Shown here one piece after another: positions 1 to 44,922 of a DNA stretch of 44,922 nucleotides. Source of the stretch: an uncultured Opitutia bacterium (GTDB lineage: Bacteria; Verrucomicrobiota; Verrucomicrobiia; Opitutales; CAJWYM01); NCBI GenBank assembly GCA_913049555.1, contig CAJWYM010000021.1, forward strand, positions 1-44,922. Direction: 5' to 3'. A model generated the notes under the pieces. It ran no database searches and was not told where the DNA came from. It saw only the letters and a list, made by a program, of their open reading frames with translations. Made by a program: the position numbers and the translations under genes. The first letter of the stretch is position 1. Each line of letters starts with the position of its first letter.

Positions 1-1252
1 TGTTCATGTAGGAACCGCGATTCAGCTTTTTGACGTTGAATACCAAATTTCCATATTCTAAGTTCATATCTGTCTGTGAGTTACTAGGCTCTCTTTTTAA
101 CTCAGACAATTTATCTATTTTCAGGTCGAATGGATCTTGGGTGAATTTGTTAATAACCAGTTTTGAATTGGGTTCTAAATCGGTGATGGTTCCATTTGAA
201 AAAAGCAATGTTACAGACCCATTGTCACCTGTGATTAAACTATGGTCTTGATAAATATAAGAACCATTTTGGATTTGTTCTTTGCTAAGAGGATCCTCTG
301 AGGAGGTTCTTTCTACACGCACTTTGCCTTCAATCCGAGTAATCATAACAGCTCCTAGCTCTTCAAAGGGAAGGTCTCCTTGGGTAGAAGCTTCCACGGT
401 TCCGGTCATGATGCCTTGTGAGGAGGATTTGGTGAGGGCTGCAATTCTTTGTAAGGGAATCTTTTTTTGAGAAGCGATCGTGATCACACTGGATGAGAAT
501 GCATCGGTAGCAGCATAAACAATCTCTTCGTATTCCAGTTTGGAATCAATTGCGGCAGCAATGGTGCCAAATGCTGTATTTTTTGAAATCTCTTGAATAA
601 TTTTAGGTTGTCGGTCTGCTTGGACCGAATTCATTACAGAATAGATGAATTTGTAGGGTATGCCGTAGTTGATTCCTTTAGATACTTTGATCAGGGTTTC
701 ATAAGGGATGTTAGGGGACTTCATAAACGGAGATGCAGTTCCAAAAGCGATGGATTGGGATAGACTTGAAATACTCGTTCCACTTTTAATTGCAGGTCTC
801 AAGCACCCTTCAATAATAGAGTCAGTCACCTTAGCTATGATTTCTACTATATTGGTTTCGCTTTTGTTCTCAATAATTGGGCTCCAACTTTTTAATTCTT
901 CAGCGATTGCAAGCGAAGTTTGTTCAATAACTGGCAGTAAGTCTAAATTCAAAGAAACGGCCTCTTCGCAAGTGGTCGAAGTTATCATTTTCGTGTATAA
1001 AGTAACAACTTCTATTTTGTCCGTATCGGCAAGCGCTTGTTTTAAACTGGATCGAATCATATTGACCATTAGATTCTTTTTATCGCCCCGGGGCATGTCT
1101 AGTAAGATTGGATTTTCAAAATCCACTTGCTTTACGGATTGCTGAATTAAATCTAAATTTTTCTCTTCAATACTGCCTAACAATGAAGATCCAGTAACCA
1201 GAAAGGTAAAACAGAACAAGGTATGTAAAAATTTGAGTAAGTTTTTTTTCAT
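1..1252 (-). CDS. Exported FecR-domain protein, 3' end beyond window
   Basis: An open reading frame of 417 codons starts with ATG at 1252-1250 and is still open at the left edge, so the C-terminus is missing. The N-terminus (MKKNLLKFLHTLFCF) is a typical signal peptide ending near residue 26. Residues about 30-300 are mostly alpha-helical by composition and not recognised. From about residue 310 the sequence fits a FecR domain: a start GKVRVERTS, then GSYIYQDHSLITGDNGSVTL, then the fLFSNGTITDLEPNSKL stretch. In this family FecR domains occur in periplasmic or surface proteins and not only in anti-sigma regulation. It stands alone behind its own predicted promoter, so a secreted or surface role is inferred. 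The frame is continuous and the FecR pattern is clear, but the function is not known. Confidence 0.8.
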   Translation of the reverse strand, partial: MKKNLLKFLHTLFCFTFLVTGSSLLGSIEEKNLDLIQQSVKQVDFENPILLDMPRGDKKNLMVNMIRSSLKQALADTDKIEVVTLYTKMITSTTCEEAVSLNLDLLPVIEQTSLAIAEELKSWSPIIENKSETNIVEIIAKVTDSIIEGCLRPAIKSGTSISSLSQSIAFGTASPFMKSPNIPYETLIKVSKGINYGIPYKFIYSVMNSVQADRQPKIIQEISKNTAFGTIAAAIDSKLEYEEIVYAATDAFSSSVITIASQKKIPLQRIAALTKSSSQGIMTGTVEASTQGDLPFEELGAVMITRIEGKVRVERTSSEDPLSKEQIQNGSYIYQDHSLITGDNGSVTLLFSNGTITDLEPNSKLVINKFTQDPFDLKIDKLSELKREPSNSQTDMNLEYGNLVFNVKKLNRGSYMN

Positions 1253-1348
1253 TCCGTAAGTGTTGTTGTAAAGGGATTAATGGGATTGTGAGTAATTAAT
1301 AAAAAGCAATTTGCAGGGTTATTTTTTGAGGACAAGACACGATACTAT

Positions 1349-1376
1349 AAGATATTCTAAAGTGCATAATTGTCAA
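1349..1376 (-). promoter_or_regulatory. Putative sigma70-type promoter of FecR-domain gene
   Basis: Read on the minus strand, a perfect TTGACA (1376-1371) is followed after 16 bases by TATCTT (1354-1349). This lies about 97 bases upstream of the ATG at 1252 and within a 276-base gap that has no other gene. The -35 match is exact and the -10 matches four of six positions. It is a motif match only. Confidence 0.45.
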
Positions 1377-1528
1377 CTTGCTTGATTAGAACAAAGAAAG
1401 TGAATGGGAGAACTAAAAACCGGATTAAGAATGATTGAACACTGCAGCAGTGAGATTTCTTAGAAAGAATCCGTGAATTATGAAGTTTATAACAAGAATT
1501 CCTTTTCTTGATGCACAGTCATACAGTT

Positions 1529-1837
1529 TCAAATCGATGAATCAAAGTCGTAAATGAGGACTTTGGTCCATAGGGGGGAGCATTGTTTTATAAAATCTTT
1601 ATGAATAGGGTCTTCTTGATACAAATCGTGTGCCTCCATGTTCTCTAATAAAAGATTTAAAGCATAATCGTAAGAACGATCAATTGTGGACCTTTCTGGA
1701 GTATTGGAAGGCCCCCCACAATTGTAAGTGGAGACTGTTGGAATTTGTTTTAAGCTCTTTAAATGAGATTCAAAAAAAGAGATCTCATCAGCAGTTAAAT
1801 TTTTTCTTAACCAAAATAAAACAATGTGATTGATCAT
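1529..1837 (-). CDS. Dabb (stress-responsive A/B barrel) family protein
   Basis: A 102-residue protein starting MINHIVLFWLRKNLTADE. It has the hallmarks of the Dabb family of dimeric alpha/beta barrels: the opening HIVLFWL strand, an early helix ending in K-x-L-K-x-I-P-x-V, the central DRSYDYALNLLLE strand and the closing AHDLYQEDPIHKDFIKQC segment. Length equals the usual ~100 residues. The frame stays open upstream to 2110, but the ATG at 1837 gives the canonical N-terminus and sits 14 bases after the pssA stop, so it was chosen over the longer reading. The leader has only a weak Shine-Dalgarno. It is probably cotranscribed with pssA. Dabb proteins have diverse or unknown roles, so no reaction is assigned. 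Confidence 0.88.
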   Translation of the reverse strand: MINHIVLFWLRKNLTADEISFFESHLKSLKQIPTVSTYNCGGPSNTPERSTIDRSYDYALNLLLENMEAHDLYQEDPIHKDFIKQCSPLWTKVLIYDFDSSI

Positions 1838-1851
1838 AACAAAACTTATTT

Positions 1852-2643
1852 CTAAATGACCTCTTCTTGAGAATCTGTATCTTCTTCCGATGCAATTGCC
1901 TGATTGTATTGAACATAGCTGTAATACAAACTTAGAAGATAAATAAGGCAAAGGGCTAGAAGAGTGATCCACGTTGCAGTCACCAAAGCGCCAATTAAAG
2001 CTCCAAAAGCAACCAGTGCAAAAAGTCCGGATTTTTGCGGAAGCCGAATACTTCGGATTGAAAAAGTAGGCAATCGACTGATCATTAAAATTCCTATGAA
2101 TACGGCCCAAGACTTCACAACCAAAGTAAATAAGTAATATTCGGTCAATTGGTTCCCGAATTCAATGGTTGCCATCAAGGGCATTAATAGGAGGGCAGCA
2201 CCAGCGGGAGTAGGGACTCCTACGAAAAAATGGGCTAATTTCGGATTTAAGGCAGCTTGAGCAGACTGAAAACGAGACAAGCGAAGGGCATTGCAAACGC
2301 AAAAAACCATCACAGCAATCCAGCCAAACTTTCCTGAGGTACCTTTGAATATCCAAAGATACATGATAATTGCCGGTGCAACTCCAAAACAAATAAAATC
2401 TGAGATACTATCTAATTTTGCTCCAAGCTTGGAGGAGGCTTTTAAGGCTCTGGCAACTGCTCCATCCATCGCATCAAAAATCATCGCTCCAAAGATCAGC
2501 CCGATCGCAAATGGCCATTTACCTTCTAAACCAAACCGAATTGCGGTCAAACCGCAACATAGGGCAGAGATCGTTATCATATTGGGAATCATACCAACAA
2601 CGGAACTGTTTCCCTTGCGATCTTCTGAAAAATTACCAAACAC
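1852..2643 (-). CDS. pssA: CDP-diacylglycerol-serine O-phosphatidyltransferase
   Basis: A 263-residue integral membrane enzyme that would make phosphatidylserine, the precursor of phosphatidylethanolamine, from CDP-diacylglycerol and serine. The CDP-alcohol phosphatidyltransferase signature DG-x2-AR-x8-G-x3-D-x3-D is complete at residues 60-82 (D60, G61, A64, R65, G74, D78, D82). The following ICFGVAPA and NALRLSRF stretches are typical of the bacterial PssA subgroup rather than PgsA. About eight hydrophobic segments are visible and a short acidic tail follows. It starts 41 bases after the actin-like gene and is followed within 14 bases by the Dabb gene. A different CDP-alcohol specificity is possible but less likely. 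Confidence 0.92.
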   Translation of the reverse strand: MFGNFSEDRKGNSSVVGMIPNMITISALCCGLTAIRFGLEGKWPFAIGLIFGAMIFDAMDGAVARALKASSKLGAKLDSISDFICFGVAPAIIMYLWIFKGTSGKFGWIAVMVFCVCNALRLSRFQSAQAALNPKLAHFFVGVPTPAGAALLLMPLMATIEFGNQLTEYYLFTLVVKSWAVFIGILMISRLPTFSIRSIRLPQKSGLFALVAFGALIGALVTATWITLLALCLIYLLSLYYSYVQYNQAIASEEDTDSQEEVI

Positions 2644-2684
2644 GGATCAACATTAAAAGCTTTGTAAGAAAAATCCAAAAACAA

Positions 2685-3896
2685 TCAACGAGACAGCCAT
2701 TGATTGTCTTTAGCTCCTTTGGCAGCTTTGTAAGCACCAATCGCAACAAACTCCTTATAGTTGTCGCCAGCAGTACTTACCTTAGGACTTGCATAACCAT
2801 CCTCAAGTAATAGACGTTGCAATTCTGGAGCAATATTTTTGATCCGACTCCCTCCACCAGTGATTATGATATTCTGAAGCATCTCAAATACAGATTCAGC
2901 TGAAGCCATAGAAATTGCCTCTTGGGTAGCATTGAAAATCTCCTCTAAAAGTCGATTGCATGCGACTGAGATCTGTTTGCCTATTTCAAACTTCTTGGGC
3001 TTTCCTCCAATTGGGACTTGAACTCTTTTTCCGTATTCTGTTTCTCCAATATAAGAGTATTGTTCCTTAAACTTACGGATCATACCGATGGATATTTTCA
3101 CATCGGAATAGGCTTGTTTCATTTCGTCCGCTAGGATTTGATCCACTTTGTCTCCGGCAAAAGAGATACTCAGCTGATCTTCAGCCGTTGGAAAATAGCC
3201 TTGGATAATACAAAAATCTGTGGTCCCAGCTCCTATGTCAATAAACAGTGAATTCTTAACTGGATCCATATAGTCAGGATCAGAGAGTCTGGTTTCATCT
3301 CTGTAGCCGAGTGCAGCTAAAAAAGGCTCAGGGATCAAAATGAATTTATCGAAAGCAGTCCCAGCTACTTTTTCAAGATTCAATCGAGCGCTTTCAGAAG
3401 CCTTAGCAGGGATTCCAATAACTGCTCGAACTTCTTTATCACCTCTAGGATCGACCTTTTTACGAATATACTGGGCAAATTCAGTCGCTGCATCCAAATC
3501 ATGAACAACTCCATCTTGAATCGGTCTTTCCATCCTTAGATGAAGTTCATTTCTAAGGGCGTCTTCTCCGTATAGTTTTGAGGCTTCATCAGGAAGAATT
3601 CCTGAGAGGATCCCCTCTTCTGCATAACCGACTATGGATGGAATGACTAAATGACTGCCATTTTCCAAGGATGTTGATGCACAAGATGAATTGGTTCCTA
3701 AATCCAAACCTACAGTAACAATAGAGTTCTGATTGATTGCTGAGGACGGTGGCTGAGCAGGAATAGAAGCTACGTTCTCTGATTTGGGGGTGTTCGTAGT
3801 CGTATTTGAAGTATTATTTGTATCCGGTGAACTGGGATTGGAGGCTTCTAGTTCAATAGAAGAAGAGGGAGGATTTGATAGTTGTGGATCACTCAT
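2685..3896 (-). CDS. MamK-like bacterial actin (MreB/ParM superfamily)
   Basis: A 403-residue ATPase of the actin/Hsp70 fold. Phosphate-1 (VGLDLGTNSS, about 62-71), phosphate-2 (FIDIGAGTTDF, 218-228) and the adenosine motif (ITGGGSRIKNI, 345-355) are all present. Beyond the generic fold it shares patterns I recall from MamK: an IPAKAS start to the interdomain region, PEPFLAALGY, a P-x-x-EDQLSISFAG segment and KEQYSYIGE. MamK filaments position magnetosomes, but related actins also occur in non-magnetotactic bacteria. The first ~55 residues are a low-complexity Ser/Pro/Asn/Thr extension, probably a disordered tail. It has no Hsp70 substrate domain, so it is not DnaK. It lies 80 bases after ffh and 41 before pssA. 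The cellular role is unknown; a cytoskeletal filament is inferred. Confidence 0.82.
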   Translation of the reverse strand: MSDPQLSNPPSSSIELEASNPSSPDTNNTSNTTTNTPKSENVASIPAQPPSSAINQNSIVTVGLDLGTNSSCASTSLENGSHLVIPSIVGYAEEGILSGILPDEASKLYGEDALRNELHLRMERPIQDGVVHDLDAATEFAQYIRKKVDPRGDKEVRAVIGIPAKASESARLNLEKVAGTAFDKFILIPEPFLAALGYRDETRLSDPDYMDPVKNSLFIDIGAGTTDFCIIQGYFPTAEDQLSISFAGDKVDQILADEMKQAYSDVKISIGMIRKFKEQYSYIGETEYGKRVQVPIGGKPKKFEIGKQISVACNRLLEEIFNATQEAISMASAESVFEMLQNIIITGGGSRIKNIAPELQRLLLEDGYASPKVSTAGDNYKEFVAIGAYKAAKGAKDNQWLSR

Positions 3897-3976
3897 ATTT
3901 ATTGGTTTTAAGTTTAAATGGGTCTATACAAATGGGAATGCAGTTTAGATTCAATCCTTTTAAAAAGTAAAAATGA

Positions 3977-5326
3977 TTAAAATCCTGGAAGACCTCCCAT
4001 TCCTCCCATTTTTCCTGCAAATTTTTCCATCTTTTTTCTACCTTTATTTCCTTTAAACTTTTTCATCATTTTTCTCATCATAGTGAATTGTTTAATAAGT
4101 TGATTGACATCTTTTACCTGAGTTCCAGATCCACCAGCAATCCTTAGCCTCCTGCTTCCGCTTATAATATTGGGTTTGATTCGCTCTTCTTTTGTCATCG
4201 ATTGAATGATTGCTTCCATTTTCTTGAACTGACCCTCTTCCTTGTCGCCAACGTTTAAATTGCCAGCACCAGGGAGCATACTCATAATGGAACTAAGGGA
4301 TCCCATCTTTTTGATTTGTTGGAATTGGTTCAAAAAATCTTCAAAATTAAAATCTGCTTTTTTGAGTTTTTCAGCCATCCTTGCGGATTCTTCCTCATCT
4401 ATATTTTCTTGAGCCTTTTCTACAAGAGAAACGATGTCACCCATGCCGAGAATCCTGGAAGCGATACGATCCGGATGAAAGGCACTGAAGTCCTCTATTT
4501 TCTCACCGGTTCCCATGAATTGAATCGGAACTTGAGTTACGTAACGCATAGATAAAGCGGCTCCACCTCTAGCATCTCCATCCACTTTAGTGAGAACAAT
4601 TCCACTCAAGGGAACCGCCTCATTAAAATGTTTTGCTACATTTACTGCTTCTTGACCCAAAGCAGCATCGGCAACCAGTAAGATCTCATCGGGTCGGATT
4701 TGATCTTTAAGGGCAACGATTTCTTGAATCAGATCTTCATCGATCTGCAACCTACCTGCTGTATCAAATACCAGTAAATCTGCTTGATTTTCATTTCCTT
4801 TGGCAAGAGCCTCTTTAGCAATTTTTGAAACGTCTTTTGTGTTTCTATCACTGTGAAAAAGAAAATTTTCTTGTTTGGCCAATGTTTCTAATTGATCGAT
4901 TGCAGCAGGACGATAGACGTCACAACCAACTAACAGTGGGTTTTTGTAATTTTCTTTACAAAGAAATTTAGCAATCTTTGCACTGGTTGTTGTTTTTCCA
5001 GCACCGTGTAGACCCACCATCATGATTTTTAAGGGTCTTTTATCTTTTAAGCTCTGCGAATCGCCCCCCAGTAATTGTATCAATTCATCGTTGATTATTT
5101 TTACGATCAATTGGCCCGGGGTTACGCTTTTAATCACTTCTTCACCCAAACATTTTTCCTGAATGCTTTCAATGAATTGGCGAACCACTTTAAAATGAAC
5201 ATCTGCCCCGAGAAGAGCACTTCTAATTTCTTTGAGGGACTCAGAAATGTTCTCTTCGGTCAAGCGCCCAACTCCTCGAACATTTCGAAGAGCTTTAGAC
5301 ATTCTATCAGTCAAATTTTCTAGCAT
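3977..5326 (-). CDS. ffh: Signal recognition particle GTPase Ffh
   Basis: A 449-residue cytosolic GTPase that binds signal peptides and SRP RNA and delivers ribosomes to the FtsY receptor. The N domain occupies residues 1-90. The G domain carries the P-loop [10 protein letters not shown] (105-114), DTAGRLQID (188-196) and [11 protein letters not shown] (245-255). The methionine-rich M domain follows, with [13 protein letters not shown] for RNA binding and a Met/Gly/Lys-rich tail. The reading frame is open 63 codons further upstream, but MLENLTDRM is the normal Ffh N-terminus, and the extra part overlaps the divergent arsC-like gene, so the start at 5326 was chosen. It probably heads the unit that includes the actin-like gene, pssA and Dabb. 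Confidence 0.97.
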
Positions 5327-5413
5327 ATTGCACCGTTTTATAAATTTATTTGTGTTTACTCCAAACTTAATGTTTCGCATATTACATAGCAACAGATAAT
5401 CCCAGAACTTTGC

Positions 5414-5770
5414 ATGAAAATTTATACCTACAAAAAATGTGGAAGTTGTCAAAAGGCAATCAAGTGGTTGAAGGATCACAACTGCAACTACGAGGAATTC
5501 CCTATCCGTGATCAAATTCCAAAAATCTCGGAATTAGAGCAAATGTTATCTTCTTATGATGGTGAAATTAAAAAACTGTTCAATACTTCTGGAAAAGATT
5601 ATAGAGAAATGGATTATAAGAATAAAATAACTTCAAAAACGAATGAGCAATTGTTGGATGATTTATCTAAGAATGGTAATCTCATCAAAAGACCTTTTGT
5701 TTTATCAAAAAATTGCAATCTAGTTGGGTTTTCAGCAAAAATTTGGGAAATTAAATTTCAACTTAGTTAG
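5414..5770 (+). CDS. ArsC/Spx/MgsR-family thioredoxin-fold protein
   Basis: A 118-residue protein of the arsenate reductase-like thioredoxin fold. A CGSC motif lies at residues 9-12 just after the first strand (MKIYTYKKC). The family-typical [12 protein letters not shown] stretch, the helix [19 protein letters not shown] and the final RPFV...[10 protein letters not shown] segment are all seen. Length matches the family (about 115-120). Members are either arsenate reductases or redox-responsive transcription factors such as Spx. The two-cysteine CxxC resembles Spx and MgsR, whereas classical ArsC uses one cysteine, so an arsenate function should not be assumed. It is divergent from ffh across 87 bases and its stop lies 10 bases before the next gene. 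Confidence 0.85.
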
Positions 5771-5780
5771 AAAGGGAATC

Positions 5781-6632
5781 ATGTCAGGTATTGTTAAATT
5801 AATCATTGGGGGGGTTTTGTTCTTTATGATTGTGATTGTGTTTTTTACCCCAAGTGAATCGACTTCATACAATTACAATGTTCAAGTAAACAGCTTTTCT
5901 AGTTACGCGTCTGATGGTTTGGATCTGCAAGCGGTTGGATCTCTCCTTAAGGACACTGAATCGGCGGCGGATTTAGAAAAAAAATTAAATTCTGCTTCCA
6001 CTGGCATTAACAATCTTGATTTAAATGAGGATGGAGCCGTTGATTATATAAGGGTATCAGAGTACGGAGAGGGAGATCTGCGTGGATTTTCCCTAAGCAC
6101 GGAACTTTCACCTGGAGATGAACAAGAAATCGCAACCATTGAAGTAGAAAAAGTAGGAGATCAGGCAAAAGTTCAAATGCATGGAAATTCACAGATTTAT
6201 GGCCCAAATCATTACCATCAATCTTCTTTCTCATTTGTGGACATGCTCTTACTGTCCTACCTTTTTTCACCGCACACTAGTTATTTTTCTCCATTCGGCT
6301 ACGGATACTATCCCAATTATTACAACTCTTATTCCACCCGCTCCCCAGATGTATATCGTTCGCAAAATACCGGCAGAACTGGACAATTCAAATCGTCGAG
6401 AAGTTCCAATTTAAGTAAAAAAATTAGCAGTCCCAACGCGAACAAGGTATCCAGCCGAGTAAAAGCTCCACTTAAAAACCCCACAAGCACTCAGAAATCA
6501 TTTCAAGCTAGAAATCCTTCTAAGTCTGTCCGATCTGGAGGTTTTGGAAAATCTTCTTCATCCCTTTCTTCTCCCCGTCCCTCTTACCGATCGAGTGGAG
6601 GATTCTCAGGAAGTTCATTTGGGGGGAAATAA
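5781..6632 (+). CDS. Membrane-anchored EF-hand, Ser/Gly-rich protein of DUF350 cassette
   Basis: A 283-residue protein of unrecognised family. Residues about 5-25 (VKLIIGGVLFFMIVIVFF) form one transmembrane or signal-anchor segment. A calcium-loop-like DLNEDGAVDYI occurs at about 78-88. The middle is rich in Tyr, Pro, His and Ser, and the last ~80 residues are very rich in Ser, Lys and Gly, ending GGFSGSSFGGK. The frame extends upstream to 5724 inside the previous gene, but the ATG at 5781 has a good AAAGGGA ribosome-binding site and gives a clean hydrophobic N-terminus. It ends 5 bases before the DUF350 gene. An extracytoplasmic partner of the DUF350 protein is inferred from context. E. coli YjfM/YgiB-type (DUF1190) proteins have comparable Ser/Gly tails, but homology is not claimed. 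Confidence 0.78.
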   Translation: MSGIVKLIIGGVLFFMIVIVFFTPSESTSYNYNVQVNSFSSYASDGLDLQAVGSLLKDTESAADLEKKLNSASTGINNLDLNEDGAVDYIRVSEYGEGDLRGFSLSTELSPGDEQEIATIEVEKVGDQAKVQMHGNSQIYGPNHYHQSSFSFVDMLLLSYLFSPHTSYFSPFGYGYYPNYYNSYSTRSPDVYRSQNTGRTGQFKSSRSSNLSKKISSPNANKVSSRVKAPLKNPTSTQKSFQARNPSKSVRSGGFGKSSSSLSSPRPSYRSSGGFSGSSFGGK

Positions 6633-6637
6633 ATATT

Positions 6638-7540
6638 ATGAATGCAATTATAGAATCACTTTTTTCGACGGATGGGGCTTTTATTGTAAAAGACTTTTCG
6701 ATGTTGGCTTATTTTGCATTGGCAATCTTTTTGTTTTGGATAGCAACTGCGGTCCAGAATTTATTAGCCAAACATCACCTACAGGAGGAATTAACTAAAA
6801 AAGACAACAAAGCGATTGCAGTCTCATTTTCGGCTTATTTGCTGTCTGTAGCCCTGATTCAACTCACTATTATGGGCAGTGAAAGTGAAGTGCAAGACTC
6901 TTCAAATTACAAAGAGTTTTTGGTTCAGGATTTGCTTAGCACATTCGTCTGGACATTGATCGGAATTGCAATGTTGCAAATAGCAAGAATTATCAATGAG
7001 AAATACATGTTGTTCGCATTCTGCACGGACAAAGAGTTGATTGAGGACAGAAATGTGGGAACGGGTCTCGTACAAGCAGGATCTTTCATCGGTTCAGCAC
7101 TCATTATAAGAGCTTCCCTATCTGGGGATACAAGTTTCACTTTTACTGAATCCCTCTTTCTTGTTTTATTGTATTTCTTTATTACCCAATTAATTTTAGT
7201 TTTTTTCGGTCGAATTTATCAAAAGATTTGTGGCTACGATCTTCATAAAGAAATTGAAAAGGACAATTTGGCCGCGGGTCTTTCTTTTGGAGGAGCTATC
7301 ATCGGAATCAGTATCTCTATTTCTGGCTACATAATGAATTATAATTCTATCTTTGGTTTGTTTGTATGGTTTATAATTAGTTCCATAATTCTTTTTATAG
7401 GTCGATTTTTGATCGATCGTTTGATTCTCCCCTCAGCAAAAATAAAAGACGAAATTGTAATCGATCAAAATTGGGGGGTTTCTGCGATTGAGGCAATTGG
7501 ATTTATAGGCCTAGCTTTGGTGATGAATGCTCTATTATAA
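6638..7540 (+). CDS. Tandem DUF350-domain integral membrane protein
   Basis: A 300-residue membrane protein with about eight hydrophobic segments arranged as two similar four-helix halves. Each half has the DUF350 pattern of a polar DN-x-A-x-(A/G) signature in a helix: DNKAIAVSFSAYLL near residue 56 and DNLAAGLSFGGAIIG near 210. The loop of the first half carries EDRNVGTGLVQAGSFIG at about 136-152. E. coli YjfL and most family members are about 130-140 residues with one domain, so this is a duplicated form. The start lies 5 bases after the preceding stop and the stop 11 bases before the next gene, so the three are surely cotranscribed. DUF350 genes often cluster with PspA-like and polyamine- or ATP-grasp-related genes; none of those is visible here. 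Function unknown. Confidence 0.85.
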   Translation: MNAIIESLFSTDGAFIVKDFSMLAYFALAIFLFWIATAVQNLLAKHHLQEELTKKDNKAIAVSFSAYLLSVALIQLTIMGSESEVQDSSNYKEFLVQDLLSTFVWTLIGIAMLQIARIINEKYMLFAFCTDKELIEDRNVGTGLVQAGSFIGSALIIRASLSGDTSFTFTESLFLVLLYFFITQLILVFFGRIYQKICGYDLHKEIEKDNLAAGLSFGGAIIGISISISGYIMNYNSIFGLFVWFIISSIILFIGRFLIDRLILPSAKIKDEIVIDQNWGVSAIEAIGFIGLALVMNALL

Positions 7541-7551
7541 AGAAAGATTAG

Positions 7552-8277
7552 ATGTATAAAGTTTCAGAAAATCAGAAAAAGCGTTTTGCAGGTTTATACT
7601 TGTTAGAATATATTATTAACAAGCCAAGAGCCTTCTCCTTATTTTTAGAAAATGATGAAAGCGATCTGGAACCCATTTTGGAGTATTTGATGGTTGAAGA
7701 ATGGATTCAGATCCATGAAAACAGTAAATATGTTCCCACCGTTGAGGGAAGACTTGAATTGAAATCATTTATAGGTCGTTACCGTTCCTATCTCCAGCAA
7801 TTTGATGTCTATTCATGCGTGGATTTAGAGCGTGGAGAATTTGCTTTCAAATTCTGGGATGATTTTGAAAATGAAGAGCGCTGGGATGAGTTTCTGCAAG
7901 ACGATCGATGGGAAGATCTTCGCATTGCAGTAGCTGAATTTTTAGGAATGGATCCTATTGAAATCGTATTCATGAGTTTTGTTTCCGAGGATCGCTTTGG
8001 TAGAACAGATACCGGTTGGCAATTTGATTTATTGCTTGGAACTGTTTGGAATACCATCCTTGAAGTTTGTAATCAATCTCTCCATATGGATGATTTGGGT
8101 TATGAATCAGAGGGACGACGAATTGAAGGGGAATCTGTGATCCGAGATGTTTATATGCAAGGCAAATTATTAATGGATGACTTGATGTCTGAAAATGAAA
8201 CTGAATTCAGTGATGAGATATACAAAGGAGAAGATCCAGGAGATTCTGAACACTATGTAGATCCCGTTGGAATGTAA
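7552..8277 (+). CDS. Acidic cytosolic protein of DUF350 cassette, unknown function
   Basis: A 241-residue protein without signal peptide or membrane segments. It is strongly acidic, especially the C-terminal 40 residues, and rich in Trp and Phe in the middle (for example FWDDFENEERWDEFLQDDRW). The first ~75 residues are helical, with a pattern (LLEYIINKP...LEYLMVEEWIQI...PTVEGRLEL) that could be a winged-helix domain; this is inference only. The start ATG at 7552 has an AGAAAG-like site upstream and follows the DUF350 stop by 11 bases. No family was recognised. Its constant link to the membrane protein in this unit suggests a cytosolic partner or regulator. Confidence 0.75.
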   Translation: MYKVSENQKKRFAGLYLLEYIINKPRAFSLFLENDESDLEPILEYLMVEEWIQIHENSKYVPTVEGRLELKSFIGRYRSYLQQFDVYSCVDLERGEFAFKFWDDFENEERWDEFLQDDRWEDLRIAVAEFLGMDPIEIVFMSFVSEDRFGRTDTGWQFDLLLGTVWNTILEVCNQSLHMDDLGYESEGRRIEGESVIRDVYMQGKLLMDDLMSENETEFSDEIYKGEDPGDSEHYVDPVGM

Positions 8278-8500
8278 CTAAAAACATTGTTTACGGAATT
8301 CCTGGAGTTCACCAGCAAGAACGATTGTTTTAGATGCCCTCACGTCTATAGGAACCTATGGCCTAAGCTATAACGAATGAGTATTTACCAGCAGCAATTG
8401 TAGACGAAAAAAAAGGGAAAGTATTGTTTTAAAAAGGAACTCTTCCCCAATCAAAAAAATGTCTCTATTGAATACATTGATTCAATCTTGAAAGGGAGAA

Positions 8501-9382
8501 TCATTTATTAGAAACAATAGACAATTCTATCAATGGTTTTGGGTCAATATTCGCATCCAAAGCACACATAAAACCAGATCCGTGAGCAAAACGAACCCCC
8601 GGTTTTCCTTGAATTTTCCTAAAGTCAATGATTCCATCGTCGTTTGTTCTTGTCATTGAGATGCCATCGCCTCTTTTGTCGCTAGATATGGATACTTGAG
8701 CATCCGGATGAAATTTCTTGCGGTAAATTCCCATTCCTCGTCCTGGATGATTGTCTTTAGAGATGTAACTATTATCTATTACTTTCAATCCACAAATTTC
8801 ATAAATGGCCACGTTTTTCTTTAGATCTTCAAGTCTCTCCATAATACTGGATAGACCTTTGATTAATGATTGTCCCATCTCCTCAAAAAAATCAAAAAGA
8901 AAATCTCCGGGCTCAATAATTCTCTGTTTTTGAAATACATTGAGCATGTGTCCTTCAACAGGTGAGGAGTTTATAGATAGTAAAACATCTCCTCCTCCTG
9001 GCAGGTTCAATTCTTTAGCTAATAAATTAGGTCCTCTAACATCTTGGAACTCCGTTGGCTTCAACCAATGCCAAGCAATCAATGCCTCCTCGTAGCATTC
9101 CAATGCCATTAAAATCAGAGTGATTGAGCATGCAGGCTCTTTGTCTTGTGAAAAATGATGGTGGTCGTAATTGTTTAGATCCGGATTGTGCTCGCGGCCT
9201 TGGTCCACAACTAAAACAGAGGGGTTTTTTAAATCCTCCTCCGTTGGATCTCGCCTCTCGATTTGGATACAAGATCCAGGAACAGAACCAAGAATCAGCG
9301 CGATCGAAATAAAATCATCCCTGTGCGCAGATCCTGGATGGACAACAACTTTTTCAATATCAAAAAAACGATTTAAATTCAT
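8501..9382 (-). CDS. MYG1-like DHH-superfamily metal-dependent hydrolase
   Basis: A 293-residue protein resembling the MYG1/UPF0160 family. The metal-binding set is visible: HPGSAHRDDF near the start, RRDPTEEDL, LVVDQG at about 57-62 and YDHHHF at about 72-77. The C-terminal region ends with FAHGSGFMCALDAN, corresponding to the substrate-side histidine motif. Eukaryotic MYG1 is a 3'-5' RNA exonuclease; bacterial relatives are mostly uncharacterised, so a phosphodiesterase or nuclease activity is inference. It lacks a signal peptide and is probably cytosolic. Upstream is the HU/IHF gene on the same strand with a 152-base gap. Confidence 0.82.
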   Translation of the reverse strand: MNLNRFFDIEKVVVHPGSAHRDDFISIALILGSVPGSCIQIERRDPTEEDLKNPSVLVVDQGREHNPDLNNYDHHHFSQDKEPACSITLILMALECYEEALIAWHWLKPTEFQDVRGPNLLAKELNLPGGGDVLLSINSSPVEGHMLNVFQKQRIIEPGDFLFDFFEEMGQSLIKGLSSIMERLEDLKKNVAIYEICGLKVIDNSYISKDNHPGRGMGIYRKKFHPDAQVSISSDKRGDGISMTRTNDDGIIDFRKIQGKPGVRFAHGSGFMCALDANIDPKPLIELSIVSNK

Positions 9383-9534
9383 ACAAATAAATAAGAATAA
9401 GTGTTAGGACGAACACTCAAAAAATAAAATCATTGGAGCCAAAGAAAATAAAAAAACCAAGAAGCTCCAAACCTAAAAAGTTGGAACATTAATAAAATGG
9501 TGTTCGAGATGCTGGTAAAAAATGAATTGTAAAG

Positions 9535-9840
9535 CTAAGAGACCGGTAATTTTTTGAGCTTTTCTTTCAACTCTTTACCAGGCTTGAATTTTACAGCGAT
9601 TCTTTCAGGAATTGTAACAACATCTTCAGGTTTTTTAGGGTTTCTACCGGGACGAGGTTTTCTAACTTGTAGTTCAAAAACCCCAAAACTACGAAGTTCA
9701 ATATTTCTCCCACTAGCCAATGCATCAAAAACACAGTCAAGAGTCTTTTGAACTATGTCTTTGACGTCTTTTTGTTGGTAATCATTCTCTTCGTATATTG
9801 ACAATACGATTTCTCTTTTAGTTAGATTCCCGATATTCAT
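9535..9840 (-). CDS. HU/IHF-family DNA-bending protein
   Basis: A 101-residue nucleoid protein. It starts LTKREIVLSIYEEN, has the dimerisation helices, the signature GRNIELRSFGVFELQVRKPRPGRNP cut by the DNA-binding beta arm (RPGRNPKKPEDV), and the final FKPGKELKEKLKKL helix. The R-x-F-G-x-F core and the Arg/Pro-rich arm tip with the intercalating proline are visible. It is nearer to IHF than to HU in the arm and C-terminal tail, but alpha or beta subunit cannot be decided. It would bend DNA and help compact or regulate the chromosome. It is divergent from the methyltransferase across 96 bases. Confidence 0.93.
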   Translation of the reverse strand: MNIGNLTKREIVLSIYEENDYQQKDVKDIVQKTLDCVFDALASGRNIELRSFGVFELQVRKPRPGRNPKKPEDVVTIPERIAVKFKPGKELKEKLKKLPVS

Positions 9841-9936
9841 AGGTTTTATTATGGAAAAATACTAAGTAAAATCCAGTAAAATTTTCTGAATCAGTGTTTT
9901 TTATTTTTTAAGGAAGAATCTAAAGCCTATTTTTTT

Positions 9937-10590
9937 ATGAAAAACTCCTCATCTCACATCTCTTTTAACTCCATTGCCAATCTATACGATCTACTTGGAA
10001 CCATTTGTTTTGCTGGCAATCTTTATAAATCCCAAGTGGCTTTGATCCCCTTTTTACCAAAAAAAGTAGACAGCGTTTTGGTTCTCGGTGGTGGAACTGG
10101 TAAGTTTTTAGAGTTCCTTCTTACTGAAATTTCAATCAGTCATGTTATGAATGTGGATCTTTCCTCGTCTATGATTCATCTAGCAAAACAAAGAGTTTAT
10201 CCAAAAAAAACCCATATAAACCATCAAATTGGAGGTATCTACGATCTTAAAAGAAGACATTTATTTGATTTAGTGGTTTGTAACTATTATTTTGATTTAT
10301 TTGACTCACTAGAATTATTTTCTGTGCTAAAAGAACTGGATTTGCATTTAAAACCTGGAGGTTTGTTATTTTACACTGATTTTTATATTCCAGCTGAGGG
10401 AAAGGGTAGTAAATTAGCACCCTTAGTTCTCTGGGCTTTATACAAAACTTTTAATCAACTTACTGGCTTGCAAATAAGTCATTTACCACCAATTATAAAA
10501 TGCATCGAAAAATTCGCATATCACAACTCCAAAGAAGCGTTTTTTATGAACAACATTGTCCACTCTGCTTTGTTTATGAAGCAACCCTAA
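9937..10590 (+). CDS. Class I SAM-dependent methyltransferase
   Basis: A 217-residue Rossmann-fold methyltransferase. Motif I is VLVLGGGTGKFLEFL at about 48-62, followed by the acidic end of strand two in VMNVDLSSSMIHLAKQRV, and the post-motif region DLVVCNYYFDLF and LKPGGLLFYTDFY. The N-terminal ISFNSIANLYDLLG recalls UbiE/Coq5-type C-methyltransferases. The substrate cannot be named. It ends 26 bases upstream of sucC, whose putative promoter overlaps its 3' end, so it may or may not be cotranscribed. Confidence 0.87.
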   Translation: MKNSSSHISFNSIANLYDLLGTICFAGNLYKSQVALIPFLPKKVDSVLVLGGGTGKFLEFLLTEISISHVMNVDLSSSMIHLAKQRVYPKKTHINHQIGGIYDLKRRHLFDLVVCNYYFDLFDSLELFSVLKELDLHLKPGGLLFYTDFYIPAEGKGSKLAPLVLWALYKTFNQLTGLQISHLPPIIKCIEKFAYHNSKEAFFMNNIVHSALFMKQP

Positions 10591-10598
10591 ATTATAAA
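10570..10598 (+). promoter_or_regulatory. Putative promoter of sucCD
   Basis: TTGTTT (10570-10575) and TATAAA (10593-10598) are separated by 17 bases, which would start transcription about 12 bases before the sucC ATG at 10617. A second TATAAT lies at 10609-10614 immediately before the start codon. No Shine-Dalgarno sequence is present in this leader. Motif-based only. Confidence 0.35.
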
Positions 10599-10616
10599 AA
10601 ATAAACTATATAATAT

Positions 10617-11801
10617 ATGAATATTCATGAGTACCAAGCAAAACAACTCTTTGCTGAAGCGGGAATTCCTGTTCCAACAGGATACGCTGTAGAGAGTATT
10701 GATCAATTTGACGAAGCGATCGCAAAGCTTCCGGACAACGAGCTGATTGTTATAAAATCGCAAATTCATGCAGGGGGTAGAGGTAAAGGTACCTTCACGG
10801 ATGGGTTCAAAGGGGGAGTTCAATTGACTGATTGCAAAATAAAGGCCAAGGAGATAGGAACTAAAATGCTTGGCAACACTTTGGTTACAAAACAAACAGG
10901 GGAGGAGGGTAGAAAAGTTCAAACTGTTTATTTTACTGAAGCTACGGAGATTGACCATGAATATTATTTGGCGATCCTGATGGATCGTGAAACTTCCAAA
11001 CCAGTCATTATAGCTTCTACTGAGGGTGGGATGGATATTGAAGAAGTTGCCGAAAATACACCTGAGAAACTGATCAAAGTCTTTGTAAATCCAAACTTGG
11101 GCATTATGCCATATCAATCTCGAGAGATCGCATTTAGCCTTGGTTTCAAAGGGGACCAAGTCAAGCAGATGGGTAAGATTTTAAGTAAACTCTACAAACT
11201 ATTTTGGACGAAAGACTGCGATCAAGTCGAAATAAATCCGCTCGTTACAGATAAAAATGGGGTTGTATCAGCTTTGGATGCGAAAGTTAGTTTTGATGCC
11301 AATGCTCTCTTTCGTCATCCTGATATTGTTCAGTTGCGTGACTTGAATGAAGAAGATCCTAAAGAAATTGAGGCTTCTGATTTTGACCTTAATTACATTG
11401 CACTCGATGGAAACATAGCTTGTATGGTCAATGGAGCTGGTTTAGCCATGGCAACCATGGACATCATCAAGCATTTTGGTGGGAATCCCGCAAATTTTCT
11501 CGATGTAGGAGGGGGTGCTAATGAAGATCAAGTAACGGCGGCCTTCAAAATTGTGTTAAAAGACCCTGCAGTTAAAGGGGTGTTGGTTAATATTTTTGGG
11601 GGTATCATGAAATGTGACATTATAGCCAAAGGAATTATTGCCGCTGCTAAGAACATCAATATTCATGTTCCTGTAGTCGTTCGTTTGGACGGAACCAATG
11701 TTGAGGAAGGTAAGAAGTTATTGAATGAAAGCGGATTGGATTTAGTTCCAGCGGATGATTTATCTCAAGCTGCTCAAAAAATCGTTGAATTAGCACAATA
11801 A
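10617..11801 (+). CDS. sucC: Succinyl-CoA synthetase beta subunit (ADP-forming type)
   Basis: A 394-residue ATP-grasp subunit that, with SucD, interconverts succinyl-CoA and succinate with substrate-level nucleotide triphosphate formation in the TCA cycle. It starts [20 protein letters not shown], as the family does. The ATP-grasp lysine region [14 protein letters not shown], the metal-site EINPLV and the C-terminal ligase domain with [16 protein letters not shown] are all present. Length is close to the E. coli enzyme (388). It has no obvious ribosome-binding site, only an A/T-rich leader. sucD follows after 17 bases with a GAAGGA site. Confidence 0.97.
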
Positions 11802-11818
11802 TTAGAGAAGGATTTAAT

Positions 11819-12697
11819 ATGAGTATACTAATAAACCAAAACACAAAACTTTTAGTTCAAGGAATCACTGGAAAAGCAGGTGGATTTCATGCCTCCCAAT
11901 GCTTAGATTATGGAACCAATATTGTCGCTGGAGTGACTCCCAACAAAGGGGGGTCTAAGTTCCAAGATGTTGTTCCTGTATTCGACACCGTAAGTCAAGC
12001 AGTGTGCCAAACAGGTGCCAATGCATCTGTAATATTTGTGCCACCGCCATTTGCTGGGGATTCTATTTTAGAGGCTATTGATGCTGAGATAGAACTTGTA
12101 ATTTGTATTACTGAGGGAATTCCAGTTCGTGATATGGCTCAAGTAAAAGAACGCCTGCAAGGAAGCAAGACCAGACTAATAGGGCCGAATTGCCCCGGAG
12201 TAATCACTCCTGGTGAATGTAAAATCGGAATTATGCCGGGTCATATCCACAAACCCGGAAAAATTGGGATTGTTTCCAGATCTGGAACTTTGACCTATGA
12301 GGCTGCTTATCAAGTAACTTGTCGAGGTCATGGACAGTCTACATGTGTTGGAATTGGAGGAGATCCGATAAATGGGACGAGTCATGTGGATGTATTAAAG
12401 CTTTTCAATGAAGACCCTGAAACGGAGGCAATCATTATGATTGGTGAAATTGGTGGAAGTGCTGAGGAAGAGGCAGCAGCTTATGTTAAAGAGAATGTGA
12501 AGAAACCGGTAGCAGGTTTTATCGCTGGAACGACTGCCCCTCCTGGTCGCCGTATGGGTCATGCAGGTGCGATCGTATCCGGTGGTTGTGGAACTGCGGA
12601 AGCTAAAATTGAAGCTATGGAAGATGCAGGAATTGCAGTGGCTCCAACTCCTACAGAGATTGCAGATGCACTGTTTTCAATATACAGTGGATCGTGA
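11819..12697 (+). CDS. sucD: Succinyl-CoA synthetase alpha subunit
   Basis: A 292-residue subunit carrying the CoA-binding Rossmann domain ([17 protein letters not shown] near residues 11-27, AGVTPNKGG) and the phosphohistidine. The active-site histidine is H248 in [13 protein letters not shown]. The conserved [12 protein letters not shown] and [13 protein letters not shown] motifs are intact, as is [10 protein letters not shown]. It pairs with the sucC product in the TCA cycle. A strong intrinsic terminator follows 31 bases after the stop, so the sucCD unit ends here. Confidence 0.97.
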
Positions 12698-12727
12698 TTG
12701 GATTTATATTGTAAATACAATTTATGG

Positions 12728-12760
12728 AAACCCTCTACGATTCAGTCAGAGGGTTTTTTT
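12728..12760 (+). terminator. Rho-independent terminator of sucCD
   Basis: A perfect nine-base stem AAACCCTCT (12728-12736) and AGAGGGTTT (12748-12756), with an 11-base loop, continues into a T run to 12760. It sits 31 bases past the sucD stop and before the convergent gene ending at 12913. Confidence 0.92.
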
Positions 12761-12912
12761 GTGTTTATTGATTCTAGTTTTAAACCACCCAATAGATGGA
12801 CAGGGGTCCTAAAAAATCGATTCTTTATTCAAGTCAAATGCGCTTGGTTGAAAAAGGATCATAATCAAGACTGTAGAAAAGGAAGACTATAAATATAAAA
12901 TTTGATTTTAAG

Positions 12913-14385
12913 TTACTGATCACCGTAGCCCCAAAGATGCCGGACTTTAATCGCTTCAGATACTTCATCAGGAACAAATTTTTCCCAAGAGTCATCATTG
13001 CTTTTGATTTTTTCCAGTAAATCTCTCGAAAAGATTTTCATCAGATCTTCGTCGTAACCAAGGACAGGAAGCATCCAGCGATTTCTGAGTAGGTAGTCGT
13101 AGAGCGGTTGCTGCAAACTGTTTAATTTTAAATTATCGACGGTTATCAGGTAATCCATTTGCTCTGGAGCTTGGGGAATGGAATCTAACATATTGCTGCC
13201 TTGGATTTTCTTATAATGGGCTAGACTTTGATTGCCCATAGGATAACCATAAATAGTGATATCTCCTTTAAAAAGACGACCGAATGCTTCCATCAATCCT
13301 CCATCTAAATCGGCGTAATATTTTTCATTGAACAATTCAATTAAATTATTGATTCCAAGAACTACACCGAATGGGAGCTTTGAATAACGTCTCAAGAAGG
13401 AAACAAGACGATGAAACTCAAAGTAATCGGAAACAAGAACATTGTAGCCAATGGAATTGATAACTTCTACTCGGGCCAAGAAATCGTCATAATCAATTGA
13501 GCTTCCTTCTTTGATCAGTTTACCCATATTCATTTCAAAAATTACTTTTAAGCTATCATCATTTAATTTTCGATCGTTAAAGAATTGGAATTTGGCTCTT
13601 TCAAGCATATCAATATTTACTTTTGTAACAGGCCGGAAGCTGCCTCTTTCAACAAAAATAGCTCTCTTGTAAAAAAACTCCGAAGGCTGTTGTATTTTTC
13701 CATTGTGATCAAAAAGAACGGCTTCTGAAAGGTGATACTCAACAAGTTTGAGGGATAATATCCGGTTATCCACTTCTTTGAAAGCAATTCCCTCGCACTC
13801 GATCATGTCTACTTCTATGCGGTCTGTTCCAATATTATCCGCCAAGGAGCGGATCAATTTATCTGGATCTTGGTGGTAATGAAAGGCTCCATAAATCAAA
13901 TTGACACCAATAATTCCTAGTGCATCTTGCTGTGCCAGATTTGTATTATCAAGCATTCGAACGTGGATTCTAATGTCAGAGGGTTCCTCAAGTGGACTTC
14001 TTTGGAATCGAACCCCCATCCATCCATGACATTCATTGGTTCCATGATAATTTCTAGCGGATACTGTATCTGCAAAAGTAAAGTAGGTAGAGCTTTCACT
14101 TTTTTCTTTTGATAGCCTTTCCGGAAGTTTCTCATACTCACTGCTCAACATCTGTTCAAGTCGCTCAGAAGAAACGAAGCGCTTGCTTTTGCCATACACT
14201 GCATTGCTGAATGCCATATCATAAGCTGAGATACTCATTGCTACTGTTCCTGCAGCGCCCCCCACTTGGAAGAAATATCGAGCGACTTCCTGGCCACCTC
14301 CTATTTCTGCCAAAACTCCATACTTGTTAGGATCTAAGTTAATGAGCAATGCTTTACGATTTGTAGTTAAGAATTTATCACTCAT
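12913..14385 (-). CDS. Conserved protein of unknown function
   Basis: A 490-residue protein of a widespread but uncharacterised family. I recall close relatives starting with the same pattern (K-x-LLINLDPNKYG...EIGGGQEVARYFF...GGAAGTVA) that carry the automatic label TonB-dependent receptor. That label is not supported here: there is no signal peptide, no plug-like segment and no beta-barrel amphipathic pattern, and the protein looks cytosolic. Recurrent features are FADTVSARNY, NECHGWMGVRFQ, VNLIYGAFHYHQDP and VERGSFRPVT. The C-terminal third contains Gly/Phe-rich PFGVVLGINNLIELFNEKYY. The start ATG at 14385 faces sppA across 70 bases. No reaction is assigned. Confidence 0.85.
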   Translation of the reverse strand: MSDKFLTTNRKALLINLDPNKYGVLAEIGGGQEVARYFFQVGGAAGTVAMSISAYDMAFSNAVYGKSKRFVSSERLEQMLSSEYEKLPERLSKEKSESSTYFTFADTVSARNYHGTNECHGWMGVRFQRSPLEEPSDIRIHVRMLDNTNLAQQDALGIIGVNLIYGAFHYHQDPDKLIRSLADNIGTDRIEVDMIECEGIAFKEVDNRILSLKLVEYHLSEAVLFDHNGKIQQPSEFFYKRAIFVERGSFRPVTKVNIDMLERAKFQFFNDRKLNDDSLKVIFEMNMGKLIKEGSSIDYDDFLARVEVINSIGYNVLVSDYFEFHRLVSFLRRYSKLPFGVVLGINNLIELFNEKYYADLDGGLMEAFGRLFKGDITIYGYPMGNQSLAHYKKIQGSNMLDSIPQAPEQMDYLITVDNLKLNSLQQPLYDYLLRNRWMLPVLGYDEDLMKIFSRDLLEKIKSNDDSWEKFVPDEVSEAIKVRHLWGYGDQ

Positions 14386-14455
14386 AAATTTTTATTTTCG
14401 AGGAGTTTTGATTAATTAAATTGTTTGAAGACAATAATAATAGTAATTTATTAAT

Positions 14456-16264
14456 ATGAAACGACTATTCAAGTTTATTTCTGAGTCAATTTTAAGGCAT
14501 TTGATCTCCCTTGTTATATTATTTGTAATCAGTTTTACCCTGTTACAAATTATGATTTCCGGTTTAGGAAAAGAACTGCCTCAGGAAATTAAAAAAAACA
14601 GCTATCTTGTTTTAGATCTTGGAATCTTAGTGAGCGATGGTCCAAAACAACTACAACCGGACCAATTAATAACGACGATTCTATCTGGAGATGAGAGCGA
14701 AAAAATCTTTTTATATGAGCTGTTGGAGGGAATAGAATTGGCCTCTAAAGATGATGCTATAAAAGGATTGTTTCTAACAAATTCTCTGCCCTCTGTTGGT
14801 TACAGCAATGGAATGGCTACTGTTATTGAGATCCAAGATGCTCTCAATCGTTTTAAGTCAAAAAAACCGATTATTGGATATGTAGAGGAACCTACAAAAC
14901 TAGATTATTTGCTATTTTCTACTGCTGATAAATTATTCATGAATCCCTTTGGTGGACTTATGTTGAATGGAATGGCTTCAGAGATCTTGTATTTAGGAGA
15001 GGCTTTAAGCCAGTTGGGGATCGAAATTCAAGCCCCAAAAAGTGGTAAATATAAGTCTGCGACTGAGCCTTTGACTCAAGATTCGATGAGCCCTGAAAAT
15101 AGAGAGCAAATATCAAAACTTCTAGAAAGTCGCTGGGATCAAATGTTAAGAAGATATTCTGCGAACCGAGATATGGAACTTTCCGATTTAAAAGCTACCG
15201 TTGAAAAGGAACCTTATTACCAAGCTGAAGAAGCCGTTCAATTAGGTTTCGTGGATGAGATCGCTTATTTTGACGAAGTTTTAGAATATCTTGAAGAAAA
15301 TGGTGCAAGCGATGAAGAGGACTTTACATTCGAGCAAGTGTCCATGGTTTCTTATTTAAGGAATTTTGAGCTTTCTGGAAAAGAACCTAGAGAGGATCGT
15401 ATCGCAGTTGTTTATGTGGAAGGCACGATTGTTAATGGAGAAATGGGTTCTACAGAAAGTGTAAGCGGTAAAAAAGTTGCAAAAGAATTAAGAATGATTC
15501 GTCGAAAGGATTCAGCAAAAGGAGTGGTTCTTAGAATAAACAGTCCCGGTGGGAGCGCTTTCGCATCCGAGGAAATTTTGCGTGAAATGTACAAATTAAG
15601 AGAAGCTGAAATACCGGTTGTTGTTTCTCTTGGATCCATTGCGGCCTCAGGAGGTTATTGGATTGCGATGGAGAGTGATACTATTTTTGCGGAGGCTTCC
15701 ACAATTACTGGATCTATTGGAGTTTTTGGCTTGATGCCTAATATTAAAAAGCTTGGGAACCATTATGGATTGAATTGGGAAACAGTTAAAACAAGTCCCT
15801 ATGCAGATTTATTTACGATTTCCAGACCTAAAACAAATGTAGAAATGGATAAAATCCAAGAATGGGTGGATACTATATATGATAAATTTCTAAAAAGAGT
15901 TTCCATTGGACGAAAGCTTTCTCTGACTGAAGTGGATCTCATTGCTCAAGGTCGCGTATGGTCTGGACAAGATGCAAAAGAAGTTGGACTGATTGATTAT
16001 TTTGGAGGGATTTTAGACGCAATTGATCATTGTGCAGAATTAGCTAAGATCTCAAAATTTGGGGTAGACCACTATCCAAAGAAAAAGAACAAGATGGATT
16101 GGATTCAAGAATTTCTCACTGGAGAAGCTCGTGTAAATTTAAATGAAATGATTCAAATGCCCAAGAACCCAATTTTCAACAAACTTGGAAAGGAGCTTGA
16201 GTTCTTTCATGTTTTGCAAGATTCTGATTCATTCTACGCACTTTTTCCATTTATCATTGAATAA
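14456..16264 (+). CDS. sppA: Signal peptide peptidase SppA, 67K type
   Basis: A 602-residue inner membrane serine protease that degrades leftover signal peptides. Residues about 15-35 form the N-terminal membrane anchor. Two S49 domains are present, as in the long E. coli form (618 residues). The catalytic lysine is K200 in GKYKSATEPL and the nucleophile is S398 in SIAASGGYWIA; NSPGGSAFASEE lies just before in the second domain. It uses a Ser-Lys dyad. The start has an A/T-rich leader with no clear ribosome site. The sufT gene begins 2 bases after the stop. Confidence 0.96.
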   Translation: MKRLFKFISESILRHLISLVILFVISFTLLQIMISGLGKELPQEIKKNSYLVLDLGILVSDGPKQLQPDQLITTILSGDESEKIFLYELLEGIELASKDDAIKGLFLTNSLPSVGYSNGMATVIEIQDALNRFKSKKPIIGYVEEPTKLDYLLFSTADKLFMNPFGGLMLNGMASEILYLGEALSQLGIEIQAPKSGKYKSATEPLTQDSMSPENREQISKLLESRWDQMLRRYSANRDMELSDLKATVEKEPYYQAEEAVQLGFVDEIAYFDEVLEYLEENGASDEEDFTFEQVSMVSYLRNFELSGKEPREDRIAVVYVEGTIVNGEMGSTESVSGKKVAKELRMIRRKDSAKGVVLRINSPGGSAFASEEILREMYKLREAEIPVVVSLGSIAASGGYWIAMESDTIFAEASTITGSIGVFGLMPNIKKLGNHYGLNWETVKTSPYADLFTISRPKTNVEMDKIQEWVDTIYDKFLKRVSIGRKLSLTEVDLIAQGRVWSGQDAKEVGLIDYFGGILDAIDHCAELAKISKFGVDHYPKKKNKMDWIQEFLTGEARVNLNEMIQMPKNPIFNKLGKELEFFHVLQDSDSFYALFPFIIE

Positions 16265-16266
16265 TT

Positions 16267-16815
16267 ATGCAAGGTGAAAATATTAAATTAGAGCAAAATT
16301 GCCCAGCAACACTTATCCCCGCTGGCGATGAAGTTATATTAAAACAAGGATCTGAATATCATGTCTCGCAAGCTTTGGGAGGGTCCGTGACTTTGCGAGA
16401 TTCCTCAGGGCTCTTTAGAGTGAGTTCCACAAATCTACACCTAATAGGTCCGGAGTTTTTTAATTCAGCGGTGGAAGAACCTCAGATCCAATCTGAAGGA
16501 GAATTGAATGAAGATGACATATGGAATGCTCTCAAGCAGTGTTTTGATCCTGAAATCCCTGTAAATATTGTTGATTTAGGACTTATTTACGATCTTAGAA
16601 TAGTAGATTACGATGATGGCACCAAAGGAGTAGATGTTAAAATGACTCTTACAGCAACTGGGTGTGGAATGGGTCCAACAATTGCCGCAGATGCCCAATC
16701 CAAAATTGAGGCGTTGCCCAATATTTCTAAATCAAAGGTCGAAATTGTCTGGGAACCAGCATGGAACCCAAGGATGATTTCTGAAGAGGGGAAAGCGAAG
16801 TTAGGACTTGAGTAA
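16267..16815 (+). CDS. sufT: SufT-like Fe-S cluster assembly protein
   Basis: A 182-residue protein. The C-terminal two thirds are a MIP18/DUF59 domain with DDIWNALKQCFDPEIPVNIV, DLGLIYDLRI and TATGCGMGPTIAADAQSKIE. The N-terminal ~70 residues with LIPAGDEVILKQGSEYHVSQ and LGGSVTL are the extension specific to SufT. The usual conserved Cys of the DUF59 domain is C140 or close by in TGCGM. SufT supports Fe-S maturation under demand in other bacteria. No other suf genes lie in the window; the gene is embedded in the sppA unit with 2-nt gaps on both sides. Confidence 0.9.
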   Translation: MQGENIKLEQNCPATLIPAGDEVILKQGSEYHVSQALGGSVTLRDSSGLFRVSSTNLHLIGPEFFNSAVEEPQIQSEGELNEDDIWNALKQCFDPEIPVNIVDLGLIYDLRIVDYDDGTKGVDVKMTLTATGCGMGPTIAADAQSKIEALPNISKSKVEIVWEPAWNPRMISEEGKAKLGLE

Positions 16816-16817
16816 TT

Positions 16818-18533
16818 ATGATAGTTGGAATTTCGCGTCGCTTTTTTATCTATTTTCTTACACTCACTTCCTCTTTCGTTTTTGGGGATGTGTTGAATTA
16901 TGTCCCGGACTCAGCCGGTTTTTTGTTGTATGTTCAAAATATTGAAGAGGTCTCCAGTAAATGGAAAAATCATACCTTAAGCTCTTCGATCCAACTAAGC
17001 AGCAATGGAAAAGAGATGTGGGATGACTTTCTGTTGGAAAAAGAAAAAGGAATGGAGAGCTTCAAGCAATTGGTGGATCCATTCGGTGGAGAATTTGCTT
17101 TTTATTTGGACCTTGAGACCCTATCCTGTTGCGCACTCTTAAATTCTTCGGAGGATATCAATACTCTATTGTCTCGGATCAACGATATGAAATCCGCAAC
17201 TTCTGGAAGCAGTGCGATCCCTGTTGAGGATGAATTTAAAGAGGAAGAACATTTGGGGGTTCGATTATTCAGTTCCAAGAAAGGTGAAAAGAGGAAGGTC
17301 GATGTTATGGATGCATTTTCTTTTGCACTCACTGAGGAGGTTCTAATCTTTTCCGATTCTCAAGAGCTCGTCAAAAACTCAATCTATGCGATTCAAAAGG
17401 GATTGGATTCTTCCATCAACGATTCCAGCTCATTTCTGGACATGATCGATACTTTTGAGGGTCGAAATGCAGATATTTGGTCGTTTATTGATATCAACAA
17501 ATGTATCGATACTCTTTTTAATCATCTGGAGTTAAAAGGGATTAAAATTCCTTCCAACGATTTTATGGTAACCAACGATTCAATCAGGCAAGGTTTAGCC
17601 TTGGATGAAATTCAATCTCTATTCACTCTTATGAATATTGAAGAGGAGCAGATTTTCATGGAATTGGGTCTTAGTTACAGAAAAGAAGCAGGTCTTATTA
17701 AAATGCTTGCCTACACAGATAAAGAGGTTGAATCGCCAATTTTTGTTCCAAAAGATGTTTTTTCATCCACGATTGCTAATTTTAGTTTCCCTAAATTTTG
17801 GAGTGCACTGGAGGAATCCATGAAAAATATAAGTCCTCAATTGTTTGCTAGTTACAAAATGATGTTGAGTCTATCTGAAGCCCAACTAGAGATGAAAATC
17901 GAAGAGGATTTAATCAATAACTTGGGAGATCAGCTCGCAAGTTTCTCAACAATTGTTCCCGATAGCAATGGAGCGGTTCCTCAAAATGAACAATTGATTG
18001 CTTTGAGCCTGATAGATCAACAGTCCGTGGAAATTGCATTCAATAAGATTCTCATGAGGATGGGGGGAGAGGATGGGGGAATGATTTCTAAGGAAGAGTA
18101 TATGGGCAACTCTTTATACATTATGAATGCGCCCACACCTCAAGGACAGGTATCCTTTGCTTTAGGAAACAATACTTTGTATATATCAATGGGGGACGTT
18201 GGTAACCTAAGACGGATCCTTTCCAATCTGGCTTCAGATTCAAAAAGTCTATGGAACGAGGATCATTTAAAACAAAAGACTCAAGATTTATTCGATGCAC
18301 CCGTAAGTTTGGCATACAGCGACTACAGTCAATTGTTCGAGCTCATCAATACCAATTTATTTCAAAATCCTCAAGCGATGCAGTTCTTAAATAATGCCAA
18401 AAATCAGTCTGGATTGAATTTCGCAAAAATGTTGGAAAACATGGAGATTCACGCCCCATTTATGGCCCTTGGAGGAATTGAGAGAAGTGAAGGACTGATC
18501 CGTTCTAAAGGAGTAATTGTTCCTAAAAAATGA
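16818..18533 (+). CDS. Exported protein of unknown function (571 residues)
   Basis: A signal peptide is seen at residues 1 to about 24 (ISRRFFIYFLTLTSSFVFG). The mature part is mainly acidic with alternating strand and helix pattern. The opening VLNYVPDSAGFLLYVQN resembles the start of the DUF3352-like exported proteins common in Verrucomicrobia and Planctomycetes, but I cannot confirm membership. Several blocks compare pairwise, such as FLLYVQNIEEVSSKWKN and STIANFSFPKFWSALEE, which suggests an internal duplication. It starts 2 bases after sufT and ends in a 4-base ATGA overlap with the next gene. Location is periplasmic or outer-membrane associated by inference. Confidence 0.75.
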   Translation: MIVGISRRFFIYFLTLTSSFVFGDVLNYVPDSAGFLLYVQNIEEVSSKWKNHTLSSSIQLSSNGKEMWDDFLLEKEKGMESFKQLVDPFGGEFAFYLDLETLSCCALLNSSEDINTLLSRINDMKSATSGSSAIPVEDEFKEEEHLGVRLFSSKKGEKRKVDVMDAFSFALTEEVLIFSDSQELVKNSIYAIQKGLDSSINDSSSFLDMIDTFEGRNADIWSFIDINKCIDTLFNHLELKGIKIPSNDFMVTNDSIRQGLALDEIQSLFTLMNIEEEQIFMELGLSYRKEAGLIKMLAYTDKEVESPIFVPKDVFSSTIANFSFPKFWSALEESMKNISPQLFASYKMMLSLSEAQLEMKIEEDLINNLGDQLASFSTIVPDSNGAVPQNEQLIALSLIDQQSVEIAFNKILMRMGGEDGGMISKEEYMGNSLYIMNAPTPQGQVSFALGNNTLYISMGDVGNLRRILSNLASDSKSLWNEDHLKQKTQDLFDAPVSLAYSDYSQLFELINTNLFQNPQAMQFLNNAKNQSGLNFAKMLENMEIHAPFMALGGIERSEGLIRSKGVIVPKK

Positions 18534-20812
18534 GGCTTTTAATTGTAGGATCTTTTTTGACCATTGTTCTCTCATTGATTGGTGCTGAGACGAATTCTTT
18601 TCGCTTCAGCAATCCTGTTGTTTGTAAAATTGATTGGAACACCCGCTCTTTGCTCTCCGAGGATTTAAATGGGGATGGTCTAAAGGATCTGATCGTTCTG
18701 AATAATGGAATTGGTCGTATCAACCTCTTTTATCAAAAAAAAGATTTTGAGTCTGAAGTTCCTAAACAAATTTCCATTCAAAAGAATCGATGGGAGCCGG
18801 TATTAGAAAACCATCCTTTTTACTCCTCTTTTGTAGTTACTGGTAGCTCTATGCTCTCTTTAGCGGTAGGAGATGTTGATTCAGACGGATTCATGGATTT
18901 AATTTACACTGGAAAAGACGATCCACTCACCATTCGATTTCAATCGTCTGAGGGAGGCTTCTCTGAAACGCTTGTTTACAATAGTAGTTTAAAGGTGCTA
19001 CCAAGACCAGATTCCATCAAAGTAGTCGATTTTGATCAAGATGGGCGCCAGGATATCATGCTTGCAACTAAGGATCATTTGATGAAAATCAATGTGAATA
19101 AATCCCGTAGTTTTGTGGGTGAAAAGTCCTATCCTTGGTCATCAAATCCAGTTTATTGGCAAGATTTTTCCGATATTAATCAAGATGGCAAATTGGATCT
19201 TATTTATTATACTGAGGGAAGTCCGATGTCTCCAGTTCGTGTTAGGTATCAACAAGAGGATTCGATTTTAGGATCTGAGGTAGGATTGGAAATATCCAGA
19301 CAATCGACATTGGCTCTTATGCCCGGTGAGGAAAGAATTCTTGCTGGAATCAATCGAAGATCTGGCAGTATTGAAATCCACAATATAATGAATGAAGAAG
19401 TCGTTCCCGGCATTGACAGTTTGATGAATGTTGCGAGCTTTCCTTTGTCCTCAAAGGTGAGCCATAGAAATGCTTGTGCTTCAGGCGATTTAGACAACGA
19501 TGGTTGCCTAGATGTATTGATTGCTAATCCTGAAAAGGCTTCGATTCGTTTTTTTAGAGGCGATAAGAAAAATGTTTTTATTCCAGATCTTAATTTTCCA
19601 ACCTTGAAAGAGGTCGATTATTTATTCGTTGGAGATTTTCAAGCAAAAGGAGTGCAACAAGTTTTAGTCCAGAGTTCCAAAGAAAATTTAATAGGCCTCT
19701 CTCAATATGATCCAGATCTTGGAATTTCATTTCCAGAACTTATGAAAGTGGATGGTGATATCTTATGTTCTTCTAGCATAGATTCAAATCTAGATCGGCT
19801 TTCAGAAATGTTTTGGATCAGTAAGTCAGGATCCAATTATGAGTTTGTTTGTAGGTATTGGAAAGTTGCTAATCAGAGTTGGGATGAGCAAACGCTCGAA
19901 TTAGGAAAGATGAGTCGAAAACCTGTAGCTTTATATCCCTTTGATATAAATCAGGATGGCAAAAAAGATTTCATAATTTTGATTCCTCGTGAACCTGCAA
20001 GAATTTTAATTCAAGAATCGGACTATACATTCAGTGAAGTATTGAAGGATTCTCCTATCAGAAAAAGTTTATTAGGTAATTTATTACCAGAACACTTAGG
20101 CCGAGGAGATTTAAATGGGGACGGCAAACTTGAATTACTCATCGGTTCTGAGGGTTTTGTTCGTGCTTTTTTTTATGAGGATGGTCTTAAGGATCTAAAG
20201 GTTTTTGGACAATTCAATGCAAGAGAGGGAGACTCTCAACTTACAATTCCTTTTTTATCCATTGATGAATCTGGGCTTCCCATGTTGGTTGCTTATGACA
20301 AGAAAAATAAAACATTTCAATTTCTTAAAAAAGAACTGGCTGGTTTTAAATACCATTCTGAAAAAAAGGTGGATACTCTGAACCCATTAGGATTAGTTCC
20401 TGCAAACAATGAATCTTCATTTCTATTATACACGGAAGATCATTTACTTGTTTTAAACCAAAGTAAGAAAAAACTGCGATTAGAAAAAGGGGGTCATTAT
20501 GAAACCAATTTAAAAAATGTGAGACACACCCATTTTTTATTTGGAGATTTCAACAACTCCAAAAAAACGGATATTTTAGCTTACGATGGGATCCAACATG
20601 CACTGGAGGTCTTGGAGAGAGAATCGAAGGACTATTCTAAATGGTCTAGCCTATTGCATTTTAACATTTTTGAATCCAATCTTCATTACAAAGGCCCAAA
20701 AGGAGCTCAATACGAACCTCGGGAGTCTATCTGTGGGGATTTTAATGGAGATAACAAGGACGATTTTGCATTTTTAATTCACGATCGAATTCTGGTATAT
20801 TTCCAAGAATGA
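18530..20812 (+). CDS. Exported FG-GAP/VCBS repeat beta-propeller protein
   Basis: A 760-residue protein with a signal peptide (MRLLIVGSFLTIVLSLIGA). It carries at least nine calcium-binding FG-GAP/VCBS-type loops: DLNGDGLKDLIVL, DVDSDGFMDLIYT, DFDQDGRQDIMLA, DINQDGKLDLIYY, DLDNDGCLDVLIA, DINQDGKKDFIIL, DLNGDGKLELLIG, the degenerate DFNNSKKTDILAY and DFNGDNKDDFAFL. These are spread from residue ~40 to the C-terminus and fit one or two seven-bladed propellers on the cell surface. No catalytic domain is attached. It overlaps the previous gene by 4 bases. Adhesion or glycan binding is inference. Confidence 0.88.
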   Translation: MRLLIVGSFLTIVLSLIGAETNSFRFSNPVVCKIDWNTRSLLSEDLNGDGLKDLIVLNNGIGRINLFYQKKDFESEVPKQISIQKNRWEPVLENHPFYSSFVVTGSSMLSLAVGDVDSDGFMDLIYTGKDDPLTIRFQSSEGGFSETLVYNSSLKVLPRPDSIKVVDFDQDGRQDIMLATKDHLMKINVNKSRSFVGEKSYPWSSNPVYWQDFSDINQDGKLDLIYYTEGSPMSPVRVRYQQEDSILGSEVGLEISRQSTLALMPGEERILAGINRRSGSIEIHNIMNEEVVPGIDSLMNVASFPLSSKVSHRNACASGDLDNDGCLDVLIANPEKASIRFFRGDKKNVFIPDLNFPTLKEVDYLFVGDFQAKGVQQVLVQSSKENLIGLSQYDPDLGISFPELMKVDGDILCSSSIDSNLDRLSEMFWISKSGSNYEFVCRYWKVANQSWDEQTLELGKMSRKPVALYPFDINQDGKKDFIILIPREPARILIQESDYTFSEVLKDSPIRKSLLGNLLPEHLGRGDLNGDGKLELLIGSEGFVRAFFYEDGLKDLKVFGQFNAREGDSQLTIPFLSIDESGLPMLVAYDKKNKTFQFLKKELAGFKYHSEKKVDTLNPLGLVPANNESSFLLYTEDHLLVLNQSKKKLRLEKGGHYETNLKNVRHTHFLFGDFNNSKKTDILAYDGIQHALEVLERESKDYSKWSSLLHFNIFESNLHYKGPKGAQYEPRESICGDFNGDNKDDFAFLIHDRILVYFQE

Positions 20813-20869
20813 CCGTTTGTATCAAGATTTCTAGTATTTCAAATCAAAAATGGAGTAAAATTTAGTAGA

Positions 20870-22261
20870 ATGAATATTGAAACTTTGCTCTCAGCTTTGG
20901 CAGTATCGCCTGAAAATATACCTCTCAATTTGTTGTTAGCGGAGGCATACAAAGCAGATCTAAATTTTGATCAAGCTAAAGCCATTTATCTAAAAGTCTT
21001 AACTCTTGATTCTAATCACAAAGATACTCAACTGAAATTAATTGAAGTCCTTGACTTGCAGGGTGAATTGTCTGAGGCAGTGGTTCGAATAGAATCTTTC
21101 TGTCAAAATTTTCCCGACTTTGGTGAAGCTTGGGTGTTAAGAGCTCGCTTGTCTTTTAAGGATGACGAAATTGGAAAAGCTAGAGAATATTATCAAATCG
21201 CTATGGCACTGTCTTCAAAATTGAAAGATGAGGGTTTGGAAAAGGAAATTGGATATGTGGATGAAATTGAGGAGATTACTGATCCCCAAGTTGGGGTAGG
21301 CGCACAGGATTGGTCTCCAGAAGCAATTGGTTCCCCCACGAACGCTCCTCCCAATTCAAACAACGAGTTTGATTTTTTATCTGAGATTGAATACACGAAA
21401 GAAGTCGATGTGGACTTTGATCATGTGGGGGGTATGAGTGAGGTTAAAAACGATATCCGCATGAAGATTATTCACCCTTTAAACAACCCGGATCTATTTG
21501 AAGCTTATGGAAAGAAACCAGGCGGCGGAGTTCTTTTATATGGACCTCCAGGTTGTGGAAAAACTCTTATTAGCAAAGCTACAGCTGGTGAAATTCATTC
21601 TAGCTTTTACTCTGTTGGTCTTCACCAGATCCTAGATATGTGGTTGGGCAAAAGTGAAGAAAAATTGCATCAAGTTTTTGAACTTGCCAGAAAGCAAGCA
21701 CCGTCTGTTTTATTTTTCGATGAAATTGATGCACTTGCAGCTGATAGGAGTGATTTGAAGGGCTCTGCAGGAAGAACTTTGATCAATCAATTTTTAGCGG
21801 AATTAGATGGGGCTCATTCTAAGAATGATGGCTTACTGATTCTAGGAGCGACCAATGCTCCGTGGCACCTAGATTCTGCTTTTTTAAGACCGGGTCGCTT
21901 TGATCGGGTGGTTTTCGTTCCCCCTCCAGATCAAGAGGCTAGAATTTCAATTTTAGATATTCTCAGTCAAGGCAAGCCGATAGACAATTCATCTTTTAAA
22001 AGCTTAGCCAAAAAAACAGAGGGTTTTTCTGGAGCAGATCTTGAGGCCATCATTGATGTTGCCACTGAAAAAACGATCGAAGAAGCCATGAAATCTGGTA
22101 AAATAATACCGATTTCTGAACGAATCTTATTGAAAGCGCGTAAAGAGGTGAAGGCTTCCACTCTTCGTTGGTTTGAAAGTGCTAAAAATTATGCTATGTA
22201 CGCCAATCAAAGCGGAATGTATGACGATATAATTACTTACATGGGAATCAAAAAACCATGA
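20870..22261 (+). CDS. TPR-AAA ATPase
   Basis: A 463-residue protein with N-terminal TPR-like repeats (residues ~10-125), an acidic Pro/Asn linker and one AAA module of the FtsH/Cdc48 type. Walker A is GPPGCGKT (225-232), Walker B is LFFDEID (281-287), and the second region of homology ends at FLRPGRFDR (338-346) with both arginines present. An AAA lid follows with FSGADLEAIIDVA. There is no membrane span, no protease zinc motif and no second ATPase domain, so it is neither FtsH nor Cdc48. The TPR part may select client proteins. It overlaps the next gene by 4 bases; a 57-base gap separates it from the propeller gene. Confidence 0.9.
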   Translation: MNIETLLSALAVSPENIPLNLLLAEAYKADLNFDQAKAIYLKVLTLDSNHKDTQLKLIEVLDLQGELSEAVVRIESFCQNFPDFGEAWVLRARLSFKDDEIGKAREYYQIAMALSSKLKDEGLEKEIGYVDEIEEITDPQVGVGAQDWSPEAIGSPTNAPPNSNNEFDFLSEIEYTKEVDVDFDHVGGMSEVKNDIRMKIIHPLNNPDLFEAYGKKPGGGVLLYGPPGCGKTLISKATAGEIHSSFYSVGLHQILDMWLGKSEEKLHQVFELARKQAPSVLFFDEIDALAADRSDLKGSAGRTLINQFLAELDGAHSKNDGLLILGATNAPWHLDSAFLRPGRFDRVVFVPPPDQEARISILDILSQGKPIDNSSFKSLAKKTEGFSGADLEAIIDVATEKTIEEAMKSGKIIPISERILLKARKEVKASTLRWFESAKNYAMYANQSGMYDDIITYMGIKKP

Positions 22262-23520
22262 ATGAGGGGCCATTAAATCGGGCTCGACTATTGAGGGAGC
22301 AAGGACGACCAAGTGATGCTTCTGATATCTTGGTTGGGATTTTACAAGAAAACCCAGACTCGGATTCTGTTTTAGCGGAACTGGCTTTGTGCGAAATGTC
22401 TATACAGGGAAAAGAATCCAAGGCATTAGAAAGTGTCAGAAAGGCCATTTCTCTCGAACCCAATTATGCTTTTTATCATGGTATAGAGGCACTAATATTA
22501 TTAGAATTGCGGCAGGATAAATCGGCCATTGTATCTGCGGAAAAGGCAATCGCGATGGATCCCGTATTGACTTTAGGCTATGTGGCTCTAAGCCAATGTT
22601 ACGCTCGATTGAACCAGTGGAAGAAAGTTGAAATTTTCTCAAGAAAGGCCTTGGAAATTGATCCTGACCTGACAGGAGCACGGAATTTACTTTTAATTGC
22701 ACTTAGAAATCAAAATAAAAATGAAGAGCATGATCACCACCTAAGCGGTTTACTCTCTGAAGATCCAGAGGACAGCTTCACTCACTCAAATGCCGGTTGG
22801 TCTGCTTTGCAGAAAGGAGATGTCAAACAAGCGGAAATTCACTTTAGAGAATCGTTGAGGTTGAATCCAAATTCTGAACATGCTCGAGATGGATTGTTGA
22901 ATTCATTCAAAAGTCGATCCAAGGTATACAGTTTATATTTAAAGTATTGTTTTTTCATGCAGCGCTTCTCTGCAGCGGGACAATGGGCAATCATAATAGG
23001 TTTATTTATAGGGGTAAGGATTGGACGCGAAATTTTGAACAACTTCCATCCATTGGCTGCAGTTGCTCTAGGAGTCGCTTATTTATTATTTGCTTTGTGG
23101 GTATGGGTAGCCTCTGGAATTGGAAACTTTATTGTTTTATTGGATAAAAATGCTCGATTTGCCCTTAAAAAGTGCGAAGTTTGGGATGGAATTTTTGTTG
23201 GAGGAGCCATTATAACTGGAATTTTATGTGCGATTGTAGGAGTTTTTCATCACTCGTTATGGTTGACTGTCTCTATTTTGTTGGCAGCTTCTTGCATTCC
23301 AGCCTCTATGTTGTTTGTCAATAATAGTAAAAAAGGGAAATATCTTTTTGGAAGCTTGTTTGCTTATTTGTATTCCGTCTTAATTGCTATCATTGTGGCT
23401 ACTTTTACTGGCAACGAAAGTTTTATAAACAGTGTCTCTGCTATGATGCAATTAGGACTTTTTGGAGCCTTTATATCTACATGGCTAGGAGGTATCCAGT
23501 CCTTAAATCAAAGAGCCTAA
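22258..23520 (+). CDS. TPR membrane protein, partner of TPR-AAA ATPase
   Basis: A 420-residue protein with about six TPR repeats in residues 1-215. The repeats include LLREQGRPSDASDILVGIL and AGWSALQKGDVKQAEIHFRE. After a basic stretch around 215-230, four or five hydrophobic segments fill residues 240-415. The start overlaps the stop of the ATPase gene by 4 bases (ATGA), which implies translational coupling. A plausible model is that cytosolic TPRs of this membrane protein recruit the TPR-AAA ATPase, but that is inference. It is convergent with the next gene with only 5 bases between the two stops. Confidence 0.82.
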   Translation: MNEGPLNRARLLREQGRPSDASDILVGILQENPDSDSVLAELALCEMSIQGKESKALESVRKAISLEPNYAFYHGIEALILLELRQDKSAIVSAEKAIAMDPVLTLGYVALSQCYARLNQWKKVEIFSRKALEIDPDLTGARNLLLIALRNQNKNEEHDHHLSGLLSEDPEDSFTHSNAGWSALQKGDVKQAEIHFRESLRLNPNSEHARDGLLNSFKSRSKVYSLYLKYCFFMQRFSAAGQWAIIIGLFIGVRIGREILNNFHPLAAVALGVAYLLFALWVWVASGIGNFIVLLDKNARFALKKCEVWDGIFVGGAIITGILCAIVGVFHHSLWLTVSILLAASCIPASMLFVNNSKKGKYLFGSLFAYLYSVLIAIIVATFTGNESFINSVSAMMQLGLFGAFISTWLGGIQSLNQRA

Positions 23521-23525
23521 TCTGT

Positions 23526-24350
23526 TTATTTGAGTGGTTTTAGAGCTTTGGGAATGTTTGACCCAGATGGATTGGAACTTTCGACAATTCTTTCGCTGAT
23601 ATACTGTACTTTATGGTATTTATCTCTGTAAGGAAATATGAAGAAGTGAATTCTTTCTAAAGGATTTCTACTCATGGAGCTCCGAAATGCGGATTTCCAT
23701 TTTCCATCCTGATGCACCCCAATTTGAATGGCATCAGAAACTTTCCTATGTTTTGCCTGCACCGTAGATTCTGAATGTTTTGAATTTGTTTTTTCTGCAG
23801 AATCTCCTGGGTACATTTCACTTATCTCAACCGCAGCATTCTGCTCTGAATTAGGGTAATTTAAGATCATACTTTCCATCGGTAAAGAAGGGTAAAAATT
23901 ATCATTGATTTTCATGGCCACGTTTTGAGTAGTAAAATTATAAAACCTCATCTGACCCCGCTTAAATAAATCCAAATCGTTAGGGTAAACCAATACTTTA
24001 GACAAGCCACGATTGTTTTTAAATACGATCAAAAGTTGATCCTTAGAATCTAACAACAATTTGAACTTGGCGACGGTCGTTTTTTTAAAAGTTCCGTCTT
24101 TATTTTTCTTAACAGTAAAAAAAGTTGAATTTTGAGACCCTTCATAACTGAGAGAGTCCGACATTCTGGAAGTAAATAGATTTACTTTCATAGGCTCCAT
24201 ACCAACTTTTGATTGGTAGTAAAGATTGGTCATATTACCGCCCCACGAAAAGGCCTTTATCTTTGTTTTGACATTTAAATCCGGATTTTGAGCATACAAA
24301 ATATACACAAGACCAAGTAAAAGATAAAACGGGACGAATGTTTTTTTCAT
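23526..24350 (-). CDS. Small exported protein of unknown function
   Basis: A 274-residue protein with a signal peptide (MKKTFVPFYLLLGLVYILYA, cleaved near QNPD). The mature part is beta-rich and basic (IKAFSWGGNMTNLYYQSKVG, LLIVFKNNRGLSKVLVYPND). No catalytic motif is recognised. It follows the 1230-residue Verru_Chthon-like gene on the same strand after 158 bases and has its own predicted promoter there. In Verrucomicrobia such small exported proteins sit beside the giant pseudopilin-like gene, so a shared role at the envelope is possible but not shown. Confidence 0.7.
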   Translation of the reverse strand: MKKTFVPFYLLLGLVYILYAQNPDLNVKTKIKAFSWGGNMTNLYYQSKVGMEPMKVNLFTSRMSDSLSYEGSQNSTFFTVKKNKDGTFKKTTVAKFKLLLDSKDQLLIVFKNNRGLSKVLVYPNDLDLFKRGQMRFYNFTTQNVAMKINDNFYPSLPMESMILNYPNSEQNAAVEISEMYPGDSAEKTNSKHSESTVQAKHRKVSDAIQIGVHQDGKWKSAFRSSMSRNPLERIHFFIFPYRDKYHKVQYISERIVESSNPSGSNIPKALKPLK

Positions 24351-24413
24351 ATTAGGATTTAAAATTTAATTTAATGGATTCATCCATAAGAATAAGTGAG
24401 AGATAGAATACCT

Positions 24414-24443
24414 ATTATAACATATAAAAATATCTATTTTCAA
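24414..24443 (-). promoter_or_regulatory. Putative promoter of small exported protein gene
   Basis: Read on the minus strand, TTGAAA (24443-24438) is followed after 18 bases by a perfect TATAAT (24419-24414), about 63 bases upstream of the ATG at 24350. The surrounding sequence is very A/T rich, which raises the chance of a random match. Confidence 0.5.
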
Positions 24444-24508
24444 AACCTAGTTTGCTTTTAAAGACAAAAGAGTAAATTGCGATCTCATTTCGTAGGGAAA
24501 GGTTTGAT

Positions 24509-27500
24509 TTAAATTTCACTAGATGACAACCAACGAACGGAAACGATTTGAAATTTTCGTCCCATTGTTTTGTTGATAGCACTCAAGTTAATGTCATAGG
24601 GTCTGTTGGATGAATCCATGTATTCTGGGATCCTTTGAACCACTGCTTCACAAATTATATGAGACTTTATTTCCCCACTCGTGGAGTCCTTGCTTTCTCC
24701 ATAGGAGCGTATCGTAAATGTATCTGATCTTGCACTGATTACAGGACTAATAATTCGAAGGAGATCGTTTTGAAGAAGCCATGAATTGTTACCGATCCCT
24801 GTTTTAGGTAATAGATTCTGGCTATTTGAAGTGGAATTCCATAGCTTCGTTAGATTCGTATTATTACCCATGTTAGAAACATTGTTGACTACTGAATCCA
24901 TGGCACTTTGAAGGGCACCAGAAGATCCGAGCGCATTTGCTTCAAGTCTGCGATTTACAAAATCAGAAATACTTTGAAAAGGCCCTCTTCTTTTGATTTG
25001 CGAAACAATTTCATCTGCTAATTGATTGATTTCAGAGCTTGTAAAAGTTCTGAATCCATTCCAACTAGCGGGATCATTCGTATTGGAAACACTTTGAATT
25101 TCAGGACCCATTGGATTTCCAAAGCGAGGAATTTTTGGGGATGAGTTGTTTAAGAGATTCAGGTTTCCATTGGATGCATTGTAGTACTTTTTATCCTTAA
25201 TTTTATCAATTTTACTATTCTTATTAATGGAGGATAATAGAATTTTCCAAGCAGTTTGACTCGTTGAATTGATATTAAATCCTCCATTTACAAACATGCG
25301 CGAGGCAACTTGTTCAGAATGGTTCAAATTCTCCATGTAATCAGACTCAGAATCATTAGAAGATTTAAAAAACTCGAATCTTGAATTAGGCAATACAATT
25401 TGGTCCGACTCAATATCTTCATGACGGACCTCTTTGAAAGGTGGATAAGCTGTATTCCCTTTATTAGGGATTGTTGAAAAAAAGTATTTATCAAACAAAG
25501 CATCATTGTAGAGCCAAGACCAATCCGCTGTGTTTACTTCGTTGTTGAATCGATCTGAATCGGATCCTGCAGTGTAAATTCTGGACATCCGTGCATTGTT
25601 TGCGGAAGATCCATTAGAGAAAGGAGGAGCATAGGAATTTCCGACAGTATACAAGGGAGCAGAGTCAAAGATCCCAATTTCTGAGTGCATAAAATCACCC
25701 ACTGATCTGAGTGGTTGAATTGGAACTTGCTTTGCTACTAAAATGTCGGTTCCTGGTGTATCTATTTCATTTCCCCATTTTGGATTGCCAGTTAAACTCG
25801 CAGGTGAATGCCAAGCTGCAATGTCATTCCAATCTGTATCTGTCTTAAAATCTGAATGCCACAAATCCGAGTGTCCAGAGTTCGTAGAGGGTGTAAAGTG
25901 CCACGCCATGGGATTGAATTGTCCGTAAATGGGAAGATCGCCGTTCAATCCATCCGTAGTTTTCAGATTCATAAAAATATTTAAGGGGAAGTAGGTTTTG
26001 TTATTAGCCCATTCCCAAGATTCAGTAATCCCTCCCATTGAGTAGTCGGCTCTACGTGGGTAGTAAAAATTTTGACCTTCACTTTCATTGTATCTGAAAG
26101 AAGACCCCAGCCGTACCAAAGATCCAAGCGTTGCTTCCGGTTCTGTATCCGAGTCATGAATCAAAAAGGTTGCATTGTTTTCTAAACTTAAAGTGTCGTT
26201 ACTATCCAATATTGAAAGATAAAATCTACCTCCCATCCGAAAGGCCACTGGATCCTCAGACTCAGGGAAATCTGAAGAGTAAAGACTAAAGCCGTGAATC
26301 CTTATTTTTTCAGCCCACGGTCTTCCACCATCGAACATATTGTTTCCTGAGTTACTAACAAAGCTGTTAGGGATCATTGAAATCCCACGCACTCCAAAAT
26401 CATCGGCTACATTATTCGTGGCAATGTTTCCATTCGAATAGTCGTTGGGAAATAAAAAGACTCTACTGAAAGTTTGAAGATTGTTTAGTCCATAATTCCA
26501 ACCAGTTTGACAATTATGGATTCTTGTGGAGCCTGTTGTATCAATATTTAATAATCCGAAACTTTTAACCTCTCCTGGTTCTAAAGACACGTTGGTAATA
26601 TAATGTGCAAGGCTTCTGAAACCGTTGAGGTTGTTGTTTTCTTTGAGGAATGCATAAAAATCAGCTCTTTCGGAGTTGTTGTTTTTAGGAACGACCTCAG
26701 CATTCGTGTAAGTTGGAGCTCCACTATGAGTCATTCCTTTAAAATTGAAAATTTGGGAGGGGGCCCATTCGGGTTTGCTGTATTCAACTGTGTAGGAAAA
26801 ACCAGGATCGAAATGAATTCGATAATTCGAAGCCGAAAGTTTTACGTTGTATGGATTCCACAAAACAAATTGCGGAACAATTTCAAAGTTTAAATGATGA
26901 AAGTTGTCTGAAGAACTCCCCTGTATACTTCCGCTCCAATTAGACATTGCATTCAACCTAATCCGGAATAAAACTTGGGTCACTACAGGAGCGATTGGAT
27001 GAAAACCTGGATCAAATCGGTTTCCATCCTTATCCAGTAAAGATCCCTCAAGAGTTGAAACATGAGTGAATTCTTTTTCAGGGAGAAATTTTCTCATATT
27101 GCCATTGGAATCTTTGACAGTAGAATCAGGGGAAATTTCAGGTTTGTATGAATTTGAGGGATATTCAATCTTTTTGTAGTGATTGTAATAATCAGCCAAA
27201 ACATCCCACTTGACTGATTGAATGGTCTTTGTTACTCCAGCATTCGGATCAGAAATAGTCTCTTGGAAAACATATTTATTTTGAAGTGAATCTTTAAAAT
27301 CAGAATCTAAAGCTCTGCTTAAATCTACCTTTAGGCCTCCGTTTTTAGTATCTGTAAACAGAAGTCTGCTTGATACTGATAAATCATGAAAATACTTACC
27401 CTGGTCTTGTTTGTTCTCGGTGATAAAATCTATAGAGTTTGGAGACAATAGGGAGTCTATCCTGCTTATATTAGACTCATAAATTTCTTTCAATTCAGGC

Positions 27501-28201
27501 AAAATTTCAATGGGATTTCGGTGGGGAAATGAAAATAGTAGATCGTCTACAAGGGCTTTTTTATAACTCGAATTTTCATCCTTGTTATAATCATCAAAGG
27601 AATTAGGAATGCTTACTTTTGCTTTAATTCCTTCGTCAATGACTCCCCAAGCATAGGCACCAATTTGATTTCCTTCACGGTCTTTGACAGGAATTTTCTC
27701 AACCTCAAATTGATATTCATCTATTTTCCCTGAATCTGGATTTGAAATTAAAAGAATTGAGTCCTCTTTATTTTGGGTTGAATCTGCATCCTTTAGATTC
27801 ATCAATCGATCCTGTTTGTCATCGGAACCCTTATTAGAAACCAACCAACCTAAAAACTCTTTTTTCTCAGGCAACTCCGGATTGTAATTACTCGTATTCC
27901 AAACTCCTGTCCAATGGGATTTTTGCGAGGCTGCATGAATCCCACTATCTCCACTTCCGTCCAGTAGATCTGCCTTTGCAGATACACGCTGATCGGGTCC
28001 CATTGTTTTCTGCAACTCTGATAAAGCAATTCCAAGACCAAGCAAGGCATTCAATTTCGCTTTCTCTTGATTCTTATCATTGACAGAATTTTGAGTCTCC
28101 GTTCTAAGCATACTAGACATTGCCAAGATCATGACAAGTATTAGAGAGGACAGGAATAAGGCCACAATCAGAGCGAAGCCTTTATTAGAGGTTTTGGGCA
28201 T
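24509..28201 (-). CDS. Giant Verru_Chthon cassette protein A-like exported protein
   Basis: A 1230-residue protein. The N-terminus KGFALIVALFLSSLILVMIL is a pseudopilin or PilX-like hydrophobic helix. The next region, with LNALLGLGIALSELQKTMGP then DQRVSA, is the pattern I recall from Verru_Chthon cassette protein A (Verrucomicrobia-specific). The long mature part is Ser/Asn-rich, beta-structured and mostly unrecognised. Near the C-terminus an ISDFVNRRLEA segment preceded by IKRRGPFQS is seen, also typical of this family. The usual B, C and D cassette partners are not found nearby. An assembly or surface role is inferred from the pseudopilin-like N-terminus. Confidence 0.82.
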   Translation of the reverse strand: MPKTSNKGFALIVALFLSSLILVMILAMSSMLRTETQNSVNDKNQEKAKLNALLGLGIALSELQKTMGPDQRVSAKADLLDGSGDSGIHAASQKSHWTGVWNTSNYNPELPEKKEFLGWLVSNKGSDDKQDRLMNLKDADSTQNKEDSILLISNPDSGKIDEYQFEVEKIPVKDREGNQIGAYAWGVIDEGIKAKVSIPNSFDDYNKDENSSYKKALVDDLLFSFPHRNPIEILPELKEIYESNISRIDSLLSPNSIDFITENKQDQGKYFHDLSVSSRLLFTDTKNGGLKVDLSRALDSDFKDSLQNKYVFQETISDPNAGVTKTIQSVKWDVLADYYNHYKKIEYPSNSYKPEISPDSTVKDSNGNMRKFLPEKEFTHVSTLEGSLLDKDGNRFDPGFHPIAPVVTQVLFRIRLNAMSNWSGSIQGSSSDNFHHLNFEIVPQFVLWNPYNVKLSASNYRIHFDPGFSYTVEYSKPEWAPSQIFNFKGMTHSGAPTYTNAEVVPKNNNSERADFYAFLKENNNLNGFRSLAHYITNVSLEPGEVKSFGLLNIDTTGSTRIHNCQTGWNYGLNNLQTFSRVFLFPNDYSNGNIATNNVADDFGVRGISMIPNSFVSNSGNNMFDGGRPWAEKIRIHGFSLYSSDFPESEDPVAFRMGGRFYLSILDSNDTLSLENNATFLIHDSDTEPEATLGSLVRLGSSFRYNESEGQNFYYPRRADYSMGGITESWEWANNKTYFPLNIFMNLKTTDGLNGDLPIYGQFNPMAWHFTPSTNSGHSDLWHSDFKTDTDWNDIAAWHSPASLTGNPKWGNEIDTPGTDILVAKQVPIQPLRSVGDFMHSEIGIFDSAPLYTVGNSYAPPFSNGSSANNARMSRIYTAGSDSDRFNNEVNTADWSWLYNDALFDKYFFSTIPNKGNTAYPPFKEVRHEDIESDQIVLPNSRFEFFKSSNDSESDYMENLNHSEQVASRMFVNGGFNINSTSQTAWKILLSSINKNSKIDKIKDKKYYNASNGNLNLLNNSSPKIPRFGNPMGPEIQSVSNTNDPASWNGFRTFTSSEINQLADEIVSQIKRRGPFQSISDFVNRRLEANALGSSGALQSAMDSVVNNVSNMGNNTNLTKLWNSTSNSQNLLPKTGIGNNSWLLQNDLLRIISPVISARSDTFTIRSYGESKDSTSGEIKSHIICEAVVQRIPEYMDSSNRPYDINLSAINKTMGRKFQIVSVRWLSSSEI

Positions 28202-28269
28202 AGCTATAGAAAAGATTGAATCCGTTTAAATTTCAAACCATAGGAAAGTAAAAATGCAGTAAAAGAATT

Positions 28270-30018
28270 TTAGGCTTTGTTTTTCTTTTTATGAGCGTGG
28301 AATTCTGGCCAAGTCAAAGTTCCATCCTTATTTGTATCCGCATCAGGATTTAATTTGAAATATTTGTCTTTCCAATCAGAAGCGCCACTGTCTGCATCTT
28401 GAACTTTTTCAACCGTTTTGGATCCTGGATTTTTAACTTTAGCAGGAACCGTTTTCATAATTTTAGATTTTAGCTTTTGTTTGATGGCATCAAACTCAGG
28501 GTTGTTGGCTAGATTTTTCCATTCATGTTTGTCATTTTTGTGGTTGTACAGTTCCTCGCTACCATCGGAATAATGAATGTAGCGATAATCTTTGGATCTA
28601 GCTGCCAAATGCTGCTTTTGTGGAGATTTACTTTTCCAGCTTGCTTGAATACTAATTGCCACATCCGGTCCTGACCAATCTGTAGTTTCTGGGTTTAGCA
28701 AGAAAGGTTTTAAGCTATTTCCATCCAATTCCACTCCTTGATCATTTCGTTTGTGATCTTTATTCCAATCACACAAGTCTTTTACAGTTGGGAAAATATC
28801 TAAAAGACTCACAGGATGACTGACTTGACTACCCGCATATGCTGAATTTCTGGGATCTTTTATTATCAAGGGCACTTTAGTGCTCTCTTCCCAAAGAGTG
28901 TATTTCCAAAGCTCCTCTTTCTCGCTGATATGGTAACCATGGTCGCTGAATAGTAAAACAATCGTGTTTTCTTTGAATCTACTGTTTTCTATTGCGTCCA
29001 AGGCTACACCTACTTGATCATCAGCAAATTTGATAGATGCCAAATAAGCCTGAGTATAGGCTTTTAAGGCATCCTCTTTAGTTGGGTAACCACTTACAAG
29101 GCCATCAAAAGCCCTTTGTCCACGACTCTTTGAATTATTCAAATTTGCACTTCCTATATCATCTCGGTCATTTTCTTGGGTGATTGGAAGTTTGATTTTA
29201 TCAACAGGAAACAAGTTGAAATACTTTTCTGGAACCACGAGTGGTGTGTGAGGACGGATCAATCCATATCCTATGAAAAATGGTTTAGAATTTGGATTTT
29301 CATCAAGCTCTTGGATTGTTTTTTTCAACCATTCCGCGCTTTTCTCATCGGTCAATAGGTCTCTATCTTCAGCACTGTTATATTTGAACGCAGTTTTACC
29401 AACCCAACCCGAATTGTGCCATCCGGTAAATCCTGAGGTCTTGTCAGTTGAAGGAACAGAAGGCACATCAGACAAAGGAGCAAAAGTAGCATCCAAAGCA
29501 CCCAACTCAGCCATTGCTTTTGGGTTGGAAGGATGGATCACGTTTTTTTTGCCATCCCAAGCCATCGGTCCGTAATCCGCAGGAATTCCTTTTTTAGTCC
29601 ACATATTCGGTCTAGATGTGTGGAGAACTTTGCCGGTTTGCAATGCAGTGTAATCATTGTCTTTAGCGTATTCACCGAGCGTTTTATTGTTTTTAATGAT
29701 CGGGTTGTTCATCCAATTATCAAATCCCCAGCATCCTGAATTCCAAGGAGCTATGCCTGTCATAAAACTAGCTCTAGATGGCGAACAAACAGCAACCGTA
29801 GTATGGGCATTCGTAAAGAGAACTCCAGACCTAGCGAGACGGTCTATATTTGGTGTATCCGCCTGAGGATGTCCCCCTAAAACACCGATATAATCGTTTA
29901 AATCATCCAAAACAATCATCAAAACATTCGGCTTTTCTTGAGAATGCAACGATGGGTTGAAGATGAATAAATTAAGAGTAATTAAATTTCCAAGTAAAAA
30001 AAAGAGGTTCAATTTCAT
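28270..30018 (-). CDS. Secreted type I sulfatase, iduronate-2-sulfatase-like
   Basis: A 582-residue exported sulfatase. A signal peptide covers residues 1 to about 26. The metal-binding D38-D39 occurs in VLDDLNDY, the formylglycine motif is C78-S-P-S-R, and SDHGYHISEKEELWKY holds the second metal site. The wide spacing and the DDLNDY variant resemble iduronate-2-sulfatase-like S1 members. The C-terminus ends with an EF-hand-like loop, DADTNKDGTLTWPEF. The cysteine must be converted to formylglycine by a maturase not present in this window. The leader is only A/T-rich; see the promoter entry. It is followed on the same strand by the giant protein. Confidence 0.93.
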   Translation of the reverse strand: MKLNLFFLLGNLITLNLFIFNPSLHSQEKPNVLMIVLDDLNDYIGVLGGHPQADTPNIDRLARSGVLFTNAHTTVAVCSPSRASFMTGIAPWNSGCWGFDNWMNNPIIKNNKTLGEYAKDNDYTALQTGKVLHTSRPNMWTKKGIPADYGPMAWDGKKNVIHPSNPKAMAELGALDATFAPLSDVPSVPSTDKTSGFTGWHNSGWVGKTAFKYNSAEDRDLLTDEKSAEWLKKTIQELDENPNSKPFFIGYGLIRPHTPLVVPEKYFNLFPVDKIKLPITQENDRDDIGSANLNNSKSRGQRAFDGLVSGYPTKEDALKAYTQAYLASIKFADDQVGVALDAIENSRFKENTIVLLFSDHGYHISEKEELWKYTLWEESTKVPLIIKDPRNSAYAGSQVSHPVSLLDIFPTVKDLCDWNKDHKRNDQGVELDGNSLKPFLLNPETTDWSGPDVAISIQASWKSKSPQKQHLAARSKDYRYIHYSDGSEELYNHKNDKHEWKNLANNPEFDAIKQKLKSKIMKTVPAKVKNPGSKTVEKVQDADSGASDWKDKYFKLNPDADTNKDGTLTWPEFHAHKKKNKA

Positions 30019-30027
30019 AATTGTATT

Positions 30028-30055
30028 ATAATAGTATAAATAAATAATAAGTCAA
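30028..30055 (-). promoter_or_regulatory. Putative promoter giving near-leaderless sulfatase mRNA
   Basis: On the minus strand, TTGACT (30055-30050) and TATTAT (30033-30028) are 16 bases apart; an overlapping TATAAT (30030-30025) lies 19 bases from the same -35. Either would start transcription within about 3 bases of the ATG at 30018. No ribosome-binding site is present. Motif-based only. Confidence 0.45.
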
Positions 30056-30305
30056 CAGTCACAAATAAAATAAACTTTCATTCGTTATACTGAGGCTGCA
30101 AAAGCTTGGATGCTAAGTGAGTAAATTTTAAGATTAAAAAAAGACTCAATGATATTTCCTAAATTCCTTATGAATTAAAGTGCCTTTGATTCTCTGCTTA
30201 AATACCCATTTATTAGGAAAACATGAATGAATTCTTCTGAATAGATCCTTACATTATCAAATGTATTTTTGGGGTTGTGGAGCATTTATTACGAAAATTA
30301 GATTT

Positions 30306-30338
30306 CCAGACTCTAAATAGGCTACCAGTAGAATCTGG
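30306..30338. promoter_or_regulatory. Inverted repeat in divergent control region
   Basis: CCAGACTCTA (30306-30315) and TAGAATCTGG (30329-30338) are inverted with one mismatch in ten and a 13-base spacer. It could be a regulator-binding dyad (the AraC neighbour is the obvious candidate) or an RNA hairpin. No direct evidence. Confidence 0.3.
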
Positions 30339-30570
30339 TTAACTCCCAGCTATTAAAAAACTCTAGTTGCAGAAGATTCATCGCATGGGAGGATAAAATG
30401 CACTTTTATAATTCTTATTATTTATATAAATATCGTTATTAAATTTTAAAAATAAATATTATTTTAATTACAAATAAAGATGCTAATTAATGTTAAATAG
30501 TGTTTTATGATTTTAAATACATAAATATGAATATAATTTTAAAATAAAACTTGTCAAATTACGTAAAATA

Positions 30571-31371
30571 GTGAACTTTGGATTTGTGGATGTAATACAG
30601 GACAGCCAAGTTGATTTTGAAAATGAAAGACTTCTCTTTCTTCAATCGCTTCAGTCGGGCCAGTTTTTTGAAAATTTGTTCGATTGTGTTCCAGGAGTAT
30701 TCTATTTTGTGAAAAATAAGAAAGGACAATTTATTGCTTGTAGCTTAGGTTTTGCAAAAGCTTTAAGTTGCCAGTCTGTTGAAGATTTATTAGGAAAAAC
30801 GGACTATGACTTTACCCCTAATTTTTTGGCGGATGGGTTTGTTGCGGACGATCGAAAAGTATTAGAATCTAAGAAGCCGATCTACAATAAAGTGGAATTA
30901 GTTCCAACTTCAACCGGTTCTCTTGACTGGCTTTCCACTTCTAAGATTCCTTTGATTTCAAAACAAGGCGAGGCGGTTGGAATCGCTGGCATCACAAGAA
31001 TCCTTTTGGACTCGGAAGCTTTTTATTCCAATTCTCCAGAAATGAGAGAGATCATTCAATATATTAGGGATCATTTCAGTGAGAAGATTTCCATGGCAGA
31101 AACTGCAAGTATTGGAAACGTTTCCGTGAGTACTCAAGAGCGATTGTTTAAAAGCACATTCAATATAACACCCAACATGTTCTTAAGAAAAATTAGACTC
31201 AATGCAGCTTGTGCCCATTTGAGGAATAGCGACCTCTCAATTCCTAAAATAGCGGTTCAATGTGGATTGAATGACCAGACGAATATGACTCGCGCATTTA
31301 GAATCGAACTGAAAATTACCCCATTACAATATCGAAAGCGATTTTCACAAAATAAAGAAAGAGAGAAATGA
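30571..31371 (+). CDS. AraC-family regulator with PAS sensor domain
   Basis: A 266-residue transcription factor. Residues about 33-150 form a PAS domain (FDCVPGVFYFVKNKKGQFIA, LLGKTDYDFTP, then KIPLISKQGEAVGIAGITR). Residues about 160-262 form the paired helix-turn-helix AraC domain, ending ITPLQYRKRF. No upstream ATG exists in this frame before a stop at 30514, so the GTG at 30571 is the start. PAS-AraC fusions are common in Verrucomicrobia, Planctomycetes and Lentisphaerae. The gene overlaps the next by 4 bases, so it is likely the local activator of the sugar genes and possibly of the divergent sulfatase. Confidence 0.88.
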   Translation: MNFGFVDVIQDSQVDFENERLLFLQSLQSGQFFENLFDCVPGVFYFVKNKKGQFIACSLGFAKALSCQSVEDLLGKTDYDFTPNFLADGFVADDRKVLESKKPIYNKVELVPTSTGSLDWLSTSKIPLISKQGEAVGIAGITRILLDSEAFYSNSPEMREIIQYIRDHFSEKISMAETASIGNVSVSTQERLFKSTFNITPNMFLRKIRLNAACAHLRNSDLSIPKIAVQCGLNDQTNMTRAFRIELKITPLQYRKRFSQNKEREK

Positions 31372-32546
31372 ATAATAGAAGACTTAGAGTTGGATTAGTA
31401 GGCGGCGGACAGGGATCCTTCTTTGCTCATCCCCATATAAAAGCCATTCATATGGATGGCAAAGCTGCCGTCGTTGCTGCTGCCTTGAGAAGCAATCCTG
31501 AGGCGGCTATAGAAGATGCCAAAAATTGGGCTTTCCCAATCAAAGGGTATGCCTCTTACCAAGAAATGATTCAGGATCAGAAAAATCTTCCTGAGAATGA
31601 AAAGTTAGATTATATAGTAATCGTAACTCCAAATCATGCTCATTATGATCCTGCAAAACTAGCACTGGAGGCAGGAATTCCAGTTTTTTGTGAGAAGCCG
31701 TTGACATTAAATCTGTCTGAGGCTCAAGACTTAAAGTCTTTGTCTCAAAGTCATCGAGTTCCTTTTGCTGTAGCGCATACCTATCTAGGACATTGGAGCT
31801 CTCGATTCAGTCGTTTTTTAGTCCAAAGTGGCTTGATCGGGGAAGTTCGATGGGTGGATTCTTCTTACTTGCAGGGTTGGTTGGCTCATAAATCTGAAGA
31901 GGACGGTCAGAAGCAAGCGGCTTGGAGAACCGATCCAAGCAAAACAGGTATCTCTAATTGCGGGGGCGATATTGGAACGCATGCTTACATGCAATTAAGA
32001 TATTTGACTGGATTAGAAGTTGAGGAGGTCTCTGCAAGGCTTGAGTCCTTTGTAGAAGGGCGCAATTTGGATGATCATTTTACTACCTACTGTAAACTTT
32101 CCAATGGCTCTAAGGCCCTTATTCGAGCCTCTCAAATCGCAATTGGACATAAGAATAATTTTACAATTGAAATCAATGGCAGTCATGGATCTTTAATTTG
32201 GAAACAAGAGGAGTCTGAATGTGTCCGCGTTCTTTTACCGGATCAGCCTGATCGGATTTACTGGAGAGGCGATGTTTTTCCCAATGATGGTTTCTTAAAT
32301 GACATTCCTGAGGATTTGTTGGAAGAATCCACTTTGCCATCAGGACATTCTGAAGGATTTCATGATGCTTTAGCTCGTTTGCACCGATCTTTTGCTCAGG
32401 ATGTCCGATCCTACAATAATAATGATGATTTTCATTGTGATGGTTCTAAGTATGCCAACGTTGAAGATGGTCGATTGGGAGTTGCTTTTATCAATGCAGC
32501 CGTATCCTCAAATCAAGAGGATGGCGCTTGGAAAACAATTCAATAA
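31368..32546 (+). CDS. Gfo/Idh/MocA-family NAD(P)-dependent oxidoreductase
   Basis: A 392-residue dehydrogenase. The Rossmann fold begins RVGLVGGGQGSFFAHPHIKA. The EKP motif containing the catalytic-site lysine is intact in FCEKPLTLNLSEAQ (about residues 105-118). The GGDIGTHAYMQLRYLTG block carries the conserved His of the active site. Such enzymes oxidise or reduce sugars, inositols or sugar acids; the substrate is not known. It overlaps the AraC stop by 4 bases and is followed after 33 bases by the TIM-barrel gene, a common pairing in sugar or inositol catabolism. Confidence 0.93.
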   Translation: MNNRRLRVGLVGGGQGSFFAHPHIKAIHMDGKAAVVAAALRSNPEAAIEDAKNWAFPIKGYASYQEMIQDQKNLPENEKLDYIVIVTPNHAHYDPAKLALEAGIPVFCEKPLTLNLSEAQDLKSLSQSHRVPFAVAHTYLGHWSSRFSRFLVQSGLIGEVRWVDSSYLQGWLAHKSEEDGQKQAAWRTDPSKTGISNCGGDIGTHAYMQLRYLTGLEVEEVSARLESFVEGRNLDDHFTTYCKLSNGSKALIRASQIAIGHKNNFTIEINGSHGSLIWKQEESECVRVLLPDQPDRIYWRGDVFPNDGFLNDIPEDLLEESTLPSGHSEGFHDALARLHRSFAQDVRSYNNNDDFHCDGSKYANVEDGRLGVAFINAAVSSNQEDGAWKTIQ

Positions 32547-32579
32547 GATTTTACTAACAATTCAAAAATTTCAAATATT

Positions 32580-33614
32580 ATGCCAAGACAGATTACATTA
32601 TTCACCGGCCAGTGGGCTGACTTATCCATTGAAGAACTTGCCCCTCGCATTAAAGAGATGGGCTACGACGGGGTTGAACTCGCATGCTGGGGAGATCACT
32701 TTGATGTGAAGTCTGCGCTTCAAGATCCTGAATATTGCGACCAGAAATGGGCACTCTTAAAGAAGCACGGATTGGAATGTTATTCCATCAGCAATCACTT
32801 GGTTGGTCAGGCTGTATGCGACCTCATTGACGAGAGACATCAATCAATCCTGAGTCCTGAAATCTTTGGGGAGGGAGATCCAGAGAGCGTTCGAAAAAGG
32901 GCAGCAGAGGAAATGATGCAGACTGCTAGAGCAGCCCGAAAATTCATGGATGCCCGACCTGGTGGGTCTCCTGAAAAAGTGGTTGTGAATGGATTCACAG
33001 GTTCTTCTATTTGGCATTTACTATATTCCTTTCCTCCAGTTACTCCGGGCCAAATAAAGGGTGGATTTGTAGACTTTTCAGAGCGTTGGAATCCAATTTT
33101 AGAGGTATTCCAAGAAGAAAATGTTTATTTTGCATTAGAGGTTCATCCAACAGAAATTGCATTTGATATTGCGAGTGCCCACACCGCTTTAGATGCAATT
33201 AACAATCATCCTAATTTTGGCTTTAACTACGATCCCAGTCACTTAGGTTATCAAGGGGTTGACTATGTAAAATTCATTCGAGAATTTAGAGATCGCATTT
33301 TTCATTGTCATATAAAGGATGCATGGTGGAATCACGGCAATGGCGATGTCGGTGTATTTGGGGGTCATACTGATTTTGGTGATCCTCGCAGATTTTGGGA
33401 TTTTAGATCTCCGGGGCGCGGAGATATTAATTTTGAAGAAATTATTGTAGCATTGAATGATATCCACTACGCAGGTCCTCTGTCCATAGAATGGGAGGAC
33501 ATCCGTATGGATCGCTTTTCGGGGGCTACCGAGGCTTGCCAATTCACCAAAAACTTAGATTTTGCTCCATCAGATGTCGCGTTTGATGCAGCATTTGATA
33601 AAGAAAAACAATAA
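32580..33614 (+). CDS. Sugar phosphate isomerase/epimerase (xylose isomerase-like TIM barrel)
   Basis: A 344-residue TIM-barrel protein of the AP endonuclease 2/xylose isomerase-like superfamily. Metal ligands of the family appear in order: the Glu in [10 protein letters not shown], the Asp and His in [11 protein letters not shown], the His in [11 protein letters not shown], and the Glu in SIEWEDIRM. The first segment [20 protein letters not shown] is typical. It presumably acts on the product or substrate of the adjoining oxidoreductase. The leader lacks a ribosome site. The stop codon TAA (33612-33614) lies inside the left ATAAA repeat flanking the palindromic element. Confidence 0.92.
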
Positions 33615-33615
33615 A

Positions 33616-33777
33616 CCTAAATGCCTCAGTTGACTCGCTGATTTATCATCAATCTTATGGACTGCAATAACATACGAAAATCTTCGATGTAGCCAGAGGC
33701 TACTACTTTAGAATTTCGTAAGTCATTTCGAATCATAATATTGATGATATTCTCTACTCTCAACTGAGTTATTTAGG
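33616..33777. mobile_element. 162-bp palindrome with direct-repeat flanks, MITE candidate
   Basis: The left arm begins CCTAAATGCCTCAGTTGA at 33616 and the right arm ends TCAACTGAGTTATTTAGG at 33777. The arms are about 80 bases each, inverted, and agree at roughly three quarters of positions across several blocks (ATCATCAAT, TACGAAA, GTAGCC), with a three-base centre AGA at 33695-33697. Immediately outside, ATAAA occurs at 33611-33615 and again at 33778-33782, as a target duplication would. There is no coding sequence. A non-autonomous palindromic transposable element fits best; a large bidirectional hairpin terminator between the convergent genes is the alternative. Confidence 0.6.
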
Positions 33778-33860
33778 ATAAAATCTAGTCAGGAAATTTG
33801 TTTGGAAAATTTGGATCGAATCGCCATTAGAGAAGTGATGTAAATAATTTGCTAGAAGCG

Positions 33861-35555
33861 TTACAGATCTCTTTGTAATAGGATTTGCTCTTTCAATGCG
33901 TAAGGATAATTGGGGGCAATTTTCAAAGCTTTTTTTAGCAAATCCATTGCTTTATCACGTTTGCCTTGAATTCTAAATAGAGTTGCTAAAGAGACATAGG
34001 CATTTGGCTTATAGGGACTTAAATGGATTGCCTGGTTGTAAGCTTTTATGGCTAAGTCAAATTTACCCATCCTAGAAGCTGTAACGCCTAAATTTAAAAA
34101 GGCATTGCGGTGGTTGGGTTCCAATTCGATTGATTTTTTCAGAGATTCAATTGCTTTTTTAAATTGTTTTAGATTACAAAAGGCCAGTCCAATATTTGAA
34201 TGGGCATCTGCAAGATTTGGATTCAATGAAAGGGCCTTATCAAAATGATCTATGGCCTTTTTCGAATCGCCATTTAGGATTAAATGACTGCCTAAATTGT
34301 TCCAAGCTCTTGCATTTTTTGGCTGTTTTTGAGTAATGTCCTCCCATATTTTCTCAGTGGATTGATACACTTTATTTCTCTCAATGGTATTGAACCCCAA
34401 AAAAACAAGAGTACCAAAATAAAGGAGGAATCCTATTTTATTAAAATTTTTATTCGGTTTTATTTTAGAAACCACATAAATAGATAATACCAAAAAACTT
34501 ATGAGTGCAGCTAAAGGAAGTACAAATCTATGCTCGGCTGCGACTGAGGTTTGTATGGGAACAAATGACGATGTGGGTCCTAGAACTAAGAACAAAAAAA
34601 GAATCGGATAAAAAATTTTCCATTTTTTAAAAAATGCAGACCACAAGCTAACAATCAAAATGACTGACAAACTCAATCCATAGGCCCAAAATTCCTTGAT
34701 GGATACCTCGGGGGCCATATAGTCAATACAAAGATTTAAAGGCCACAGGCTCAGGCTTATATATTTCCAAATAAATTTCCACTGCATCATAAAATAATCT
34801 GAAGAGGAAATAAGACTCGTTCCAACACTGGCATTTCTAGGGTACAAATACATCCAGAGAGCAAGAATCAGCCAAGTTGAAAACAAACCCATCAATAGAA
34901 TTCTTTTTTCTTTAAATTGTCTTTTAAAAGAAATCCCGTAGACATTTGAATAAAGAAGCATGACAGCAATTGGAGCTGTAAACATAGATTCCTTACTGCT
35001 CATTCCCAATGCACAAAAGACAATTGCATAGCTATAATTCCTGTAAGAAGGATTTTTTAAGACTGCAATCGAGTAATACAAAGTCAGGATATAAAAAAGG
35101 ATCATGAAACCTTCAGCTCGTTGAACTGTATAGGTAACTACATTGGTTCCTAAGGGGTGCACCAACCAAAGAGAGGAAATAACAAAAGCTAAGTAAATGG
35201 TCGTGGATCGGATGAAAAATAAGTCCTCTAGGAGCCTCTGAAGAAGTTTAAAAAGAAAGCAGGCGGAGAGAATGTGAATACTCAGATTGAATAAATGGTA
35301 TCCCCGAACGTTTAAATCCCCAACCGCATAGTTTAAAGCAAGGCTTAAACATACAACAGGTCTACCCCAAGGAGTTTCATCTTCTCCGACCTGCATTATA
35401 TTTTGGATAGGCCATAAAGATCGGATGGCAGGATTTTCAACGATCCCCAAAATATCATCAAATAAAAATGGGGTTTCAATCGCTCCAGTATAACAAATCA
35501 GAGCTAGCAAAATATAAATTTTCCAGTAATGGCGAATCAATAAGTGATCAATCAT
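33861..35555 (-). CDS. TMTC-like GT-C membrane protein with C-terminal TPRs
   Basis: A 564-residue protein. Residues 1 to about 385 hold about ten to twelve hydrophobic helices with an early acidic site in FLFDDILGIVENP, the pattern of GT-C dolichyl or polyprenyl-phosphate-dependent glycosyltransferases. The conserved first-loop DD acts as catalytic acid in that fold. Residues about 400-560 hold four to five TPR units (NARAWNNLGSHLILNGDSKK, DAHSNIGLAFCNLKQFKKAI). This layout resembles eukaryotic TMTC O-mannosyltransferases and their bacterial relatives. A role in protein or surface O-glycosylation is inferred. The gene is convergent with the sugar operon across the palindromic element. Confidence 0.83.
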   Translation of the reverse strand: MIDHLLIRHYWKIYILLALICYTGAIETPFLFDDILGIVENPAIRSLWPIQNIMQVGEDETPWGRPVVCLSLALNYAVGDLNVRGYHLFNLSIHILSACFLFKLLQRLLEDLFFIRSTTIYLAFVISSLWLVHPLGTNVVTYTVQRAEGFMILFYILTLYYSIAVLKNPSYRNYSYAIVFCALGMSSKESMFTAPIAVMLLYSNVYGISFKRQFKEKRILLMGLFSTWLILALWMYLYPRNASVGTSLISSSDYFMMQWKFIWKYISLSLWPLNLCIDYMAPEVSIKEFWAYGLSLSVILIVSLWSAFFKKWKIFYPILFLFLVLGPTSSFVPIQTSVAAEHRFVLPLAALISFLVLSIYVVSKIKPNKNFNKIGFLLYFGTLVFLGFNTIERNKVYQSTEKIWEDITQKQPKNARAWNNLGSHLILNGDSKKAIDHFDKALSLNPNLADAHSNIGLAFCNLKQFKKAIESLKKSIELEPNHRNAFLNLGVTASRMGKFDLAIKAYNQAIHLSPYKPNAYVSLATLFRIQGKRDKAMDLLKKALKIAPNYPYALKEQILLQRDL

Positions 35556-35623
35556 AGATTTGTTTAGTCTTAGACGTTTGTATATAATTCAACAAACTAT
35601 GAGGGTTCAACACAAAAGCGGAG

Positions 35624-35639
35624 TCTCTCGAACGAGAGA
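35624..35639. promoter_or_regulatory. Perfect short dyad, possible operator
   Basis: TCTCTCG (35624-35630) and CGAGAGA (35633-35639) are perfect inverted repeats around AA. The two-base centre is too small for an RNA loop, so a protein-binding dyad is more likely. It lies midway between two divergent genes. Confidence 0.35.
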
Positions 35640-35781
35640 GAGGATTGTTTAGAAAAGCAAATTTGATTTTCATATATGAAATTCATCTACTGAATTTTTC
35701 AGAAATATAAAGAAGCAAAAAAATAAAGAGGGTCTTTTTTCAAACCTTGTTAACCTTTGGGAGTTATTGTTGTAATACTAT

Positions 35782-35810
35782 TTGAAAATTCAATAAAGTA
35801 CTATTATATT
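35782..35810 (+). promoter_or_regulatory. Putative promoter of modular sulfatase
   Basis: TTGAAA (35782-35787) and TATATT (35805-35810) are 17 bases apart, about 66 bases upstream of the ATG at 35876. Flanking A/T richness lowers the weight of the match. Confidence 0.45.
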
Positions 35811-35875
35811 ATAATAGGATAAAATAAATTATGTTTAGACTCTTTTATTCGAAATAATAAAAACAAAAAGATCCA

Positions 35876-38758
35876 ATGAATACAGAATTAAATATGAAAA
35901 AAATAACAATCGCTGCGTCTATCTGGCTGATTGTCTTTTTGACAAATCTCCTAAACGCAGATGATATTATATCAATTCTTAGTAAAAAACAAAACCAGCA
36001 TTTAAGTATCTGCGAAAAAGGTACGATCCGGTTTTCAAAATCTTTCAACACAGATGTTGAATTTATATTAGAACCGTCTGATACAGGAACTTTTAGAATT
36101 TACCATAAGAACAGCCATCTTTACCTAAATCCAATCAGTTCCTACAACTTTGGAGAGGTTGGCCTAAAACCACTGGAAAATTCATCTCCTTATTTTTTAT
36201 GGGAAATCATTGAAATTGAGGGATCAGAGCATTCGCATTTAAGGAATGTGGGGAGTGGGTTTTATTTAGCCTCATTCGATTCTTCGGCACTCGTTCATGC
36301 AAAAGGGAAGAATGAAACATTACGATTTGATGCTTATCAGTTCGCAATAGATAGAATTCCGGATAGCGATGGAGATGGCTATCTAGATTCTCAAGATTCT
36401 TTTCCAGAAAATGGATCGGAGTGGATCGATTCAGATTTTGATGGATTGGGGAATAATTCGGACTCAGACGACGACAATGATGGGGTGGATGATGAGAACG
36501 ATGAGGAACCGCTCCATTACAGTAGGGATATTACGAAATTTATTCTTCACAACGTTAAAACGGATACCCGCTTGACTTTAGATTCTAGTGGGCAACCTGT
36601 TTTAACCAGTCAAAAGGATTCCAGCACCTATTTTCAAAAAGACTATATGTTTGATTATGGTGGTTTTGAAATCAGACATGTTGAAACCGGATCTTGCTTG
36701 ACGACAACCCAAAGATGGAATTGGGGAAAAGTGGGAATGGCTGAACCAAATGGTGAGTCGGATTTTATATGGATCTTTGAAAAAATCCCAGGAACGGAAA
36801 ACGTTCGATTGCTCAACGCAGGGAGCGATTTATATGCCTTTAAATTTAATAATGAAATCAAACAAGCAGTCTTAGCGCATTGGATGCCCTCTGAGTGGAG
36901 GGTAGAATATATCACAAGTTCTACGAAGGATTCTGACAACGATTCTTTTACAGATATTGAAGAGTATGAACTTGGATCTGATCCTTTTGATGCAAATGTG
37001 ACTGTTTTTGACTATGACAATGACGGGATTAGTGATGTTGCTGATTTAGATGATGACAACGACGGAATCAGTGACAAAGATGAGATTTCCATGGGCACAT
37101 GCAGATTATTGGCAGACAGCGATGGGGATGGCTTGGATGATTTAAGTGACTTAAACCCATTGGAGCCTGATTTTCTTAATCTGCCGAGCCATTTTCAAGC
37201 TGGCACTCCTCATGATGGTGAAAAACCAAATATTCTTTTTATTTTAGTGGATGATTTGAATGATTTTATCTCTCCATTAAATCCTGAAATACCAGTAATC
37301 ACACCCAATCTCGATTTACTTGCATCCAAATCTACTATTTTTAAAAGAGCCTACTCCAATGCACCTGTCTGTGGTCCTTCAAGAGCGAGTATATTTTCAG
37401 GGATTTTACCTAGTGTCTCAGGGAAATATATAAAAGGGAATTGGTATGATCATGAGGTGTTGACCAATAGTTACACCATTATGGAACAATTATCTAGGCA
37501 TGGATACCATTCTGCTGGGGTTGGAAAGTTACTACACAAGGAGGTTCCAGCTCTTTGGGATGATTCTGGTTTGAAAGGGGATTATTCTCCGTTAGCAGCT
37601 AATAAAGAGGGTTGGACTGTGCATCCAGAAATGCCAGCACGCTTCAGTGAAGTTGCTGGTCCCTTGGATGGTATTTTCACTTCTTTAGAAAATGTGCCTG
37701 TTATTGATGGGATAAAAGGATGGAGAACCTCCAACTACAGGAAACTGTATGATTTTACAGGGGATAATCCAGATTTGTTACCGGACGAAACTTCAGTTGA
37801 ATGGGCAAAAAATATAATGAAACAAAGGAGCCAAGGCTCCATCGAAAAGCCATTCTTTTTAAGTGTTGGACTGATTCGTCCTCACACCCCCTTGGTCGCT
37901 CCTCAAGAATACTTTGACATGTATCCACTGGATAGTTTTGAGATTCCAGATTTCGATGAAGCTGATGATGCAGATACTCATCTGGAAGATCTATACATTG
38001 GAGAATCGAAAGGTAGAGCGATCTTCAATTCTCTTATGGATTCCTATGAAACTAAAGAAGAGGCTATGGAGCAATTAAAGCTTTATTATCAAGCCTATTT
38101 GGCCTGTATCACTTTTATGGATAAACAAGTAGGAGATCTTATTTCTGGTTTGGAAACCTATGGCTTGGATAAGAATACAGTGGTAGTATTCACCAGTGAC
38201 CATGGATACACTCTCGGAGAGAAGCAGTACCTTATGAAATATAATTTATGGGAAAGCTCAACACGGGTCCCTCTTATCATTCATGACCCAAGGCATGGAT
38301 TCGCTCAGGAAATTGATGAAGTCGTTAGTTTAATTGATCTTTATCCAACATTGACTCAACTAGGGGACGCACAAAAGATGGATAATTTGATAACAGAGAA
38401 GGGTCACAAACCAAATGGCCGTAGTTTATTACCGCTCCTTTGGGGAACTGAAGCAAGCGTTGACAGTTCTGATTACTCAGAGCGTTATGCTCTGTCTCAA
38501 GTAACTGCTTTAAAGTCCATCGGATCCTTAGGAAATCGATACGCATACAATTCTTCCGGAACGGCTATTCGGTCAAAAGATTGGAGATATATTTTATATG
38601 CGAATGGCAAAGAGGAACTGTATTGTCACAACGCTGAGAATTATGATCTTTACGATCCAAATGAGAGAACGAATTTATCTGATGAACCTTTTTGTGAAAA
38701 TGTAAAATTGGAATTGAGACAAAAATTACAGGCTCTACTCATAAGCGCAAAAGAATAG
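35876..38758 (+). CDS. Modular secreted sulfatase: two trefoil-like domains, TSP3 repeats, sulfatase
   Basis: A 960-residue exported protein. The signal peptide ends near NLLNA (residue 28); the start could also be the ATG at 35894. Residues about 30-158 and 215-347 are two similar modules shaped like beta-trefoils; NFGEVGLKPLENSSPYFLWE and NWGKVGMAEPNGESDFIWIF correspond, as do LRNVGSGFYLASF and LLNAGSDLYAFKF. Asp-rich TSP3-type calcium loops (DSDGDGYLD, DSDDDNDGVDDE; DYDNDGISD, DSDGDGLDD) follow each module, at 162-210 and 350-425. The sulfatase domain starts at 450 with D459-D460 and the formylglycine motif C499-G-P-S-R. SDHGYTLGEKQYLMKY is the second metal site. The trefoil part may bind glycans and direct the catalytic domain. 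Confidence 0.9.
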   Translation: MNTELNMKKITIAASIWLIVFLTNLLNADDIISILSKKQNQHLSICEKGTIRFSKSFNTDVEFILEPSDTGTFRIYHKNSHLYLNPISSYNFGEVGLKPLENSSPYFLWEIIEIEGSEHSHLRNVGSGFYLASFDSSALVHAKGKNETLRFDAYQFAIDRIPDSDGDGYLDSQDSFPENGSEWIDSDFDGLGNNSDSDDDNDGVDDENDEEPLHYSRDITKFILHNVKTDTRLTLDSSGQPVLTSQKDSSTYFQKDYMFDYGGFEIRHVETGSCLTTTQRWNWGKVGMAEPNGESDFIWIFEKIPGTENVRLLNAGSDLYAFKFNNEIKQAVLAHWMPSEWRVEYITSSTKDSDNDSFTDIEEYELGSDPFDANVTVFDYDNDGISDVADLDDDNDGISDKDEISMGTCRLLADSDGDGLDDLSDLNPLEPDFLNLPSHFQAGTPHDGEKPNILFILVDDLNDFISPLNPEIPVITPNLDLLASKSTIFKRAYSNAPVCGPSRASIFSGILPSVSGKYIKGNWYDHEVLTNSYTIMEQLSRHGYHSAGVGKLLHKEVPALWDDSGLKGDYSPLAANKEGWTVHPEMPARFSEVAGPLDGIFTSLENVPVIDGIKGWRTSNYRKLYDFTGDNPDLLPDETSVEWAKNIMKQRSQGSIEKPFFLSVGLIRPHTPLVAPQEYFDMYPLDSFEIPDFDEADDADTHLEDLYIGESKGRAIFNSLMDSYETKEEAMEQLKLYYQAYLACITFMDKQVGDLISGLETYGLDKNTVVVFTSDHGYTLGEKQYLMKYNLWESSTRVPLIIHDPRHGFAQEIDEVVSLIDLYPTLTQLGDAQKMDNLITEKGHKPNGRSLLPLLWGTEASVDSSDYSERYALSQVTALKSIGSLGNRYAYNSSGTAIRSKDWRYILYANGKEELYCHNAENYDLYDPNERTNLSDEPFCENVKLELRQKLQALLISAKE

Positions 38759-38766
38759 AGACAGTT

Positions 38767-38836
38767 TCAAAGGATGCACTTGGAATTGCAATTTGGAGAA
38801 AATTTCCAAAATTCAGCTTCCAAGTGCTTCCATTGA
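38767..38836. terminator. 70-bp imperfect hairpin after the modular sulfatase
   Basis: Arms of about 33 bases begin TCAAAGGATGCACTTGGAA and end TTCCAAGTGCTTCCATTGA, with GCACTTGGAA/TTCCAAGTGC perfect and further pairing inside at TTTGGA and TCCAAA. It starts 9 bases after the stop codon. A factor-independent terminator or 3'-end stabilising hairpin fits, although no long U run follows. Confidence 0.6.
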
Positions 38837-38964
38837 GTTTTGATGGATACATCTAAGATTTTGCAGAAATTTTTTTTTGTGGATGTGAATCTTTATAACT
38901 CATATTTGGTCAAAAAGGCTCGTAGTAAAATTTTACTCTAAAGGAGGGGATAGAGGGAAAGCAA

Positions 38965-39270
38965 CGCGTGATAAAGACTTTTCCTGTGCTTTGGAAGGTA
39001 AAAAATCTTATTTTCATAGGAACCGTTGTTCACAGCATGATTTCCGGTCATAAACATCTATTTCGAAGTTCCACAAATGAATTGTGCCCAACATGGGTCA
39101 AAGAAGACTCCTTCATGCCCGACTTTGTAAATAGTGCGGGATTGGACGGAGCTTGTAAAACATTGTAAATCTCAAATTCTTCAAATCCGACATCATCAGA
39201 AAGAATAAATAAGAGATTTGTTTGAGATTTAGCTTTTTTAGCGAATAGAATTGGATCAGAATTCTTAAAA
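38965..39270 (-). pseudogene. Decayed sulfatase fragment
   Basis: Translated on the minus strand, one frame reads SQTNLLFILSDDVGFEEFEI (DD at 39197-39192) and continues QAPSNPALFTKSG, the start of a sulfatase domain. A shift of frame near 39110-39125 leads to FFDPCWAQFICGTSK, then a stop (39060-39058), then MTGNHAVNNGSYENK (39051-39007). The intact family has C-G-P-S-R-A followed by M-x-TG; here it reads C-G-T-S-K-stop, so the active site is destroyed. There is at least one frameshift and one stop, and the rest of the domain is missing. The parent is a sulfatase of the FEEF/NNGSY kind, different from the two intact sulfatases nearby. Confidence 0.8.
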
Positions 39271-39571
39271 TTTTTTGAAAGAAAGGGTTCTTGTGAAGCT
39301 TTGATTTAAAAACTTCCATTTATAAAAAATTAAAATTCAATAATTTTTGGTTTATTCGGGTGAATTCTAGGGTGGGAGTATTTTTACAAAGACTTGAATT
39401 TTCAATGCTTTTAGCAGAAGACTCTAAAATCAAATTAGGAAGCCTTCCTTTTTTTTAAGATCTTAATAAATAGCAGCGCATAGACAGTCATGTTTAAAAG
39501 AGTGAAATCCTTTTCTTAATTCTTCTTAAAAACCTCTTGGAATCTAGCGACAGAATGTTCAGAATGAGTTC
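39271..39571. other. Non-coding A/T-rich spacer upstream of surE
   Basis: No gene is seen. It holds a small hairpin with a T run at 39437-39456. No clear promoter for surE was identified, and no ribosome site precedes its ATG. Confidence 0.5.
39437..39456 (+). terminator. Weak terminator-like hairpin
   Basis: AGGAA (39437-39441), a GCC loop and TTCCT (39445-39449), followed by a run of T to 39456. The five-base stem is short and no gene on this strand obviously feeds it. Confidence 0.3.
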
Positions 39572-40381
39572 ATGGCTCATACGATTCAGAAACCTTTAGC
39601 TTTTGTTACCAATGATGATGGGATTCATACATTGTTTTTACACGAATTGGTGCATGCCCTACAAAAAGATTTTGAAGTTTGTGTAGTGGCACCCAAAAAA
39701 GAACAAAGTTGGGTAGGAAGGGCTGTGAGCAGAGGCGATGATATTGAAGTCCAAGAATTTCCAGGCCTTGGTTGCTCTGCATGGACTGTGGACGGAACAC
39801 CCACGGATTGTTCCAACATTGGTTTGTCTCATTTGTGCCCTCGCAAACCTGATATCGTAATCTCTGGAATCAATTTAGGGTTCAATTATGCTTTTCCGAT
39901 GATCTTAAGTTCAGGCACGGTTGCTGGTGCGATAGAAGGAGCTTTGTGGGGGATCCCTGCTCTGGCTCTGAGTAAAGCAATCCCCAAAGAGGAATTTGAA
40001 AAAACTCGTCTGAGTGGTGGAAAATTGAATGGCCTAGCTTTGGAGGGCCTTCGGTTTGCAGCAGATCACTCAAGGGTTCTGGCTCTCCAGGTTATGAAGC
40101 TAGAACCCGAGGGTATTTCTGTCCATAATGTCAATTTTCCAGAGGTAGTTACTTCGACAACGCAAATAGTTAAAACGTATCCAGCCAAGTTAAATCTAGG
40201 TCCCCTTTTTCAGAAAAATGAGGAGCATGATGATACTTATGAATTTAGCTTTAAGGCAACGAATACAGACGATGAGGATCCCTCTAGCGACCTTTTCAAT
40301 GTAAAACGCGGATTTATAAGTCACAGTGTTTTAGATTATTCTAGGCTTTGTCCAGATGGATCCGCCTACCAATTTCAATAG
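39572..40381 (+). CDS. surE: 5'/3'-nucleotidase SurE
   Basis: A 269-residue metal-dependent phosphatase acting on nucleoside 5'- and 3'-monophosphates, often linked to stationary-phase survival. The metal-site opening is FVTNDDGIHTLFLHEL. VCVVAPKKEQSWVGRAVS matches the usual AP-x-x-x-QSG block, with W replacing part of the SG loop. GTPTDCSNIGLSHL and DIVISGINLGFNY follow, with N where the family usually has N-x-G-x-N, and SSGTVAGAIEGALWGIPALA is intact. Length is typical (about 250-270). The glycosyltransferase starts 17 bases after its stop. Confidence 0.94.
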   Translation: MAHTIQKPLAFVTNDDGIHTLFLHELVHALQKDFEVCVVAPKKEQSWVGRAVSRGDDIEVQEFPGLGCSAWTVDGTPTDCSNIGLSHLCPRKPDIVISGINLGFNYAFPMILSSGTVAGAIEGALWGIPALALSKAIPKEEFEKTRLSGGKLNGLALEGLRFAADHSRVLALQVMKLEPEGISVHNVNFPEVVTSTTQIVKTYPAKLNLGPLFQKNEEHDDTYEFSFKATNTDDEDPSSDLFNVKRGFISHSVLDYSRLCPDGSAYQFQ

Positions 40382-40398
40382 ATAAGGAAGTTTCTTTT

Positions 40399-41448
40399 AT
40401 GAGTAAAAAAGATTCTTCTTCTTTTTTTAAAGAGATTCAATCTGCCAAAAAAATCTTGGTTTTGGATCTTGGTTTCTTGGGAGACTCTATCCATCTTATT
40501 CCGTCTTTAAATTGTATTCGAAAGTCTATACCTAAGGCTGAGTTGCATGTGATGATAGCAGATCATGTGAAGGATTTATTAACGCTTACACCTTGGGTGG
40601 ATAAAGTTTGGGGTTATCCAAGATTCCCAAAAGGTCCGAAGTGGTATCAAGATTTTGGGCGTATTTCTGCTTTAAGGACTGAGAAATTTGACGCTGTAAT
40701 CAACTTAAATGGTTCGGATCGCTCCAGTATTTTAACAGTCAGTTCTGGATCAAAAAAAAGACTAGGTCGGGTTCCTGAAAAAATGAACCCAATGTGGAAA
40801 AGTTGCTTCACTCACATTGTAAACGTAGCCTATGGTCATTCTGGAGTGTTTCAGCAAAGATACGATTGCCTTCAAGAGAGCGGTTTTCCTGATGTCGGAA
40901 TTCACTTTAATCTCGTAGTTCCAGAAAATCTTTTAACAATAAATCCAATTCAGTCATTGAGAGAGAATTACATTCATGTAAGCCCTTTTACTCCCGTTAA
41001 TGATCGAGAAATTCCTTACAAGCAGTTGGCAGGTTTGTTGCATGAATTGAGTGATAAATACCCTCAATATAAAATCTTACTGACTTGTTCTCCGAATGAA
41101 AGAGAAACAGGAAAGCTGAAAAAACTGACCCGAGCCTTTCATTTTGATAACTGGGAGACCCTCCCAGACAAACTTTCCATTACTCAGTTGGGTGCCATCA
41201 TTCAAAAGTCTGTTATTCACTTAGGAGGGGATACTGGATCTTTACACTTAGCCAATGCGCTTGGAAAGAAGACGGTTTCATGGTTTCATGAAAATAAGTT
41301 GAATCAAATGCATTGGATGCCAAAGGGGAAGAATCATCGATCCGTCATAGGATCCCTCAGTAATTTAGGACTCGTTGGAATTTCCAACAGTGAAATTTTA
41401 GAAAGAGTAGAGGAACTCATCAACGAAATCCACTCAGTTGTAAATTAA
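40399..41448 (+). CDS. GT9-family glycosyltransferase (heptosyltransferase-like)
   Basis: A 349-residue GT-B enzyme related to the LPS heptosyltransferases. It begins KKILVLDLGFLGDSIHLIPS, the family's donor-side loop. The C-terminal half has the signature HLGGDTGSLHLANALGKKTV. The frame is open back to 40348 inside surE, but the ATG at 40399 has an AAGGAAG ribosome site and gives the typical start. It would transfer a heptose or other sugar to lipid A-core or a similar acceptor at the inner membrane; the donor is not known. It follows surE by 17 bases and the next gene follows after 2 bases. Confidence 0.92.
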   Translation: MSKKDSSSFFKEIQSAKKILVLDLGFLGDSIHLIPSLNCIRKSIPKAELHVMIADHVKDLLTLTPWVDKVWGYPRFPKGPKWYQDFGRISALRTEKFDAVINLNGSDRSSILTVSSGSKKRLGRVPEKMNPMWKSCFTHIVNVAYGHSGVFQQRYDCLQESGFPDVGIHFNLVVPENLLTINPIQSLRENYIHVSPFTPVNDREIPYKQLAGLLHELSDKYPQYKILLTCSPNERETGKLKKLTRAFHFDNWETLPDKLSITQLGAIIQKSVIHLGGDTGSLHLANALGKKTVSWFHENKLNQMHWMPKGKNHRSVIGSLSNLGLVGISNSEILERVEELINEIHSVVN

Positions 41449-41450
41449 AT

Positions 41451-42491
41451 ATGGACACAATTAATATAGGTTATGTAGGAGCAGGAGGAAACACTCGCTC
41501 TAGGCATATTCCTGAATTTTCAAAAATCAAAGGAGTGAAACACTTCGGGGTCTCTAATAGAAGTTTTGAGTCCAGCCAGTCCGTTGCCAATGATTTCGGA
41601 ATTGATGAAATCTTTTTGGATTGGAGAGATCTTGTCAACCATCCCAATATTCACGCGGTTTGCATTGGAACCTGGCCAGATATGCACGCCGAAATTTCAA
41701 TAGCGGCTTTAGCTGCGGGGAAGCATGTTTTGTGTGAAGCAAGGATGGCTCGTTCTTTGATCGAGGCAGAGTCTATGAGTGCAGCCTATAAAGAGTCCAA
41801 AGGATTGGTTTTTCAGATTGTTCCAGCACCTTTCTCTTTTCAGTTCGATAAGACCATAAAGCGATTTTTCAAAGAGAATACCTATGGATTATTGAGGTAT
41901 GCGAACGTTGTCAACACAAACAGTTCTTATTCCAGTGCTGAAACTCCAATGAGCTGGAGACAAGATATTTTGAAAAGTGGTAAAAACATCCTAACCATGG
42001 GTATTTTTTACGAAACTTTCAGTCGATGGATTGATGAAAACCCCGAGTGGCTCATTGCCCATGGTGATACGTATACACAAGTTCGTTATTCTTTGTTAAG
42101 TAGGCAATTAGAAAATGTTCGAATCCCTGACATAGTTAGTATTCTCTCTGGATATAAATCGGGGACAAGAGTCGATTATCATTTTGGTGGATTGACCCAC
42201 GGATCCGGCAAAGCAGAAATCACACTGACTTTTGAAGAAGCTACTTTCATACTTAACTTCAATCAAGATTCTTTTATGATTTACACTCATGAGTTCCCCG
42301 AAGGTCGCGAATATTTAGTCAAAAAGGAAGATCAAGCGGGGTGGTCGGTGGAAGAAGATTTTGTAAATAGCATTCGTATGGGAACAGCAGTCCATCTCAC
42401 TTCTGTTGAAAAAGGTCTTGAATACATGAAATTTACAGATTTGGTGCATCAGTCTTGCCGACATTCTGGCATGCGAGTGAACTGGTTTTAG
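41451..42491 (+). CDS. Divergent Gfo/Idh/MocA-family protein lacking EKP lysine
   Basis: A 346-residue protein with the family Rossmann start INIGYVGAGGNTRSRHIPEF. At the position of the usual E-K-P motif it has VLCEARMARSLIEAE, so the lysine is replaced by Ala. The second conserved block, normally D-(I/L)-G-x-H, is ILTMGIFYETFSRW, with no His. It may therefore have a different catalytic mechanism or be non-oxidising. I recall the CEARMA variant in other Gfo/Idh proteins, so this is a subfamily trait, not a mutation. It is tightly packed between the GT9 gene (2-base gap) and the FAD oxidase (10-base gap). Confidence 0.88.
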   Translation: MDTINIGYVGAGGNTRSRHIPEFSKIKGVKHFGVSNRSFESSQSVANDFGIDEIFLDWRDLVNHPNIHAVCIGTWPDMHAEISIAALAAGKHVLCEARMARSLIEAESMSAAYKESKGLVFQIVPAPFSFQFDKTIKRFFKENTYGLLRYANVVNTNSSYSSAETPMSWRQDILKSGKNILTMGIFYETFSRWIDENPEWLIAHGDTYTQVRYSLLSRQLENVRIPDIVSILSGYKSGTRVDYHFGGLTHGSGKAEITLTFEEATFILNFNQDSFMIYTHEFPEGREYLVKKEDQAGWSVEEDFVNSIRMGTAVHLTSVEKGLEYMKFTDLVHQSCRHSGMRVNWF

Positions 42492-42501
42492 GAAGAATAT
42501 T

Positions 42502-43932
42502 ATGGTGAAAGAAAATGGATTGAGGGCTTTAGAAGCTGAATTAGGGGATTGTATCGATGTTTCAGAAGAATCCCTGAAGAAAGCTAGCTACGACGGATTA
42601 AAAATCGCTTTTTCTCCTAGCGCAGTGATTCGTCCTCGAGTAGACGAACAAGTGAGTAGGGTGCTAAAATTAGCCAATCAGTTTAAAGTTCCGGTTTACA
42701 CTCGTGGAGCTGCTTCTAATTTAACGGGTTCTGCTGCCCCCGTTCAAAATGGTTGGGTTCTCGACCTATCTCTCCTAAATAAATTTACTATTGATACCGA
42801 TGTAGGTTATGTCACTGCTCAACCTGGAGTTCCTTTAATTGAATTGCAAAATGCAGTAGAGGCAAAGAATTGGTATTACCCACCAGATCCCTCTTCAAAA
42901 AAATGGTGCACAATCGGGGGTAACATTGCTTGCAATGCTGGGGGTCTTCGATGTGTTAAGTATGGTGTAACTCGTGATTACGTAGTTGCCCTTAAAGGAT
43001 ATTTACCCAATGGCGAAGCGGCAAGTTGGGCTAGGAAAACTAGAAAATTCTCAGCAGGTTATAATATTCGAGACCTTTGGATTGGATCTGAGGGAACCCT
43101 AGGGGTGATCACCGAAGCCACTTTAAGATTGATTCCCAAACCAGAGAAAAAAAACACAATCTTAGCTGCTTTTGAATCTGAAAGAAAGTCCTTGGAGGCC
43201 TCTTTTGAAATTGTTAAAAATCGAATTCAACCCTCTATTATGGAATTTTTGGATCGTTTGACTGTGGAAGGCGCAGAAAAAGCGACAGGACGTCCAGTTT
43301 TCAAAGGACGACCTGGGAGGTCTGTACTTTTACTTGAAGTGGACGGAAGTGCGATACAGGTAGAAGAAGGAACAAAAAATTTATTATCCGTTCTAAAATC
43401 TTTGACGGACTCCATCTCAGTTGCAGAGGGTGAGGATGAAAATCTTTGGGAAGTCCGAAGGACATGTTCCAGCGCAATGTTTGAATTAGGAAATCGAAAA
43501 CTCAATGAAGATGTTGCGGTTCCATTGCAAGAGCTCGTTCCTCTTTATGAAAAAATAGAAATTCTTCGTGAGGAATCGGGTTGTAATATCGCTGTATTTG
43601 GTCACGCAGGGGATGGGAATTTACACGTCAATATCATGTATGATCGTAAGAACCCCAGTGAATGCGAAAGAGCAGAATGGGCAGTGAACCAATTGATGCA
43701 TACAGTGGTTCAATTAGGAGGAACCATCAGCGGAGAGCATGGGATTGGACTCGCCAAGAGTGCTTTTATGTCCATTCAGTTTTCAAAAGCTGAAATATCC
43801 GCAATGCGATCCATTAAAAGAGCTTTAGATCCCAATAACATCTTAAATCCAGGGAAAATTTTTGATATTTTTGAACCATGGAATTATTCTCAAGTCAATG
43901 TGACCCAACCATGGGATCATAAAAAACATTGA
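42502..43932 (+). CDS. GlcD-type FAD-binding 2-hydroxyacid oxidase
   Basis: A 476-residue flavoprotein of the VAO/PCMH fold. The FAD-binding loops YTRGAASNLTGSAAPVQNGW and CTIGGNIACNAGGLRCVKYG are intact, and SEGTLGVITEATLRL follows. The C-terminal FAD_oxidase_C domain has FGHAGDGNLHVNIMY and GGTISGEHGIGLAKSAFM, the cap motifs seen in GlcD and D-lactate dehydrogenases. Glycolate, D-lactate or another 2-hydroxyacid is the probable substrate; GlcE/GlcF partners are absent from this window. It has an AGGAAG ribosome site and ends 114 bases before the DNA glycosylase gene. Confidence 0.92.
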   Translation: MVKENGLRALEAELGDCIDVSEESLKKASYDGLKIAFSPSAVIRPRVDEQVSRVLKLANQFKVPVYTRGAASNLTGSAAPVQNGWVLDLSLLNKFTIDTDVGYVTAQPGVPLIELQNAVEAKNWYYPPDPSSKKWCTIGGNIACNAGGLRCVKYGVTRDYVVALKGYLPNGEAASWARKTRKFSAGYNIRDLWIGSEGTLGVITEATLRLIPKPEKKNTILAAFESERKSLEASFEIVKNRIQPSIMEFLDRLTVEGAEKATGRPVFKGRPGRSVLLLEVDGSAIQVEEGTKNLLSVLKSLTDSISVAEGEDENLWEVRRTCSSAMFELGNRKLNEDVAVPLQELVPLYEKIEILREESGCNIAVFGHAGDGNLHVNIMYDRKNPSECERAEWAVNQLMHTVVQLGGTISGEHGIGLAKSAFMSIQFSKAEISAMRSIKRALDPNNILNPGKIFDIFEPWNYSQVNVTQPWDHKKH

Positions 43933-44007
43933 TTTTAATTGTTAAGGATTTCATAAATGCCCTTGGACCTTGTTTGATTTCTCTAGGCAAAATTAACTTT
44001 TTATGGG

Positions 44008-44040
44008 CTCAATATTAGAAGATTTGAGCTCTCAATATTA
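44008..44040 (+). repeat. Direct and inverted short repeats before the glycosylase gene
   Basis: CTCAATATTA occurs at 44008-44017 and again at 44031-44040. Overlapping it, GCTCAA (44007-44012) and TTGAGC (44024-44029) are inverted. The second copy ends 6 bases before the ATG at 44047. It may be a regulator site or an RNA hairpin. Confidence 0.35.
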
Positions 44041-44046
44041 TAAAAA

Positions 44047-44907
44047 ATGAAGTGGTTTGAATTAGGAGATGATTTTACATTTACCCAGAATGGGTTGCAG
44101 GAAACTTTAGATGGGGGACAAAGTTTTTTATGGATTCAAGATAGAAAGACAAAAGACTGGATCGGTCAGATTGATGGGATTCCCTTCTCTATTCGCCATC
44201 AGGCCTCAAATCGAATAGAAGTTTGCAGTAGCTCTAAAAAGGAGGAACAAGAGATTGTATCGATCGCTTGCAAATATATTGGTAAAAACTCTTTTTTTGA
44301 TAAAATGAAGGACGAACTGCCTTGGCGCTCAGACACTGTTTTAAAAAATGCCATTCACGCTTTTCCAGACCTTAGAATTTTAACCCAAGACCCAGATCTT
44401 GTTTTGTTGTCATTTTTATGCAGTTCGAACAAAAGAATCCTACAAATAAAAGAGATGATCCGTCTACTTGCCATTAAGTTTGGCCAAGAGATTTCTCCTG
44501 AACAGTTTTGTCCACCCAAATTGTCCACTCTTAGTGAGGTAGAACTCGAGGATCTAAAACTATGCAAATTAGGGTATCGAGCTAAATATGTTAAATCAGT
44601 AGGTACTGTTTTAAAAAAGGAACCCGACTTTCATCAAACGATCCGCAAGCTTGATTACGCCACCGCCAAGAAAAAGATGTGTTCACTATTCGGAGTCGGA
44701 GAAAAGGTTGCAGATTGTGTTTTACTGTTCGGTTACCAAAAGTGGGAAGCTTTTCCAATCGATACATGGATTTTAAAGTCTCTAGAAGATCTCTATCAAC
44801 TGAAATCTTTCAATAAAAACCAGATGATACAGTTTGCCCACTTGCATTATGGCCGCTACGCAGGATACGCCCAACAGTTTTTATTCTCCTACATTCGGAG
44901 TATTTAG
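44047..44907 (+). CDS. OGG1-type 8-oxoguanine DNA glycosylase/AP lyase
   Basis: A 286-residue base-excision repair enzyme of the HhH-GPD superfamily. The N-terminal GGQSFLW (23-29) is the OGG1-family A-domain motif. LSFLCSSNKRI (121-131) corresponds to the human SSNNNI loop. The helix-hairpin-helix reads FGVGEKVADCVLLFG (215-229), with the Schiff-base lysine at K220, and the catalytic aspartate is D239 in FPIDTW. The end GRYAGYAQQFLFSYIR is conserved. It removes 8-oxoguanine from DNA and cleaves the AP site. Bacterial OGG1 homologues are less common than MutM, and the family also includes AlkA-like enzymes. The leader is A/T rich. Confidence 0.92.
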   Translation: MKWFELGDDFTFTQNGLQETLDGGQSFLWIQDRKTKDWIGQIDGIPFSIRHQASNRIEVCSSSKKEEQEIVSIACKYIGKNSFFDKMKDELPWRSDTVLKNAIHAFPDLRILTQDPDLVLLSFLCSSNKRILQIKEMIRLLAIKFGQEISPEQFCPPKLSTLSEVELEDLKLCKLGYRAKYVKSVGTVLKKEPDFHQTIRKLDYATAKKKMCSLFGVGEKVADCVLLFGYQKWEAFPIDTWILKSLEDLYQLKSFNKNQMIQFAHLHYGRYAGYAQQFLFSYIRSI

Positions 44908-44922
44908 GTGTATATCTAAAAA

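What the first reader, a model, noticed from the sequence alone, without database searches (positions are those of the whole stretch)
35876..38758. Sulfatase fused to duplicated trefoil-like modules and calcium-loop stalks
Two similar ~125-residue modules, each followed by an Asp-rich TSP3-type segment, precede a complete sulfatase with the CGPSR motif. The internal duplication is plain (N-x-G-x-VG...WE/WI, LRNVGSGFYLA/LLNAGSDLYAF). Carbohydrate-recognising modules on a sulfatase imply substrate targeting on a polymer surface. I do not recall this exact architecture.
Basis: partly seen in the sequence, partly recalled or inferred. Interest (0 to 1): 0.65.

Follow-up and report, generated by a model that had tools for sequence, protein, structure and literature searches.

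The report
Sulfatase with two divergent trefoil modules
A bacterium with a very large set of sulfatases makes one secreted sulfatase that carries two lectin-like modules on calcium-binding stalks, probably to hold the enzyme on a sulfated polysaccharide; the parts are known, the combination was not seen in several hundred related genomes, and sugar binding by the modules is unproven.

Summary
Window 35876-38758 (+) is one 960-aa open frame: signal peptide, module 1, Asp-rich TSP3-type segment, module 2 (clearly a copy of module 1), longer TSP3-type segment, then an S1 sulfatase with every catalytic motif checked, including CGPSR. The modules are most likely divergent ricin-type beta-trefoils. 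Pfam RicinB_lectin_2 reaches 26.8 bits (cut-off 25.6) when both are given together. An HMM of lectin domains from the same phylum scores module 1 far above 3000 shuffles, module 2 only just. All four non-self hits of the module profile in 388 genomes of the phylum lie on recognised RicinB domains. AlphaFold2 failed twice for lack of homologues (pLDDT 32-34), so the fold rests on sequence profiles. The canonical QxW and Asp sugar-binding signature is absent, so 'carbohydrate-recognising' is plausible but not shown. No clear homologue of the modules was found; the nearest sulfatases (37-42% identity) nearly all lack room for them. Related sulfatases with a C-terminal CBM-like domain, and a sulfatase-GH16 fusion in the same genome, show that such add-ons recur. 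Verdict: a new variant of a known kind, moderately interesting.

The parts
35876..35956 (+). Signal peptide (residues 1-27; a second in-frame ATG at residue 7, MKKITI, may be the true start)
   Evidence: Sequence: KK, then a hydrophobic run IAASIWLIVFLTNLLNA. No signal-peptide predictor was run.
35957..36355 (+). Module 1 (residues 28-160), divergent ricin-type beta-trefoil
   Evidence: PF14200 subthreshold alone; 19.7 bits against an HMM of lectin domains of the same phylum, best of 3000 shuffles 6.5
36356..36523 (+). First Asp-rich TSP3-type calcium-loop segment (residues 161-216)
   Evidence: Three DxDxDG-type loops; TSP3 matches
36524..36925 (+). Module 2 (residues 217-350), copy of module 1
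   Evidence: Alignment to module 1, Z 12; PF14200 and CDtoxinA weak; 11.9 bits, best shuffle 11.5
36926..37201 (+). Second TSP3-type segment (residues 351-442)
   Evidence: Four DxDxDG-type loops; TSP3_bac best stretch at residues 392-408
37217..38755 (+). S1 formylglycine sulfatase domain (residues 448-960)
   Evidence: PF00884 1.5e-43 and SGSH_C; best solved relatives iduronate-2-sulfatase 5fql and arylsulfatase 6hhm
37370..37384 (+). CGPSR sulfatase signature (Cys 499, formylglycine precursor)
   Evidence: Motif position, aligned with the CxPSR site of 6hhm

Best explanation
A secreted S1 sulfatase in which a duplicated, divergent ricin-type beta-trefoil module and two calcium-stiffened TSP3-type stalks have been added in front of an ordinary catalytic domain. 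After export, the stalks become rigid by binding calcium. The two trefoils hold the enzyme on an insoluble or gel-like sulfated glycan and space the catalytic domain to remove sulfate from nearby sugars. Shown: the domain order, the duplication, the intact catalytic motifs and FGE-family genes in the genome. Supported by sequence profiles only: the trefoil fold and the TSP3 nature. Inferred: secretion, stalk stiffness, glycan binding, and the substrate (an algal-type sulfated polysaccharide).
For: Duplication Z 12. RicinB_lectin_2 26.8 bits over cut-off 25.6 for the two modules together, with two further trefoil families (CDtoxinA, FGF) as weak hits. The profile of the two modules, searched in 388 genomes of the phylum, hit outside the window only four places, and all four coincide with PF14200 domains found independently; the one scanned sits in a Glyco_hydro_cc protein. 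hhalign probability 90.7 against two of those domains. A lectin HMM from the phylum scores module 1 at 19.7 bits and module 2 at 11.9, against at most 6.5 and 11.5 for 3000 shuffles of each. Catalytic motifs DDLND, CGPSR, GKLLH, RPHTPL, TSDHGY and a following Lys are present and align with iduronate-2-sulfatase and 6hhm. Three FGE-family genes in the genome. 167 sulfatase-matching stretches in the 3.1 Mb genome, some genes being matched in two pieces.
Against: No confident structure. Profile search of solved structures with the two modules gives only chance WD-repeat hits. Module 2 is barely above the best shuffle. The glutamine of QxW is Phe in both modules, the binding Asp is Asn or Thr in the aligned repeats, and the disulphide cysteines of ricin-B domains are missing. 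No polysaccharide-degrading neighbours that would name a substrate.
Confidence: 0.55

Rival explanations
1. The two trefoils are structural or protein-binding modules: they anchor the enzyme to the producer's own surface or to a partner protein and bind no sugar. The stalks set the distance of the catalytic domain from the cell.
For: The canonical sugar-binding signature is missing in both modules in the same way (F-x-W in place of Q-x-W). TSP3-type segments occur in several proteins of other functions in the same order, which matched the query through that part (two read).
Against: The closest recognisable domains sit on a carbohydrase, and a RicinB-esterase gene lies directly behind a sulfatase gene in another genome of the phylum. 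Loss of the signature does not exclude binding; aromatic residues other than Trp can serve (PMC11212257).
Confidence: 0.3
2. The modules are not trefoils but another beta-rich fold, and the lectin similarity is chance or convergent.
For: Low AlphaFold2 confidence, marginal Pfam score, no solved-structure match.
Against: Profile evidence from both directions and co-linear alignment over about two repeats of the lectin HMM.
Confidence: 0.12

Closest known systems
Family S1 formylglycine sulfatases; best solved relatives iduronate-2-sulfatase (5fql, 6ioz) and arylsulfatase 6hhm (recalled as an ulvan-active S1_7 enzyme of Formosa agariphila)
   Same: Complete catalytic domain with the CxPSR signature and the catalytic motifs checked
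   Different: Those structures match over the catalytic domain only; the N-terminal trefoils and TSP3 stalks have no counterpart there. Subfamily not tested with SulfAtlas.
Ricin-B / CBM13 beta-trefoil lectins (Pfam PF14200 RicinB_lectin_2)
   Same: About 130 residues; about two repeats align to lectin HMMs
   Different: No QxW at the equivalent place, no conserved Asp, no disulphide cysteines, marginal score
Multimodular sulfatases such as P36 of Formosa agariphila (GH78 joined to S1_25; PMC8511951)
   Same: A sulfatase joined to another module for work on a sulfated polysaccharide
   Different: P36 joins two catalytic domains; here the added parts are non-catalytic and N-terminal
Sulfatases of the same order with a C-terminal CBM_4_9-like domain (L084, L085)
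   Same: Related sulfatase domain (40-42% identity) carrying a probable carbohydrate-binding module
   Different: The module is C-terminal and of another family (below cut-off), not an N-terminal trefoil
TSP3 repeats (thrombospondin/COMP; Pfam TSP3_bac)
   Same: DxDxDG-type loops in series
   Different: Used here as linkers between lectin-like modules and a sulfatase; family score below cut-off

Membership tests
S1 formylglycine sulfatase | Sulfatase family match over the catalytic domain | tested here: met
   PF00884 1.5e-43, SGSH_C over cut-off
S1 formylglycine sulfatase | C/S-x-P-S-R signature and metal- and substrate-site motifs | tested here: met
   CGPSR 499, DDLND 459, GKLLH 550, RPHTPL 668, TSDHGY 773, K in QYLMK 784
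S1 formylglycine sulfatase | Maturation enzyme available | tested here: met
   Three PF03781 genes in the genome; which of them is a true FGE was not tested
S1 formylglycine sulfatase | Sulfatase activity | not testable with these tools
   Needs an assay
Subfamily S1_7 | Groups with S1_7 in SulfAtlas | not tested
   Only nearest solved structures were seen
Ricin-B / CBM13 lectin | Profile match over the curated cut-off | tested here: inconclusive
   26.8 over 25.6 bits with both modules together; each alone below (17.8, 15.0)
Ricin-B / CBM13 lectin | QxW motif in the repeats | tested here: not met
   F-x-W in both modules; the only QxW (QRW in module 2) lies at another place; definition from PMC11212257
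Ricin-B / CBM13 lectin | Two cysteines per repeat | tested here: not met
   One cysteine in each module
Ricin-B / CBM13 lectin | Beta-trefoil fold | tested here: inconclusive
   AlphaFold2 pLDDT 32 and 34; HMM alignment over about two repeats
Ricin-B / CBM13 lectin | Carbohydrate binding | not testable with these tools
   Needs a binding assay
TSP3 repeat | Serial DxDxDG calcium loops | tested here: met
   Seven loops in two segments
TSP3 repeat | Profile match over the curated cut-off | tested here: not met
   TSP3_bac 17.3 against 25 bits; TSP_3 11.3 against 25

The most novel reading that the evidence does not exclude
The two modules are a new trefoil binding family that has lost the classical ricin site and recognises a sulfated glycan by another surface, so that this sulfatase acts on intact polymer while held on it.
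Probability: 0.25. Interest if true: 0.5.

Novelty: new variant of a known kind. Interest (0 to 1): 0.33.

Why it matters
Most bacterial sulfatases are single-domain, and for many it is open whether they act on intact polymer or on released oligosaccharides (own knowledge). A sulfatase with built-in candidate binding modules on stiff stalks would be a natural test of polymer-level action, and the modules could become a probe for a sulfated glycan. The find also shows that sulfatase-rich genomes assemble new sulfatase architectures beside simple gene duplication.

Tried and rejected
AlphaFold2 on residues 28-450 alone and on module 1 aligned with module 2 gave no usable model, so no fold search was run. 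Search of solved structures with the module profile gave chance WD-repeat hits only. Homologues of the modules: none in viral contigs, plasmids or PHROGs. Of the genome contigs relatives found with the whole protein, the matches begin at or just before the sulfatase part, and none scored with the lectin HMM. In 373 genomes of the order the module profile gave only two weak hits, one with stops in frame, which I did not inspect; earlier hits in the order were mainly to the TSP3 part. Of 30 RicinB loci fetched from the phylum (one per genome), none carries a sulfatase in the same frame within the stretch held; one has a sulfatase gene next door. Chimeric assembly was rejected because composition is even. 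Promoter and terminator scans were at chance level or near it. Literature searches gave no report of a trefoil-TSP3-sulfatase; the library holds open-licence papers only.

Full report
What is there. The open frame at 35876-38758 (+) encodes 960 residues without interruption. In order: a signal-peptide-like start, module 1 (residues 28-160), an Asp-rich segment (161-216), module 2 (217-350), a longer Asp-rich segment (351-442) and a sulfatase (448-960). GC and GC3 are similar along the gene and to its neighbours, so it does not look like two wrongly joined pieces.

Duplication. The two modules are 26% identical over 152 columns. Their local alignment scores 91 against a mean of 28 and sd of 5 for shuffles (0 of 2000 reach it). 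The strongest shared stretch is D-x-G-x-F-x-I-x-H ... N-[FW]-G-[EK]-V-G ... F-[LI]-W ... I-x-G-[ST]-E ... L-x-N-x-G-S.

Nature of the modules. Each module alone matches RicinB_lectin_2 below its cut-off (17.8 and 15.0 bits); together they pass it (26.8 against 25.6). Two other trefoil families, CDtoxinA and FGF, appear as weak hits in the same call. I tested this in both directions. A profile of the two modules, run over 388 genomes of the phylum, found four places outside the window. A separate search of the phylum with PF14200 marks RicinB domains at all four. The locus scanned is a large protein with a Glyco_hydro_cc carbohydrase domain. In the other direction, an HMM built only from RicinB domains of the phylum gave module 1 19.7 bits and module 2 11.9 bits; reversed modules scored about -1, and the best of 3000 shuffles of each scored 6.5 and 11.5. 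Module 1 is therefore well supported, and module 2 is carried mainly by its similarity to module 1. AlphaFold2 gave no usable model with one or two sequences, and a profile search of solved structures found only chance hits. The fold is thus probable, not shown.

Do they bind sugar? Ricin-B and CBM13 domains are characterised by QxW motifs and cysteine pairs in their repeats (PMC11212257). Here the Q is Phe in both modules (FLW, FIW), the Asp of the 'LD' site is Asn or Thr in the aligned repeats, and there is one cysteine per module. In the lectin set of the phylum, 33 of 51 domains keep a QxW. So the classical sites are not conserved.

Stalks. Seven DxDxDG-type loops lie in the two segments, three in the first and four in the second, against 0.7 and 0.5 expected on shuffling. 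The TSP3 family scores are below cut-off, but the segments match a TSP3 protein model in NCBIfam (9e-7) and COMP (0.017).

Enzyme. PF00884 covers residues 451-830 (1.5e-43) and SGSH_C 781-954. The motifs DDLND, CGPSR, GKLLH, RPHTPL and TSDHGY and a following Lys are present and align with iduronate-2-sulfatase and 6hhm. The genome carries three FGE-family genes. The catalytic domain should be active after formylglycine formation. Its best solved relatives suggest the S1_7 region of the family, but I did not test the subfamily.

Setting. The genome (3.1 Mb, 102 contigs) shows 167 stretches that match this sulfatase, some genes in two pieces. In the window another sulfatase lies at 28270-30018 (-), with an AraC-type regulator, two Gfo/Idh/MocA oxidoreductases and a xylose-isomerase-like protein nearby. 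The gene itself stands alone, 320 bases from the divergent gene before it and about 800 bases from the next gene, so no operon names its substrate. No other genome of its family is held.

How unusual is it? In 373 genomes of the order the nearest sulfatases are 37-42% identical and, with two exceptions, sit in frames of 518-657 aa, too short to hold the modules. The two exceptions, L084 and L085, have a C-terminal domain like CBM_4_9 (below cut-off). None of 30 RicinB loci of the phylum has a sulfatase in the same frame within the stretch held. In one genome a RicinB-esterase-SGL gene directly follows a sulfatase gene (L121). Known multimodular sulfatases include P36, GH78 joined to S1_25 (PMC8511951). 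I found no report of a trefoil-TSP3-sulfatase in the papers searched, which are open-licence only.

Mechanism. The best-supported reading is a secreted sulfatase held on a sulfated polymer by two trefoils on calcium-stiffened stalks. Secretion, stalk stiffness and glycan binding are inferred; domain order, duplication and catalytic completeness are shown. The main rival is that the trefoils no longer bind sugar and serve as spacers or protein anchors.

Verdict. Real; a new combination of known parts, not a new kind of system.

Noticed in passing
L120:2753-5281 (-), in G000 contig C46: In the same genome, an 842-aa sulfatase fused to a GH16 laminarinase-type domain (PF00884 4e-43, PF00722 4e-23), with CAPSR and the GH16 EIDIME motif present. 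A sulfatase joined to a beta-1,3-glucanase-like enzyme hints at a sulfated glucan-type substrate; it may be more interesting than the finding itself.
   Followed up: partly
L084:143-2749 (+) and L085:470-3076 (-): Two related sulfatases of the order carry a C-terminal CBM_4_9-like domain and a further C-terminal stretch, an independent case of a sulfatase with a probable binding module.
   Followed up: partly
L121:624-4471: A sulfatase gene followed after about 40 bases by a RicinB-esterase-SGL gene on the same strand in another genome of the phylum.
   Followed up: no
28270-30018 (-): A second sulfatase in the window, 40% identical to this one, with a C-terminal EF-hand-like end (DADTNKDGTLTWPEF).
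   Followed up: partly
24509-28201 (-): A 1230-aa protein with an N-terminal hydrophobic, pilin-like segment and no Pfam match.
   Followed up: no
33861-35555 (-): A 564-aa membrane protein with C-terminal TPR repeats, placed divergently to the sulfatase.
   Followed up: no
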